Positions 1-47,602 of a stretch of 47,602 bases of DNA are shown here, piece after piece. The notes below the pieces were generated by a model, which was given only the letters and a program-made list of their open reading frames with translations, had not been told where the DNA came from and did not search any database. This DNA comes from a virus: IMG/VR virus record IMGVR_UViG_3300048999_000038, positions 1-47,602 of that record; one strand, 5' to 3'. The first letter of the stretch is position 1, and each line of letters starts with the position of its first letter. Made by a program: the position numbers and the translations under genes.

Positions 1-46
1 GTCTTCTGTAGCTCTACGCGCTGGATTTTTTCGGGCCGCAGGGTAC

Positions 47-62
47 TCGAACGGTTGTTCGA
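47..62. promoter_or_regulatory. TCGAAC-N4-GTTCGA dyad near the left end
   Basis: Perfect 6-bp-arm inverted repeat TCGAAC (47-52), GGTT, GTTCGA (57-62). With flanks it matches, in opposite orientation, the dyad at 47546-47561 (shared AGCAACCATCGAAC and GTTCGAGTA parts). It lies after the last gene, so it is not a coding constraint. Likely a protein-binding site at the end of the genome. Confidence 0.65.
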
Positions 63-106
63 TGGTTGCTTGTGGCAATGTGTCTGCTTGCTCATGGCAA
101 TCACCG

Positions 107-208
107 TCAGTCTGTGAGTGTGTAGTCGGATTGCTTGTGGTCTCTCGAACACCATGCGATCAGGTGTTCGAATACTTCTTTGATCAGCTCCGTGTACTCG
201 TCACTCAT
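107..208 (-). CDS. small hypothetical protein (33 aa)
   Basis: A 33-residue reading frame that I translated by hand. It starts at an ATG inside the end of the upstream gene and stops at TGA 109-107. The protein is acidic and polar (starts MSDEYTELIKEVF) with no recognisable domain. It is the last gene of the leftward transcript. A 9-bp-arm dyad at 145-171 lies inside it, so part of its conservation may reflect that DNA site. It could be a chance frame. Confidence 0.5.
   Translation of the reverse strand: MSDEYTELIKEVFEHLIAWCSRDHKQSDYTLTD
145..171. promoter_or_regulatory. TCGAACACC-N9-GGTGTTCGA dyad
   Basis: A 9-bp-arm inverted repeat TCGAACACC (145-153) and GGTGTTCGA (163-171), with the same TCGAAC/GTTCGA half-sites as the end dyads but wider spacing. 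It lies inside the 33-residue frame. Its centre is about 103.5 bp from that of the 47-62 dyad. Confidence 0.58.
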
Positions 209-437
209 CTCTGTCTCCTTGGTTCAGCGCCCACTCCACCTGTCCGGCGTCGGTGAGGCAGCGCTTGCACATGAACCTGTCCCATCCTTCGGGTAGTACG
301 CAGTCGTCTTCGCTCTCGAAGGGGTGGCCGTGGAGGCATTGGGTTGCATCGGGTTGGTAGGTGGCTCTGCCTCTGGGTAGGGCCGTCACGAGGGCCACTG
401 CCTCGGTGAACGAGGGCGGCTTGGGGTAGTCACCCAT
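201..437 (-). CDS. hypothetical protein with CxxC motif (78 aa)
   Basis: Unrecognised small protein. The start ATG at 437 overlaps the stop of the preceding gene (TGATG), which sets the N-terminus MGDYPKPPSF. The C-terminal half has one Cys and His (CLHGH) followed by MCKRC, so a small zinc knuckle is possible. It is translationally coupled to its neighbours in the terminal small-gene cluster. No function is assigned. Confidence 0.7.
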   Translation of the reverse strand: MGDYPKPPSFTEAVALVTALPRGRATYQPDATQCLHGHPFESEDDCVLPEGWDRFMCKRCLTDAGQVEWALNQGDRDE

Positions 438-709
438 CAGTTGTCGCCTCGCATAGTGCTGGCTGCGATGGTGGTACCGATGATCTGCATGGCCTGATTC
501 TCGGTGAACCCTTCGAGGGTGAGTGCGATGTACAGGCCGTGCATGTTGCGGGCGAAGGTGCGTGCGTCGGAGCTGGGCTCGGTGGGTGCTTTGCCGACGG
601 GGAAGAGTGGTGCATCCTGGCGGCCTTCCCCGCAGTAGGTGGTGCTGCACTGTTCCACGGGGTGGGGGATGGGGAAGGAGTGCATCTCGTGTGCATCGCT
701 GGGGTTCAT
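437..709 (-). CDS. hypothetical protein (90 aa)
   Basis: Unrecognised protein. The start ATG at 709 overlaps the upstream stop (ATGA at 706). The C-terminal half (FARNMHGLYIALTLEGFTEN) looks helical and resembles small actinomycete phage proteins of unknown role that carry a G-F-T-x-x-Q-A element. The N-terminal half is Pro- and Ser-rich and probably disordered. Confidence 0.72.
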   Translation of the reverse strand: MNPSDAHEMHSFPIPHPVEQCSTTYCGEGRQDAPLFPVGKAPTEPSSDARTFARNMHGLYIALTLEGFTENQAMQIIGTTIAASTMRGDN

Positions 710-936
710 GGTTGCTTTCCTACCTGGATGGCGACGTACCAGGTATGGGTGGCGAGGTCGTGGGTCCACGTGACCTGTTGCACCTGGTACTGGAATCCGT
801 TGGTGTCCTTGATGTGGTGGCCTATTGCTGGGATGGCCGGCATGTAGTTGGTGGTGAAGTCCCCCCTCATCCAGGCTGGTAAGTCGTCGTCAGTGACGGG
901 CGGGGTGGGGATGAACCGTACGTCGATGAGGCTCAT
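706..936 (-). CDS. hypothetical protein (76 aa)
   Basis: Unrecognised small protein. The start at 936 overlaps the previous stop (ATGA). The composition (alternating V, T, Y and Q with WTHDLATHTWYVAI near the end) suggests a small beta-rich fold. It forms a coupled chain with the genes on either side. No function is assigned. Confidence 0.72.
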   Translation of the reverse strand: MSLIDVRFIPTPPVTDDDLPAWMRGDFTTNYMPAIPAIGHHIKDTNGFQYQVQQVTWTHDLATHTWYVAIQVGKQP

Positions 937-1202
937 TGTGCGGCTCCTGCTGTGGCCCAGCCGCCGCCGTCGTAGACGATGCGCATGGGTCGCCAATCTG
1001 CTTCTCGGGCCATGAGTGCGGCCCAGGTGAGGGTGCCGGGGGTGAGAACGGGGATGGAGCTGGCGTAGATGTCTCCGTCTTCGTTGGTGAACACGATCCA
1101 GGGGATTCCTTCGTGGTCGAGGAGTACTGGGTGGTAGGCGCTGCCGTCTGTTACAAGGTTCTGGAAGGTGTTCCTAGCTTCTGGTGTGTCTAGTAGCTTC
1201 AT
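933..1202 (-). CDS. hypothetical protein (89 aa)
   Basis: Unrecognised protein starting MKLLDTPEAR. A CACGAC element followed by AGGA sits about 12 bases upstream of the ATG, like the leader motif seen before several other genes here. Hydrophobic beta strands (PVLLDHEGIPWIVFTNEDGD) suggest a compact soluble domain. The stop overlaps the next start. Confidence 0.72.
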   Translation of the reverse strand: MKLLDTPEARNTFQNLVTDGSAYHPVLLDHEGIPWIVFTNEDGDIYASSIPVLTPGTLTWAALMAREADWRPMRIVYDGGGWATAGAAQ

Positions 1203-1642
1203 CGTGGGTTTCCTGTCGTGAGTTGCTTGACACTGGATTGACGTTCAGACCAGGGGGTGGGTGTGGGTAGCCCTAGCCTCTGAAATCCCCGCAGATCGGC
1301 GCGTGGGGCCGCTGTGCCGATGGGTGCGCACCAGAGCTGCATAGGTCCGATCGCGACAGGCCCTACGCGCTGGCTCTCGTCCTTGACCCAGTAGCCGGGA
1401 CCTAGCCATCTCCAGCCAGCGGCGGGCATGCCGTGGTGGGCGCAGTGGGGGTTTATGAGGAACACCCCTGCCCGCATGGCGCGGGCGAGGGGCGTGCGGG
1501 CGGCGTACCAGGGCAGGTAGCTGCACGAGCACCGTTTCTGCCGGACCCCGACGCAGAGATACCAGTAGCCGTCCGGGCCGTGGGGCCCGGCGTGCCATCC
1601 GTGGGGCTCTTGGTCGGGGCATGGGTAGTGGGCGGGCCTCAT
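1199..1642 (-). CDS. Cys/His/Trp-rich hypothetical protein (147 aa)
   Basis: No known family. The first 75 residues are rich in Cys, His, Trp and Tyr (HYPCPDQEPHGWHAG, YLCVGVRQKRCSCSYLPWY, NPHCAHHGM), a pattern suggesting one or two metal-binding sites. The C-terminal part is Pro/Arg-rich. It follows a two-helix membrane protein gene and precedes a coupled series of small genes. The metal-binding idea is inference from residue spacing only. Confidence 0.65.
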   Translation of the reverse strand: MRPAHYPCPDQEPHGWHAGPHGPDGYWYLCVGVRQKRCSCSYLPWYAARTPLARAMRAGVFLINPHCAHHGMPAAGWRWLGPGYWVKDESQRVGPVAIGPMQLWCAPIGTAAPRADLRGFQRLGLPTPTPWSERQSSVKQLTTGNPR

Positions 1643-1655
1643 GACGCCTCGTAGG

Positions 1656-1877
1656 TCATCGGATCAGCTTCCTAATGCCGAGTCCGATGCAGGCGCCGAT
1701 GACCCAGGTGGCGATGAAGGGCCAGGTGGTGGCGATGAGGAGGCCGGTGATGACGCGGCTTGCCGGGTGGGCGTCCCATGTGGCTTGCTGGTCGGCGGTG
1801 AGGCTGCGCCGGAACCAGCGGAGGCTGAGGATGCAGGGGATGGCGCCGAGCATCCAGATGGCCAGGATCAGCTCCAT
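1656..1877 (-). CDS. small two-helix membrane protein (73 aa)
   Basis: The start ATG at 1877 lies 10 bases inside the end of the upstream secreted-protein gene. The N-terminus MELILAIWMLGAIPCI begins a first hydrophobic helix, and a second runs through VITGLLIATTWPFIATWVIG. Basic residues lie between and after them. It probably sits in the host membrane. Because it is paired with a probable lipoprotein gene and lies near a membrane-anchored glycanase, it may belong to a host-surface module. No family is recognised. Confidence 0.72.
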   Translation of the reverse strand: MELILAIWMLGAIPCILSLRWFRRSLTADQQATWDAHPASRVITGLLIATTWPFIATWVIGACIGLGIRKLIR

Positions 1878-2197
1878 GTTCCGCAGCCTCGGGTGACGAG
1901 GTAGACCTTGACGGTGTCGGGTTGGGCGACGTTGATCTTGTGGCCGATTCCACCGGATCCGACAACCTTCGGTTTTTGGCCTTTTTTGAGCCCGGTGAGG
2001 GGTTCGGTTTCGATTCGCCACCGGCATCCGGCCGTGGCTCCGTGGGTGGTGAGGGTCTTGTTGTAGGCGATTTTGCCGTGGCGGGTGAACAGGTAGCGCC
2101 CGTCGGGGCTGGCTTTCTGGCCGCCGCCGCATCCTGTGGCTGGGGCTCCTGTGGCGAGCGCGATGGATGCGAGGGTTGCGATGAGTGCGCGGTGCAT
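1868..2197 (-). CDS. secreted protein or putative lipoprotein (109 aa)
   Basis: The start ATG at 2197 is preceded by AGG and by a CCACGAC leader element at 2211-2217. The N-terminus MHRALIATLASIALATGAPA is a good export signal, and A-T-G-C near residue 23 is a weak lipobox, so it is exported or lipid-anchored. The mature part is a small basic domain with two further Cys residues, one in the last turn (TRGCGTWS), perhaps forming a disulphide. Possible roles are superinfection exclusion or lysogenic conversion. Both are inference. Confidence 0.7.
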   Translation of the reverse strand: MHRALIATLASIALATGAPATGCGGGQKASPDGRYLFTRHGKIAYNKTLTTHGATAGCRWRIETEPLTGLKKGQKPKVVGSGGIGHKINVAQPDTVKVYLVTRGCGTWS

Positions 2198-2268
2198 GGT
2201 GTTGCCTTTCGTCGTGGGTTTGGTAGTACACCGCGCACCGGTCCTGTCCGGGGGCCGGTGCGCGGTTG

Positions 2269-2493
2269 CTATTGGGCTACGTAGATTTCGCGGGTTTCGG
2301 TGATGACGCGGACGCGGTGGCCAGGGTTGACTTCGGCGTGCCGTTTGGCGCGTCGGCGGGAGTCGTCGGCGGCGTCGTACGGGTCGTGGGACCAGTTCTG
2401 TGGGCAGCCGGTTTTGTCGTCGATGCCGGCGCATTCGGCGCGTGGCTGGTCGGTGGTTTCGTAGACCTTCACGGCTTTGGGCACGGTTGCCAT
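2269..2493 (-). CDS. hypothetical protein (74 aa)
   Basis: The start ATG at 2493 gives MATVPKAVKVYETTDQPRAE. Two Cys residues (AECAGIDDKTGCPQNWSHD) and a basic stretch (SRRRAKRHAEVNPGHRVRV) suggest a small nucleic-acid or metal-binding protein. It lies directly downstream of the GH16 gene. No family is recognised. Confidence 0.68.
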   Translation of the reverse strand: MATVPKAVKVYETTDQPRAECAGIDDKTGCPQNWSHDPYDAADDSRRRAKRHAEVNPGHRVRVITETREIYVAQ

Positions 2494-2501
2494 GTCACTC
2501 C

Positions 2502-3446
2502 CTAGGCGAAGACGTGGACCCAGTCCACGGTCATGTCGTTGCCGTCGGCGGGGACGACGGTGGCTGAGTGCGTGTCGTCGACGGCGTGGTTCAGGATCAG
2601 GACGAGCTGGGCGGTGGTCGGGGTGACGAACGGAGTGTCGAACAGGAGGGCGCCGTCGTAGTAGAACTTGACGTTGTCGCCTCGCCATTCGGCGCCGAAG
2701 TTGTGGCAGCCGACTAGCGGGGTGGCGGAGTATTTGCCGGCTTGGATATGGCTGGCGTCGTAGTGCACGGTGGCCTTGGTCCGGCCGGTGCCGATGCCTT
2801 CCACGACGTCGATCTCACCGTCTTGGAAGCCGGACGCCATGCCGTTCACCCAGAACGCGGGGAAGTTGTCGACGAGGCCGTTGCCGTCGGCATCGGGCAG
2901 GCAGATCCGGGCTTCGTATGACCCGAAATGCTGGGTGAATTTGCCGCGCGTGGTGACCATGCCGGACGTGTAGGGCCGGGTGGCGCCCTTGCAGGTGGCG
3001 GGCTTCTGGATCGCCTTCAGGTGGAGCATGCCGCCGGATTCGGTGACTTGGCTGGTGTTGTAGCACTGGTCATTCGTCGAGTTGACGGGGTCTGTGGCTC
3101 CGGTGCCGAACCAGCCGGTTTCCCACTTGGCCGTGTCCACGGTGGCGTCGTTGAATTCGTCGCTGAATGTGACGACCGGGGTCCCCGTGGTCTGCCAGGT
3201 CGGGCGCAGCGGCTGGGGGGTCGGCGTCGGGCTCGGCGTCGGCGAGGGGGTCTCGCTGGGGGTTGCCGTGGGGGTCACCGACGCGGTGGGCGTGGGATCC
3301 GTGGCTGGGTCGTCCCCGTTGGCGGGAACCCCGAACAGGGCCGCGAGGGCGCCAACCACTACCACCAGGGCGGCGATCACGGCCAGCGAGGCGCGGATGA
3401 CGGTGGCGCGTTTCGTCCGGTCGCCGATCGGGTCAGGGTCTGCCAT
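2502..3446 (-). CDS. membrane-anchored GH16-type glycoside hydrolase (314 aa)
   Basis: Probable endo-glycanase of glycoside hydrolase family 16. Residues 1-17 are cytoplasmic, 18-40 form one hydrophobic helix, and 45-80 form a Pro/Thr/Ser linker like those that span a cell wall. Residues 85-314 are the catalytic beta-sandwich. The family signature E-x-D-x-x-E is present as GEIDVVEG, with E211 as expected nucleophile, D213, and E216 as acid/base. The substrate cannot be read from sequence; GH16 members cut beta-1,3-glucans, mixed-linkage glucans and galactans. It has an SD (GGAG) and sits in the terminal accessory cluster, not among tail genes, so it is more likely made by the lysogen or infected cell than carried in virions. 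No truncation is seen. Confidence 0.87.
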   Translation of the reverse strand: MADPDPIGDRTKRATVIRASLAVIAALVVVVGALAALFGVPANGDDPATDPTPTASVTPTATPSETPSPTPSPTPTPQPLRPTWQTTGTPVVTFSDEFNDATVDTAKWETGWFGTGATDPVNSTNDQCYNTSQVTESGGMLHLKAIQKPATCKGATRPYTSGMVTTRGKFTQHFGSYEARICLPDADGNGLVDNFPAFWVNGMASGFQDGEIDVVEGIGTGRTKATVHYDASHIQAGKYSATPLVGCHNFGAEWRGDNVKFYYDGALLFDTPFVTPTTAQLVLILNHAVDDTHSATVVPADGNDMTVDWVHVFA

Positions 3447-3500
3447 GGTTTGCTCCTGTGTGTCGCGGGTTTAGTGTTCGAGGATCCGAGTCTACGCACG

Positions 3501-4004
3501 CTATGCGGCGGCTCTCCGCCGCAATTGGTGGCGTTGCCATTTGACGGCCTGTTCAGATCTGCCGGTTAATTCTGCCGCCCGCCGTCGACTCAGATCCGGC
3601 CTTGCCGCGATCGCCAGCTCAGATGCGCTCCAAGGCGTGTACTGGTTGGCCCCGACGCCGTCATGCTTCATGTGGCAGCTCGCGCAACGAGGTACGTACT
3701 TGCTGACGTCGAGGCTATACGTCTGCCCCCGTGGGCTCTTGAGTTCGTTCGGATCAGTACCGTCGTAGGACCAGTGATGTGCGCGCCGTGGGCAGTCCAC
3801 ACACTGGAACTGACTGGCCCTACCCCGCTTCCTGGTGAGCCGAGCATGAGCCGACCTGTAGGCGGGTTGCTCCTTCACCGTGGTGCGGACGACCGAAGGA
3901 TCGCCGTTGCGCCATATCCGGACGTAGTGCGTCTGGCACCACGGTGAGGTGTGGGACCGGCGTACGTGATCACAACCTTCGTAGGTGCAGATTCCGTCAG
4001 GCAT
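3501..4004 (-). CDS. zinc-ribbon/HNH-type endonuclease-like protein (167 aa)
   Basis: The N-terminus has a Cys cluster (GICTYEGCDHV, PWCQTHY) typical of phage HNH-associated zinc ribbons. Residues about 67-115 hold QCVDCPRRAHHWSYDG and PRCASCHMKHD, matching the Cys pairs and His of an HNH fold. The last 50 residues form a helix-turn-helix-like tail (DLSRRRAAELTGRSEQAVKW). I chose ATG 4004, which overlaps the upstream HNH gene by 8 bases; ATG 4022 is also possible. It may be a homing-type or accessory nuclease. Its position directly after a second HNH gene is unusual. Confidence 0.72.
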   Translation of the reverse strand: MPDGICTYEGCDHVRRSHTSPWCQTHYVRIWRNGDPSVVRTTVKEQPAYRSAHARLTRKRGRASQFQCVDCPRRAHHWSYDGTDPNELKSPRGQTYSLDVSKYVPRCASCHMKHDGVGANQYTPWSASELAIAARPDLSRRRAAELTGRSEQAVKWQRHQLRRRAAA

Positions 4005-4404
4005 TTGCTCGCCCCTTCGCATTCCATCCTCCCGGTTGGGCACGAGCTGTATGCCGGTTATGGCAGAGGGTGCAAAGCGCCCGGCCGTACTCCGGGTCAT
4101 TCGGGTCGAGCCCCATCGCGATCAGCTCCTTACGGCTGTGCGGGTAGTGGTCGGCGACGATGGACGGCTCACCGCACATACCTTCGTGTGGGCACCAGTC
4201 CTCGTCGCAGACGCAGGTGGGGTTCTTGTTGAGGACTGCGGGCCTGAATTCGCTGCGGTGTTTGCCGGTGTAGCCGCGTTCTGCCGGTGATGCCCGGCGT
4301 GCGTTTTTGGCTGCGTGGTCGACGGGCTTACAGGTGTCGCAGCGGCCCTTGTTGGCGGTGAGTTTTTTACATCCGGTGCATCGATGTCTGGGCTTGACTG
4401 GCAT
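3997..4404 (-). CDS. HNH endonuclease (135 aa)
   Basis: A Cys-rich N-terminus (CTGCKK, CDTC) is followed by a classical HNH core: PSIVADHYPHSRKEL supplies the first His, and YGRALCTLCHNRHTA supplies the second metal-site His with a CxxCH. The length suits a stand-alone phage HNH nuclease. In many siphophages such an enzyme lies near the terminase and assists packaging cleavage. Here the gene is about 4 kb before the right-end terminase if the ends are joined, so either that role or a homing role is possible. SD GGGAG precedes the ATG. Confidence 0.87.
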   Translation of the reverse strand: MPVKPRHRCTGCKKLTANKGRCDTCKPVDHAAKNARRASPAERGYTGKHRSEFRPAVLNKNPTCVCDEDWCPHEGMCGEPSIVADHYPHSRKELIAMGLDPNDPEYGRALCTLCHNRHTARAQPGGWNAKGRANA

Positions 4405-4537
4405 CGCCTGCTCCCTTCGCCCGCTGGCGTGCCGCCCTGGTGAGGGCCGCGATGCAGTGGATGCACCGTCCGCGCTTGGGTTTGCCGGCCCGCTGGTCGA
4501 CGGCTGGGCTGGTGGTGCATTCCCCGCAGAGCTTCAC
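4367..4537 (-). CDS. zinc-ribbon mini-protein (56 aa)
   Basis: The GTG start at 4537 overlaps the previous stop (GTGA). The sequence begins VKLCGECTTSPAVDQR and continues to RCIHC, so two CxxC pairs form a probable zinc ribbon, followed by a basic helical tail (LTRAARQRAKGAG). It overlaps the downstream HNH gene by 38 bases in another frame. The role is unknown; such ribbons are common beside phage nucleases. Confidence 0.7.
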   Translation of the reverse strand: MKLCGECTTSPAVDQRAGKPKRGRCIHCIAALTRAARQRAKGAGDASQAQTSMHRM

Positions 4538-4755
4538 TGACGTGCCTTCCGGTAGGGGCCGCGTGGTTTGCGTCGGCCGTGGCTGCCGTTCGCGATGCGG
4601 CGGTTGTCGAGCCGTACGGTGTCGAGTTCGGAGGTGCGGGCGATGGCGATGATCGAGCCCTCTGCGTTGATGGGCCGCTCGATGTCGAGGAACGCTGTCT
4701 CGGGCGAGATCCCCCACACCTGCGGACCGACCGCCATCAGGTCGCCGTACGTCAC
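4534..4755 (-). CDS. hypothetical protein (73 aa)
   Basis: The GTG start at 4755 overlaps the previous stop (GTGA). The sequence VTYGDLMAVGPQVWGISPET, then INAEGSIIAIARTSELDTVR and a basic tail (HGRRKPRGPYRKARQ) suggests a small DNA- or RNA-binding protein. No family is recognised. It is part of the coupled run downstream of the replication initiator. Confidence 0.7.
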   Translation of the reverse strand: MTYGDLMAVGPQVWGISPETAFLDIERPINAEGSIIAIARTSELDTVRLDNRRIANGSHGRRKPRGPYRKARQ

Positions 4756-4973
4756 CCGTCGGCCTCCAGCCACTCCAGGAACTGGTCGGCGTAGGTCAGA
4801 ACGTTGGTGGCGCTGACGCCGCTGGCCACAGCGCATTCCAGGGCGACGACGCGCAGATTCGGCCCGGCCGTGTACGTGTCGATCGGCAACCAGCTCTCGT
4901 CGGGCGGCGGCTCGGGGGGCAGCGCCATGGGCGGGAGGTTGAGATCGGGGTTGCTCTGGCCTCGGTCATTCAT
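4752..4973 (-). CDS. hypothetical acidic protein after the replication initiator (73 aa)
   Basis: The start ATG at 4973, with AGGAG upstream, overlaps the end of the replication initiator gene by 8 bases. The N-terminus is Pro-rich and acidic (LPPEPPPDESWLPIDTY), followed by one probable helical domain ending in YADQFLEWLEADG. The position suits a small replication accessory factor, but nothing in the sequence proves it. Confidence 0.7.
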   Translation of the reverse strand: MNDRGQSNPDLNLPPMALPPEPPPDESWLPIDTYTAGPNLRVVALECAVASGVSATNVLTYADQFLEWLEADG

Positions 4974-5820
4974 CGTGGTCTCCTGCGATTCTGTCGGCGG
5001 CGCACGGGCCGCATCGGTCGGCCCATTGGCCGGGGTGCTTCGGGCATTGCTGGGTTTTGGTTGGCGAGGGCCGCTTCGGGCGGTGCTTGGTGGGGTCGGC
5101 GCGGAAGGAACGCCTGACGTAGGCACCTGGGGAGCGGACGTCGCCGGGGGCTTCGGCCAAGTACTTGCCGGCGACGATGCTGGCGGCTGATCGGTCGATG
5201 CTGAGGGCGGTGGATATTTCGGTCAGAAGTCCTTCAGGTAAGGAAAAATTCTTTCCGTTGACCTTTACTAAAGGTGACTGACTGACCAAATTAGCCACGG
5301 AAGTACTTTCGGGTCGGGTCGGGTCGGGTCGGGGTGGTGTTACATCACGCGTTACGCCGTCTTGTGACTCACGCGTTACGTCACGCTCCTGTAACGCGTT
5401 ACGATCTTCGTCGGGAAGGGGCTCATCGCCGTCTCCTTGGAATCTGCCGGCCGCGTCGCGGTGCTTGTCGCGCCACCTCTGCTGGCGCTCCGCTGCCGCT
5501 GCCTTATCGGCAGCGATCTTTGCCTTGGATGGCTGGTATCCCTCCCAGTCGTGGAACAGGTAGCCGCGCTCACCGTCGCGCGTCTCCTCGGTCCAGTAGC
5601 CCGCATCCACAAGGCGCTTAGCGATCAGCTCCCAGTCGTCGTCCCACTGCTCCAGCTCATCCTCGGGTATGAACCCCTCGGTGCCGGTGTCGGCGGACCA
5701 GTCGCCGGCCAGGGTCCACACACCGGCAGCCCCGGCGTCGCGTCGCTTGCTCGGATGTGATCGGAGGGCGCGCCGCGTCTTGCGATTGTGCCACCAGCCG
5801 TCATCGACCTTGAACCACAC
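4966..5820 (-). CDS. replication initiator / helicase-loader-like protein (284 aa)
   Basis: The N-terminal 110 residues (VWFKVDDGWWHNRKTRRALR, GVWTLAGDWSADTGTEG, YWTEETRDGERGYLFHDWEG) match the winged-helix domain of phage replisome organisers and DnaD-like initiators of actinophages. Residues 110-180 form a low-complexity linker, followed by a second helical domain and a Cys motif (QQCPKHPGQWADRCGPC). GTG is the start. The linker-encoding DNA carries iterons, a (GGGTC)4 run and an AT-rich stretch, the arrangement of lambda O and its origin. It probably binds the origin and loads host helicase, since no phage polymerase or helicase is visible. Confidence 0.8.
   Translation of the reverse strand: MWFKVDDGWWHNRKTRRALRSHPSKRRDAGAAGVWTLAGDWSADTGTEGFIPEDELEQWDDDWELIAKRLVDAGYWTEETRDGERGYLFHDWEGYQPSKAKIAADKAAAAERQQRWRDKHRDAAGRFQGDGDEPLPDEDRNALQERDVTRESQDGVTRDVTPPRPDPTRPESTSVANLVSQSPLVKVNGKNFSLPEGLLTEISTALSIDRSAASIVAGKYLAEAPGDVRSPGAYVRRSFRADPTKHRPKRPSPTKTQQCPKHPGQWADRCGPCAADRIAGDHDE
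5239..5402. other. putative replication origin inside the initiator gene
   Basis: Three copies of an ACGCGTTAC iteron lie at 5345-5355 (TCACGCGTTAC), 5369-5379 (the same) and 5391-5402 (GTAACGCGTTAC), spaced 24 and 23 bases, about two helical turns. Next come four GGGTC direct repeats at 5311-5330. Then comes a stretch unusually AT-rich for this genome, about 5239-5310, including a small dyad GGAAA-N5-TTTCC. Iterons beside an AT-rich unwinding region within the initiator gene is the known arrangement of lambda-type origins. The origin function is inference from layout. Confidence 0.68.
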
Positions 5821-5823
5821 GGG

Positions 5824-5982
5824 CTACCTCCCCAGATCGGCATGCTTGACGTACTCCCGCAGGGCGTCACGCACAACGTCTGAGATCGTTGTGCCGCCCA
5901 TTGCGACAGCCGCCTTGGCTCGTCTCCACTCGTCCTCAGGGACGCGTACGGTACGCCGGGTCTCCTCCTGTGGGTCTGTCAT
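5824..5982 (-). CDS. ribbon-helix-helix DNA-binding protein (52 aa)
   Basis: Hand-translated small gene. The sequence TRRTVRVPEDEWRRAKAAVA, then TTISDVVRDALREYV, is a typical Arc/CopG ribbon-helix-helix: one beta strand then two helices. It closely resembles the 78-residue protein at 23310-23546 (VRVP-x3-W-x2-AK ... S-x-VVRDAL-x2-Y), so the two look paralogous. A promoter at 5989-6016 ends about 6 bases before the ATG, so the message is probably leaderless, and a GGCAC-GA-GTGCC dyad lies in the spacer. It probably regulates the replication genes and itself. The stop is directly before the initiator gene. Confidence 0.85.
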   Translation of the reverse strand: MTDPQEETRRTVRVPEDEWRRAKAAVAMGGTTISDVVRDALREYVKHADLGR

Positions 5983-5988
5983 GCGGTG

Positions 5989-6016
5989 AGTCTAGCGGCA
6001 CTCGTGCCAAAGGCAA
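5989..6016 (-). promoter_or_regulatory. promoter with operator dyad for the replication operon
   Basis: On the minus strand a -35 box TTGCCT (6016-6011), a 16-base spacer and a -10 box TAGACT (5994-5989) precede an ATG at 5982. The spacer contains GGCAC-GA-GTGCC (6008-5997). The expected transcription start falls at or within a base or two of the ATG, giving a leaderless mRNA, which is common in actinobacteria. The dyad would let a dimeric regulator, plausibly the encoded ribbon-helix-helix protein, block polymerase. Confidence 0.65.
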
Positions 6017-6025
6017 CGGTCGTGA

Positions 6026-6271
6026 TCATCGTGGCGTTCCTTGCCACCACGACGTGCAGGCGTCCCCGGGGTAGGGCAGGTCAGGCTCGGGATCGGAGCT
6101 GACCCAGGTGTCACTCCGACCAGCGGCGCCCCAGTGCAGCTCTCGCTCCAGCTGGGTACTAGCCGGATGCCCCTGGCCGCGAATGCACTGCCCGTGCGTG
6201 ACGTGTACGGACCGGCATGGCAGTGCGGCGGTGTGATGGACGACCAGTGGCTCAGTAGGGCGGGTCCGCAT
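6026..6271 (-). CDS. hypothetical Cys/His-containing protein (81 aa)
   Basis: Reading frame downstream of the 204-residue gene, whose end it overlaps by 20 bases if ATG 6271 is used. It contains PCRSVHVTHGQCIRGQGHPA and DACTSWWQ, so it has several Cys and His residues that might bind metal. No family is recognised and the start is uncertain. Confidence 0.5.
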   Translation of the reverse strand: MRTRPTEPLVVHHTAALPCRSVHVTHGQCIRGQGHPASTQLERELHWGAAGRSDTWVSSDPEPDLPYPGDACTSWWQGTPR

Positions 6272-6866
6272 CGTCGGTGTCGGCGGCTTCGGTTGGCCAG
6301 GCTCCGTCCGCGCCGCCAGTGAGGCGTGTACCTGTAACTTCACTGACCACTTCGCGAGCGTCAGGCTCAGGCTCAGTTGCATTCTCCAGCTCCTTCTCAG
6401 CGATGATCAGTTGGCGCAGGATACCTATTGCGTACTGGCCTTCTTCCTCGTGCATTTCCCTGCTGGTAGTGATGGTCCGGCCGGCCGATGTGGACAGATA
6501 TCGGAGCTTCTCGTCCCGGTCGTCGATGCCGTATTCCCCGAGGCATATGTGAAGGATTTGCAGCGTCTTATCGGTGATCGTTTCCGGGGCCGTCTTGCCG
6601 CGTTTAGCCAGCCATTCTTCACGCTCTACAACCTTGTTCAGAATGGCGAGGATCTGCGTCCTGACGGGCGTCGGGTTCGGCTTACCCATGTGGTAACGGG
6701 GTGGGATGTAACCGCTCCACATTTGTGGGTGCGTCATGTTCAGCGGCGGCCGGCAGAGGAGGACGGCGATGTCAGGGTGGGCGAGTACCCGGGCGCGCCG
6801 GGACTCCGCCTTGCCCCGCTCCTCTGCCGTCTCTTCCTCGACCTGCTTCCTGACGTCCGCTCTCAC
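6252..6866 (-). CDS. hypothetical protein, mostly helical (204 aa)
   Basis: The GTG start at 6866 overlaps the stop of the 21-residue gene (GTGA). The N-terminal 45 residues are charged and helical (VRADVRKQVEEETAEERG), followed by PPRYHMGKPNPTPVRTQILA and an amphipathic region up to residue 155. The C-terminal 45 residues are acidic and disordered. I do not recognise the family. Its place between a tiny coupled gene and the replication module suggests an early role. Confidence 0.7.
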   Translation of the reverse strand: MRADVRKQVEEETAEERGKAESRRARVLAHPDIAVLLCRPPLNMTHPQMWSGYIPPRYHMGKPNPTPVRTQILAILNKVVEREEWLAKRGKTAPETITDKTLQILHICLGEYGIDDRDEKLRYLSTSAGRTITTSREMHEEEGQYAIGILRQLIIAEKELENATEPEPDAREVVSEVTGTRLTGGADGAWPTEAADTDDADPPY

Positions 6867-6928
6867 AGCGCACCCACCCCGGCGAACGCCTCGCGGATCC
6901 GGGCCCACAGTGCCCGCACCCGCCTCAT
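6863..6928 (-). CDS. tiny translationally coupled ORF (21 aa)
   Basis: Hand-translated frame beginning MRRVRALWARIREAF and 21 residues long. Its ATG overlaps the stop of the gene before it (ATGA, 6928-6925), and its stop overlaps the GTG of the gene after it (GTGA, 6866-6863). The peptide is a strongly amphipathic, Arg-rich helix. It may be a real micropeptide, or it may only relay ribosomes to the 204-residue gene. Confidence 0.5.
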   Translation of the reverse strand: MRRVRALWARIREAFAGVGAL

Positions 6929-7158
6929 AACTGCCGCCCTAGGATCGCTACGAGGGCGGCGAGCTGGTCACCGGCGTACAGCGTGGCCTGGACCTGCGCT
7001 ACAGCTACCAGGGCTGCGGCCTCACGCTCGGCTGTGGCCCTGCGCAGCGCCCCGAGGTCAGTGACGTCCTTCAGCTTCTCCACAACCTCGTGGGCCGCCT
7101 TGTAGCCTCGCAGGAGCGCTTTCGCGGCATCGCGCGGCGCGATGTCCGGGTCACCCAT
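6925..7158 (-). CDS. hypothetical helical protein (77 aa)
   Basis: Ala-rich, almost wholly helical sequence (AAKALLRGYKAAHEVVEKLK, AAALVAVAQVQATLYAGDQL) starting at ATG 7158, 8 bases inside the preceding gene. It probably forms a small coiled-coil or helical bundle. No family is recognised. Confidence 0.7.
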   Translation of the reverse strand: MGDPDIAPRDAAKALLRGYKAAHEVVEKLKDVTDLGALRRATAEREAAALVAVAQVQATLYAGDQLAALVAILGRQL

Positions 7159-7408
7159 TGCCGGACACCTCGATCTCGATGGTTGACGGCCATGGTCCGA
7201 ACTCGCGGTGATCGGGTCCTTTGGCGTTGGGTATCTGCACCAGCAGTACGGTGCGTTTCTCGCGCGCCGGCTTCTTGTCGGCGGTGATGTGGATGAAGTG
7301 CCGCACTGAGGAGATGGAGCCGGTGCGCGGCTTCTTCCGGCCGTCGCGTGGCTCGGTGACGGAGCGGCCCAGGTCGGCGGCGGTCAGCGTGCCTGCCTGG
7401 CGGATCAC
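7151..7408 (-). CDS. hypothetical beta-rich protein (85 aa)
   Basis: The GTG start at 7408 overlaps the protease stop (GTGA). The sequence (VIRQAGTLTAADLGRSVTEP, HFIHITADKKPAREKRTVLL, STIEIEVSGNG) reads as a small beta-barrel, resembling unnamed actinophage and actinomycete proteins. It is coupled to the papain-like protease gene, so co-regulation is likely. Function is unknown. Confidence 0.7.
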   Translation of the reverse strand: MIRQAGTLTAADLGRSVTEPRDGRKKPRTGSISSVRHFIHITADKKPAREKRTVLLVQIPNAKGPDHREFGPWPSTIEIEVSGNG

Positions 7409-8136
7409 TGGATCTCGCCCCGGTGACGGCCGATCGGTACGCACGCTTCGCCGTCCTCGTGGAGCAGTTCCGACAGTGCCTTGTCTTCGATCCAGGCGCC
7501 GCCGTCTTGGCCCCATTCGCCCCACGAGTTCTGGAGGTGGATCATCGGCCGGGCGGGTCGGCTGGACGCGGGGTGCATCTGCTTGGCGCCGTGGTATCCG
7601 GTCGCGAGGATCGCGTGTCCACCGGCGAGGCCGCCGCCCTTGTGGATCTCGCCGTACAGGTCGGGGGTGAACATGTCGTCGTACCAGGGGATGCCGAGCA
7701 CGACGGGCCCGTTGTACAGCAGGGCCTGGATGACGTCGGCGATCCCGAACGCCCACCGGTACGACGTCATCCAGCCGGCTTCCTGGATCGTCTTCGCTCC
7801 GGCGAGTACCGAGGTGCCTTCGTAGTTCTCACCGGGGGTGTCGTCGAGTTGCCGTGCCCGATGGTAGATGCCGGTTGCGAACCCGTTCGGGTCGACGGGC
7901 GGGGTGATCGCTACCCGCACCGGTGAGGCGAAGAGTTCCTGTGTCCACGAGAACCCGACACAGGCGCCGTCTTGTCCCTGGTCGAGTTGCACGCCTCGTT
8001 TCCAGAAGACGCGGGAGCGCTTCAACTGGCGGGCAGTGACCTTGTTGAGGATGTCAGCCGATCGGTACTGCCGCGATCTCGGGTCGTGGTAGGAGTGCCA
8101 GTCGAGGGTGCGGTTTGCTGCGCTGTCGTGCGGCAT
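7405..8136 (-). CDS. papain-like (C1-type) cysteine peptidase (243 aa)
   Basis: All papain-family hallmarks are present in order. An oxyanion Gln and catalytic Cys lie in LDQGQDGACVGFSW (Q53, C59; spacing of 6 as in papain), catalytic His in GGHAILATGY (H174), and Asn in LQNSWGEWGQDGGAWI (N203). There is no signal peptide or propeptide, so it should act in the cytoplasm. It is not near the virion genes, so capsid maturation is unlikely; that role fits the ClpP-like enzyme. Possible roles are host protein cleavage, toxin or antitoxin processing, or anti-defence action, all inferred. It starts MPHDSAANRT just before a membrane-protein gene stop. Confidence 0.85.
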   Translation of the reverse strand: MPHDSAANRTLDWHSYHDPRSRQYRSADILNKVTARQLKRSRVFWKRGVQLDQGQDGACVGFSWTQELFASPVRVAITPPVDPNGFATGIYHRARQLDDTPGENYEGTSVLAGAKTIQEAGWMTSYRWAFGIADVIQALLYNGPVVLGIPWYDDMFTPDLYGEIHKGGGLAGGHAILATGYHGAKQMHPASSRPARPMIHLQNSWGEWGQDGGAWIEDKALSELLHEDGEACVPIGRHRGEIQ

Positions 8137-8484
8137 CTATTTGCCTTCCCAGTGTCCGTGGCCGCGCCGGTTGTCGCGGTCCCTCATCGAATGGTGCACC
8201 CAGGTGCCTAGCGACTCATCCACGATCGGGTCGGTCGCCTGCCGGTAGGCGTGGCCGGCGGCCCGGCGGCGGTTCCGTACCCAGGTGATCAGCGCCAGGA
8301 TCGCCGCCAGTAGGCCGCAGAGGATCAGCCAGCCCAGCAGGCCACCGAGGATGCGTCCAGCCGTGACGCCCGGCGAGCACGTCACGGCGAGGGCGCCGCC
8401 CAGTGCGCAGCCGGCGTCGATCAGGAAGAACGCGCCCGGGAAGCTGACCGGCTCGTGCTCCTCGCGCATCGGGTAGGGCTTCAT
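8137..8484 (-). CDS. membrane protein with one or two helices (115 aa)
   Basis: The start at 8484 overlaps the previous stop (ATGA). Hydrophobic stretches at about residues 16-36 (FFLIDAGCALGGALAVT) and 43-67 (GRILGGLLGWLILCGLLAAI) precede a basic, cytoplasmic-looking tail (RNRRRAAGHAYRQ). Its stop directly abuts the protease ATG. It might anchor or regulate the protease, but only the adjacency supports that. Confidence 0.72.
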   Translation of the reverse strand: MKPYPMREEHEPVSFPGAFFLIDAGCALGGALAVTCSPGVTAGRILGGLLGWLILCGLLAAILALITWVRNRRRAAGHAYRQATDPIVDESLGTWVHHSMRDRDNRRGHGHWEGK

Positions 8485-8756
8485 GACAGCCACGGAAACA
8501 TCGGGCCGTGCTCGGCGGCGATCTCCACCTCGAACATCAGCCAGGCGGCCTTGATGTAGGTGGGGTCGAGGTCGTCTCGGTACCACCAGGGCTTGATTCG
8601 CCAGTTCCACGGCATCAACCGGATGTTCAGATCCACGTTCGGCCACAGTGCGACCGACTCACGGATCCGGGTCGCTAAGGAAGGCGTGGGCCCGAGGTCC
8701 GGCAGGATCAGATTCACGACGTTCTCGTCTCGGTTCGACAGTTCGGGGTCGGTCAT
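8481..8756 (-). CDS. hypothetical protein (91 aa)
   Basis: Unrecognised Trp-rich soluble protein (LWPNVDLNIRLMPWNWRIKP, YIKAAWLMFEVEIAAEHG). The ATG at 8756 overlaps the stop of the MazG-like gene. Its context between a nucleotide-hydrolase gene and a membrane protein gives no clear function. Confidence 0.72.
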   Translation of the reverse strand: MTDPELSNRDENVVNLILPDLGPTPSLATRIRESVALWPNVDLNIRLMPWNWRIKPWWYRDDLDPTYIKAAWLMFEVEIAAEHGPMFPWLS

Positions 8757-9304
8757 CAGTACGCCTTCCCGTGTTTGATGGGCCTCGTCCGGTTGTATTC
8801 CATCTTGCGGCAGTACTCTGCCCGCAGATCGACGCCTGTGCGCTGCGCTGTGTCGAGTAGCCGGATGAGCACGTCAGCCATCTCCGATCCAACGCCCTCA
8901 GGTTTCGGGAGGGCGCCCCTGCTGCATGTGCATGGGGGGGCTGCGCCGCCCCTCACGAACACCTTCCAGGTGATGACTTCGCAATCTCTGGCGTGACCAC
9001 CCGTCCCGGTGCAGTCCTCCAGACCCCATGCCCGATGGGCCTCCAACATCTCAGAGACCTCGGAATGTAGGAGGGCTACGTCGGCGGCGAACGGCCGATC
9101 CTCCTCGAACCAGCCGTGTGCAACGTTGTTCTCGTAAACCTCCTGCTGCCAGTCCTCGATCGTCGGCACGCGCTCGCCAGTGATCGGGGCGGCCTTCGCG
9201 TTCTCCGCCGAGTCGACCGGCGGGGCGCAGTCGTAGTGGGCGTCCATTGCCACGAGTGGGCGCAGGTTCGGGTGGTGGTTCATTGCGTCGATGGCGTAGC
9301 ACAT
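8756..9304 (-). CDS. MazG-like nucleotide pyrophosphohydrolase (182 aa)
   Basis: Residues about 45-180 look like an all-alpha NTP pyrophosphohydrolase: RPFAADVALLHSEVSEMLEA supplies the E-x-x-E of helix 1, and VGSEMADVLIRLLDTAQRTG supplies the E-x-x-D of the metal site. An insert between them (CTGTGGHARDCEVITW, PPCTCSRG) adds Cys residues not usual for the family. Phage MazG homologues hydrolyse dNTPs or alarmones and are thought to tune host nucleotide pools. It starts at an ATG overlapping the upstream stop. Confidence 0.82.
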   Translation of the reverse strand: MCYAIDAMNHHPNLRPLVAMDAHYDCAPPVDSAENAKAAPITGERVPTIEDWQQEVYENNVAHGWFEEDRPFAADVALLHSEVSEMLEAHRAWGLEDCTGTGGHARDCEVITWKVFVRGGAAPPCTCSRGALPKPEGVGSEMADVLIRLLDTAQRTGVDLRAEYCRKMEYNRTRPIKHGKAY

Positions 9305-10215
9305 CAGGCAGCTTCTCTCTGCTCGTCGTGGTGGCTCCAGCCGTGCCGGGTGAACACGGCGTAGAGCTGGGTGGTTGTGGGTGTCGCCAGTTCGTACCGG
9401 TACAGGTATCGGTACGCCTCGCAGGAGGTGGCGAGCCCGATGGCTTTCAGGGTCATGCCCCGGAGTACGCCGATGGCGACGGCTTGGCGTTTCTCCCGGA
9501 GCGTGAGGTGCACAGCCTCACCAGTGACGGGATCGCGCCAGCCGGCGAGGGCCTTCTCTACGGCGATCATGTCCACGGGCAGGTCGGCCTCGCGTCGTAC
9601 CCGGGGGTTGCTGGGCTTCTCGTTGCGGTCACGGATGTTGTCCCAGGCTGCCGGGGCGCTCCAGTGGCGCTCTATCGCAAGCCGCGCCGCGTTCGGTGAT
9701 GGACCGACTTTCATGTACAGCCTCTGGTAGGCGGCATCGACACTGGCCGCCACGGACGGACGGACGCGACGGAGCCGATCTGTCCTAGTGGTGCGCAGGG
9801 TGCTCTGGTCGACGCCAGTCTCCTCAGCCAGATCCTCGATGGAGTAGGCAATGACCGTCAGCGCACGTAGTTGCCTGCGGCAAATGGTGACGTCGATGAG
9901 GCCGGCCGTGGGCGGCCCGGCGTTGAGGACGGCGGCCCGGGCGGCGGGACCCAGCTTAAAATCGGGTTGGGTGCGCATCCGGCGTATCCAACCCGAGGCG
10001 GTCTGTGACGGTACACCAACGGCCGACGCGACAGCGGACGACGTCCACAGCTCGACCTCGGTCCAGTATCGGAGTCGCCTGATGACCCGGTCCATCGGGA
10101 TGCTGGGCATCCGCCCGGCCCTGTTGAGTTTCCGGGCGCGGAATGCGCGGAGACGGCAGATGTCGCACTGGCAGATGTAGGACCAGGTGGACAGGGTGCG
10201 GCTGCGGCACTCCAT
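9304..10215 (-). CDS. multi-helix-turn-helix DNA-binding protein (303 aa)
   Basis: The start ATG at 10215 overlaps the upstream stop (TGATG). The N-terminus has a Cys cluster (YICQCDICRLRAF; C15, C17, C20). Three helix-turn-helix segments follow: residues 57-79 (WTSSAVASAVGVPSQTASGW), 124-142 (YSIEDLAEETGVDQSTLRTT) and 238-268 (LTLREKRQAVAIGVLRGMTL). The protein is basic throughout. It resembles a widespread unnamed actinophage DNA-binding protein. It could be a transcription regulator of the early or late region, and is one of few candidates for a repressor here. Confidence 0.75.
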   Translation of the reverse strand: MECRSRTLSTWSYICQCDICRLRAFRARKLNRAGRMPSIPMDRVIRRLRYWTEVELWTSSAVASAVGVPSQTASGWIRRMRTQPDFKLGPAARAAVLNAGPPTAGLIDVTICRRQLRALTVIAYSIEDLAEETGVDQSTLRTTRTDRLRRVRPSVAASVDAAYQRLYMKVGPSPNAARLAIERHWSAPAAWDNIRDRNEKPSNPRVRREADLPVDMIAVEKALAGWRDPVTGEAVHLTLREKRQAVAIGVLRGMTLKAIGLATSCEAYRYLYRYELATPTTTQLYAVFTRHGWSHHDEQREAA

Positions 10216-10505
10216 CAGTTCCCCCTCGCTTCGGCGAGCTGCCGATCTACAGCCTCGTCCTGGGCCGCCTCGTCTTCGCACAGGCGGCACTCGTTGGAGC
10301 AGTCCCCGCAGAGAAGCTTGCCGTGCTCGCAGGTCCCGAACCTTTCATCCTCGCCGTCGTCCGGCTTGCCGCACGACTCACACTCGTCGGCGCACTGCCG
10401 GCACTCGCAGGTCACCACATGGTGATCGTGTGCAGTGACGTCAACGACGTCGTACAGGCAGTTGCTGTGATTCCCCTTCTCGCAGGGGGTACAGAGGAGC
10501 GCCAT
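10215..10505 (-). CDS. Cys-rich, multi-zinc-site protein (96 aa)
   Basis: About 13 Cys and several His residues in CxxC spacing (LLCTPCEKGNHSNC, CECRQCADECESCGK, LLCGDCSNECRLCED) indicate two or three structural zinc sites. Patterns of this sort occur in B-box, RING-like or ribbon folds, but I cannot fix the family. It is coupled to the multi-HTH gene by a TGATG overlap, so the two are probably made together. Confidence 0.75.
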   Translation of the reverse strand: MALLCTPCEKGNHSNCLYDVVDVTAHDHHVVTCECRQCADECESCGKPDDGEDERFGTCEHGKLLCGDCSNECRLCEDEAAQDEAVDRQLAEARGN

Positions 10506-10508
10506 GGG

Positions 10509-10814
10509 TCACCGGACCTTCTGGATGCCGGGCGTCTTGAACGCCTGGAGTTGCGCGAGCGCTGCCCGGTTAAGTGCTTGCTGCGCTTCGAACGGGAGGC
10601 CAGCGGGATCGAGCGACTCACCGTTGACCATGATGATGCCGTACGCGAGGCCCACGCGCATACCCTGGTTGGTCTTCACCAGCTCCACCACGGTCAGGTA
10701 CTCGCCGAGTAAGTTCGGCCCGAGGTGAGCGCCGAGCGACGGCCCTTGCTTCGGGTAGTTCAGGAACGTGGTTGCCGGGGGCAACGCCTCCACGTCTCTC
10801 GGTAGGTGGTTCAT
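10509..10814 (-). CDS. hypothetical protein (101 aa)
   Basis: The start ATG at 10814 overlaps the previous stop (ATGA), with GAGAAGG upstream. It reads as a compact alpha/beta domain (GEYLTVVELVKTNQGMRVGL, YGIIMVNGESLDPAG, a C-terminal helix ALNRAALAQLQAF). No family is recognised. It lies in the small-gene run downstream of recT. Confidence 0.7.
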   Translation of the reverse strand: MNHLPRDVEALPPATTFLNYPKQGPSLGAHLGPNLLGEYLTVVELVKTNQGMRVGLAYGIIMVNGESLDPAGLPFEAQQALNRAALAQLQAFKTPGIQKVR

Positions 10815-11098
10815 GCTGCCTTCTCTCTTGCTCTGCGGTCGCGGTGCCATTGGCGCATGTAGTCGTTGTGGCAGGCCCGGCATTTCGATGGCCTGCCACG
10901 GCGCCGGATCAGGTTGCCGGACACCATGTCGTGGAGCCCTTTGGGGCACTGGGTTACTGCGGTCTGCTCGGCGGCCCTGATGGCGTCGTACTCCTCACGC
11001 GCCGCCTGGATATCGCCATTCCAGGCGGCGAACGCGAGGTGCATCCGCTGCCACCAGACGTCAGGCCAGGGCGGCGGCCGATCTTTGCTCTGATTCAC
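10811..11098 (-). CDS. zinc-finger-like protein (95 aa)
   Basis: The GTG at 11098 has GAGAGG upstream. The C-terminal half (TQCPKGLHDM, PSKCRACHNDYMRQWHRDRR) has the C-x2-G-H and C-x2-C-H-x-x-Y arrangement common in small actinophage HNH-like or zinc-finger proteins, but the nuclease core is absent. It overlaps the upstream gene by 38 bases in a different frame. Confidence 0.65.
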   Translation of the reverse strand: MNQSKDRPPPWPDVWWQRMHLAFAAWNGDIQAAREEYDAIRAAEQTAVTQCPKGLHDMVSGNLIRRRGRPSKCRACHNDYMRQWHRDRRAREKAA

Positions 11099-11279
11099 CG
11101 GAGCGCCTCTCGATACGCTTCACGATCCAGTGCCAGCCACGGCCGGGCACGTTGACCCCCTTCACCAGGTAGTGGTGACCGGGCATCCGCCCAGCCTGCT
11201 CCGCCAGGTGCAGAGCGTGGCGCCAGTCGGCCCAGCAAGCCCGGCCCCGGTAGCTGACACACTCCTCTGCGGTGTCCAT
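11061..11279 (-). CDS. hypothetical protein (72 aa)
   Basis: The start ATG at 11279 overlaps the stop of the secreted-protein gene (TGATG). It contains ECVSYRGRACWADWRHALHL and HHYLVKGVNVPGRGWHWIVK, suggesting a small alpha/beta fold. No family is recognised. Confidence 0.68.
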   Translation of the reverse strand: MDTAEECVSYRGRACWADWRHALHLAEQAGRMPGHHYLVKGVNVPGRGWHWIVKRIERRSGESEQRSAAALA

Positions 11280-11686
11280 CAGGGCCCGGCCCGCTTCGCG
11301 CCCACCGACGGGATCATGCTGGTCCTGACCCAGGTCGTACCCTCAGCCTGCCGGATGATCCAGTAGCTACCCGGGCTGTAGTAGGCGATGACACAGGAGT
11401 CCTCGGTCGGGCAGGTGATCGGTGCGGCGTAGGTGTTGTCCCAGCCGGCGACCTTCGTTGTGCGAATCCACAGCCCTGGGTGATCGAAGCGTCTCGCCAT
11501 CCAGTAGCCGGGCAGCGAGCCGTTCGCGTTGTACGCCTGGTCGCAGGCGTCGACGCGCTCACAGGTGATCGGCGGGACGTGGTAGACGGCGACCGCTGTG
11601 GCGGGCGCGGCATCTGCCTGCCCGGCAGCACCAACGCCTGCCAGTACGGCGAGCAGGACGAGCGCGAACGCGATCCGGGAGCGCAT
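11279..11686 (-). CDS. secreted protein with signal peptide (135 aa)
   Basis: A clear Sec signal (MRSRIAFALVLLAVLAGVGA, with cleavage probably near ADAAPA) precedes a mature domain of about 108 residues. That domain holds two similar segments, VPPITCERVDACDQAYNANG and APITCPTEDSCVIAYYSPG, each with a Cys pair and followed by a GYWM or SYWI strand and a WIRT or WVRT strand. It therefore looks like a tandem duplication of a disulphide-linked unit. It is exported from the infected cell or lysogen. Function is unknown; a surface or exclusion role is inference. Confidence 0.78.
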   Translation of the reverse strand: MRSRIAFALVLLAVLAGVGAAGQADAAPATAVAVYHVPPITCERVDACDQAYNANGSLPGYWMARRFDHPGLWIRTTKVAGWDNTYAAPITCPTEDSCVIAYYSPGSYWIIRQAEGTTWVRTSMIPSVGAKRAGP

Positions 11687-11687
11687 C

Positions 11688-12050
11688 TCAGGCCTCCGTC
11701 GCGACGCGGAGACGACGGCCGGGCTTCAGGTCGCGCGCCGGGTTGACGTAGGTGTGGTTGATCGATGCCGGAGTGGCGCGGTGACTCGCGTGGGCGCGGC
11801 GCATGGCCCGATTCGGGCCCTCGTGGATCGCGAGCGCCTCCTGGTCCCGCAGCTTCGCCTGGGCGGAGATCTGTCGCATGTCGACCGTGACGCCGGACCC
11901 GTGGGGCTGCGGGGTGAGAAGTGCGGCCTTCTTCTTCAGGGCGCGCCGCTCGAACGCGGCGGCCCGTGCGTCGCTGAACCATGCGCGCATGGAGTTGGCT
12001 CGCTCGATCTTCTCGTTGGTCACCTCGCGGCGACTGCGGACCTCATTCAT
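11688..12050 (-). CDS. hypothetical basic helical protein (120 aa)
   Basis: The start overlaps the end of recT by 8 bases. The sequence is strongly basic (AAAFERRALKKKAALLTP, GPNRAMRRAHASHRATPA) with a C-terminal DLKPGRRLRVATEA. It is probably a nucleic-acid-associated helper of the recombination module, judged from charge and position. No family is recognised. Confidence 0.7.
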   Translation of the reverse strand: MNEVRSRREVTNEKIERANSMRAWFSDARAAAFERRALKKKAALLTPQPHGSGVTVDMRQISAQAKLRDQEALAIHEGPNRAMRRAHASHRATPASINHTYVNPARDLKPGRRLRVATEA

Positions 12051-12942
12051 TCACGTTCTCCTGCCCGGCCCCAGCTTCGTTGGGGACCTGCTCGTAGTGG
12101 TAGGTGACGGTGTCGTCGCCCAGGTCGGCCTGCGGATTGAGGTCGACGCGGACACCTTCGTCGGCCATCAGCGCCGTGTGCAGCTCGGTTGACCTAGGCA
12201 ACCAGTTGGCCATCCGCCGGAAGACGGTCTTCTTGGCCATGGCGTCGAAGTCGTCGCGCCAGGGACCGGTGAAGACAGGGTGCCCGTCCTCGCCGATCTT
12301 GTCGCCGGTGCGGCGCCCGTTCTCCCAGACACCCTCGCGGGCCATCGCGAAACGGTCCCGGTGCTCGATCACGTCGGCGTGAGTCATGAACTCGAAGCCA
12401 GGCCGGCCGCCCTTGATGTGCGCCACAACGTAGTACGCGACGGCCTTACCGCGCGGGCCGTCCCTATAGGGGGCGTGCACGATGCGGTCCTCGGTGCCGT
12501 ACTCGACTGACCAGGTGTCCTTTTCCTGGACGACGCGGGCGGACAGGCCGGCGATCATGTCGGACCGGAACGCCAGCTCCGCCAAGCCCTTGTAGCCGAG
12601 AATCACCTGCGCCTGCTGGCTGCGACTCTTCTTGTCGTAGAACGGGATGAGCCAGCCGTGCCCGATCGCGGAGACGCCAGGGCGTAACCCGAGCTGGGCG
12701 AACGTCATCAGTCCGCCCATGATGGATTCAGGGCTGCATTCCAGGAGCTTCGGGGTCTGCCGGATCGACGTCATCGCGTCGCGGACGAGCTGGGTGGCCT
12801 CCAGGCCCTTCGGCATGGCCAGCTTGAACTGTGACTCCATCGACCGGATCAGGCTGTTCATGGGCTTGAAGTCGAGTTCCTTGCCCTGAGCATCGGCCTT
12901 GTCGACGGTCTTCCCGTGGGCCGCGTCGCGGAGCCCGCTCAT
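12043..12942 (-). CDS. recT: RecT-family single-strand annealing protein (299 aa)
   Basis: It matches the RecT/Redbeta-like recombinase family: CSPESIMGGLMTFAQLGLRP, GHGWLIPFYDKKSR, QVILGYKGLAELAFRSDMI and AMAKKTVFRRMANWLPRS are the conserved blocks in family order. The protein anneals complementary single strands after the partner exonuclease has resected ends. The ATG at 12942 overlaps the upstream stop (ATGA). Nuclease, a 118-residue protein and RecT form one coupled operon. The length is normal for the family. Confidence 0.93.
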   Translation of the reverse strand: MSGLRDAAHGKTVDKADAQGKELDFKPMNSLIRSMESQFKLAMPKGLEATQLVRDAMTSIRQTPKLLECSPESIMGGLMTFAQLGLRPGVSAIGHGWLIPFYDKKSRSQQAQVILGYKGLAELAFRSDMIAGLSARVVQEKDTWSVEYGTEDRIVHAPYRDGPRGKAVAYYVVAHIKGGRPGFEFMTHADVIEHRDRFAMAREGVWENGRRTGDKIGEDGHPVFTGPWRDDFDAMAKKTVFRRMANWLPRSTELHTALMADEGVRVDLNPQADLGDDTVTYHYEQVPNEAGAGQENVNE

Positions 12943-13295
12943 CGCAGCTCACCGGCGGACAGATCTTCGCCGCCGTGCCCCATCTCGCCGCCGTCGTTCG
13001 TGGACCGCAGCCCGCTGGTCGGCGTGACGTTGATGCTGGGCGGGTCGTCGATCGCGGTCTGGCCCGGGATCTCCGCCTCGACCTCGCCCGGCTCGACCTC
13101 GCCCGCGCTGTCCAGGCTGAGGTGCAGGACGATCTCGTCCTTCTGCGGGAGGTACTGGATGAAGGGCGCCTTCCGGATGAGGCTCTTGGCGACGGATGCG
13201 GCTACCGCCGGGTCAAGGTGCTCCTCAAGGAGTTCGGGGAGGAACGAACTGGCCATCCGGAGAGCGGCCTTCGTCGTGGTGCGCTGAGTGGTCAT
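12939..13295 (-). CDS. hypothetical protein between exonuclease and RecT (118 aa)
   Basis: The start at 13295 overlaps the exonuclease stop (ATGA). The N-terminal 70 residues form a helical domain (MTTQRTTTKAALRMASSFLP, AASVAKSLIRKAPFIQYLPQ), and the rest is acidic and Gly/Pro-rich. Its fixed place between the two recombination enzymes suggests an accessory to them, for example an inhibitor of host nuclease or a single-strand-binding helper. No direct sequence match supports either. Confidence 0.72.
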   Translation of the reverse strand: MTTQRTTTKAALRMASSFLPELLEEHLDPAVAASVAKSLIRKAPFIQYLPQKDEIVLHLSLDSAGEVEPGEVEAEIPGQTAIDDPPSINVTPTSGLRSTNDGGEMGHGGEDLSAGELR

Positions 13296-14341
13296 TCTGT
13301 GGTTGCTCTTTTCTTCAGTCGGAACGTCGGGTTGTTGGCTTTGAGGGTGATGAATTTCTCCCGCAGCAGGGAGGCGTACGTGTTGGGATACTTCGCTTGC
13401 AGGGCCCGGAGGTTGTCCGCCGTGACCTCGTAGGTCTTGTCCGGCGACTTCCTGTACGTGAAGACGGGTACGCCATCGAGCAAGCCGACCTCGCCATCCC
13501 CGAGCAACTGGACGAGGCCCGTCTTGGCCTCCACCTTCTCTTCCGCTGCCGCCTTCTCCCGCAGGTGAGCCGCGCCGTACGACGCCAGGAAGCCTTCGGC
13601 TTCTTCGGGTGGTAATTCGCGGTCTCCCTCCCGGTCGCGGAACATGTCCAGAAGCTCTTGGAGTAGCACTCCGTCGGAGTCCGGGTGGACCGTCGGCGGG
13701 ACGCCCTGCTCTACGCACTCCCAGATCGGCCGGGCCGCTTCGATCAGGTACTGGGCCAGTTTCGGATCGTGGTCGACACGGAACTGTACGAGCTTCTGAC
13801 CGCCGATCAGGACCGCGACGTGCATGTGGTCGAATCCGGTCACCGACAAGCCCCACTGGACCTGCGCCAACACGTCATCGGGGACCTCGTCACCGCCGAA
13901 CTCGGCGGCCTTGTAGGCGTTGCGCGTCTTGATCTCCAGGCCGCACATGCCGCCTGGGACGTTCGCTGGATCCAGTCCCTTCAGTGGATCGTCAGGGCAG
14001 GTCCGCACGATCCGGTCCAGACTGGCCAGCATCCAGCGCTGGCCCGTGTTGCCGAGGACACCTACACGGCCCACCTTCGTGCCCCGCATCTTCGCCCACT
14101 CCTGCGCCACGGGATCTTCCAGGATGTTGCCCCACTTCGCGGCCTCGCGAGCCTGGTCATCCGGGGCCTCTCCGCGCTTGTCACGCCATACCCCGAGTGC
14201 CGTGCCGTACTGGCTGCGACCGAGGAGCTTCGCGAGGTCCGTGCCAGTAATGCCACGGCGGCGCGTCGCGAACCAGGTGGGAGTGCCGGGCAGGGCGTTC
14301 GTGGCGAGCCAGCCCGTGGGGGTGATCATTCGCTCTGGCAT
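13292..14341 (-). CDS. YqaJ / lambda-exonuclease-type recombination nuclease (349 aa)
   Basis: The start ATG at 14341 (MPERMITPTGW) has GAGGAGAAC upstream. It shows the PD-(D/E)XK nuclease core of YqaJ-like viral recombinases: ITGTDLAKLLGRSQYGTALG, WGNILEDPVAQEWA (Glu), LASLDRIV (Asp) and GLEIKTRNA (E-x-K). It should digest double-stranded ends 5' to 3' to give single strands for RecT. The C-terminal part has a helical extension (LREKAAAEEKVEAKTGLVQL) and a DNA-contact-like tail. A CCACGAC element lies further upstream than usual (14375-14381). Confidence 0.92.
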   Translation of the reverse strand: MPERMITPTGWLATNALPGTPTWFATRRRGITGTDLAKLLGRSQYGTALGVWRDKRGEAPDDQAREAAKWGNILEDPVAQEWAKMRGTKVGRVGVLGNTGQRWMLASLDRIVRTCPDDPLKGLDPANVPGGMCGLEIKTRNAYKAAEFGGDEVPDDVLAQVQWGLSVTGFDHMHVAVLIGGQKLVQFRVDHDPKLAQYLIEAARPIWECVEQGVPPTVHPDSDGVLLQELLDMFRDREGDRELPPEEAEGFLASYGAAHLREKAAAEEKVEAKTGLVQLLGDGEVGLLDGVPVFTYRKSPDKTYEVTADNLRALQAKYPNTYASLLREKFITLKANNPTFRLKKRATTE

Positions 14342-14403
14342 AGACTGTTCTCCTCGGGTGGTCCCGGTCCTGTCGTCGTGGTCAGTGCCGGGACTGCTCT
14401 GAG

Positions 14404-14610
14404 TCACCGGTCGGACTCGGTGGGCAGATCCAGCGCGAAGTTCCGCACCTGCTCCGCCTCCAGCCGGAAGTTCCGGGCCTCCTTGGTGAGGTACCGCTTC
14501 GTGAGCCGCCCAGCGCCGGCCAGTTCGTACACGACTCGCTCGGACATGGACAGCATCCGGGCCGCTTCGCTGACGGTGACGAGCACCGGTTCTACGCGGG
14601 CGTCCTCCAT
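14404..14610 (-). CDS. excisionase-like HTH protein (68 aa)
   Basis: The start ATG at 14610 has a strong SD (GGAGG). The sequence VLVTVSEAARMLSMSERVVY, then ELAGAGRLTKRYLTKEARNF, is the MerR-like winged-helix of small phage excisionases and regulators. It lies immediately downstream of the integrase gene in the same direction, which fits a role in directing excision. Expression in the integrated state would depend on the same leftward transcript. The gap upstream carries a 21-bp element that recurs in inverted orientation at 19480-19500. Confidence 0.82.
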   Translation of the reverse strand: MEDARVEPVLVTVSEAARMLSMSERVVYELAGAGRLTKRYLTKEARNFRLEAEQVRNFALDLPTESDR

Positions 14611-14630
14611 TCGCTTCCTCCAATTCGGTT

Positions 14631-14651
14631 GCACTGCTCTGCACTGGTGTA
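14631..14651. repeat. 21-bp element, copy 1 (int-xis gap); candidate att or regulatory site
   Basis: A 21-base sequence beginning GCACTGCTCTG on the plus strand lies between the integrase stop (14656) and the excisionase start (14610). A copy with 20 of 21 bases identical is at 19480-19500 on the other strand. It includes a direct CACTG-CTCTG-CACTG pattern. Its place next to the integrase makes it a candidate for an attP core or arm site; the second copy upstream of another gene argues for a regulator-binding site instead. Confidence 0.5.
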
Positions 14652-14655
14652 CAAG

Positions 14656-15939
14656 CTACATGCTGCCGGTGGTTAGCGCCAGAGACTCGCCGAGCCTGAC
14701 CATCGCGGCCCGCTGCATGGACAGGTCAACGTGCTGGTAGGCGTCTACCACAGCCGAGTGACCGAGGATCGCCAGCCGTACATCCTCCGGCACGCCGAGC
14801 GCCAGCAACAAGGTGGCCGTAGTGTGCCGGGCAGAGTGCTGGTCCGTGTCCTCGACGCCAGCGGCCGACAGGATCCGATGCCATGACTTGCGGTCTTCTC
14901 CACCGTCGATCGGATCACCGGTCGGCGTAGTCCACACCAGCCGAGCCTCGGAGGCGGGAGTCGGGGCGGCCCAGTGCTCACGCAAGCTCAGTAGGAGCGG
15001 CTCAGGCAACGCGATGAGCCGGCTGGACCCCTTCGTCTTCGGCTTCACCAGGCACAGGTTCCCCTTCAACTGGCGGTACTCGAACCCGGGCAGCGTCGCG
15101 ACCTCACGCTCTGGGCAGCGAAGCGGGCCGACATGCGGCGCACAGTCGCGCCCGCCGCACCCGTGCTTCCAGGGGATCCGCTGGAGCTGCCAGGCCACGT
15201 CAACCGTGCCCGCGTCGAGGTCGAGCCGATCCCAGGTGAGCCCGAGACACTCGCCCTGCCGCATCCCGAGCAGGAAAGCGGTGTGCCAGCGGGACGCGAG
15301 CCGGTCGCCCTCGATCACCGCGAACACGCGGCGTACCTCCTCGATCGACAAGGCGCGGCGACCGTTCGGCGCGTTGCGTGGCTTCGGCACCAGCTCGACC
15401 GGGTTGCGCAGCGCCCACCCATCCCGCATCGCGTCATTCATCGCCGTCCCGAGGATCCGGTGAGCATGCCCGGCAGTGGTGGTCGACAGGCCCTGGTCGA
15501 GGATGTACCGGTGAAGCTGCCGGACGTGCTGTGCGGCGAGTTCGTCGACCTTGACGCGACCTAGGACCGGCGCCAGATAGTTGCGGCAGTACGACCGATA
15601 GTTCGCGAGCGTGCCCGGTTTCATCTTCGGTTTACGCGGGCAGATCTCATCCAACCAGTAGTCGAGCCACGCATTCAGCCGTCTGCTCGCCGTGTTCCGG
15701 TTGCCCTCAGCAACCGCCGCCTGTGCCGTCTTCAATCTCGCCCGGCACTCCGGCATCGTCTTCCCGTACACCGTTTTGCTAGCGCGCTTCCCGTTGACCC
15801 AGCCGAGGTCGACGCGTCCAACCCACCGACCCCGGCAGGAATGCTCCGGCCGCTGGCCGTCCTCGTCGGCGGGCGGGCACGACTTGTGGTCATGCCGCTG
15901 GAACAGGCCGCCGTCACCGCGCTGCCTCCGCTTGGCCAT
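14656..15939 (-). CDS. int: tyrosine-family phage integrase (427 aa)
   Basis: Site-specific recombinase for prophage integration. Residues 1-90 are an arm-binding domain, 91-190 a core-binding SAM-like domain (LNAWLDYWLDEICPRKPKMK), and 195-420 the catalytic domain. Catalytic residues can be read: R227 (GMRQGE), H368 and R371 (QHSARHTTA), H394 (LGHS) and Y401 (AYQHVD), with K301 or K303 in the beta-hairpin. A Cys cluster (C261, C266, C275) inserted in the catalytic domain is typical of actinobacterial members. The start overlaps the upstream stop (TGATG). It is transcribed with, not against, the early genes. Confidence 0.95.
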   Translation of the reverse strand: MAKRRQRGDGGLFQRHDHKSCPPADEDGQRPEHSCRGRWVGRVDLGWVNGKRASKTVYGKTMPECRARLKTAQAAVAEGNRNTASRRLNAWLDYWLDEICPRKPKMKPGTLANYRSYCRNYLAPVLGRVKVDELAAQHVRQLHRYILDQGLSTTTAGHAHRILGTAMNDAMRDGWALRNPVELVPKPRNAPNGRRALSIEEVRRVFAVIEGDRLASRWHTAFLLGMRQGECLGLTWDRLDLDAGTVDVAWQLQRIPWKHGCGGRDCAPHVGPLRCPEREVATLPGFEYRQLKGNLCLVKPKTKGSSRLIALPEPLLLSLREHWAAPTPASEARLVWTTPTGDPIDGGEDRKSWHRILSAAGVEDTDQHSARHTTATLLLALGVPEDVRLAILGHSAVVDAYQHVDLSMQRAAMVRLGESLALTTGSM

Positions 15940-16133
15940 CAGGTCACCCGCACCACTTCAGTGCGAGTGCCGTACTTCGCTTCCAGTACGATCCCGCCAT
16001 CGTTACCGGCCCGCACCGTAGCGGTCGGTTCGTAGTTCGGGTTACGCCGGGCGTGTCTATCGCCGAGGAGATAGGCCGCCCTGACCAGCTCCTTCATCAG
16101 CGCCTCGGTGTAGATCACCTTTTCCTTACCCAT
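15939..16133 (-). CDS. hypothetical protein upstream of int (64 aa)
   Basis: The start ATG at 16133 overlaps the previous stop (TGATG). The sequence (MGKEKVIYTEALMKELVRAA, TATVRAGNDGGIVLEAKYG) resembles a small alpha/beta protein. It is coupled to the integrase start, so it may modulate int expression, though nothing more is seen. Confidence 0.7.
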   Translation of the reverse strand: MGKEKVIYTEALMKELVRAAYLLGDRHARRNPNYEPTATVRAGNDGGIVLEAKYGTRTEVVRVT

Positions 16134-16339
16134 CAGAATGTGCCCTTCATCCAGTCGGCGAGGTGCGGCGGCGGGTTTTCCCTGCGCCACTCCTCCATCT
16201 CTGTCGCGTACTCGGACGTCTCGATCTCGCGGCGGCTCACCCACACCTCGGTCGCTTCGCTGAACGACGTCATCATCCGGCCATGGCGGCACCGGCACCA
16301 GGGGCCTTTGCGCCGCCCCTTAAAGGGGTGGCAGCCCAT
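16133..16339 (-). CDS. hypothetical protein with N-terminal Cys/His motif (68 aa)
   Basis: The ATG at 16339 directly follows the previous stop codon (TAG then ATG). The N-terminus GCHPFKGRRKGPWCRCRHGR is basic with Cys and His in zinc-like spacing. The rest is an acidic helix (REIETSEYATEMEEWRREN). A later start at 16276 would remove the Cys part; adjacency favours the longer form. Confidence 0.62.
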   Translation of the reverse strand: MGCHPFKGRRKGPWCRCRHGRMMTSFSEATEVWVSRREIETSEYATEMEEWRRENPPPHLADWMKGTF

Positions 16340-16489
16340 CTAGCCGGGCTCTGCGAAACGCGACCCGATCACGTCCGGGAAGCAATACACCGAACGGGCG
16401 GGAAGGTGCACGAAGCCCAGCTGGGTGCGCTCGATGGCCTGCTCGCAATGCCGGCAGCGCGGTCCGGTCGGCCTCGTTGCCCTAGGCAT
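16340..16489 (-). CDS. zinc-knuckle mini-protein (49 aa)
   Basis: Hand-translated frame starting MPRATRPTGPRCRHCEQAIE. It contains CRHC and a later CF near VYCFPDV, so it may be a small zinc-binding protein of the type found in actinophage early regions. The start overlaps the upstream gene by 8 bases, and the stop abuts the next ATG. Function is unknown. Confidence 0.68.
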   Translation of the reverse strand: MPRATRPTGPRCRHCEQAIERTQLGFVHLPARSVYCFPDVIGSRFAEPG

Positions 16490-16910
16490 TGGATCGCCTC
16501 AGCTCGGCCGCTAACCGCGCTACGTAACGCGCTCGGTCTCTTGGCGACAGTTCGTCTATCCAGGAGCAGGCGATCCAGGGCTGATGCATCATCTTCGCGC
16601 ACTGAATAGGTGACGCCCCGTGCGGCGAGTACGGCACGTACTTCTGGTCGCAACGGGTCTCGAACGAGTGCGGCCCGTCGTCATGGCGGAAGGTGCACTC
16701 GTACCCGTCCGGTCCCATCACTGGGCACGGTTCGGGGAGCTGGCGGATATCCTCGACGCTGTCGGCGCGGACGCTCCGCAGGACCCGGAGATCATTGTTG
16801 CGGAAGACAACGAACCCCGGCTCATACGTGATCCGGTCCGCCTCAACCACATAGTCCGGGTACTCCTCGTTGCCGTTGCTGTCGGCCCGCCAGACCTGAA
16901 ACGTGGTCAT
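16482..16910 (-). CDS. hypothetical protein (142 aa)
   Basis: The start ATG at 16910 overlaps the previous stop (ATGA). The N-terminal 55 residues form a small beta domain (MTTFQVWRADSNGNEEYPDY, FVVFRNNDLRVLRSVRADSV). The middle has Cys and His (PCPVMGPDGYECTFRHDDGP), as in actinomycete proteins that bind a metal in this way, and the C-terminus is helical. No named family fits well. Confidence 0.7.
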   Translation of the reverse strand: MTTFQVWRADSNGNEEYPDYVVEADRITYEPGFVVFRNNDLRVLRSVRADSVEDIRQLPEPCPVMGPDGYECTFRHDDGPHSFETRCDQKYVPYSPHGASPIQCAKMMHQPWIACSWIDELSPRDRARYVARLAAELRRSNA

Positions 16911-17197
16911 GGCTGAACCTCCAGGACGTCCGGGCAGCAGTCGCACTCGACGCATACCGTCACATCGCACCAGCGGCACCTGAAGATCGCCCGTGCCCGC
17001 TTGCACACCAGGCATCGCACTCCGGACGTGTTCGACAGCGGCTCGAACTGGCCCGGTTCGGTCGGCGGATACAGGGCCGCTTCCAAGGCGGGTCCCTCCA
17101 TCTCGACAGGCCCGGTCCAGTCGAGCGTCGGCGGAGCCTCCACGGCCTGCTCTAATCGCCGCGTGAACCTGCCAATCAACCTCGCGAGGGTGCTCAC
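16907..17197 (-). CDS. zinc-ribbon protein (96 aa)
   Basis: The GTG start at 17197 overlaps the previous stop (GTGA). An N-terminal amphipathic helix (STLARLIGRFTRRLEQAVEA) is followed by a Cys-rich end (VRCLVCKRARAIFRCRWCDV, CVECDCC) that should bind one or two zincs. The role is unknown; the helix-plus-ribbon layout suggests a protein-protein adaptor. Confidence 0.72.
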   Translation of the reverse strand: MSTLARLIGRFTRRLEQAVEAPPTLDWTGPVEMEGPALEAALYPPTEPGQFEPLSNTSGVRCLVCKRARAIFRCRWCDVTVCVECDCCPDVLEVQP

Positions 17198-17574
17198 CGC
17201 CCAACCTCCAGTTTCTCGGCGGCGCCGCGCAATGTAGCCTTGACTTCGTCCGCCGTACGGCCAGGGGTGTCGTTCCAGTCGATGATGCCCTGGTGCCCGA
17301 GGTGCCGGTACAGGGCTTCCAGAGCGCGGTTCCGGCGAGGCGCCAGCCGGGTAACCATCGGTGACCCGATCGGTTCGCCGACGGCGAGGCGGATAGCGCG
17401 CCACGCACACAGCCGCCCGTCCCTGTGGACCGCCGCGCCCTGCAACCAGCCGCGCTCGTCCAGCAAGTCAGCGGCGGTCCGAAGGTCGGCGATCGTCTGC
17501 ACCAGCGGCGGGGAGGCCTCCGGCATGGCAATGACAGGGTCGCCCAGGTGGCTCGGCGCTCCAGTGTGGTTCAC
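17194..17574 (-). CDS. DUF6197-like protein (126 aa)
   Basis: The pattern LRTAADLLDERGWLQGAAVH, then GRLCAWRAIRLAVGEP, and later HQGIIDWNDTPGRTADEVKA is, from memory, that of the actinobacterial DUF6197 family. The function of that family is not established. The start overlaps the previous stop. It sits in the early small-gene run and may be a host-derived gene shared by prophages and mobile elements. Confidence 0.72.
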   Translation of the reverse strand: MNHTGAPSHLGDPVIAMPEASPPLVQTIADLRTAADLLDERGWLQGAAVHRDGRLCAWRAIRLAVGEPIGSPMVTRLAPRRNRALEALYRHLGHQGIIDWNDTPGRTADEVKATLRGAAEKLEVGR

Positions 17575-17903
17575 GGGTTCTTCCTCTCGATAGTCCCGCT
17601 GTCGGTCGTCATCAGTAGCCGCTGGATCTGCTCGACGGTCCAGCGGGTCCGGTTCCCCGAGAGCTGCGCTACAGCCATGGCCCAGGCGGGCGCGTCCCAG
17701 CCGGCCACCTGGTCACGGATCGGCGCTGTGCGGCCGATGTGCCACTCCAGGCACAGCACCGCCTCGGCAACCCGGAGACCATCAAGCAGTCGCGTGAGGG
17801 TCTCGTGTAATTCGGAGTCGCGATCGTGCCGCTCCAGCCACGCAGCAGGGTCAGTGACCCGTAGCGACAGCGGGACGGCATCCGGCCCGGCCGGCTCATT
17901 CAC
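17571..17903 (-). CDS. hypothetical protein (110 aa)
   Basis: The GTG start at 17903 overlaps the previous stop. It is helical (LHETLTRLLDGLRVAEAVLC) with a terminal segment TRWTVEQIQRLLMTTDSGTI that looks like a winged-helix or helix-turn element. Together with neighbours of similar style it belongs to the unassigned early set. Confidence 0.68.
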   Translation of the reverse strand: MNEPAGPDAVPLSLRVTDPAAWLERHDRDSELHETLTRLLDGLRVAEAVLCLEWHIGRTAPIRDQVAGWDAPAWAMAVAQLSGNRTRWTVEQIQRLLMTTDSGTIERKNP

Positions 17904-18268
17904 TCGTCCGTCTCCAATCGGGTCAGTTCGGCCCGCAGGTGCTCGACCTCGCGTTGCACGCCGCCACACCGGCAGTCCCATGTCTTGTCGGTCCAGCTCC
18001 GGGGGCAGTCCGGCGCGCACCATCCGCGCGCCTCTTTCATCGCCTCCAGTTTGGTGTCCGCTCTCGCGATCATCTCTCGCAGATCGACGGCCAGCCGGTC
18101 ACTGTCGTCGCCGAGGCGGCTGATGTAATTGATCAACGCGGCCCGGGCGATCGGGTCATGCAGCGGATCGAGCACGAAGAACTCACACGCCGCGTGCTTT
18201 CCGTCGTGGTCAGCGAGCCGCTTCACCTGGTACTTCTGGTACAGGCCCCGGGCCTTGTCGTCGGTCAT
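17900..18268 (-). CDS. hypothetical protein with C-terminal Cys cluster (122 aa)
   Basis: The start at 18268 overlaps the upstream stop (ATGA). The first half (LYQKYQVKRLADHDGKHAAC, FFVLDPLHDPIARAALINYI) resembles small actinomycete phage proteins with the element D-H-x-G-K-H followed by F-V-L-D. The end holds GWCAPDCPRSW and WDCRCGG, a likely zinc site, then a coiled coil. No function is known to me. Confidence 0.7.
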   Translation of the reverse strand: MTDDKARGLYQKYQVKRLADHDGKHAACEFFVLDPLHDPIARAALINYISRLGDDSDRLAVDLREMIARADTKLEAMKEARGWCAPDCPRSWTDKTWDCRCGGVQREVEHLRAELTRLETDE

Positions 18269-18864
18269 CGCTGGCCGTGCCACGGGTGAGTACAGGAGTC
18301 GCACTTCGGGCGCTGCCCATTCGGCCCGGAGGGGAGTCCGCAGCCAGGGCAGTACAGCGGATCCACGGAGTACGCGCCAGGGCGGGCAGGTTCAGCGCTC
18401 CAGGTCTGGCCGTCCGGGATCGGGTGGCTGTATCGGTACGACTGGCGCGCCTCCTGCTCCTGCCCGTCCACATACTCCCGGAACGGACCGAGCGGTGACT
18501 CGTAGCGCGCCGTCTCGTCAATGACCGGCAGCGCCGGAGGCGTGTAGCCCAACCCCACTATCTGGCGGTTGCAAGCTTCGGCGTGCGCCCGGAAGGCGGC
18601 TCCGTCTGGCTCAGCCGGATCGCCGGGCGGGCAGGCGGGGCAACCGGCTCGCGGCCCGCCGTGCATGGCCCGGCCGCCAGCCGAGGGACCGAGGTGACTG
18701 GCCCCGCCCGCCGGCCGGACCGGCCGGGCGGGCGGCGTCAACGGCGCCACAAGCTTCTCCAGCGCTCGCTCCTGCCAGGAGGACACCTGGAGTCCCAGGA
18801 CGTCCCGAAGGAACGCCAGGGTGGCGGCTACGCGCTCGTCAGGGGACAGGCCCGGCGCGGTCAC
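18265..18864 (-). CDS. hypothetical protein with zinc ribbons (199 aa)
   Basis: The GTG start at 18864 overlaps the previous stop (GTGA). A short N-terminal helix (LSPDERVAATLAFLRDVLGL) is followed by a Pro/Gly-rich linker. Next come a Cys pair (GCPACPPGD) and a C-terminal ribbon (YCPGCGLPSGPNGQRPKCDS, then CTHPWHGQR). It is probably a zinc-stabilised adaptor. The family is not recognised. Confidence 0.68.
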   Translation of the reverse strand: MTAPGLSPDERVAATLAFLRDVLGLQVSSWQERALEKLVAPLTPPARPVRPAGGASHLGPSAGGRAMHGGPRAGCPACPPGDPAEPDGAAFRAHAEACNRQIVGLGYTPPALPVIDETARYESPLGPFREYVDGQEQEARQSYRYSHPIPDGQTWSAEPARPGAYSVDPLYCPGCGLPSGPNGQRPKCDSCTHPWHGQR

Positions 18865-18998
18865 CGCTTCACCTGCCGCCTGCTGCGCCAGTCCTTGATG
18901 GCGTAGCCGAGCACCTTACCTGCCAGTTGTCCGAGGAGCGCCAGAGGGAAGGCGACCAGCAGGTCGCCCCGGGTCACGGCCACGTCGAACCAGCTCAT
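18861..18998 (-). CDS. small single-helix membrane protein (45 aa)
   Basis: Hand-translated frame with ATG at 18998, overlapping the previous stop (ATGA), and a stop overlapping the next GTG. The sequence (GDLLVAFPLALLGQLAGKVL) supplies one hydrophobic helix followed by a basic tail (KDWRSRRQVKR), so it should insert with the tail in the cytoplasm. Function is unknown. Confidence 0.68.
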   Translation of the reverse strand: MSWFDVAVTRGDLLVAFPLALLGQLAGKVLGYAIKDWRSRRQVKR

Positions 18999-19255
18999 CG
19001 CGCGCTCCTCAGATTGAGGCGCTTGCGGGCGTGGTACGCGCCAGCCAGGCCCCGCCCGGCGGCGTCGCGGGTGGCGAAGGTGACGGCGGTGCCGTAGCGC
19101 TCGCCGTCGGCGTCGAAGGCGTACCAGTCGCCGGAGCGGTTGGCGTGCCGGCCCTGCCGCACGGTGCCGATGATGACCGGGTGGGTGTTGCCGTCTAGGC
19201 GCACCTCGTACGTCCCGGGGGTCGACGTCGCGACGTAGTGCAGGAGCGTGGTCAT
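18995..19255 (-). CDS. hypothetical protein (86 aa)
   Basis: The ATG at 19255 overlaps the previous stop (TGATG). It looks like a small beta-barrel with a terminal helix: YEVRLDGNTHPVIIGTVRQG, SGDWYAFDADGERYG, AGRGLAGAYHARKRLN. Proteins of this style are common in actinomycete phages but lack a named role. Confidence 0.68.
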   Translation of the reverse strand: MTTLLHYVATSTPGTYEVRLDGNTHPVIIGTVRQGRHANRSGDWYAFDADGERYGTAVTFATRDAAGRGLAGAYHARKRLNLRSAR

Positions 19256-19437
19256 CAGGAACGCCTCTCGCGGAGACGGTACTGGCGGCGGGTCTCCTGG
19301 TGGAGTTCGGCGCGGTCCATGAACGCCTGTCCCTCCGACGAGGCGGCCCACCGGTCCAGGCGCACCTGTGTCTGCCTGCCGGTCGTGGTCGCGCCGTCCG
19401 GCCAGACGTACACGGCGTCTTTTAGATTCAGCTCCAT
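19255..19437 (-). CDS. hypothetical protein (60 aa)
   Basis: The ATG at 19437 is preceded by GGAGGA and a CCACGAC leader element (19451-19457). The sequence opens MELNLKDAVYVWPDGATTTG and ends in a basic helix (QETRRQYRLRERRS). It is the first gene of a coupled run. No family is recognised. Confidence 0.66.
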   Translation of the reverse strand: MELNLKDAVYVWPDGATTTGRQTQVRLDRWAASSEGQAFMDRAELHQETRRQYRLRERRS

Positions 19438-19523
19438 CAGGTGGTCCTCCGTCGTGGTTGTGTACTCTAACCGGCACCCTACACCAGTACAGAGCAGTGC
19501 GGAACAGTACTACCGATCAATGC
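19438..19523 (-). promoter_or_regulatory. intergenic control region with 21-bp element, copy 2
   Basis: This 86-base gap holds, at 19480-19500, the inverted second copy of the 21-base element found between int and xis (20 of 21 bases match), and a CCACGAC leader box before the SD of the next gene. A TAGAGT on the minus strand (around 19466) could be a -10 box, but the matching -35 is weak. I read it as a regulator-bound promoter region with moderate doubt. Confidence 0.45.
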
Positions 19524-19769
19524 TCAGGCGGGGTCGTTTTCACGGTTCTCATAGGGCTTTACGAACACCGGGTGCTGGCCGTCCACGGTCAGTCCGATCT
19601 CCTTCCAGCCGGCCCAGTCAGCGGGCTCCTCAGAGGGCTCTACAGGGTCGTACGCGACGAACACCGACTCACCCGAGTTGAAGGCATCGCGGTACTCCTC
19701 GAAGGTCACTTCCCGCAGTGGCCCGACCGTGCCAACGCGGACGAAGTATGTCTCCCCAGTCTTACTCAT
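19524..19769 (-). CDS. hypothetical protein (81 aa)
   Basis: ATG 19769 has a strong SD (GGAGGGG). The sequence (MSKTGETYFVRVGTVGPLRE, EEYRDAFNSGESVFVAYDPV) suggests a small alpha/beta domain. It has its own upstream regulatory region with a 21-base dyad at 19791-19811, so it may be independently controlled, as expected for a regulator or defence-related gene. Function is unknown. Confidence 0.72.
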   Translation of the reverse strand: MSKTGETYFVRVGTVGPLREVTFEEYRDAFNSGESVFVAYDPVEPSEEPADWAGWKEIGLTVDGQHPVFVKPYENRENDPA

Positions 19770-19790
19770 GTACCCCTCCAAAAGGTCTAC

Positions 19791-19817
19791 TCACGGTTTA
19801 CCAAACCGTGAATACTA
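19791..19817 (-). promoter_or_regulatory. operator dyad next to a -10 box
   Basis: A perfect 9-bp-arm dyad TCACGGTTT (19791-19799), a 3-base centre and AAACCGTGA (19803-19811) lie directly downstream of a minus-strand TAGTAT -10 box (19817-19812). The transcription start would fall within the dyad, which is well placed for repression. The -35 is weak (GTCACA at 16 bases spacing). It controls the 81-residue gene. Confidence 0.58.
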
Positions 19818-19904
19818 GCTACTCGGTATCGGGTGTGACCTGCGAAGACGCCGGTACGTCGGTGCTGTTTGACACCCCACTTTGTACCCGTGCACACGCC
19901 GTGA

Positions 19905-20675
19905 TCAGGTGAGCCTACTCAGTAACTGATCCCGCCACTGTAGAGCGAATACTGAACAGTTCGCCTCGCTCTGAGCTGGTGGGCGGCCTGGGCGAGGATG
20001 CGCGCACGGCATGACGTGGTACCCACGGGCCGACCAGGCGAGCGAGTCGGAGGACCGGAGGTGTTCGGCGTAGCGCTCTAGGCCGCCCTTCTTCACCCCG
20101 AACCCGTGCAGGCTGATTCCGTACTCTTCGTGGATCGTGCGGGCGATCATCTGAATCTCTAAGCTGTCCTCGCGCCGGCACACCGACCCGAGACCAACCA
20201 CCGGCTCCGCAGCGAGGTCGACACCGCGCTCTGTGTACATCTCAACGCACCTCCGGTAGTCATTCAACGCCTTGCCCTGGATCACGTAAATGAACGGCAG
20301 GTCGGCTGCCCGCATCCGCAAGTCGATGCCGTTGTCGATCGTCAACTCTTGGTGCCTGACCACAGAGAGGCCCGTGGCCTTGATCGCCTCGTCCTCGCAC
20401 ATCCAGTCCATTGGGGCGGCCCAGTCCATGTTGCCGATCTCGTCGCGCGCCCGGCGCACCTGCTCTACGTACAGCGCTGGGCTGATCGTCCAGCCGCCAC
20501 GGTGAGCGACCTCCCAGAACCCACCCGAGTCCATCGCCCACCGACCGCGTGCGCGAGGGAAGGTCTTGATCGCCGCCTTCCCCGTGCGGTACAGCCGGGG
20601 TCGGGCCACGAACAACGGGACGTCCATCCGACTCAGCCAGTGCGGCATGTGCGTGCCTAGGTAGAACTCGGTCAC
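19905..20675 (-). CDS. dpdA: DpdA-like 7-deazaguanine DNA transglycosylase (256 aa)
   Basis: Homologue of tRNA-guanine transglycosylase of the phage DpdA kind, which exchanges guanine in DNA for a 7-deazaguanine. Landmarks in TGT order: D49 in AMDSGGFWE (TGT TDSGGF), D90 in AAPMDWMCED, Q133 in YVIQGKA (substrate Gln), G161-G163 in VVGLGSVCRR (TGT GGLAVGE), and D210 in SSDSLAWSARG, the likely nucleophile region. Residues 224-240 have Cys but not the standard TGT zinc motif. At 256 residues it is shorter than tRNA enzymes, as known for phage forms. GTG 20675 overlaps the transporter stop (GTGA), so the pair is co-translated. Confidence 0.85.
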   Translation of the reverse strand: MTEFYLGTHMPHWLSRMDVPLFVARPRLYRTGKAAIKTFPRARGRWAMDSGGFWEVAHRGGWTISPALYVEQVRRARDEIGNMDWAAPMDWMCEDEAIKATGLSVVRHQELTIDNGIDLRMRAADLPFIYVIQGKALNDYRRCVEMYTERGVDLAAEPVVGLGSVCRREDSLEIQMIARTIHEEYGISLHGFGVKKGGLERYAEHLRSSDSLAWSARGYHVMPCAHPRPGRPPAQSEANCSVFALQWRDQLLSRLT

Positions 20676-21211
20676 GTCAGCGCTGGCCGGCGAGCCTGAC
20701 GGAGTGCGAGTACGGCACACACCACCACGGCGGTGATCGCAAGCTTGCCGATCACTTGCCCGGCGAATGCCTGCTCGGGACGAAACCCAGGGATGAATAG
20801 CCGTAGCGTCGGCGCGGCCAGCGCTAGGAAAACCACGGTGTCGATCACGGTTCCGACCATGTTGGAGACCAGGGCGGCGCGAACGTACCCGCGACGCCGA
20901 AGGGGCGTGTAGACGGCGAAGTCGGCGAACTCCGAGAGTAGGAACGCAACGGCGGAGGCGAGGGCGATACCAGCCGCACCGACCGCCAGCGACAGCGCGC
21001 CACCCGCGACGATCGCCAGTGCTACCCAGATCTTCCCGGCCGCATCCTGGAGCGCGTCCCGCAGGATGAACGCCAGCCCTGCGAAGTAGGTCCCAGCCGT
21101 GGCCGTGAGCCCGAACCCGACTGGCCACACGCCGTACCGGCTGGTGACATAGTTCGCCGCCAGAATCGTCGAGACGAACGCGGCAGCCACAGCGAGTTTT
21201 CTGAACATCAT
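20672..21211 (-). CDS. yhhQ: VUT-family (YhhQ-like) queuosine precursor transporter (179 aa)
   Basis: About six hydrophobic helices with the VUT family signature: FLLSEFADFAVYTPLRRRG and LVSNMVGTVIDTVVF (S-N-x-x-G-x-x-x-D-T-x-x-F). Family members import 7-deazaguanine precursors such as preQ0 or preQ1 across the cytoplasmic membrane. I chose ATG 21211, which overlaps the previous stop (ATGA) and has AGGAGG at correct spacing; ATG 21217 is too close to the SD. Coupling to the DpdA gene makes a supply-and-insert pair. No precursor-synthesis gene (FolE, QueC, QueD, QueE) is visible, so the phage appears to depend on salvage. Confidence 0.86.
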   Translation of the reverse strand: MMFRKLAVAAAFVSTILAANYVTSRYGVWPVGFGLTATAGTYFAGLAFILRDALQDAAGKIWVALAIVAGGALSLAVGAAGIALASAVAFLLSEFADFAVYTPLRRRGYVRAALVSNMVGTVIDTVVFLALAAPTLRLFIPGFRPEQAFAGQVIGKLAITAVVVCAVLALRQARRPALT

Positions 21212-21603
21212 TTCCATACCTCCTGGAAGTCCGGGTGATCGGCGTAGACCGATACCAGTGCGCGCATGATGGGCGAGGTCGGCGGGTCGTCACCGAACAC
21301 CTTCCGGTACTCCTGCTCCGTGGCCCACCGGATCTGCTGCGTCATTTTGAACGTCCAGGAGTCGAGGTCGGACGGGTCCGTCCGCACCAGCTCGGGCGGG
21401 CGCTCCACTAGGACCGGCCACTGTTCGTGCAGCTCGACGATCTTCCGCTTCGCCGCGATGTCAGCCAGCATCTCATCGACCAGCCGTTGCTCGAAGTGGA
21501 ACAGCGGCACGTCGTCCCCCTCGTCCTCGCGTCGCTTCTGCGCACGCCACCCAGACTCCAGCTCGTGCAGGCGAGCTAGATAGAACTCGCCGATCGCCGA
21601 CAT
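21208..21603 (-). CDS. DUF6221-like protein (131 aa)
   Basis: The pattern MSAIGEFYLARLHELE, later MLADIAAKRKIVELHEQW, and a C-terminal VSVYADHPDFQEVW matches my memory of the actinobacterial DUF6221 family (residue-initial helix, then AAKR-x-I-x-x-x-H, then ALA-x-x-Y-x-DHPD). The function of that family is unknown. ATG 21603 overlaps the previous stop (TGATG); a GTG one codon earlier is an alternative. It lies immediately before the transporter and DpdA genes, to which it is coupled. Confidence 0.82.
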   Translation of the reverse strand: MSAIGEFYLARLHELESGWRAQKRREDEGDDVPLFHFEQRLVDEMLADIAAKRKIVELHEQWPVLVERPPELVRTDPSDLDSWTFKMTQQIRWATEQEYRKVFGDDPPTSPIMRALVSVYADHPDFQEVWK

Positions 21604-22307
21604 CACTCCCACCTTCCTTCCTGCGGCCACAGGCGCCCGCCTGCGAGCCTGTAGACCCCGGCGGGCACGTCGCCCCATTCCGGCCGATGTTCGGCCTCCC
21701 AGCGGTCCAGAGCGGCGCGTAGGGCGTCACCTAGGTCCGGTGCCGTCCACACTGGCCGGAGCGGGCCCGCGTCGATCGGGTTCCACGGGGCGTAGAGGTC
21801 GCGAACGAACGGTGTCCAAGTCTGGCCGTTGTCGTCGGACAGGGCCAGGTCCAGGTCGATGATGGTCCTCGGGGCGTAGCCGGGGCGGGGCCGCTGGATC
21901 ACCCGCACCAGGGCATCCGCATACCACCAGCCGTGCTTGCGCTCCAGTTTCCTGCCCGCCACGATCAACCCGGTGTACGGGACGCCAACCTCAGCCTTGC
22001 GCCGGACCATCTCCGACGACTCGCCGTACCGATAACCAGCCTTCTCCTCGACGCGAGTAACCGGGCCGGCCCACGGGTCAGTCGGGTGCTCCACCTGCAT
22101 GGTGGAGCGGCGCTGGCCGAAGCGGACCACCACCTGTCGCAACTCGCGAACCTCAGTAGCTGGATCATTCTTGATCGTGCCCACCGTCACCCGGCGACGG
22201 AGAGACGCGGCCAGATCGCCGCGCGCCCGGCGACCGGCGTTCTTCGCCCGCCAGATCTTCACGCCGCCGTCCGCCTGGTATACAACCCCGTAGTCGGTGA
22301 GGTTCAT
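21603..22307 (-). CDS. hypothetical protein (234 aa)
   Basis: The start at 22307 overlaps the previous stop (ATGA). It is mixed alpha/beta with basic N-terminus (GVKIWRAKNAGRRARGDLAA), a central region (YTGLIVAGRKLERKHGWWYA) and a C-terminal part rich in Trp (WTPFVRDLYAPWNPIDAG, YRLAGGRLWPQEGRWE). I do not recognise a family. It is upstream in the same coupled chain as DUF6221, transporter and DpdA, so a part in that pathway cannot be excluded. Confidence 0.7.
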   Translation of the reverse strand: MNLTDYGVVYQADGGVKIWRAKNAGRRARGDLAASLRRRVTVGTIKNDPATEVRELRQVVVRFGQRRSTMQVEHPTDPWAGPVTRVEEKAGYRYGESSEMVRRKAEVGVPYTGLIVAGRKLERKHGWWYADALVRVIQRPRPGYAPRTIIDLDLALSDDNGQTWTPFVRDLYAPWNPIDAGPLRPVWTAPDLGDALRAALDRWEAEHRPEWGDVPAGVYRLAGGRLWPQEGRWE

Positions 22308-22519
22308 CGCGCCTTCTTCGGGTAGATCTTGCGGAGTGTCGCGAGCATGTCCCGCAGTGCCGTCTTCGCGGCGGCGGACAGGCTGGGTTCGGTGGACCGG
22401 GTGGCGCGCTGGGCGACCAGCACCAGATCCGTGAGGAACCGGCCCCGCGTCCGGTCGTACCGGAGGGCCAGCGCGATCAGTTCGCTCCAGTCGGCTTCGG
22501 TCCAGGCCGGCTCGGTCAT
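22304..22519 (-). CDS. hypothetical helical protein (71 aa)
   Basis: The ATG at 22519 overlaps the previous stop (ATGA). The sequence TEADWSELIALALRYDRTRG and AAAKTALRDMLATLRKIYPK is nearly all helix and basic at the end. No family is recognised. Confidence 0.68.
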   Translation of the reverse strand: MTEPAWTEADWSELIALALRYDRTRGRFLTDLVLVAQRATRSTEPSLSAAAKTALRDMLATLRKIYPKKAR

Positions 22520-22974
22520 CGGTGGTCACCCATCACGTTCGACTGGATGACAGCGGACCGTGCCGCCGCCTCCAGGGTCGCGCCGTGCTCGGTGACCGCA
22601 GCGAGCCGCATCCACGGCGTCGCGGTCTCCGCCTGCCCGTGGTGCTTGACGTGCAGGCGCATCCGCCACTGGCCCGGGCCGTGCTCGGACAGCTCAGTGC
22701 GGATCGCGGCATCCAGCACCACATCGTTCTGCACCTCGACCGCAGAGTGCTCGTCAACCTCAGCGAGCGCCTCACGGTTGTGACCGCAGCAGTAGAAGAA
22801 CATGCGGCCCAGCCAGGAGCCGGGCTCGGCGACCAGCGGGTAGGAGGGGGCGCCTCCAGCGCCCAGGATGCGCAGGTCGAGGCGGTGCGTCGCAGGCTGT
22901 CCACACGCCACGGTCACGCCGTACGGCTGGTCGATCTCGTTCCACGCGATCGTCTGGAACTGGCAGGTAGGCAT
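22516..22974 (-). CDS. hypothetical protein with Cys/His motifs (152 aa)
   Basis: The start ATG at 22974 has GGGGGAG upstream. Residues 1-70 (MPTCQFQTIAWNEIDQPYGV, VACGQPATHRLDL, FYCCGHNREALAEVD) hold C-x-x-H-type pairs that recall small actinomycete zinc-finger proteins used to recognise host targets. The rest forms amphipathic strands and helices. Function is unknown. Confidence 0.68.
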   Translation of the reverse strand: MPTCQFQTIAWNEIDQPYGVTVACGQPATHRLDLRILGAGGAPSYPLVAEPGSWLGRMFFYCCGHNREALAEVDEHSAVEVQNDVVLDAAIRTELSEHGPGQWRMRLHVKHHGQAETATPWMRLAAVTEHGATLEAAARSAVIQSNVMGDHR

Positions 22975-22975
22975 G

Positions 22976-23308
22976 TCACTCCCCCCGGCAAGCGTCGCGG
23001 GCAGCCGTGTACTGGTCGAGCTGACCCGACAAGACATTGCTCAGCGGGCCCATCTTCGCCGACGCCGTCTCGATACCCGATACGTCGAAGTTCGACGCGG
23101 CGGTGAGCACCTCCGAGACGACATCGAACCCGTCGCCCGCCGTACGGATCGACGCATCCGCCTGGTTCAGCGCGTTCAAGCACGACGTCGAGGCGTGCTG
23201 GGCGGGCTGGTTGGCCGGTTCGCTGTAGTACTGACCGGCGACCCCGAGAGCGATGCCGCCGAGGAGGCCCGCCACCACGAGTACTACCGCCTTGATGTTC
23301 CTGTTCAT
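22976..23308 (-). CDS. membrane-anchored periplasmic helical protein (110 aa)
   Basis: The N-terminus MNRNIKAVVLVVAGLLGGIA is one uncleaved membrane anchor or signal. The external domain is helical with two Cys residues (STSCLNALNQADASI, AARDACRGE) that could form a disulphide. Similar short secreted helical proteins occur in actinomycete phages. A CCACGAC box (23323-23329) precedes the SD AGGAG. A cell-surface role is likely from topology; the task is unknown. Confidence 0.75.
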   Translation of the reverse strand: MNRNIKAVVLVVAGLLGGIALGVAGQYYSEPANQPAQHASTSCLNALNQADASIRTAGDGFDVVSEVLTAASNFDVSGIETASAKMGPLSNVLSGQLDQYTAARDACRGE

Positions 23309-23309
23309 G

Positions 23310-23546
23310 TCAGTTCTCCTGTGTCGTGGTTGGTTCGGCGATAACGGCGCCGGTCCGGAGTTGCCTTACCCGTTCGCGCCGGGCGGCGCGTGCGGCCCTT
23401 TCGGTGTAGCGGACCAGGGCGTCCCGGACAACCTCCGAGAGATTCTCGTCCCTGGCATTCGCGGTGGTCTTCGCTGCCTCCCAGATCTCATCAGGGACGC
23501 GCACCGCGTGCAGGCGGTGGCCCTTGTACGGCGGCTTGGTGCTCAC
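23310..23546 (-). CDS. ribbon-helix-helix regulator (78 aa)
   Basis: The GTG at 23546 overlaps the previous stop (GTGA). The sequence LHAVRVPDEIWEAAKTTANA, then ENLSEVVRDALVRYTERAAR, is an Arc/CopG ribbon-helix-helix, with a basic C-terminal extension (RRERVRQLRTG). It is a paralogue in pattern of the protein at 5824-5982. It probably binds a dyad operator as a dimer; the nearby GTGTAGCTACAC sites are candidates. It is coupled to an HTH gene. Confidence 0.82.
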   Translation of the reverse strand: MSTKPPYKGHRLHAVRVPDEIWEAAKTTANARDENLSEVVRDALVRYTERAARAARRERVRQLRTGAVIAEPTTTQEN

Positions 23547-23926
23547 GCTTCCTCCAGGCAGCAATCGAAGTCGCCCGACGGTTCCGCGAGCGCGGCAGAG
23601 TGGTCGATCAGGACTCGGTGGTCACTGACCTGACCTCGGTCGAGGGATGCGGCGTCCAGTGCGGACACGAGGGCGCCCCAACGGCGCTGGGCCTCCTGGC
23701 GGGTCGTGCCGGTGCCGCGAGCGATCTCCGCCCAAGACCGGCCGTAGATGGTGCGCTGACCGTGGATCGCTCGCGCGATCGCCAGCTCCAGCGCATCGGC
23801 CGCTGCGATCATCTGCGCCAGCTCGGGCTCATCCGCGTGCGTCACCCGTTTCGCCCACGAACGCATCATGCGGGCCACCATCTTGCCGTAGTCGAGCGTC
23901 TCGACCGGGCCGCGTGCTCGGGACAT
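23543..23926 (-). CDS. helix-turn-helix DNA-binding protein (127 aa)
   Basis: The start ATG at 23926 has AAGGAG upstream. Residues about 55-90 (HGQRTIYGRSWAEIARGTGT, then TRQEAQRRWG) form a helix-turn-helix of the sort found in actinomycete regulators and phage proteins. The N-terminus is basic and helical. It is co-translated with a ribbon-helix-helix regulator, giving a two-regulator cassette just downstream of the repeated operators. It is a candidate immunity or early-gene regulator. Confidence 0.72.
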   Translation of the reverse strand: MSRARGPVETLDYGKMVARMMRSWAKRVTHADEPELAQMIAAADALELAIARAIHGQRTIYGRSWAEIARGTGTTRQEAQRRWGALVSALDAASLDRGQVSDHRVLIDHSAALAEPSGDFDCCLEEA

Positions 23927-24001
23927 CAGGAACTCCTTCGTTACGGTGGTAGAACTCCGGTGACCGGGGGGCGCGTTCCCCAGCCCGGTCACCGGAGGCT
24001 T

Positions 24002-24136
24002 TCAGCGGGGCTCGTGGACCTCGGTCGAGTTGTCGGGGCAGTGGTCGTAGGTGCCGCCCTCGTCACCGGAGAGGCTGTCGACCCAGAGGTCGCCTTCGAG
24101 TTCGATGGATGCTGAGCAGTGGCGGCAGGTGTTCAT
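24002..24136 (-). CDS. zinc-ribbon mini-protein (44 aa)
   Basis: Hand-translated frame. It starts MNTCRHCSASIELEGDLWVD and contains YDHCPDN later, giving CxxC and HC pairs for a zinc site. It has an SD (GAGGAG), a CCACGAC box (24151-24157) and a strong promoter at 24169-24197 with two operator copies, so it is the first gene of the transcript carrying the two regulators. Function is unknown. Confidence 0.75.
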   Translation of the reverse strand: MNTCRHCSASIELEGDLWVDSLSGDEGGTYDHCPDNSTEVHEPR

Positions 24137-24158
24137 TGTGGGCTCCTCGCGTCGTGGT

Positions 24159-24197
24159 GTGTAGCTACAAGCTAGCCGCTGTGTAGCTACACGTCAA
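24159..24197 (-). promoter_or_regulatory. promoter with paired GTGTAGCTACAC operators
   Basis: On the minus strand the -35 TTGACG (24197-24192), a 17-base spacer and the -10 TAGCTT (24174-24169) form a near-consensus promoter. A perfect dyad GTGTAGCTACAC (24181-24192) sits in the spacer, and a second with one mismatch at 24159-24170 covers the -10. Their centres are 22 bases apart, two helical turns. This suggests cooperative repression of the downstream regulator operon. Confidence 0.75.
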
Positions 24198-24233
24198 GGC
24201 TAGCGGGCAAACCCGACCCGATAGTGGTCTTCC

Positions 24234-24677
24234 TCAGCCGGATGAGGAGGCAGTACGCACCGGAAGACGGCAGTCCTGGCAGGGGTTGGCCGTCCAGGGA
24301 ATCTCGTCACCGCAGATGGCCGGCTCGGCTGGCGGGGTCTCCTCGCCAGGCAGGGCCGAAGGAGCGAGCGGCGCAGGCTCAGACAGCGCGGCATGGCAGC
24401 TCGGGCACAGATCGAAGCGGTGCACTGAGGTGTCCGTTGCGCCTTGATAGATCGGGAACCTTTCCGAGTGACGCACCCAGCCGAGCCGGCGGGCCGTTGC
24501 TCGGGTCTTCTGTGAGCTGACCTCAGTCGGCGCCACCATGGCGCACTTCGCACGCAGCGCGTCCCGCCCTGACCGATCAACCCGGATCTCGGCGTGCGTC
24601 TTTCCGGCTACCCGCTCCCGATACATCAGCAGGCTGGGGCCCTCGCAGGCCAGCGCGTACGTCTTGATGAGGGTCAT
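24234..24677 (-). CDS. hypothetical protein with Cys pairs (147 aa)
   Basis: The start ATG at 24677 has GAGGA and a CCACGAC box (24692-24698); the 27-base leader is almost identical to that of the gene at 24136. The N-terminal half is alpha/beta (TLIKTYALACEGPSLLMYRE). The later part has FDLCPSCHAALSEP and TANPCQDCRLPV, which should bind zinc. It could be a nucleic-acid-binding early protein. The family is not recognised. Confidence 0.7.
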   Translation of the reverse strand: MTLIKTYALACEGPSLLMYRERVAGKTHAEIRVDRSGRDALRAKCAMVAPTEVSSQKTRATARRLGWVRHSERFPIYQGATDTSVHRFDLCPSCHAALSEPAPLAPSALPGEETPPAEPAICGDEIPWTANPCQDCRLPVRTASSSG

Positions 24678-24756
24678 CGTGGGGTCCTCGCGTCGTGGTG
24701 TGGTGGTGGCCGGGTGGCCTTGGTCCGGCCCGTAGGCCGGGGAGACTGCGACCCGA

Positions 24757-24948
24757 TCAGGGGAGCTTTTTCAGGCACCTCGGGCAGTCGATGATGGACC
24801 CCTCCTGGGTGACGAGCCTGTGCCTGAATGCGCGAACTCCGCAGAGTGTGGGGTTAGCGCCACTCTCTCTGTCGCCTTTGCCTGACGCAGCGGGCGCATG
24901 GCGGGCAAGCCCGAGGCCGGCGGTGATGTACGTGCTCGTCGTGGTCAT
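24757..24948 (-). CDS. hypothetical protein on a leaderless transcript (63 aa)
   Basis: The ATG at 24948 (MTTTSTYITAGLGLARHAPA) lies only 7 bases after the -10 of the promoter at 24956-24985, so translation is probably leaderless. The end has IIDCPRCLKKLP, one CxxC pair. It is the first gene after the lysis-cassette terminator and so marks the start of the early region. Confidence 0.65.
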   Translation of the reverse strand: MTTTSTYITAGLGLARHAPAASGKGDRESGANPTLCGVRAFRHRLVTQEGSIIDCPRCLKKLP

Positions 24949-24955
24949 GGGCAAG

Positions 24956-24985
24956 ACGATAGACCCATGTGTAGCTACACGTCAA
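24956..24985 (-). promoter_or_regulatory. early promoter with GTGTAGCTACAC operator
   Basis: A -35 TTGACG (24985-24980), an 18-base spacer and a -10 TATCGT (24961-24956) on the minus strand. The spacer contains the third perfect copy of the dyad GTGTAGCTACAC (24969-24980), in the same position relative to the -35 as at 24181-24192. It drives leaderless expression of the 63-residue gene. The same regulator should act at both promoters. Confidence 0.7.
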
Positions 24986-24989
24986 GACA

Positions 24990-25025
24990 GAAGAAAGCCC
25001 CGGCCGAACCATGGCGGCCGGGGCT
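24990..25025 (-). terminator. intrinsic terminator after the lysis cassette
   Basis: A perfect 11-bp inverted repeat AGCCCCGGCCG (24996-25006) and CGGCCGGGGCT (25015-25025) with an 8-base loop. On the minus strand it is followed by TTTCTTC, a U-rich tract in the RNA. It lies directly downstream of the last lysis-cassette gene and just upstream of the early promoter, so it separates late from early transcription. Confidence 0.88.
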
Positions 25026-25035
25026 CCTCGATAGC

Positions 25036-25347
25036 TCAGCCGAAGGGTGCCGGGTCGGAGCGCACCAGCTCGACCGGCGTACCGTTCGGGATGTTCTTCG
25101 CGCCGTCGAACGCCTCCAGTTGCGGAGAGTCCAAGTCCGGCTTGATCGCACCCACGGCAGCATTCGGCGTAACTTGCCCCTCCGTGTACTTCGACCAGGC
25201 CACTTGGACGCCACCCAGCACCAGCAGGGCGACACCCAGCACCTTGACCGGTACGACGTCGGCGAGCGCCGCACCGCCACCGACGAAGGTCAGGCCAGCG
25301 AGAACACTGTTCATGATGAGGACGGGCCTCGGGTCGTTCGCGGTCAC
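25036..25347 (-). CDS. probable holin, two membrane helices (103 aa)
   Basis: The GTG start at 25347 overlaps the endolysin stop (GTGA). Two hydrophobic segments (VLIMNSVLAGLTFVGGGAAL and VPVKVLGVALLVLGGVQVAW) are followed by a polar C-terminal tail of about 45 residues. Small two-helix proteins directly after the endolysin are usually holins, which form the membrane holes that release or trigger the lysin. The assignment rests on topology and position, because two other small membrane genes lie upstream. Confidence 0.72.
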   Translation of the reverse strand: MTANDPRPVLIMNSVLAGLTFVGGGAALADVVPVKVLGVALLVLGGVQVAWSKYTEGQVTPNAAVGAIKPDLDSPQLEAFDGAKNIPNGTPVELVRSDPAPFG

Positions 25348-25562
25348 GGTGCGAGCTTCTTGATGAGGTCTTGGACCTGCGTCTCCAGGTTGTTGACCTC
25401 GGCGGCCAGCGCGTCGTCGCGGGCCTTGTCGGCGGCGGAGCGCTGGTCGTCCTTCGTCTGCATCCACACCGTCAGCGTGTTGCGGATGTCCTTGTACCGG
25501 GCCGCGTCGGCGGCCTCCTTCGTCTTCAGAAGCTGGATGATCGTGGCGCCTTCGCCTGCCAT
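25344..25562 (-). CDS. possible internal translation product of the endolysin (72 aa)
   Basis: Within the endolysin gene an in-frame ATG at 25562 (MAGEGATIIQLLKTKEAADA) follows GAGAGGA with 7 bases spacing, a good SD, and lies exactly at the junction between the amidase and the coiled-coil region. Some phage lysins are known to make a separate C-terminal subunit from such starts and to assemble with it. This product would be all helical. The start is seen; its use is inferred. Confidence 0.45.
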   Translation of the reverse strand: MAGEGATIIQLLKTKEAADAARYKDIRNTLTVWMQTKDDQRSAADKARDDALAAEVNNLETQVQDLIKKLAP

Positions 25563-26207
25563 GTCGTCTTCCTCTCTCGCGGGCCAGTTCCCTGGCCCAG
25601 CCTTCAGTGCGGCGTCAACGTCACGCCTGAACAGATACATCGCTACATGGCCCGGGTCGTTCTTCCGGCTGGTCCATTCCTTGTGGCCGATGACGCGGTG
25701 CGCGCCCCAGCCGTAGAAGTCGCAGACGGCGACGGCGCCGAGGACGGCGGACACCCACATCTCCGTCGACGGGGCGTGTGAGCCGTCATACCGCAGCTCG
25801 TTGCCGTACAGGTGCGTGTTGCCGTTGACGTTGTCCGGGCCCGGCTTCAACTCAACCGAGGACCAGCCGTAGTCCTTCGCCTTCATGTGGTTCAGGGTCG
25901 TCAGCGACCCCATGCCGGCGTGGTTGGCTCGCTCGTTCGCGATCAGCCAGAAGTCGCCATCACGGTCGGTCGAGAAGTTGCACAGCGGCGGCGGCACATC
26001 TCCGGGCCGGCCGACGTTGGCCAGAAAGTTCAGGTAGTCGTCGGACTGGCCTTCGCCGCCGGTGTGGTGAATCAGTACGCCCTGAGGGTCACTGATCGAG
26101 CCCGGCCCGTACCCTCTGGTCTGCCACCCCGGGTAGAGCTTCAGACGGGCGCCCAGCCACTTCCTGAGCTGGGCCTGTTCCTGCGTTGGAGTCATCGCGG
26201 TCGCCAT
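25344..26207 (-). CDS. endolysin: N-acetylmuramoyl-L-alanine amidase (287 aa)
   Basis: Cleaves the amide bond between muramic acid and the stem peptide. Residues about 20-205 are an Amidase_2/PGRP domain: VLIHHTGGEGQSDDY (H47 or H48 zinc ligand), NERANHAGMG, YGNELRYDG, and AHRVIGHKEWTSRKNDPG (H175, K176, D184). Residues 215-287 are a polar helix and coiled coil instead of a usual wall-binding domain. ATG 26207 was chosen because TAGGAG lies 7 bases upstream. No signal peptide, so release needs a holin. An internal start may yield the C-terminal part separately. Confidence 0.92.
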   Translation of the reverse strand: MATAMTPTQEQAQLRKWLGARLKLYPGWQTRGYGPGSISDPQGVLIHHTGGEGQSDDYLNFLANVGRPGDVPPPLCNFSTDRDGDFWLIANERANHAGMGSLTTLNHMKAKDYGWSSVELKPGPDNVNGNTHLYGNELRYDGSHAPSTEMWVSAVLGAVAVCDFYGWGAHRVIGHKEWTSRKNDPGHVAMYLFRRDVDAALKAGPGNWPAREEDDMAGEGATIIQLLKTKEAADAARYKDIRNTLTVWMQTKDDQRSAADKARDDALAAEVNNLETQVQDLIKKLAP

Positions 26208-26216
26208 GGGCAACTC

Positions 26217-26576
26217 CTACTCATTGTCGGCGGCGTCTTCAGCAAGCCGCCGCCGTAGCCGCACATCAGCGAAGGCGTTCACGATCCACAACACCTGCAC
26301 ACCAGTGAACGTGGACAGAGACAGATACGGCAATGCGTCTCGTGAGATCAGGATAACCGAGCCGGTGACGACGTAGCCGACAGCGGCAACCACCCGGCAG
26401 ATTGAGGTACGCAGCAGGCCTCGGTGGATCCGGGAGGCCGGGCCGGTCGAGGCGATGGGCCACTTGAATAGCAACGTCAGGAGCGCCCCCGACTGGATGG
26501 CGAGACTGACGAGGCTGACAACCACGAACAGGGCGGCGAGGATATCGACCGCGACACTACTAACCGAGACGATCAT
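26217..26576 (-). CDS. membrane protein with three helices, holin-like (119 aa)
   Basis: The start at 26576 overlaps the previous stop (ATGA). Hydrophobic segments occur near residues 8-36 (VDILAALFVVVSLVSLAIQS), 60-78 (RVVAAVGYVVTGSVILIS) and 84-102 (YLSLSTFTGVQVLWIVNAFA), with a charged C-terminus (RLRRRLAEDAADNE). It lies just before the endolysin, so it may be a holin or holin regulator. No family is certain. Confidence 0.7.
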   Translation of the reverse strand: MIVSVSSVAVDILAALFVVVSLVSLAIQSGALLTLLFKWPIASTGPASRIHRGLLRTSICRVVAAVGYVVTGSVILISRDALPYLSLSTFTGVQVLWIVNAFADVRLRRRLAEDAADNE

Positions 26577-26959
26577 CGGGGCGGCAAGCCGTGGATCTCG
26601 CGGTACAGGCCGGTCACTTCGACCTCCAGCTCCCGGATGCGCCTGTTCGACGCCTCGACCTTGCGGGTGCAGTCCTCCTCCAGCCGCCGGAACTTCTCCG
26701 CATACTCAGCTTCCAGCTTCCTGAACTTCTCTGCGTATTCTTTCTCGACCTCACCGACTCGCTTGACGGACGCGTCTCTCTCCTCCTTCATGACAGCCGT
26801 AATGCCCTGCCAGGACACGACGTCTGTGGCGGCGGCGGCGGCCTGCGCCGTGGCGTTCTCGCCCTTCGTCTTCCTGCGCAGCAGGTAGAGGGGCAGCCCT
26901 ATCGAGGACGCGACAGCTACCAGGATCCCCAGGAATCCCACCAGTTCGGTGTTCGTCAT
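26573..26959 (-). CDS. single-helix membrane protein with coiled coil (128 aa)
   Basis: One N-terminal helix (VGFLGILVAVASSIGLPLYL) is followed by basic residues and a heptad-rich coiled coil (EVEKEYAEKFRKLEAEYAEK, then EASNRRIRELEVEVTGLYRE). The DNA for the two EKEYAEKF/EAEYAEKF units is a local duplication. It resembles the DUF2746-type actinophage membrane proteins and is spanin-like in layout, though actinobacterial phages rarely need a classic spanin. It is probably a lysis accessory. Confidence 0.7.
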   Translation of the reverse strand: MTNTELVGFLGILVAVASSIGLPLYLLRRKTKGENATAQAAAAATDVVSWQGITAVMKEERDASVKRVGEVEKEYAEKFRKLEAEYAEKFRRLEEDCTRKVEASNRRIRELEVEVTGLYREIHGLPPR

Positions 26960-27381
26960 CGCGGCCCTGCTGTCGTGTCGCCGGCTTCCTCCAGTGGATC
27001 CCCGTCAATCAGGAGCAGGGAGCGAATGACCAGGTACAGGTACGCCGACCACGACACCACGTTGACGATCGTGGTGGCGTCGTCGGTGATGTACCGGATG
27101 ACGAAAGCCACCAGCCACACCGCGACCACTGTGAACGCGGCGGTATGGGCGACGACGGCGAGCTTGCGGCACGTCGGCCACACGATGTATCCGCACATCA
27201 GGACCGCGATCACCAGGTGCACCGACCCCCACCACTGCTGGTCGGCGAGGTTCAGCAGGAGGCCGTACGACGGGGTGCGGGCCCATCGTTCCGGTTGCAG
27301 CCACAGGCCGGAGCCGAGCGCGGTGAAGACGAGCGTCACAATGCCACCACGCGTGCGCCGTTCCCCGTTCAGAAAGCTCAT
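26956..27381 (-). CDS. membrane protein with four helices (141 aa)
   Basis: It has GGAGGG before ATG 27381. Hydrophobic stretches around residues 14-30, 48-68 (SVHLVIAVLMCGYIVWPT), 74-96 (VVAHTAAFTVVAVWLVAFVI) and 104-124 (IVNVVSWSAYLYLVIRSLLL) suggest four helices. It opens the lysis and membrane cassette, and its stop overlaps the next start. The role is probably in lysis timing, by position only. Confidence 0.72.
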   Translation of the reverse strand: MSFLNGERRTRGGIVTLVFTALGSGLWLQPERWARTPSYGLLLNLADQQWWGSVHLVIAVLMCGYIVWPTCRKLAVVAHTAAFTVVAVWLVAFVIRYITDDATTIVNVVSWSAYLYLVIRSLLLIDGDPLEEAGDTTAGPR

Positions 27382-27426
27382 CTGGTCCCTCCAGGTCTAG
27401 TCAAGCCTAGCGGCTGCCACCGACCG

Positions 27427-27792
27427 TTACGGGCTGGGCGGAGTGAGGTCGGCCAGGTCCCCCATGAACAGGCGGAACAGGGCGTTGATCTGGTCAGCCA
27501 TCCGGTTCGTCTGGTCGAGCTGATTCGCAGCCCAGTTGTCCGGGTCGCCGGTGTACGTCTGGTTCGCGGTGATCCCCAGGATGCCGAGCACGAACAGTCC
27601 GGCCTGGGTGTCGTCCGTCGAGCCCATTCTGAGCAGACAGTCCACCTTCTGCGAGTCGGTCAGGTCGTCGGCGAACTCCACCGATAGCTGGCCGTCCAGC
27701 CAGTTCATGGAGTTGATGGCGGACGTGGTGATGTCCAGGAACAGATCCTCGGTCACAGGGCGTTTGGGTGCGATCGTCAGAGTGGTGGTCAT
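27427..27792 (-). CDS. small minor tail-cluster protein (121 aa)
   Basis: The ATG at 27792 overlaps the tail hub stop (ATGA). It is acidic and mostly helical (FLDITTSAINSMNWLDGQLS, NQLDQTNRMADQINALFRLF). It is the last gene of the virion operon. No family is recognised; tail-tip assembly is inferred from position. Confidence 0.7.
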   Translation of the reverse strand: MTTTLTIAPKRPVTEDLFLDITTSAINSMNWLDGQLSVEFADDLTDSQKVDCLLRMGSTDDTQAGLFVLGILGITANQTYTGDPDNWAANQLDQTNRMADQINALFRLFMGDLADLTPPSP

Positions 27793-29450
27793 CGTCTACG
27801 GCTCCGTTTCTTCGCGATCGCGGCGAGAGCGCGCGATTCAGTTGGGGTGAACATGTCCAGCTCCAACGTAGCGACGCCCTCGGGGGACACCTCCACGGAG
27901 ACGATCCGGAACGTGGTCAGGCCATCGCGGGACCCCGCGCCGGTGAGAGCGGAAGCCTCGATGCCGTGAACCGTGATCATCGCGCCGGGCCGGATCTGCC
28001 ACGGCATGAGCAGCTTCCCGGCCACGACGTCGCGGATCGGGCGGGCGATCGTGAGCGTCCCTCCGGACGTCGGCAGCGCGTGATCGTTGAGGAAGTTGAA
28101 GCTCACGATCGCCGCGTTCACGGCCGAACCGGACTCGTCTCCCAGGTCGATGTAGGCGGTACGGATCAGGCCCTGATCGTCCAGCATCGGGACGGCCTTC
28201 GACCCCGAGTAGGTGCGGATGATTCCTCGCGGATCCCGGTACCGGACCTTGGTCCTGTTGTAGACCTCGAACGTCGGGGCAGGTGAGTCGAAGCCGTCAG
28301 CGACCGAGGCGTGGTACCTCGGGGTTGTCGGCCAGTTCGACCACTCGAACCGGTACCTTCCGTTCGTCACGGTCGCGGTGGTCGAACCACCGGACTCCCA
28401 CGCCGCCCAGTACGACCCAGGCTCCAGTGCCATCAGGTCATCCAGCACCTGGTTAGCCGTCGCTGGATCCTCGTAGGTGAGCTGGTCGATGTCGGCCGTG
28501 TCGAGGGCGGTCAAGGCCGCGTTCGGCCCGTCGTACTGCGGCAGCAGGCGCGCCAGCAGATCTTCGATGACCCAGGTGGCGCGAACGAAGATCGATGACA
28601 GGAGGCCAGCCGAACCGGACAGTAGGGCACCTGACTTGTTCATGCGGCGGCCGACGACGCGGAGGTTCGCGAATGAGTTCCAGTGGACGTCGTCGGCGAC
28701 CGTGACTGCGCCGGCCGACGTGTTGTTGAGGCGGATGGCAGCGAAGTCCCTGCCCGCTGGGATGTCCGTCACTACCCAGCCGGTGAAGGTGCCGCCGCCG
28801 GTGTTCACCACCGAGGAGAACGGGGTCTCCAGGTAGGTGGGGCTGACCCCGGTGCCCATCTGGCAGAAGAACGACGACACCGAGGAGAACCCTGAGTCCC
28901 AGGAGAACCCGACGGCGCCGATCTGCATACCCGAGCCCACCAGCAAGTCGTAGAGGGCCGCGACCCGGTTCGTGTTGCTGATGGGCAGACCGGAGGGGAA
29001 CTGGCACAGCACTACGTCGAAAACCGTCGTGTGCGGGTGGTTCGTGACGGACACGTTCGCACCGGCGGGCATGAGCGCCGCTTCGTAGTTGCTGCGGTGC
29101 CACGGCTCCAGCCGGGTGTCGATGTAGACGAGCGTCGCGGTCTGGTCGAGGGCATGCGCCGACGGGCCGATCGCGGTCAGCGCCCACACCTGCCCCTGGT
29201 CCCCAGCGCTGCGCCCGGACAGTTGCAGCCGCCCTTCCCACAGGGTCTCCCCGTTGCGCCCGTCGTAGATGTAGACCCTCGTGAAGGCGGCCAGCATCGG
29301 ATCGTTCACGTTGATCGGCCTGTTCAGGGAGAACGTGGCCGACGCGAAGCCGCCGGGGATCGAGGTCCGCCACGACGGGGCCGTGGCCAGCCGGTTCGTG
29401 ATGTGCACGTCGACATTGGAGTTCGACAGGCGCACCGTGACGGGGATCAT
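27789..29450 (-). CDS. tail hub / tail-associated protein (Tal-like, 553 aa)
   Basis: The start ATG at 29450 overlaps the distal tail protein stop (ATGA); an upstream GTG would overlap too far. The N-terminal 110 residues (RTSIPGGFASATFSLNRPIN, RVYIYDGRNGETLWEGRLQL) and C-terminal region (QIRPGAMITVHGIEASALTG) match the gp27/Tal-like hub fold that closes the siphophage tail tube. The middle carries a carbohydrate-binding-like beta domain (residues about 215-300, TGGGTFTGWVVTDIPAGRDF). No peptidase or lysozyme motif is seen. It may carry the receptor-binding function, since no separate tail-fibre gene follows. Confidence 0.82.
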   Translation of the reverse strand: MIPVTVRLSNSNVDVHITNRLATAPSWRTSIPGGFASATFSLNRPINVNDPMLAAFTRVYIYDGRNGETLWEGRLQLSGRSAGDQGQVWALTAIGPSAHALDQTATLVYIDTRLEPWHRSNYEAALMPAGANVSVTNHPHTTVFDVVLCQFPSGLPISNTNRVAALYDLLVGSGMQIGAVGFSWDSGFSSVSSFFCQMGTGVSPTYLETPFSSVVNTGGGTFTGWVVTDIPAGRDFAAIRLNNTSAGAVTVADDVHWNSFANLRVVGRRMNKSGALLSGSAGLLSSIFVRATWVIEDLLARLLPQYDGPNAALTALDTADIDQLTYEDPATANQVLDDLMALEPGSYWAAWESGGSTTATVTNGRYRFEWSNWPTTPRYHASVADGFDSPAPTFEVYNRTKVRYRDPRGIIRTYSGSKAVPMLDDQGLIRTAYIDLGDESGSAVNAAIVSFNFLNDHALPTSGGTLTIARPIRDVVAGKLLMPWQIRPGAMITVHGIEASALTGAGSRDGLTTFRIVSVEVSPEGVATLELDMFTPTESRALAAIAKKRSRRR

Positions 29451-30853
29451 GTGCCCACCGGACGCACCAGCAGGTACCGGGGCCAGTACCGGCACGTCAT
29501 GGACACCTGCGAGGTGAGCAGGTTCGACGTCGGCGGAGAGGCCTGACTCTGGGTCGTCTCCACGATCACGAGCCGGCTGTTGCCCGGTGGTACGCGCGGC
29601 AGGCTCCCGGAGAACGTCGTAGTCCGGAGACCGTGGCGTCCGGGAGTTGCGCCGGTGATCACCTCCGCGACGTACACGGCGTCATTGACTCCGTCGATCA
29701 CCCCGAGGTCCGTGGTGTTCAGTACGTCGTCGAACGCAGCCCACGCCCCGAAGCATTCATCGGCGGGAACGAACACCAGGTAGTCGATATCCAGGTTGCC
29801 GGTGCCTGCGGTACGCCCCGCGTACACGAAGATCGCAGCCTGGTCGGCAATCCGGTATTCGTTGCCGTAGCCGCCTACCGTGGGCAGCCCGGATGTGGAA
29901 TCCAGGGTGCCCAGATCAACGAGTTGAGGCTGGGTTTTCGGGGTGAGGGTAACCGTTTGGTTCAGGCTGCCGCCACCGATCAGTACCGACATGGTGATGG
30001 TGTCAGTGGCGACGGTCTGGGCCACCCGAGCGAACACCCGGAACGTACCCCAGTTCTCCGCGCCCGCCGGGTCAGTGGACGCCGGGAAGTTCGCGGAGAG
30101 CCGCAGAGCCAAGCCTGGCAGGCCGGCGAACGTGGTCCGCGTCTTGCTGCCGTTCGACATGGTGCCATCGGCAACGATGCTCGTATCGAATGCCGGGCTC
30201 ATGTTCTCCGCCTGCTGGAACAGGTTCGGGTACGGCGCGGCCCCGGTCCGTACGCCGATCGCGTACCCGGCGCGTCGCAGCCCAGCCGCACCGTCGGCGT
30301 ACTCGATGAACAGGGGCGTCTCGACGTCACCCTTGATCCCGGTCAGGTTCGCAAACAGGCCGTTCGATCCGGACGCCGGATTGTTGTTGATGGTGAATGC
30401 CGTGATGTCTTCCCGCAGGCCCAGCGCGAACGGCTCCGCCATCACCGTCACCGCCACGGCCTTACGGCCAGGGTCGTAACGGACCGAGTCCGGAGAGGCC
30501 CTGAAGGTCCGGAAGAACACGGTATTGGTGGCGCCGTTCGGGGTGTACTGGAGGATGTTGTTAGGCCGGTCCAGCTCCCGCTGCAACGCCTGGATCTGTG
30601 CCGCCACGTTGTCCGGTGTGCCGCCGTTCGCTGCCGGGTACAGGTCGAGCGCCAAGTTGATCTCACGGTTGCCGTACGCCGTCGCCCCCACATAATCGCC
30701 GTCGCGTATCAGCGTCGACGACAGTTGCCGACGCATCGGCGGGATACCGAAGTCCGTGCCCTGACCCATCGACCAGGTGGCACCGTCGTTCAGGTTCAGC
30801 CGGACCCCCGGCGAGGACGCGATCGAGTCGACGAACCGCAGTAGGTTCACCAT
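29447..30853 (-). CDS. distal tail protein (Dit-like, 468 aa)
   Basis: The N-terminal 150 residues show the Dit pattern: SPGVRLNLNDGATWSMGQGT, LSSTLIRDGDYVGATAYGNR, EINLALDLYP, then QIQALQRELDRPNNILQYTP and VTVMAEPFAL. Residues 200-400 form an inserted beta-sandwich (galectin or CBM-like), as in evolved Dit proteins that bind cell-surface sugar. It forms the ring linking tail tube and tip. It directly follows the tape measure gene. Confidence 0.85.
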   Translation of the reverse strand: MVNLLRFVDSIASSPGVRLNLNDGATWSMGQGTDFGIPPMRRQLSSTLIRDGDYVGATAYGNREINLALDLYPAANGGTPDNVAAQIQALQRELDRPNNILQYTPNGATNTVFFRTFRASPDSVRYDPGRKAVAVTVMAEPFALGLREDITAFTINNNPASGSNGLFANLTGIKGDVETPLFIEYADGAAGLRRAGYAIGVRTGAAPYPNLFQQAENMSPAFDTSIVADGTMSNGSKTRTTFAGLPGLALRLSANFPASTDPAGAENWGTFRVFARVAQTVATDTITMSVLIGGGSLNQTVTLTPKTQPQLVDLGTLDSTSGLPTVGGYGNEYRIADQAAIFVYAGRTAGTGNLDIDYLVFVPADECFGAWAAFDDVLNTTDLGVIDGVNDAVYVAEVITGATPGRHGLRTTTFSGSLPRVPPGNSRLVIVETTQSQASPPTSNLLTSQVSMTCRYWPRYLLVRPVGT

Positions 30854-30865
30854 CAGCAGGCCCGC

Positions 30866-33800
30866 CTATCCGTTGCTGTTCTGAAGAATGTACGAGCCGC
30901 CGCGCTGGACCAGCACGAATTTTCCGCTAGCGATCGAGTCAGCGAACGCCTTCGACAGCGCCCGCAAGGTCTCCTTGCCGAGTTCAACATCTCCTCCACC
31001 AGGCACCACGGTCTCAGACTTGCCGGACAGGTTCGCTCCCAGTGTCCCCGACGGCCACGTACCGCCCTGGTCGTAGACCTTCACCCCGATCTGCTCCAGC
31101 ATGTCCTTACCGAGGAACCGCTGCCCCTTCGGGTTGATCAGGTCGAACGGGCCATCACCGCGACGCCCCTCACCCACGAGGCCACCGTCACGGAACCCCT
31201 TGACGTGCGCGAGGTTCGAGAACAGGCCGTTGGTGGCGCCACGGGCCCGCGAACCATACCTCGTACCGACCCCGCCGGCTGACTCGAAGTTCTCGCCGTC
31301 GATCGTCGCCGCTGTGTGACCCGGGTTGCCCTGGAACCAGCCGACAGAGAACCTTCCTGGGCCGGGCGCGAACATGGGCCACGGCATCGATCCGGTGGCG
31401 CCGATCCGCGAGTACAGTGGCTTGCCGAGCGCGTGGTTGATGAGGGCGCCGACGAACCCCGAGCAGTCGTAGGAGTCCGGGCCGCCCATACCCCAGCCGT
31501 ACGGCTTCCCGGCCTGCGACTCGCCCCATAGCCGGGTCGACATGAGGTTGCCGCCGTACTTCGCGATCTGCTGTGCGACGGGCTTGGCGATGGCCTGGAA
31601 CGCGTCCGACACCGACCCGGCCACTGCGCGAGGGGCAGGGAAGTGGTTGGCAGCGTAGACCCCCGCCTTGCCGCCCCCGGCGCGCTTGCCGGCGTCGGGG
31701 ATGATGAGCGCGGTGCCGTCGTTGACTGAGCCCATCGCGTAGTCGCCGTACTTCGCCGACGACTTGCCCTTGATGACCCATTCGGTGGGCGAGACTCGCA
31801 GGTCGATATTGTCGGACGTCGGCGATCCGTGCCCCTGGATCTTGCCGTTGCCGCGTGCAACCGCAGGTCCGCCGGAAGCCCGGCGGCCGACGCTCGACGG
31901 GGCCGACAGGTTCACGCCGGTGGACGTGTACTTGATCGTGAAGTCCACCTGGTGATCCTTCAGGCCGTCGAGCTTCGAGTTGACCTGGTCGCGGAACGTA
32001 GCAAAGGCCTTCGCGGCGGTCTTCAGCTTGCCGCCCAGGTCAGGCACCCAGCCGAACGCCTTCGCGGCCCCGTCCAGCACCGTACCGACCATGTTCAGGA
32101 AGGTGTCGACGACGAACTTGATCGCGACGCGGGCAGGCTCCTTGATCGCATTGAAGGCGGCGGTGAAGATCCGGCCGAACGTCTGTGCCGCCTCCCAGCC
32201 CTTCTTCAGAGCGGCCCAGAAGAGACCTAGGATCGGCTTGGCGTAGTAGTTCCACCACAGGGAAAAGACGGCGATGACAACGCCAACGGCGGCCTTTACC
32301 AGGGGTGCGAAGATCTGCGCCGCCGCTTGGATTCCATGGAACGCGCCCACCAGTGCGTCATGGAACCAGCCGACGTTTTTGAACGCCCAGACGATGCCGC
32401 CGACAAGGGCAGCGATCGCCACCACTACGAGCCCGATCGGGTTGGCGAGCAGCTCGATGTTCAGGATGGCCTGGATGATCGCCCACGCCTTCAGCCCGGC
32501 CACTACCGCGAGGATTACCCCAGTGAACGGGACAATAAAGTCCTTGTTCTTCGATAGTGCCGTGGCCATCTCGCCCAGTTTCGGCGCGATCTTGTCGCCG
32601 ATGAATCCAGCGAAGTCCTTCAGGGGCGGGAGGACGTTGTCCCTGAAGTAGCCGAACACATCGGACAATACCGGCTTCAGATCCGTCGCGAGGTTCGTGA
32701 CCAGGCTGGAGATCGCCGGTACCGCCTTGTCGTTGAGGAACCCGGCGAAGTCTCTCAGGTGGGGCAAGATGTCGGACCGGAAGAAGTCGAAGGCATTTCG
32801 CGCGCCCACGGCAACCTTCTCGATGATGCCCTGGAATCCCTGCGACTTCGTTTCGCCGGACGCGAACGCGGTTATCACACCGCCGAGGCTGTCGATAGCA
32901 CCCTGCTTGATGGTGCGGAAGAAGCTGGTGATCTTCGCCTTCGGGGTGTCGCCCAGGGTCTTGTCCATCTTGTCGGCAGCACCGCCGACAGCCCCGATCG
33001 TGGCAACCGCGTTCGACGGGTCGAGCGCATACAGGGCCTTGCCCATGTCTTCGGCCTGCGTGCCGAACAACTGCACGGCAGCCTGCGACTGCTTGACCGG
33101 GTCTTTGATCTTCCGCAGTCGGTCCAGCACCTGGTCGAGGCCCTCGGCGGCAGGCTTGCCGCCCTTCGCGATCTGCTCCGCCATCTTCTGCGCATCCAGG
33201 CCGATCGCCTTGAACCCAGCTGAGGTCGTCGCCGAACCGTCGACGGCGCGGATCGAGAATTCTTTGATGCTGTCGGCAACAAGGTCCCCATCGCGGGCGC
33301 CGGCCTTCAGGCCCTGCGAGATCAGGCCCGTCGCGGTGGCCCCGTCGATGCCCAGCTTGCGGAACTGGGTGCCGTACTCGTTCAGGGTGTCGAGGAAGTC
33401 TTCTGACTTGTCAGCGCCGGACTGGAAGCCCTTCGTGATGATGTCCAGGGCCTCGGTGGCGTTCTTTGCCAAGCCGGTACGCATCAGCTGTCCGGTGGCG
33501 CGCGTGACGCCACCCAGATCCTGGTCGAACGTCGACGCCAGATCGAGCACCTTCGCGGTGACCGGCTTCAGGTCGACCGAGTTCAGGGAGACGTTCGTGT
33601 TCTGCACGACGCTCTTGATGGCGTCGTTCACGCCAGCCAGTGAGTCACCGTAGTTCGCCTTGTACAAGTCCCCGGCGGCCTTCCCAGCCTTTGCTGAGTC
33701 GGCCGTCGACAGCCCGAGCTGGGCCTGAAACTTGGCCTTGATGGCGCCTTGGTCGAGAGCTTCGCCGAACCCCGAGATCAGGCCGCCGCCGATCGCGGCG

Positions 33801-34018
33801 CCCGACGCGAGGGCCGCCGCCGTGCCTAGGTTCGTTTTGAAGAACGACGTGACCCGGCCGCCGATACCCGGCAGCGTCTTGGAGAACCCGATACCGAACC
33901 GGTTGCCGGCTTTCTTGCCTTCGGCGGTCGGGTCGATCTTCTCAAGCTTCTTCTTCAGCTCCGGCCCGGTCTTGGCCGTGTCAGGACGAACGGCCACGAA
34001 GATCTCCGCGAGCTTCAC
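30866..34018 (-). CDS. tape measure protein with NlpC/P60-like peptidase domain (1050 aa)
   Basis: GTG at 34018 with GAGAGGGG upstream. The N-terminal helical part (residues 1-400) resembles phage tape measures that ratio tail length, including a TIGR01760-like region (ATGQLMRTGLAKNATEALDI). Hydrophobic helices lie near 490-600 (FTGVILAVVAGLKAWAIIQA, VVVAIAALVGGIVWAFKN). An NlpC/P60-type domain follows: PDSYDCSGFVGALINHALG with C852 and NPGHTAATIDG with H901. This would open peptidoglycan during DNA entry. Gly-rich C-terminus (SETVVPGGGDVELGKETL). At 1050 residues the tail should be about 150 nm by the usual proportionality. Confidence 0.93.
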   Translation of the reverse strand: MKLAEIFVAVRPDTAKTGPELKKKLEKIDPTAEGKKAGNRFGIGFSKTLPGIGGRVTSFFKTNLGTAAALASGAAIGGGLISGFGEALDQGAIKAKFQAQLGLSTADSAKAGKAAGDLYKANYGDSLAGVNDAIKSVVQNTNVSLNSVDLKPVTAKVLDLASTFDQDLGGVTRATGQLMRTGLAKNATEALDIITKGFQSGADKSEDFLDTLNEYGTQFRKLGIDGATATGLISQGLKAGARDGDLVADSIKEFSIRAVDGSATTSAGFKAIGLDAQKMAEQIAKGGKPAAEGLDQVLDRLRKIKDPVKQSQAAVQLFGTQAEDMGKALYALDPSNAVATIGAVGGAADKMDKTLGDTPKAKITSFFRTIKQGAIDSLGGVITAFASGETKSQGFQGIIEKVAVGARNAFDFFRSDILPHLRDFAGFLNDKAVPAISSLVTNLATDLKPVLSDVFGYFRDNVLPPLKDFAGFIGDKIAPKLGEMATALSKNKDFIVPFTGVILAVVAGLKAWAIIQAILNIELLANPIGLVVVAIAALVGGIVWAFKNVGWFHDALVGAFHGIQAAAQIFAPLVKAAVGVVIAVFSLWWNYYAKPILGLFWAALKKGWEAAQTFGRIFTAAFNAIKEPARVAIKFVVDTFLNMVGTVLDGAAKAFGWVPDLGGKLKTAAKAFATFRDQVNSKLDGLKDHQVDFTIKYTSTGVNLSAPSSVGRRASGGPAVARGNGKIQGHGSPTSDNIDLRVSPTEWVIKGKSSAKYGDYAMGSVNDGTALIIPDAGKRAGGGKAGVYAANHFPAPRAVAGSVSDAFQAIAKPVAQQIAKYGGNLMSTRLWGESQAGKPYGWGMGGPDSYDCSGFVGALINHALGKPLYSRIGATGSMPWPMFAPGPGRFSVGWFQGNPGHTAATIDGENFESAGGVGTRYGSRARGATNGLFSNLAHVKGFRDGGLVGEGRRGDGPFDLINPKGQRFLGKDMLEQIGVKVYDQGGTWPSGTLGANLSGKSETVVPGGGDVELGKETLRALSKAFADSIASGKFVLVQRGGSYILQNSNG

Positions 34019-34034
34019 CGAGCGCCCCTCTCAG

Positions 34035-34330
34035 TCACTTGAACCCCAGTAGCCGAAGCTTCTCCTGCTCCTCCGACAATGGCACCTCATCGCCGCTCAG
34101 ATACTCGTCGAACTTGTCGTGCACCGCCGTCCACGGCTCCACTTCGCCTCCTGAGATGGCAGCGCACACGCTAGCCGTGTGCCACTGCCTCTCAAGCTGA
34201 TCCAGCATCAGGACGTAGGCGGAGTCGATGACTTCGCGGAACGTCAGCCCATCGCGCCATTCAGGCGCGCGTCGTCGTAGATCACCGCCAGGTCGGGACG
34301 CCCGTTCTTCTCCAGTTCGGTGATGACCGG
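34035..34330 (-). CDS. tail assembly chaperone 2, read by -1 frameshift
   Basis: The frame offset by -1 from the upstream chaperone is open across its end and continues to TGA at 34037-34035. It reads APEWRDGLTFREVIDSAYVL, then DEYLSGDEVPLSEEQEKLRL, a usual second chaperone (gpT-like) sequence. There is no separate start, so it should be made as a fusion after ribosomal slippage. The part past the chaperone 1 stop is 71 residues. I found no clear X-XXY-YYZ slippery heptamer, so the shift point is open. The right limit given is approximate. Confidence 0.78.
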
Positions 34331-34738
34331 CGCATACCTGGCGTCCGTGGAACTCCCGCTGATTACGGACAGCCCATTGGACGAGTCGGGTTGTCCGCTC
34401 GTAGGGTCCCCAGACACCTGCGCAACGATGCGCATGGAGATATTCGCGAGATCCTTGATCTGACGGCGGTGCGTCTTCGCGAGATCCCAGAAGACGTCGA
34501 AGTCATCCGGGTGGATCATCTCCCGAATGAACTCCTTCACCGCCACAGCGCCCCGGGAGTCGCTCTCGTCGTACTGGCCGGCCTCCTCGATAAAGTCCAG
34601 GTAGACCATCTCGGACGCGCCCGGGTTGACGCGGACCGTCACGCCGTACCACGGGAAGGTGTGCACCACCGGGGCATCGGTGGCGCCAGTGTCCCCACCC
34701 AGGTCGCCCAGGTCGATCTCGATAACCTTGCTCGTCAC
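34244..34738 (-). CDS. tail assembly chaperone 1 (164 aa)
   Basis: GTG at 34738 lies 2 bases after the major tail protein stop, with a GGGGG stretch upstream. The acidic N-terminus (SKVIEIDLGDLGGDTGATDA) and the helical core (VAVKEFIREMIHPDDFDVFW) are typical of gpG-like chaperones that bind the tape measure before tube assembly. The frame ends at 34244, while the -1 frame continues. A shift near its end gives the longer gpGT product. Confidence 0.85.
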   Translation of the reverse strand: MTSKVIEIDLGDLGGDTGATDAPVVHTFPWYGVTVRVNPGASEMVYLDFIEEAGQYDESDSRGAVAVKEFIREMIHPDDFDVFWDLAKTHRRQIKDLANISMRIVAQVSGDPTSGQPDSSNGLSVISGSSTDARYAPVITELEKNGRPDLAVIYDDARLNGAMG

Positions 34739-34740
34739 GG

Positions 34741-35331
34741 TCAGACCCCCAGACGTGCAGTACCGGCGGAGTAGATGGCCCACGACTTGGCGCCGGACGG
34801 GCGCTCGAAGTTGAATTCACAGGGGATGACTCCGACGTCGGCGCCCTTCTTGAACGACGCCTCGATCTGGGCCGCGTTGAAGCACTGGCGGCCGACGATC
34901 CGCATGGTGTTGTCGAGCGACTCCCAGCCGATCATGCAGCGCACCATCGCGGACGGGTCCGGCGGCTCGATCTTCGACGTCAGCGTGGGCCCGGTACCGG
35001 ACACGGTGGTTGGCGCCCCGCCGTTGAGCGCCCGCTTGATGGAGAGCAAGGTGAAGTCCATCAGGGCGAACCCGATGTTGCCGGTCTGCTCGCCGTTGGC
35101 GTAGGCCAGCGGCGTCAGGAACTCGGCGGCGTAGATGGGCTCGACGGGCGAGTTCCAGACGAACTTGGACCCGTCCTGCGTGGCGCCCATCGGGATCCAC
35201 GCGACCGGCCACGCGTCGGTGAACACCGACGCGGCGGTGGTGTGCGTCGGTTCGGCGGTGGCAGCCGGGGCCCAGAACAGATAGCCCGGGTCACGGATCA
35301 AAAGCGGTGATGCAACGGCAGCAGGTGCCAT
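34741..35331 (-). CDS. major tail tube protein (196 aa)
   Basis: Location just upstream of the chaperone pair and tape measure and a beta-rich sequence (YLFWAPAATAEPTHTTAASV, NSPVEPIYAAEFLTPLAYAN) match phage major tail proteins, about 200 residues. Hexameric rings of it form the tail tube. The end (CEFNFERPSGAKSWAIYSAG) suits the inter-ring loop. A start ATG with GAGGG upstream. Confidence 0.88.
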   Translation of the reverse strand: MAPAAVASPLLIRDPGYLFWAPAATAEPTHTTAASVFTDAWPVAWIPMGATQDGSKFVWNSPVEPIYAAEFLTPLAYANGEQTGNIGFALMDFTLLSIKRALNGGAPTTVSGTGPTLTSKIEPPDPSAMVRCMIGWESLDNTMRIVGRQCFNAAQIEASFKKGADVGVIPCEFNFERPSGAKSWAIYSAGTARLGV

Positions 35332-35350
35332 GATGCGGCCCTCCTAAGGG

Positions 35351-35656
35351 CTAGCTGTTGTTGTACCGGTCGGCGACCGGACGCATGAAGGGATGGGGCT
35401 GAATATCGATCGTCCCCACCTCCTCGAAGTACATGTAGAAGTGATCCTTGCCCCACGAGACACGGTAGAACTCGCCCGACTCGTCCAGCTCGAAGTCGAT
35501 GCTCTCGGCACCTTCTCCAGTATGGTCCGGGGCAAGCGCACGCATCTCCGCCACGATGTCTTCCAGTAGTCCGGACGATTCCAGCATGTCCACAAGTTCG
35601 GCGCTGGACTCGAACCGGCCGATCCCGGCATAGTCGACGGTGACGTGGGCAGGCAT
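35351..35656 (-). CDS. HK97 gp10-like tail completion protein (101 aa)
   Basis: The start at 35656 gives MPAHVTVDYAGIGRF. The helix (LVDMLESSGLLEDIVAEMRA) plus the strand pair ending YMYFEEVGTIDIQPHPFMRP matches gp10/minor-capsid-like proteins (pattern Y-x-x-F-x-E-x-G-T-x-x-x-x-x-x-P-F-x-R-P). It acts at the head-tail connector or tail end. The location between the terminator-like and major tail genes fits. Confidence 0.82.
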   Translation of the reverse strand: MPAHVTVDYAGIGRFESSAELVDMLESSGLLEDIVAEMRALAPDHTGEGAESIDFELDESGEFYRVSWGKDHFYMYFEEVGTIDIQPHPFMRPVADRYNNS

Positions 35657-35661
35657 GAGGA

Positions 35662-36141
35662 TCAGGTGCCCGGCTCGGTCGTCTTCTTCGGGGCAGCCTG
35701 CTTCTTCGCACCCTTCTTCTCCGGCGGGCCGTACTTCGCGGCCAGCTCGTTGCGACCCAGGCCACCGTTCGCGACCGTCGCCAACTCCGGGTCGTCGTCG
35801 TCGGCGCCCATGTCCTTCGCGAACGCGACCCACACGCTCCGCCCGGCCTGCGGACTCGGATAGACGCGCTCCTCCGGGGACAGTGAACGGTTGGAGGAGG
35901 CGGACTCCCGCTCCGTGTACTCCTCCACGGTGATGACCGGGACATTGCCCGACTCGTCCTCTTCCAGGAGCTGCGGGTACTCCTCGGTGTGCGAGATCGG
36001 CACCGGGAACCCCTTGCCGAACGCAAGGACCCCGTTGATCGTGATCTCCTGGGCCGCAACGTACTTGCTGTATTCCGCGATCTGCGCCTGCCGACGGCCC
36101 TCAGCGGTACTCGCCTCGGGTGTCGTCTGAATGTCCACCAT
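35662..36141 (-). CDS. hypothetical neck-region protein (159 aa)
   Basis: Acidic, low-complexity protein with a C-terminal helix-extended-loop-like unit: GLGRNELAAKYGPPEKKG, recalling short HeH/LEM-like motifs as at the end of the 138-residue gene. The N-terminus (AQIAEYSKYVAAQEITINGV, GFPVPISHTEEYPQLLEEDE) looks like a small structural or assembly protein. Its function is unknown. It has SD GGGGAA before the ATG. Confidence 0.72.
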   Translation of the reverse strand: MVDIQTTPEASTAEGRRQAQIAEYSKYVAAQEITINGVLAFGKGFPVPISHTEEYPQLLEEDESGNVPVITVEEYTERESASSNRSLSPEERVYPSPQAGRSVWVAFAKDMGADDDDPELATVANGGLGRNELAAKYGPPEKKGAKKQAAPKKTTEPGT

Positions 36142-36153
36142 GTCAGTTCCCCT

Positions 36154-36543
36154 TCACTGGTTGATCTCTAGCTCGAAATCGACGATCACCCGCACCCGGC
36201 CGGACGGATCCGGCGAGGGCAGTCTATTCGGTGCCCGGCAGTTGTTGATCGTGCCGGACGCCCACGCGCCGTCACAGTCGCGGCTCACGGATTGGAGCGT
36301 CGCGGCGATCAGGTTCACCTCGTCCTCGTCGTCGAGGCTGGGACCGTTACCCCACACCTCCACCTGGACCCGAGACGCGTTCGTCTCAGGTCGTAGCTCC
36401 ACATCATCGATCCCGACCAGCCGGATCACTGGCCACGTCTGGCCGGCGAGCAACTGGAACACGATCGGCGTGGTCACCGTCGGTTGGGCAACGAGAGCGT
36501 CACGCAGCACCTTGCGGGCCTCGGGGAGGATCGGCAGCGGCAT
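36154..36543 (-). CDS. tail terminator-like protein (129 aa)
   Basis: Typical pattern of tail terminators (gpU/gp17-like): an N-terminal helix (MPLPILPEARKVLRDALVAQ) followed by a beta sheet (VTTPIVFQLLAGQTWPVIRL, RVQVEVWGNGPSLDDEDEVN) and a final strand with FELEINQ. It caps the tail tube and joins it to the head. It lies after the stopper gene as expected. Confidence 0.8.
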   Translation of the reverse strand: MPLPILPEARKVLRDALVAQPTVTTPIVFQLLAGQTWPVIRLVGIDDVELRPETNASRVQVEVWGNGPSLDDEDEVNLIAATLQSVSRDCDGAWASGTINNCRAPNRLPSPDPSGRVRVIVDFELEINQ

Positions 36544-36546
36544 CGG

Positions 36547-36891
36547 TCAGCCTCCCGTCACGCGGCGCAGGAAGACGTGCCAGTGGGCTTGCTGGCCGTA
36601 GTCGGGGCTGGTCCAGTCATCGGGCCGACCGTCGATCGTGTAGTCGTTGCCCTGGTACCGGAACCGGTCGGTCGTGGCGATGTCAGCGCCGGGCTCGATC
36701 GTAGATACGTGCGTCGAGTCCACACGGTCTTGTCCCACCTTGTCGTCGTCCGACTTCAGCGGCTGTAGCTCGCACCAGTAATCGGCCTTGTCCCACAGGG
36801 ATTCGGACGCGTGCCAGTCGGGGCGGGCAGCACCATCCGACCCCACTGTCATCGGGGCGCGGAGCCGGGTGATGCGCTTGTTCAGGTCCAC
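36547..36891 (-). CDS. head closure / stopper-like protein (114 aa)
   Basis: GTG 36891 lies 1 base after the previous stop and yields VDLNKRITRLRAPMTVG. Strand-rich pattern (KADYWCELQPLKSDDDKVG, TDRFRYQGNDYTIDGRPDDW) and terminal HWHVFLRRVTGG suit SPP1 gp16/HK97-like head-tail stoppers, small beta-barrels (W-x-Y-x-G-x-x-Y-x-I-x-G). It seals DNA in the capsid before tail joining. Confidence 0.78.
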   Translation of the reverse strand: MDLNKRITRLRAPMTVGSDGAARPDWHASESLWDKADYWCELQPLKSDDDKVGQDRVDSTHVSTIEPGADIATTDRFRYQGNDYTIDGRPDDWTSPDYGQQAHWHVFLRRVTGG

Positions 36892-36892
36892 G

Positions 36893-37339
36893 TCAGGCCG
36901 CCCGATAGAACCCTGCCGTGGCGATCTGGGCGGTAATATCCGAGCCGTCTGGTGTGACAACAAAGTCATGGTAGGTGAGCGGGATGAGGTTGGCGTCCGT
37001 CCCGGCCCCGGTGTCGTTGTCGTAGGTGACACAGAGCTTTCCGACCCCGTTGCCAGCGCCAGCGGTCCAGACCTGGTCCGGCATGTCGACGTCTACCCAG
37101 TCGTTGGTGTAGTCGACGATCGAGGTCACGGACGCGGTCACCGTCTTACGGCCCAGCGTCGTCTGCTCGTTCGTCGCCCCAGCGATCATCGTCCCGGCGT
37201 CCTGGTAGTCAATGAGGGTGGCGTCCGCCACGAGCCCGGTCGCTTCGAGCGGGATCACGATCAGTGCGTCAGCCGCCGCCGGGAGCGTCGCGTAGTACGC
37301 AATACGACCCTTGTAAACGTTCGCCACAACGTTGCCCAT
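36893..37339 (-). CDS. putative virion structural protein (148 aa)
   Basis: The start ATG at 37339 was preferred because it has GAGGGAAGTAGCC upstream and follows the previous stop closely. It is almost all beta (VVANVYKGRIAYYATLPAAA, TLGRKTVTASVTSIVDYTND, GKLCVTYDNDTGAGTDANLI). It has no known family by eye. The position between the repeat protein and stopper implies a capsid-surface or neck role. Confidence 0.74.
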   Translation of the reverse strand: MGNVVANVYKGRIAYYATLPAAADALIVIPLEATGLVADATLIDYQDAGTMIAGATNEQTTLGRKTVTASVTSIVDYTNDWVDVDMPDQVWTAGAGNGVGKLCVTYDNDTGAGTDANLIPLTYHDFVVTPDGSDITAQIATAGFYRAA

Positions 37340-37341
37340 GG

Positions 37342-37821
37342 CTACTTCCCTCCCTTGTCGAGCTTCAGCCCGTAGAAGAAGTCGACGCGGCTGTCGCCGT
37401 CGCCGTACTTGTCGTCGGTCATCTTCGTGGAATCGGTGCCCGACGCAACGTACTTGTCGGGCTGATGGGCCACCTTGTAGCGGACGTCGCCGTCCATCAG
37501 GTGAAACACGATCGCGTCCGCCTGAACGAAGGTGTGAGTGACGGCCCACCGGTTGGTGAGTGGCCCGCCGGGACGGTGCACGACGTTCTCACCTTCCAGG
37601 CTGGCCCAGCCTTCCGAGACGGCGTTCGCCACGAACCCCGTGGAGACCTCGACGGGCGACAGCGCCTCGTCGAGCGTGACCCCAGACATCGGCCACGCCT
37701 CGTGGTCGTCGCCCTCGGTCGCCGGGTTCACCAGCTTCCGCTGCCCGGTGTCCGGGTCGTACTTCACCACGCGCTCACCGTCGCTCTTGTCGGCGTGCTT
37801 GCGGAACGTCAGTCCGGCCAT
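37342..37821 (-). CDS. putative virion structural protein (159 aa)
   Basis: Beta-rich, soluble (AGLTFRKHADKSDGERVVKY, WAVTHTFVQADAIVFHLMDG, YGDGDSRVDFFYGLKLDKGG). It follows the 505-residue repeat protein with a short gap and SD AAGGAG. It might be a partner of that protein or part of the connector. The family is not recognised. Confidence 0.74.
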   Translation of the reverse strand: MAGLTFRKHADKSDGERVVKYDPDTGQRKLVNPATEGDDHEAWPMSGVTLDEALSPVEVSTGFVANAVSEGWASLEGENVVHRPGGPLTNRWAVTHTFVQADAIVFHLMDGDVRYKVAHQPDKYVASGTDSTKMTDDKYGDGDSRVDFFYGLKLDKGGK

Positions 37822-37833
37822 CTCCTGCTCCTT

Positions 37834-39351
37834 CTACGGTCTCGGTATCACTGTGCCGGACGGGCGGGGGATAACCTCGCCTCCCGGGTACGGGATTACT
37901 GTTCCGGTCGGCCGGGGAATGATCCGGCGTACGGTGACGCTCGCTGCCGTTGCCGTCTCAGTCGCCCGGAACACGGTGATCGTGACCCCGGGCGTGTGGA
38001 CGTCGCCGACAGTCCCATTCTCCACTGCCCGCCCGACAGCGCGCGTCTTGGCTTTTGCGAGGGGGCGCGCCGTCTCGGTCTCGGTGGTTGCCGCGAGCAC
38101 CTTGATCTTCGCCTTGCCGAACAGGGCTGCGGTCTCTGCCGATACGGCCTGCCCGATAGTTCTGAGCTTGCGTCGCAGGATCGATCCGGCGGTCGATGTG
38201 TCGGTGGCTTGCCCTACGATGCGCGTCTTGCGGCGCGTCAGGACCCCTGCCGTGCCCGTTTCGGTGGCTCTCGCGACCTGCCCGGGGCGCACGATCGCCG
38301 ACGCACTGTCGCTCTCGATGACCTGCCCGATGGTCCGCTGTTTGCGCCTGGCGACGACGGCTGCGCTGCCTGTCTCTGTGGCCTGGGCGACTGTGCGCCG
38401 TTTCGCATGGCCGACCGCGCCCGCCGTGTCCGTCTCTGTGGCGCCCTGTACGGCCCTAGCCTTGCGGGGGGTCACCCCAGTGCCTGTCGAGGCCTCAACG
38501 GCGCGAGCGACCGGCAAAGCCTTCGAGTGAGCCACGGTCCCGGTCGTGTTCGTCTCCGTTGCGCGGCCGACCGCGAGCTGGTGACCGGAGCGGACCACGG
38601 CGCCAGCGGCCTCCGTCTCGGCGCCCCGCCCGACCGCTACCGTCTTCGTCCGGGTGATCACCGCAGCCGAGTCGGTCTCGGTGGTGGCACCCACAGCCAC
38701 CGTCTGCCCGAGCTTGAAGATCGCCAGCGTCCACATCGCACACCCGGCATTGGCAGCCGATGCCACCAGGTTCCCGCCACCGACCGTGCCGCCAGTCGCA
38801 ACAGGGGTCATGTCGACCGCGAGTGCGCCGCCCGTCGCGCCCGCGCCCGTCCCGAACGAGGACGCCTCCAGCGACGTCCCGGCTGGCGGGGAGGTCACCG
38901 AGGTGGACGGCGACGAGGAGCGCTCACTGAAGATGTTCAGTTTGATGCAGGTACCGGACAGGGCGGCAGTGGTGGGCATCGCGTGGGTCGCGGTCGCCGT
39001 GGACTCGGCAGCGGAGGCGAACTTGTCGATATCGCCGTATTGGGTGCCGTCGAATACGATCACCCCAGCCTGAAGCCTTTGCGCCAGGGTGTTCGTGAAC
39101 GTCAGCGCCGAGCTGGCCTCCGCCGTAGTCATCGTCTTCTTGTAGACCGCGTCGCGGGCAGTAGTCGAGATGACGCGGGTGCCAACCAGGGTCCAGCCTG
39201 TGGGGGTGGGGCAGTCCTGGTTCGTCGGGTTGTACGTGACGAACGCGTAGCCACGGTCACCGGTGACCGTGGCAGCCGGGATCGTGGTAGCGATGGACCC
39301 CACGGAAGAGTTAGCGGAGACGCTGTCCGCGCCCCGGACGCCGGCAGTCAC
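37834..39351 (-). CDS. repeat-containing head-fibre or decoration-like protein (505 aa)
   Basis: GTG start. Residues 1-212 form a beta-sandwich of the type seen in actinophage tail and surface proteins (GYAFVTYNPTNQDCPTPTGW, ARDAVYKKTMTTAEASSALT, QAGVIVFDGTQYGDIDKFAS). Residues 217-475 are about 13 copies of a 20-residue unit with consensus [RT]xVGxATETdTAxxVxxxK. Residues 477-505 repeat IPRPxGTV. The gene lies between the adaptor and neck genes, not in the tail-tip cluster, so I infer a capsid- or neck-attached fibre. The unit resembles low-complexity ATETDTA repeats that I associate with actinomycete phage proteins, but no function is known to me. Confidence 0.72.
   Translation of the reverse strand: MTAGVRGADSVSANSSVGSIATTIPAATVTGDRGYAFVTYNPTNQDCPTPTGWTLVGTRVISTTARDAVYKKTMTTAEASSALTFTNTLAQRLQAGVIVFDGTQYGDIDKFASAAESTATATHAMPTTAALSGTCIKLNIFSERSSSPSTSVTSPPAGTSLEASSFGTGAGATGGALAVDMTPVATGGTVGGGNLVASAANAGCAMWTLAIFKLGQTVAVGATTETDSAAVITRTKTVAVGRGAETEAAGAVVRSGHQLAVGRATETNTTGTVAHSKALPVARAVEASTGTGVTPRKARAVQGATETDTAGAVGHAKRRTVAQATETGSAAVVARRKQRTIGQVIESDSASAIVRPGQVARATETGTAGVLTRRKTRIVGQATDTSTAGSILRRKLRTIGQAVSAETAALFGKAKIKVLAATTETETARPLAKAKTRAVGRAVENGTVGDVHTPGVTITVFRATETATAASVTVRRIIPRPTGTVIPYPGGEVIPRPSGTVIPRP
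37927..38703 (-). repeat. about 13 tandem 60-bp coding repeats
   Basis: The DNA encodes tandem units of about 20 residues, for example TVAVGATTETDSAAVITRTK, ARAVQGATETDTAGAVGHAK, RRTVAQATETGSAAVVARRK and TRIVGQATDTSTAGSILRRK. The units are degenerate in sequence but regular in length, with one shortened by 2 residues (QVARATETGTAGVLTRRK). The divergence indicates old duplication with selection for the pattern VGxATETxTA. Array length may vary between related phages. Confidence 0.85.
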
Positions 39352-39360
39352 GGCTGTCTG

Positions 39361-39801
39361 CTACTCGTAGCGCCACCAGGCGGACAGGTCCGCCTGGGCG
39401 GGCTGACGGTGCCGCGAACGGGGGTAGGCGGGGTCCGGGAAGGACAGTGGGTTCGGGAACGCGCCGACCGGCGAATTGCCGGACCCGGGCGGGGTCTGGG
39501 CGTCCTTCCACCGGTGAAGCCGATCGATCTCCGACTGGGACAGATACACCCCGAAGTCCTCCGGGTTGTAGTCGTCCTTCGTCGCGTCGACAGCCTTCGC
39601 CGCCTGCCCCTTCGGGTTCCTGTATGCGCGCCCCGCCGCCGCATACACCACCGAGACGGCTACCTGCGGCCAAGGAGACCGGACTCCGATCTCATCGACC
39701 ACCAGCCCCTCAGCCATGCCGATCAGGAAGTCCGCTACCGGTACGACGATCTCGGACTGGAGACCGAGACCCAGTTGCGTCGCTGACAGGATGTCGCCCA
39801 T
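39361..39801 (-). CDS. head-tail adaptor-like protein (146 aa)
   Basis: It shows features of HK97 gp6/SPP1 gp15 adaptors of actinophages: FLIGMAEGLVVDEIGVRSPW, then PQVAVSVVYAAAGRAYRNPK, plus a C-terminal ending with SAWWRYE. The N-terminal part is helical, as expected for the first connector ring bound below the portal. The gene order after the capsid gene is standard. Confidence 0.8.
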   Translation of the reverse strand: MGDILSATQLGLGLQSEIVVPVADFLIGMAEGLVVDEIGVRSPWPQVAVSVVYAAAGRAYRNPKGQAAKAVDATKDDYNPEDFGVYLSQSEIDRLHRWKDAQTPPGSGNSPVGAFPNPLSFPDPAYPRSRHRQPAQADLSAWWRYE

Positions 39802-39818
39802 GGGTCCCGGTCCCTCCC

Positions 39819-40235
39819 CTACTTCTTCGGCCCGTACGCGGCGATCAGGTCGTCGCGCGTGACGTTCTTCGTGAGGATGTCATCCCGGTCGGCGCCCTTG
39901 CTGACCGCGTAGTCCACCCACTTGCCGCGCTTCGCGTTCTTCGCGGGCAGGTCGACCTGGTCGCCGGGCTTCACGCCCGGGTCGCCGTCCTGGTCGGCCG
40001 CACCGTCGCCCTTGTCGCTGGACGCCGGCTCCTCGGCGGCGGGGCTCGTCTCGGTCGGGGCCGGCACGAACTCCTCGATCTGCTTCGTCGACAGGTGATG
40101 CTCGATCGACTCGTCGGTGACCGCTGCCGGGAGAATCTGGCCCCGGTAGTAGCCCTGAATGACCGGCGGGTGGTCTTGCACGCCGATCTTCGCCAGGATG
40201 TATTCGTCGGTGACCCGGTACATCTTGTCGCCCAT
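39819..40235 (-). CDS. head protein with C-terminal HeH-like motif (138 aa)
   Basis: The N-terminus (MYRVTDEYILAKIGVQDHPP, GQILPAAVTDESIEHHLSTK) is followed by an acidic linker and a C-terminal unit (GKWVDYAVSKGADRDDILTK, NVTRDDLIAAYGPKK) that resembles HeH/LEM-like helix-extension-helix motifs often found in small phage head proteins. It abuts the capsid gene. The role may be capsid-surface binding; not proven. Confidence 0.76.
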   Translation of the reverse strand: MGDKMYRVTDEYILAKIGVQDHPPVIQGYYRGQILPAAVTDESIEHHLSTKQIEEFVPAPTETSPAAEEPASSDKGDGAADQDGDPGVKPGDQVDLPAKNAKRGKWVDYAVSKGADRDDILTKNVTRDDLIAAYGPKK

Positions 40236-40237
40236 GG

Positions 40238-41173
40238 TCAGGACTCCAATCCGGTGTTCGTGAGCCGGATCGCGGCCCCCGGCTCCTGGATGACCGGCAC
40301 CGTCAGGCGGCGGCCCTGGAGGTCCCAGCCGTCACGGTCGGCGAGGCGCAGCGACAGCGTCTCCACGGCCATGTCGGACACGGCGTAGCCCGGCGAACCG
40401 ACCTGCTCGTCCGCCATGCCGCCGAGCTGGGTCGAGTCGAGCACGATGGGCGTGGTGATCGTCGGCGAGACGACGATCGCGAGCCCGGCGATGCGCTGGA
40501 TCGTGCCGGTGTAGACCGGGTTCGTCGAGTCCTCACGCTTCATCGCGTTCGTGAACTTGTCGTCGGACATCAGGTAGGCGAACTGGGTGTCGTTCAGCGC
40601 CAGCGTGTCCGGGTTGTAGCCCTGGTTCAGCTTGACGATGACCGACTTGGCCCGCAGCACGTCCCGCAGGAACAGGGGGGTCGCGCCGGTCCAGGCGCCA
40701 CCACCGGAGCCCACGACGTCGAACGTCTGCGTGACGGCCGACAGGATCGCCGACATGGTGACCGAGTCGACCTGCGAGATGATCGAGTTGACCACCTTGC
40801 GGAGGTTGCGGTCGATCGCGGCGCCGCCGTAGACGTTGCGCTTGACCTCCTCGTCCGACATGAAGACTTTCTGGCCCCACTTGGCGACAGCGGCGATCGC
40901 TGCCACGGACTGGGCCAGGTCGGCGTACGGGTACACCGCGCCCGGGTTGACGCGCTCCACAGGACGGTCGGTGAACTGCGACTCCGACTGTTCGTAGACG
41001 ATCGCGCCACCCTGCACGGAGAACCGCTGGGTGAGGAGCTGGTCAGACACGAACCGCAGATCACGGAACGTGCGCAGACGGCGAGCGATGAACGCCGGGT
41101 TCTGAAGGAACCGGCTGATCGTCAGCAGGCTACCGGAGAGCGTGGGCGCCGGGGCAGGAAAAGATCCAGGCAT
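40238..41173 (-). CDS. major capsid protein (HK97-fold type, 311 aa)
   Basis: Segments SRFLQNPAFIARRLRTFRDL, QSESQFTDRPVERVNPGAVY, GQKVFMSDEEVKRNVYGGAA and QGYNPDTLALNDTQFAYLMS are typical of actinophage major capsid proteins with the HK97 fold. The location after protease, scaffold and decoration genes confirms it. The start ATG has GGGAG upstream. No N-terminal scaffold domain is fused; scaffolding is with the protease gene instead. Confidence 0.93.
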   Translation of the reverse strand: MPGSFPAPAPTLSGSLLTISRFLQNPAFIARRLRTFRDLRFVSDQLLTQRFSVQGGAIVYEQSESQFTDRPVERVNPGAVYPYADLAQSVAAIAAVAKWGQKVFMSDEEVKRNVYGGAAIDRNLRKVVNSIISQVDSVTMSAILSAVTQTFDVVGSGGGAWTGATPLFLRDVLRAKSVIVKLNQGYNPDTLALNDTQFAYLMSDDKFTNAMKREDSTNPVYTGTIQRIAGLAIVVSPTITTPIVLDSTQLGGMADEQVGSPGYAVSDMAVETLSLRLADRDGWDLQGRRLTVPVIQEPGAAIRLTNTGLES

Positions 41174-41193
41174 GGTCTAACTCCCTTCTGGGC

Positions 41194-41568
41194 TCAGCGC
41201 CCGATCCAGCGGACCTTGTTGCCCGCCGTAGCTGTGTTGATCGCGGTCCCGATGTCGGTACCGGCGGCGGCCAGCGTCGCGGCGACACCGGTGGCGACGG
41301 TCCCGGCGGCGGCAGTGGCGAGCCGGTCACCAGCGGCAGAACCCGCAGGAGACACAGACTCGTGCACGTAACCGCTGATCGGGTGGATCGTGATGTCCTT
41401 GCCGGTCGTCGCGTCATGCGCGGCAACACCGACGACCTTCACCGAGTTCGCGCCGGCCGGGCCGACGGTCCCCGCCCCGGTGTTCTCCAGGATCTGGCCG
41501 CCGGTGATCGTTGCCGACGCGGCCTGCGTGAACGGGCCGTCTCCCATGACGGGCATGTAGTCAGCCAT
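41194..41568 (-). CDS. capsid decoration protein-like (124 aa)
   Basis: A Gly/Ala/Thr-rich, all-beta protein (YMPVMGDGPFTQAASATITG, VKVVGVAAHDATTGKDITIH, VATGVAATLAAAGTDIGTAI) resembling the DUF2190 or gpD-like capsid decoration proteins. The gene lies between the protease and capsid genes, the usual place. It should bind the expanded capsid surface and stabilise it. Confidence 0.83.
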   Translation of the reverse strand: MADYMPVMGDGPFTQAASATITGGQILENTGAGTVGPAGANSVKVVGVAAHDATTGKDITIHPISGYVHESVSPAGSAAGDRLATAAAGTVATGVAATLAAAGTDIGTAINTATAGNKVRWIGR

Positions 41569-41571
41569 CGG

Positions 41572-42099
41572 TCAGACTCCTTCCGGGTACAGTTCGGCGT
41601 ACTCGGGGAACTCGTCAGAGTCCATCGAGGAGTCGCCGATCTGGCTGGTGGGCACAAGGCCCTTCGGGATGCCGGCAAGCGCCGACTTCGTGCCCTCGGG
41701 GTCGTTGTCCCATAGGGCCTTCCAGTGCGGGGCCCGGGAGACGGGGATCTTGCCGTCCCGGACGGCGAGGTCGACGGCGTTGTCGCGCTTCTCCGCCTGG
41801 GCGTCCTTGACGACCTGGTCGGAGCGCTTCGCGGACGCCTGAAGGGACTCGATCGTCTCCGAGTCCACCAGCACCATGCCCTTCGGCACCTTCGTGGAGC
41901 CCTCGCCGGTCGGCGCATCGGCTTCCTTCGCGTCCTTCTCCGCCTTCTCGGCGGCGGCCTTCGCGTCGGCTTCGGCCTTGGTGCGCGCCTCGGTCGCCGT
42001 GTCGATCGCGTCGATCAGCGCGTCGTTGTCGGCGAGCTTGTCCGGGTCCTTCACTCCGAGCCGCGTGGCCGACTCGACCAACTTCTTGTTGAGCGGCAT
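41572..42099 (-). CDS. probable internal-start scaffold protein (175 aa)
   Basis: In-frame ATG 42099 (MPLNKKLVESATRLGVKDPD) follows AAGGAAGG at a spacing of 10 bases and lies exactly where the protease domain linker ends. The product would be the coiled-coil scaffold alone, as lambda Nu3 is made within gene C. Lambda-type logic is established; use of this start here is inferred from SD and domain limits. Confidence 0.62.
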   Translation of the reverse strand: MPLNKKLVESATRLGVKDPDKLADNDALIDAIDTATEARTKAEADAKAAAEKAEKDAKEADAPTGEGSTKVPKGMVLVDSETIESLQASAKRSDQVVKDAQAEKRDNAVDLAVRDGKIPVSRAPHWKALWDNDPEGTKSALAGIPKGLVPTSQIGDSSMDSDEFPEYAELYPEGV

Positions 42100-42843
42100 C
42101 TCTTTGCCACCTTCCTTTTCGGGTGTCTTGCTGCCATCCGGCTCGGCCGGAGAATAGGGGGCAGGAGCGTCAGCCCTGCCTGCATGCGCGAACACCGACA
42201 GATCGAAGCGGGCCATCGCAGCTACCGTAGTATCTTCGGGGACGGCGGCGTCGAGACGATCGGCCAGCCCGGCATCGACAGCTTCCTGTGCCAGATACCA
42301 GGTCTCTTCGGCCATCGCGGCGGCCCACTCTTCTACCGTCCCCCCGGCCTTGTCCTGGTACAGGTTCGCCATCGTCGCATTGATCGCGCTGAGTTGCTTC
42401 ACGGCCTTGTTCAGGTCGTCGACCTTGCCCAGGGCAATGATAGACGCCTCGTGGATCATCATTTGTGACCCGGCAGCCATCACCACCTCATCCCCGCCCA
42501 TCGCGATCACCGACGCGGCCGACGCGGCAAGCCCGTCGACCCGGACCGAGACGCTCGCCTTGTGGTCCTTCAGGGTGTTCATGATTGCGACGCCTTCGAA
42601 GAACGAGCCACCCGGCGAGTTCAGGTGAAGTTCGATCGTCGACACGTCCAGGGCGGCGACGTCGCGAACGAACTGCTGTGCGGACACGCCCCACATGGAG
42701 ATCTCGTCGAAGATATACACCTTTGCGGTGTCCGCCTTCTTGCCGGCGGCTGCCTTCGCGTCGATCTGGTACCAGGTCTTCTCGTCCATCCGGTCTTTGA
42801 GCCACTGTTCCGACAGCGGCGCCGGGCTCGTTGCCTTCGGCAT
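41572..42843 (-). CDS. ClpP-like head maturation protease fused to scaffold (423 aa)
   Basis: Residues 35-200 are a ClpP/S14-like protease: ELHLNSPGGSFFEGVAIMNT (oxyanion loop), VDGLAASAASVIAMGG (S108 nucleophile) and GSQMMIHEASIIALG (H131). Residues 249-423 are a charged helical scaffold (AIDTATEARTKAEADAKAAA, AEKAEKDAKEADAP). It cleaves scaffold and perhaps itself during prohead maturation. SD GGAGG precedes ATG 42843. A good internal SD and ATG at the domain boundary suggests that the scaffold is also made on its own. Confidence 0.92.
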   Translation of the reverse strand: MPKATSPAPLSEQWLKDRMDEKTWYQIDAKAAAGKKADTAKVYIFDEISMWGVSAQQFVRDVAALDVSTIELHLNSPGGSFFEGVAIMNTLKDHKASVSVRVDGLAASAASVIAMGGDEVVMAAGSQMMIHEASIIALGKVDDLNKAVKQLSAINATMANLYQDKAGGTVEEWAAAMAEETWYLAQEAVDAGLADRLDAAVPEDTTVAAMARFDLSVFAHAGRADAPAPYSPAEPDGSKTPEKEGGKEMPLNKKLVESATRLGVKDPDKLADNDALIDAIDTATEARTKAEADAKAAAEKAEKDAKEADAPTGEGSTKVPKGMVLVDSETIESLQASAKRSDQVVKDAQAEKRDNAVDLAVRDGKIPVSRAPHWKALWDNDPEGTKSALAGIPKGLVPTSQIGDSSMDSDEFPEYAELYPEGV

Positions 42844-42845
42844 GG

Positions 42846-44138
42846 TTACTGACCTCCTGTCGGGTCCGGCTCGGGTACGGGATCATGCTGTCCCGGAATT
42901 GGTGGCTGCGGCTGCGGTGGTTGGTTCTTCGGCGCGTTGGGGTCACGCGGCGGCATCCCGTATTGCTGCCGGAGCGCATCTTCCAGGTTCTCGTCTATCG
43001 AGAACGCGCCCGCGTCGATCAGGAGCTTCAGGGCCTGCGCGGTCAGCATCTGCCGCGACCCGATCTCCTCGAATGTGATCAGCGGGGCGGGCTCGTCCTC
43101 GCCGTAGTTGATGTCAACGATGTCCTCGACGATGTGCTGGTTGGCAGTATCGGCGACAGCCTCGCCGACAGTCTGAAGCGACAGGGTGAAGAAGTCCGCG
43201 AACGTCGACCCGAGCGCCCACGAACCGGTCTGCGTCCCCAGGTTCAGGAAGTGCGCCAGAACGGCACGGGCGATCTGCTCGTCGTGGTACCGGATCGACG
43301 GCAACGCCTGTGGGAGCGTGCCCGACACTCCGAGGAGTTCCATCTTCGCGTCGTGGTCGATCGCGCCACCGGCCAGTTCCCCGGATCGCCACGACTGGGC
43401 CATCGCCAGACCCTTCGTGAGGCCAGGGTCCCTCTCGCCCTCGTTCTCGAACCCGGTATACAGCGGCACCCCCATGCCGTTACGCCGGATCGTCTGCGTG
43501 TCGGTGCGCAACAGGTCGTCCTTGATCAGCCAGTTCTTGTAGGCCGGGCGTAGCAGGGACTGGCCGTACCAGTTACCACCCTCGCGGTCGTTGACGTAGG
43601 CAACGAGCCGATCGACAGGTATCTCCTTCTCGATCCCCCACTGCTGGATCGAGTAGAGACTGCCGTCACGGGCCACATTCGCGATCTGGATAGACCTGGC
43701 AGGCCGCCAGTTCAAGGCCTTCAGGTGAGTGCCGCCAGGCGCGGCACTGTCAATCTGATACTCCTGCTCGAAGTAGGAGAACCCGTGCGGCAGCATCAAC
43801 AGGGCAAGCTGCAAATGCTGAGCCCACGAGAACCGGCCCCGGCTGCGATTACGGCGCTCCAGCGGCTGGCCGACGATCGGGAGGTTCAGATCGTCCGCGA
43901 CGTGCTTCACGACGCGCGGATCAGCGCCATTCGGGTCGATATGCCACTGGGTACGGCGCACCGGGAGCGTCACGGCCCGCAGAACCGAGCCGACCTGCGC
44001 ATCCTGGCGGCGCATCCTGTCGTACACCTGGACCGACAGGGGGAAGATCAGCTCGGGCGTCTCCTCCAATTCGAGGTGGTCCCAGAAGCCTCGGCCGCTG
44101 ACCTGGTAACCCATCTCGGACGTCGGAACGGTCACCAT
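42846..44138 (-). CDS. portal protein (DUF935-like, 430 aa)
   Basis: Segments FPLSVQVYDRMRRQDAQVGS, SWAQHLQLALLMLPHGFSYF, RLVAYVNDREGGNWYGQSLL and SLQTVGEAVADTANQHIVED match the portal family used by many actinophages (DUF935/Mu gp29-like). Twelve copies form the DNA entry ring and bind terminase. The C-terminus is Pro-rich and flexible. The ATG has GGGGG upstream and lies 6 bases from the terminase stop. Confidence 0.9.
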   Translation of the reverse strand: MVTVPTSEMGYQVSGRGFWDHLELEETPELIFPLSVQVYDRMRRQDAQVGSVLRAVTLPVRRTQWHIDPNGADPRVVKHVADDLNLPIVGQPLERRNRSRGRFSWAQHLQLALLMLPHGFSYFEQEYQIDSAAPGGTHLKALNWRPARSIQIANVARDGSLYSIQQWGIEKEIPVDRLVAYVNDREGGNWYGQSLLRPAYKNWLIKDDLLRTDTQTIRRNGMGVPLYTGFENEGERDPGLTKGLAMAQSWRSGELAGGAIDHDAKMELLGVSGTLPQALPSIRYHDEQIARAVLAHFLNLGTQTGSWALGSTFADFFTLSLQTVGEAVADTANQHIVEDIVDINYGEDEPAPLITFEEIGSRQMLTAQALKLLIDAGAFSIDENLEDALRQQYGMPPRDPNAPKNQPPQPQPPIPGQHDPVPEPDPTGGQ

Positions 44139-44143
44139 GCCCC

Positions 44144-45925
44144 CTAAAATCCAGCCGATTCGATGCCACCGGCAACCCTCGGGACAGCGGTGCGCTCCAA
44201 AACACCCGGCGAAGCGTGCTTCGCTGGGGCTTCTTCGGCCGCCGCGTTGTCCATGTACTCCCCATGAGCATTAACCACGGCCGACCAGCCATCGATCTTC
44301 TCGGCGGCGCGGGCCTTGTCAGGCTTAACGTTACCCGAGGCGTCCATGGTCACGGCGAGGTTGTCGGTCATCCACACCATCACCGGGTTGCCCGAATGCC
44401 GGTACTTCTTGATCAGGATGAGCCGTTTGATGTCCTTCAGGGGCGCCGAAGCCGTCGCATAGCCCTGTCCACGAGGTACACACTCGTACCCCAGGTCGCC
44501 GATCTTCGTCACTAGCGGGTTCGCGCCCCACCGGTCGAACCCGATCGTCTTCACGTCGAACTTCGCCGCGTCCGACTTCACCCGCTCGTAGATGAAATCC
44601 AGGTCGATCACGTTGCCCGGTGTCAACTTGATGAAACCGTCCCGGATCCACCCATCCGAGTTCCCGGCAGTCCTCAAAGACAGGTCGGGGGCCCTGTCCT
44701 CAGGCAGCCAGAAGCGCCACAGGACGTCAAAACCGCCCTCGCCGTCCGGGAACTCCCACGCCAGCGCCGACAAGTCCTCCACCGCAGACAAGTCGATGCC
44801 GCCGAAACACGCCCGGCCGCCCAGCCGCCACTCATCCACCAGGCCGGCCGTCGCGTTCCACTGAGGCAGCGTGATGTACATGGTGGTCTGCTTTGTGCGG
44901 ATCCCCAGGTGCAAACGCTGGTACGCGGCCAGTTCGGCGGGCGAATTCTGGGCATCCTCAGCCTTTTTCGCCAAATATGGGGCCGTCGGAGAGATCCCAT
45001 ACCCCGGATTCGCCTTCTTCTGGGTCTCCACCGAGTACGGGTCGTCACTGCGCTCCGCACCCCAGATCACGCCGTACGTCGTCGCCGACTTGATCACCCG
45101 CCGCGCCAGCTTCTCGATCTTGTCGCGCTTACGGGCGTAGATCGTGAACGGCGTGCCGTCGTCGGCCGTCGTGATGAACGCCATCAACGGCTGGTCGCGC
45201 GACCCTGTACCCGTCTCCAAGGTCTCCACTAGGGTCGGATCCTTGTGCACATGCAGTTCATCCACGCACCCGAAGTGGATATTCGCGCCATGCTGGGCGT
45301 CCGCGACGTTCGCGATCGGCTTGAAATAGCTGCCCGTCTTCGGATGCGTGATCACCGAAGCGAACGGCTTGACCCGGCCCTTCAATGCCGGCGCCTTGTC
45401 GCACAGCACCTTCACCGGGGCGAACACGAACGACGCCTGCTCCTTCGTCGTCGCCGCCGTCAGGCACTCCGCCCCGTGCTCCCCGTCAGCGGCCAGCATG
45501 TACACCGCCATGCCGCCCAACAGGGTCGATTTGCCGTTCTTACGGGGCACATCGACGTACAACTCACGGATAATCCGCACCCAGCGGTCCGCATCCGAGT
45601 CGAACCGCACCCACCCGAACACCGGGGCGATGATGTACGCCACCTGCCACGGCGCCGGATCCAGCGGCTGCCCCGCCCACTTACCCTTCGTGTGACGCAG
45701 CGAATGGAACACCCGCAACACCTTGTCGACCCGGTCAGGGTCGAACTGGGCGCCCTCAACCCACGAAGGCTCCGGGGTTTTGTGCTGAGGAGGGCAATCC
45801 GGCAACGGAATACCCCGGTCCTCCATATACCAGGCAACCTCAGGGGACAACTTCAGGCGCTTGAGTAGCGCCGCCCGGGACGCCTTCGCCGGGTCCTTAG
45901 AACGGGTTGTCGTCGTCCCCGTCAT
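44144..45925 (-). CDS. terL: terminase large subunit (593 aa)
   Basis: DNA-packaging motor. The ATPase domain has Walker A in VDVPRKNGKST (K132) and a Walker B-like FGCVDELHVHKDP (D222, E223), with C-motif TTADDGT. The nuclease domain has Asp residues in FGGIDLSAVEDLSALAWEF, FDRWGANP and KPDKARAAEKIDGW. The order and spacing are those of HK97-type large terminases. The start overlaps the small subunit by 29 bases. The family is used by both cos and pac phages, so the packaging mode cannot be told. Confidence 0.95.
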   Translation of the reverse strand: MTGTTTTRSKDPAKASRAALLKRLKLSPEVAWYMEDRGIPLPDCPPQHKTPEPSWVEGAQFDPDRVDKVLRVFHSLRHTKGKWAGQPLDPAPWQVAYIIAPVFGWVRFDSDADRWVRIIRELYVDVPRKNGKSTLLGGMAVYMLAADGEHGAECLTAATTKEQASFVFAPVKVLCDKAPALKGRVKPFASVITHPKTGSYFKPIANVADAQHGANIHFGCVDELHVHKDPTLVETLETGTGSRDQPLMAFITTADDGTPFTIYARKRDKIEKLARRVIKSATTYGVIWGAERSDDPYSVETQKKANPGYGISPTAPYLAKKAEDAQNSPAELAAYQRLHLGIRTKQTTMYITLPQWNATAGLVDEWRLGGRACFGGIDLSAVEDLSALAWEFPDGEGGFDVLWRFWLPEDRAPDLSLRTAGNSDGWIRDGFIKLTPGNVIDLDFIYERVKSDAAKFDVKTIGFDRWGANPLVTKIGDLGYECVPRGQGYATASAPLKDIKRLILIKKYRHSGNPVMVWMTDNLAVTMDASGNVKPDKARAAEKIDGWSAVVNAHGEYMDNAAAEEAPAKHASPGVLERTAVPRVAGGIESAGF

Positions 45926-46406
45926 CGGGAGCGCCCGTCTTCCCCAGAGCCATCTCCGCAGTAGGAGACAGGCCGAACTGGGCCGCGAACGAACGCAACT
46001 CGCGCCCCGCAGCCCGCGCGATACTCACATTCGGGTTAGCGATCGGCTTAGACGTCGAGATCGTGCCCCGTGCGTTCTCGATCACCGTCTCCTGCAACAG
46101 GGTCAACCCGTCGATATTCACCGACTCCTGCGCAGTACGGAACGTCGACCACGTCTCGCAATACGCAGCCAGCACCGCGCGATCCTCAGGCTTCAAGATG
46201 TCCAGCACCGACAGCCCCGGAACCACCCGATCCCACTCCCGACGCCCCTCAGGGGACAGCCACGACGGAGCCTCAGGAGCGCGCCGCTTGAACGGCGGAG
46301 GTTTCGGCACATCCCGCCCGCCCGAATCCTTCCCGTTACCCCGGCCCTGGAGCAGGAGAAGCTTCTCCGGTTGCTTCTTCCGCCCCGAGTTCGCATTACC
46401 CGCCAT
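45897..46406 (-). CDS. terS: terminase small subunit, P27 family (169 aa)
   Basis: Start ATG 46406 gives MAGNANSGRKKQPEKLLLLQ, the typical N-terminus (G-R-K-P) of P27-like small terminases. The body (LSPEGRREWDRVVPGLSVLD, KPEDRAVLAAYCETWSTFRT, PNVSIARAAGRELRSFAAQF) matches the family. It recognises the packaging site and guides the large subunit. A short Asp-rich tail (DDGDDDNPF) ends it. Confidence 0.93.
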   Translation of the reverse strand: MAGNANSGRKKQPEKLLLLQGRGNGKDSGGRDVPKPPPFKRRAPEAPSWLSPEGRREWDRVVPGLSVLDILKPEDRAVLAAYCETWSTFRTAQESVNIDGLTLLQETVIENARGTISTSKPIANPNVSIARAAGRELRSFAAQFGLSPTAEMALGKTGAPDDGDDDNPF

Positions 46407-46617
46407 GACTCGGCACCTCGATCCGGTCGTCGGGCAGACCGCACAGGCAGATCGAACCCGGATAGCAGCAGATCTGCCGGTCGTGCGTAGACAGGTCACG
46501 GGTTGGCGCTGTCTGGAGCGATCGGCAGTAACAGGCGCGGCACTCACCCACCGCCTCATGGTTCGGGTGGTAGCAGCGAGGGCACAAGCCAGCCTGCTCG
46601 GCTGCGGAGCCGCCCAT
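46396..46617 (-). CDS. Cys-rich hypothetical protein (73 aa)
   Basis: ATG 46617 overlaps the previous stop (ATGA). The sequence has eight Cys residues in pairs (GLCPRCYHPNHEAVGECRAC, RQICCYPGSICLCGLPDD), probably two zinc ribbons. The stop overlaps the terminase small-subunit start by 11 bases. It is a possible packaging accessory by position only. Confidence 0.7.
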   Translation of the reverse strand: MGGSAAEQAGLCPRCYHPNHEAVGECRACYCRSLQTAPTRDLSTHDRQICCYPGSICLCGLPDDRIEVPSHGG

Positions 46618-46889
46618 CAGGAATCGTCCCAATCGCGATCAGGAGACGGCCGGGCGGCACGCCAGCCGTACTCAGGGCCCGGATTCGAGGGGCGGGCGTC
46701 GGCCATTGCCACCACGACCGGTGCCACCAGCGGCGTTGGCGGCACGCTCACCTCAACGATCGAGTAGCCGTACCCGTCGCCCGGCCCATCCCGGTAAGCC
46801 TCCGCCGCATCCCGATCCCAGTACGCGGCGATCACCTCGCCCGGCGGCTCCGCCTCGTCGGCGGAGAACACCACGAACAAGATGGCCAT
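46617..46889 (-). CDS. hypothetical protein (90 aa)
   Basis: ATG 46889 overlaps the upstream stop (TGATG), with GGAGG in place. The sequence (MAILFVVFSADEAEPPGEVI, AYWDRDAAEAYRDGPGDGYG) resembles small actinophage proteins with a beta-alpha-beta start (F-x-x-F-S-x-D-x-x-x-P) of unknown role. The C-terminal 40 residues are Pro-rich. Confidence 0.68.
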   Translation of the reverse strand: MAILFVVFSADEAEPPGEVIAAYWDRDAAEAYRDGPGDGYGYSIVEVSVPPTPLVAPVVVAMADARPSNPGPEYGWRAARPSPDRDWDDS

Positions 46890-47095
46890 CACCACACCTC
46901 CGGCCGGTCCGGATCATGGCTGCGATGGCGCTCGACCACCGGGATATCGTCCCCGTGACGCTCAACGGCATGCTTCGTCAGCCAGGTCACCCACTCGCCG
47001 CACCGATTGCACCTGATCAGCCGAAGCTCAGCATCGATCGTGTACTCGCGGCGGAGCAGGTCCATCACCAGCTCGTGCTGCGCCTCCGTAGCCAT
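46889..47095 (-). CDS. small zinc-finger-like protein (68 aa)
   Basis: ATG 47095 was chosen because GAGGAG lies at right spacing; the GTG at 47104 would be too close. It contains RCNRCGEWVTWLTKHAVERH, a C-x2-C-x10-H-x4-H zinc finger. It may bind DNA near the packaging end or act as a regulator; both are inference. Confidence 0.72.
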   Translation of the reverse strand: MATEAQHELVMDLLRREYTIDAELRLIRCNRCGEWVTWLTKHAVERHGDDIPVVERHRSHDPDRPEVW

Positions 47096-47100
47096 CGGAC

Positions 47101-47274
47101 TCACTCCTCCCCGAACAGCGGAGCAGGGGTGCGGAAGGTGATGAATTCGTCCCCGTCGTGGACCTCGAACACCGAATGGTCCGTGCCTGGCGTCAACGTG
47201 ACCTGGCCCGTCAACGCGTCGCGCTCCACGCGCGCCACGTACAGGTACTCGCCAGTCCCTTTATGCTTCGCCAT
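47101..47274 (-). CDS. hypothetical protein (57 aa)
   Basis: ATG 47274 has GGAGG upstream. Beta-rich small protein (YLYVARVERDALTGQVTLTP, HSVFEVHDGDEFITFRTPAP). Its role is unknown. It is the second gene of the rightmost operon. Confidence 0.7.
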   Translation of the reverse strand: MAKHKGTGEYLYVARVERDALTGQVTLTPGTDHSVFEVHDGDEFITFRTPAPLFGEE

Positions 47275-47289
47275 CGCGGCCTCCATTCG

Positions 47290-47505
47290 TCACGGTCGGC
47301 TGGGATAAGAATACCTGTGGCACTCCCACAGATGGCGCCGCTCGAACTCCGCCAGCTCCTGAATTGACCCCACGGACGGCACATCCGGGTACGGATTACC
47401 GCAGATCCCTTCATAATAGGCCTCCGGCTTGCCTTCCGTGTCGCAGATGTTGCACACCAGGCTGACGCCACAGTCCTCATCGCCCACCAGCCTCATCGGC
47501 ATCAT
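47290..47505 (-). CDS. hypothetical protein with Cys motif (71 aa)
   Basis: The first gene of the leftward virion operon, with GGAGG before ATG 47505. It contains SLVCNICDTEGKPEAYYEGI and later HLWECHRYSYP, so one CxxC and a Cys/His pair may bind zinc. Starts at 47502 or 47496 are also possible. No family is recognised. Confidence 0.7.
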   Translation of the reverse strand: MMPMRLVGDEDCGVSLVCNICDTEGKPEAYYEGICGNPYPDVPSVGSIQELAEFERRHLWECHRYSYPSRP

Positions 47506-47545
47506 TCGTTGCCTCCGGCATCTAGTCCGTTGCTACCAGCAACCA

Positions 47546-47561
47546 TCGAACGCCTGTTCGA
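47546..47561. promoter_or_regulatory. TCGAAC-N4-GTTCGA dyad near the right end
   Basis: Perfect 6-bp-arm inverted repeat TCGAAC, GCCT, GTTCGA, upstream of the first gene of the virion operon. With its flanks it is an imperfect inverted copy of the left-end site. If the two ends are joined its centre is 103 bp from the 47-62 dyad. It could regulate late transcription or mark the packaging end. Confidence 0.65.
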
Positions 47562-47602
47562 GTAAAACGCAGCCCCATTTTCTGAGACCGCAAACGCTTG
47601 GG

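Follow-up and report, generated by a model that had tools for sequence, protein, structure and literature searches.

Several described systems have parts in common with the locus studied here. DNA of the phage CAjan carries dPreQ0, for which DpdA is required, and recognition by restriction enzymes has been found altered in CAjan and in other phages with 7-deazaguanines (PMC6884629). The CAjan genome has a full synthesis operon (folE, queD, queE, queC, preQ0 transporter, dpdA). YhhQ is the preQ0 transporter of E. coli (PMC6884629, PMC5372724); it is found in about 9% of bacterial dpd islands (PMC11888242), and in EC151 the transporter occurs alongside a full synthesis pathway (PMC8310023). Zallot et al. 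2017 described COG1738 in TGT-less bacteria bearing DNA modification genes (PMC5372724). Hutinet et al. 2019 described 76 phages with DpdA only, found YhhQ in some phages without correlation with any phage group, named uptake from outside as one possibility, and asked whether the singleton DpdAs still function or have diverged (PMC6884629). The DNA of one DpdA-only mycobacteriophage, Orion, is without 7-deazaguanine, which fits an import model, as preQ0 is made by neither the phage nor its host (PMC6884629). DNA of another DpdA-only phage, MED16, contains dADG and has little protection, with many of the tested enzymes cutting it (PMC8306585).

Here we analyse a minimal arrangement in the virus contig IMGVR_UViG_3300048999_000038 (47,602 bases, recorded without a host), the whole of which we call the window. 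It has a gene for a VUT/QPTR-type membrane protein coupled to dpdA, and we consider it likely that the two genes constitute a minimal preQ0-type salvage-and-insert cassette that marks DNA. The pair bears on why many phages carry DpdA without substrate-synthesis genes, and on the open question of functional divergence among singleton DpdAs, which the coupling to an importer makes testable. The concept itself is not new: DpdA-only phages and YhhQ in phages were described in 2019, and named phages already hold the pair. That the pair recurs, as a minimal and portable module for import, appears to be new; in the literature searched, the coverage of which is incomplete, we found no description of a minimal coupled pair that recurs as a unit.

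The VUT and dpdA genes of the window

By family matches, the window belongs to a temperate tailed phage, with terminase, portal, capsid and tail tape measure present. We found no near phage relative. The terminase is about 55-57% like those of Arthrobacter and Gordonia phages, which suggests a host in the Actinomycetota; the host is probably an actinobacterium. The VUT-dpdA pair sits between the endolysin and the integrase, within a run of small overlapping minus-strand genes (Table 1).

Table 1. Coordinates of the pair and of other genes of the window.
Feature	Coordinates	Strand	Remarks
RecT	12043-12942		family match
RecE	13292-14644		family match
Integrase	14656-15939		family match
dpdA (P0001), DNA-guanine transglycosylase family PF23859	19905-20675	-	256 residues, GTG start
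GTGA overlap, VUT stop / dpdA GTG start	20672-20675	-	4 nt
VUT/QPTR-type six-helix protein (P0002), predicted 7-deazaguanine precursor importer	20672-21211	-	PF02592, phrog_4899
DUF6221-family gene (P0003)	21208-21603	-	ATGA overlap with VUT start; not a module member
234-residue protein, no notable family match (P0004)	21603-22307	-	coupled upstream; not a module member
Endolysin	25344-26213		family match

The coordinates, strands and frames of both genes agree with the original prediction, as does the translational coupling by GTGA at a junction that reads ...ACGTGACC... The VUT ATG start has a GGAGG 7 nt ahead of it. We find no sigma-70 promoter consensus around the pair region, and no Rfam RNA, preQ1 riboswitches included, at 19000-24700; terminator predictions around the pair are weak matches inside genes.

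The product of the window dpdA is a member of the DpdA family, as had been proposed. It matches PF23859 with an E-value of 2e-69 (234 bits, cut-off 27 bits), which places it inside the superfamily, and PHROG 1279 with 1.6e-67; it does not match the TGT family PF01702. Its AlphaFold model (pLDDT 95) has the TGT-type barrel fold, and the PDB entry that the model matches best is 7ui4, a DpdA crystal structure described as a DNA preQ0 insertase (Foldseek E 2.3e-7; Z 19.1, 3.6 A over 234 residues), with TGTs just below at Z 17-18. None of the TGT-like landmarks of the original prediction (D49, D90, Q133, G161 and D210) varies across a 39-sequence alignment of relatives, and their order and spacing match D92 (in SGGF), D146, Q187, G213/214 and D264 of actinobacterial TGT. 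Profile-profile comparison of the family with TGT gives nothing significant, with shallow alignments (Neff about 2), so the relation between DpdA and TGT rests on the fold and the residue spacing. A PDB sequence search with an 11-sequence profile returns chance ribosomal matches only. The canonical TGT zinc motif (C-x-C-x2-C ... H) is not evident, and the C-terminal Cys and His residues are spaced otherwise (C225-x-H227 ... C240; residues 225-240, window 19950-20010). Most DpdA relatives have H-x2-C-x2-C at the C-terminus; the clade of the window DpdA (L018-L021) has C-x-H and then E-A-N-C, hinting at a zinc site that may be rearranged or lost in this clade. The protein is predicted to insert preQ0 into DNA.

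The 179-residue membrane protein is of VUT/YhhQ type, again as proposed. It matches PF02592 (Vut_1; E 1.5e-9, 38.8 bits, cut-off 27.2) and phrog_4899 (1e-35), and its model (pLDDT 94) consists of six helices and a hairpin in an S-component-like fold, with Z scores of 8-10.8 against ECF S-components (RibU, ThiT, BioY and others) and at most 6.5 against unrelated chains. The matches to TIGR00697 "queuosine precursor transporter" (6e-10, 39.2 bits, cut-off 50.95) and to PRK11212 (24.1 bits, cut-off 252) are both under their cut-offs. The protein is thus predicted to resemble YhhQ in its working but is not filed as a YhhQ equivalog, and its putative cargo is preQ0.

Comparison with named phages and dpd islands

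The mycobacteriophages Orion, Oline and Yuna, in the third group of Hutinet et al. 2019, have the DpdA family and the catalytic residues of the window DpdA, and no synthesis genes are reported for this DpdA-only group, as in the window. Unlike in the window, no annotated transporter adjoins dpdA in the mycobacteriophage neighbourhoods examined. In all, 391 mycobacteriophage records match the window DpdA, with roughly 39-49% identity among the matches listed. CAjan, of the Seuratvirus group, has a transporter of the same family, as the window does, and a DpdA: the VUT-family profile matches its annotated preQ0 transporter with 7e-24 (an E-value within a 10-sequence set). Its DpdA is only marginally like the window-type profile (12 bits), and its transporter gene, unlike that of the window, is not adjacent to dpdA. 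The bacterial dpd islands (dpdA-K, Salmonella Montevideo) share with the window the DpdA fold and the presumed reaction; among the Pfam matches of the window ORFs, we find none of the island partners DpdB, DpdC, DndB/ParB-like or restriction families.

A similar arrangement in a named phage is that of Sinorhizobium phage phiLM21, where p025 and p026 are an adjacent, overlapping PF23859 DpdA (2.4e-43) and VUT (phrog_4899, 2e-42). The order is reversed, with dpdA before VUT, and this DpdA is 32% identical to that of the window. The same VUT family (PF02592, phrog_4899) is also found in StevieRay (Mycobacterium, gp53-gp54), Aoka (Arthrobacter, gp38-gp40) and ReqiPine5 (Rhodococcus, gp04-gp03). 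In these three phages the partner is a different protein of 206-215 residues, phrog_15826, annotated "DpdA-like" in StevieRay and Aoka, and the two of these that we compared have no detectable sequence similarity to the window DpdA. In Aoka, unlike in the window, a QueF-like gene (PF14489, 8.7e-7) lies between the VUT and phrog_15826 genes. This phrog ("unknown function"; L001:8492-9452, L002:4497-5144, L003:4001-4621) gives the VUT family a second kind of partner, unrelated in sequence to the first, and its motif W-C-A-D-N-G-C-F/Y resembles W-A-x-D-S-G-G-F.

Recurrence of the pair

A single-sequence scan of viral contigs retrieved no relatives of the window DpdA, and alignment queries did retrieve them: 214 viral loci (some contigs repeated) and 80 bacterial genomic loci. 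Clustered at 90% identity, these give 103 viral and 65 genomic clusters. A VUT gene is near dpdA in 34 of the viral and 22 of the genomic clusters, nearly always directly upstream. The pairing exceeds chance: among 160 ten-kb DpdA loci, dpdA directly follows a VUT gene in 50, and few VUT matches fall elsewhere. Of the 55 distinct junctions at which VUT and dpdA lie close, 43 are exact 4-nt overlaps (GTGA or ATGA). On the DpdA tree, the VUT label changes 11 times versus 42.6 with shuffled labels, a comparison that says nothing on direction. The window DpdA groups with L018, L019, L020, L024 and L045, which are mostly VUT-bearing, on a long branch of its own (0.69). By record counts, the window DpdA matches 399 phage and 73 plasmid records, and the VUT-dpdA pair itself is found on phages, on plasmids (an Embleya plasmid has VUT then dpdA) and at bacterial genomic loci. 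One contig titled Candidatus Melainabacteria (L105) has a VUT-dpdA pair nested among the actinobacterial group of the tree; either misbinning or a mobile element is the probable cause.

Source of the precursor

Pfam matches on 63 + 26 window ORFs include no preQ0 synthesis genes, and a six-frame search of the whole record finds no QueC. The window phage differs in this from CAjan, and the earlier claim that no preQ0 synthesis gene is visible holds in both searches. Within this DpdA subfamily, three viral clusters do have Que genes beside dpdA, without VUT: QueC (PF06508, 5e-53) and QueD (PTPS, PF01242, 1e-30) in L032, QueC (1e-58) in L058, and QueC, QueD and QueE in L079. Their presence supports a preQ0-pathway base as the probable substrate of the subfamily. 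That an importer gene is repeatedly coupled to dpdA, with QueC, QueD or QueE in its place in a few relatives, argues that the members of this singleton-type subfamily would be precursor-dependent insertases. No cluster has both VUT and Que genes, a mutual exclusion that with three Que cases is not significant (P = 0.30). In 66 of the 103 viral clusters, neither VUT nor Que genes lie within 5 kb of dpdA, so many members may use another source or be idle.

An unlikely alternative is that the pair makes no modification under natural conditions, or that DpdA now catalyses some other reaction, as Hutinet et al. 2019 considered for the singletons. The absence of 7-deazaguanine from Orion DNA (PMC6884629) would agree with it, and so would the long branch of the window DpdA and a C-terminal Cys/His pattern unlike that of most relatives. 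It fits poorly with catalytic landmarks that are without exception invariant among the relatives, and with a recurrent linkage to two independent sorts of supply, import and synthesis.

Less probable still is a DpdA that exchanges bases in tRNA, where the pair would restore a queuosine-like modification in TGT-less hosts and aid phage translation. The nearly equal fold scores of TGTs and DpdA are on its side, as is the classical role of VUT/QPTR as a queuosine-salvage transporter (PMC5372724). The best fold match is nevertheless a DNA preQ0 insertase, the protein has 256 residues and belongs to PF23859 rather than PF01702, and the pair occurs on phages, plasmids and genomic loci adjoining DNA methyltransferases; the target of DpdA would be DNA rather than RNA. 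Among the searched bacterial genomes with this DpdA subfamily, TGT (PF01702) is absent in 46 of 49, and since TGT is absent, the VUT protein of such bacteria would not feed queuosine in tRNA. A PF01702 match is present in 35 of 60 Actinomycetota sampled phylum-wide, a comparison with the DpdA genomes that is confounded by lineage.

A true QueC is equally frequent in bacterial genomes with VUT beside dpdA (13/30) and without it (8/19), and VUT has no correlation with host QueC. The least probable alternative, that DpdA uses host-made preQ0 and VUT imports another purine or a vitamin or is an auxiliary booster, would draw on those 13 genomes, on the VUT scores under the queuosine-precursor equivalog cut-offs and on the differing specificity of COG1738 members (PMC5372724, PMC11130926), but 17 of the 30 pair-bearing genomes are without a true QueC, VUT is closely and repeatedly coupled to dpdA, and transport of an unrelated vitamin leaves that linkage unexplained.

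Proposed mechanism

We return to the salvage-and-insert cassette. The VUT protein of the infected cell or lysogen would take up a 7-deazaguanine base, most likely preQ0, from outside. DpdA, whose translation begins at the GTG that overlaps the VUT stop, would remove guanine from DNA via a covalent Asp intermediate and place the imported base instead. Such an Asp-linked intermediate is established for TGT, and the homologous residues are present in the window DpdA. The modified DNA would then be cut poorly by some restriction enzymes.

The original prediction had the phage relying wholly on imported precursor. Its import-plus-insert logic is upheld by the conserved pair, by the Que genes beside the same DpdA in three viral clusters, and by VUT-DpdA in TGT-less bacteria. 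The word "wholly" is not: complete dependence on import is only possible, because a true QueC is present in some pair-bearing genomes (13/30) and the contig comes without a host. The predicted resistance to restriction is weakened as well. The altered recognition seen with CAjan stands in its favour, and the unmodified DNA of Orion and the little protection of MED16 stand against it. A role of the cassette against restriction is probable, and protection of the phage by the modification would follow from it; this is the weakest step of the mechanism.

A wider reading, which we hold only tentatively, is that the pair is a portable, supply-limited DNA marker, active only with environmental preQ0-type bases. 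The cassette would then be common to phages, plasmids and genomic elements in bacteria without a queuosine pathway, and restriction resistance would hang on a metabolite of neighbours, such as actinomycetes that produce preQ0. The reading would also account for DpdA-only phages like Orion looking unmodified in pure culture. Were it true, a counter-restriction trait would be tied to the sharing of metabolites within soil communities, and the pair would offer a two-gene means of putting 7-deazaguanines into actinobacterial DNA.

Neighbouring genes

The two genes coupled upstream of VUT, the DUF6221-like gene and that of the 234-residue protein, had been suggested as possible members of the module. 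We reject both, as they do not recur beside VUT-DpdA in other loci. Overlapping starts are general throughout the window operon (22516-23037, 22304-22519, 21603-22307 and 21208-21603 all overlap).

Other genes do accompany the pair elsewhere. A PP-loop/PAPS-reductase-like gene (phrog_424, e.g. 6e-45) is just upstream of VUT-dpdA in at least 8 genomic loci (L100:3485-4435, L115:3323-4429 and further ones); genes of the same PHROG are also at L001:6504-7538 and L005:2002-3093, and near the DpdA genes of phages Aoka and Gilgamesh. It was not found in the window, and is possibly a third partner in some lineages. Many loci (L007, L145, L112 and about 20 more) have genes like DNA C5-cytosine or N6/N4-methyltransferases no more than about 2-3 kb from VUT-dpdA. 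The C5 type is present in 26 loci, 22 of them with VUT, and L145 additionally bears a large serine-recombinase-like ORF.

Within the window, a gene of nucleotide metabolism distant from the pair (8756-9304) encodes a protein matching phage pyrophosphatase families (phrog_3301, 8e-29). Downstream of dpdA, a 135-nt gap separates it from the next gene (19524-19769). In this gap falls an inverted repeat, CACGGTTT-GGT-AAACCGTG (19792-19810), followed by a short T run, which could possibly be a terminator or an operator.
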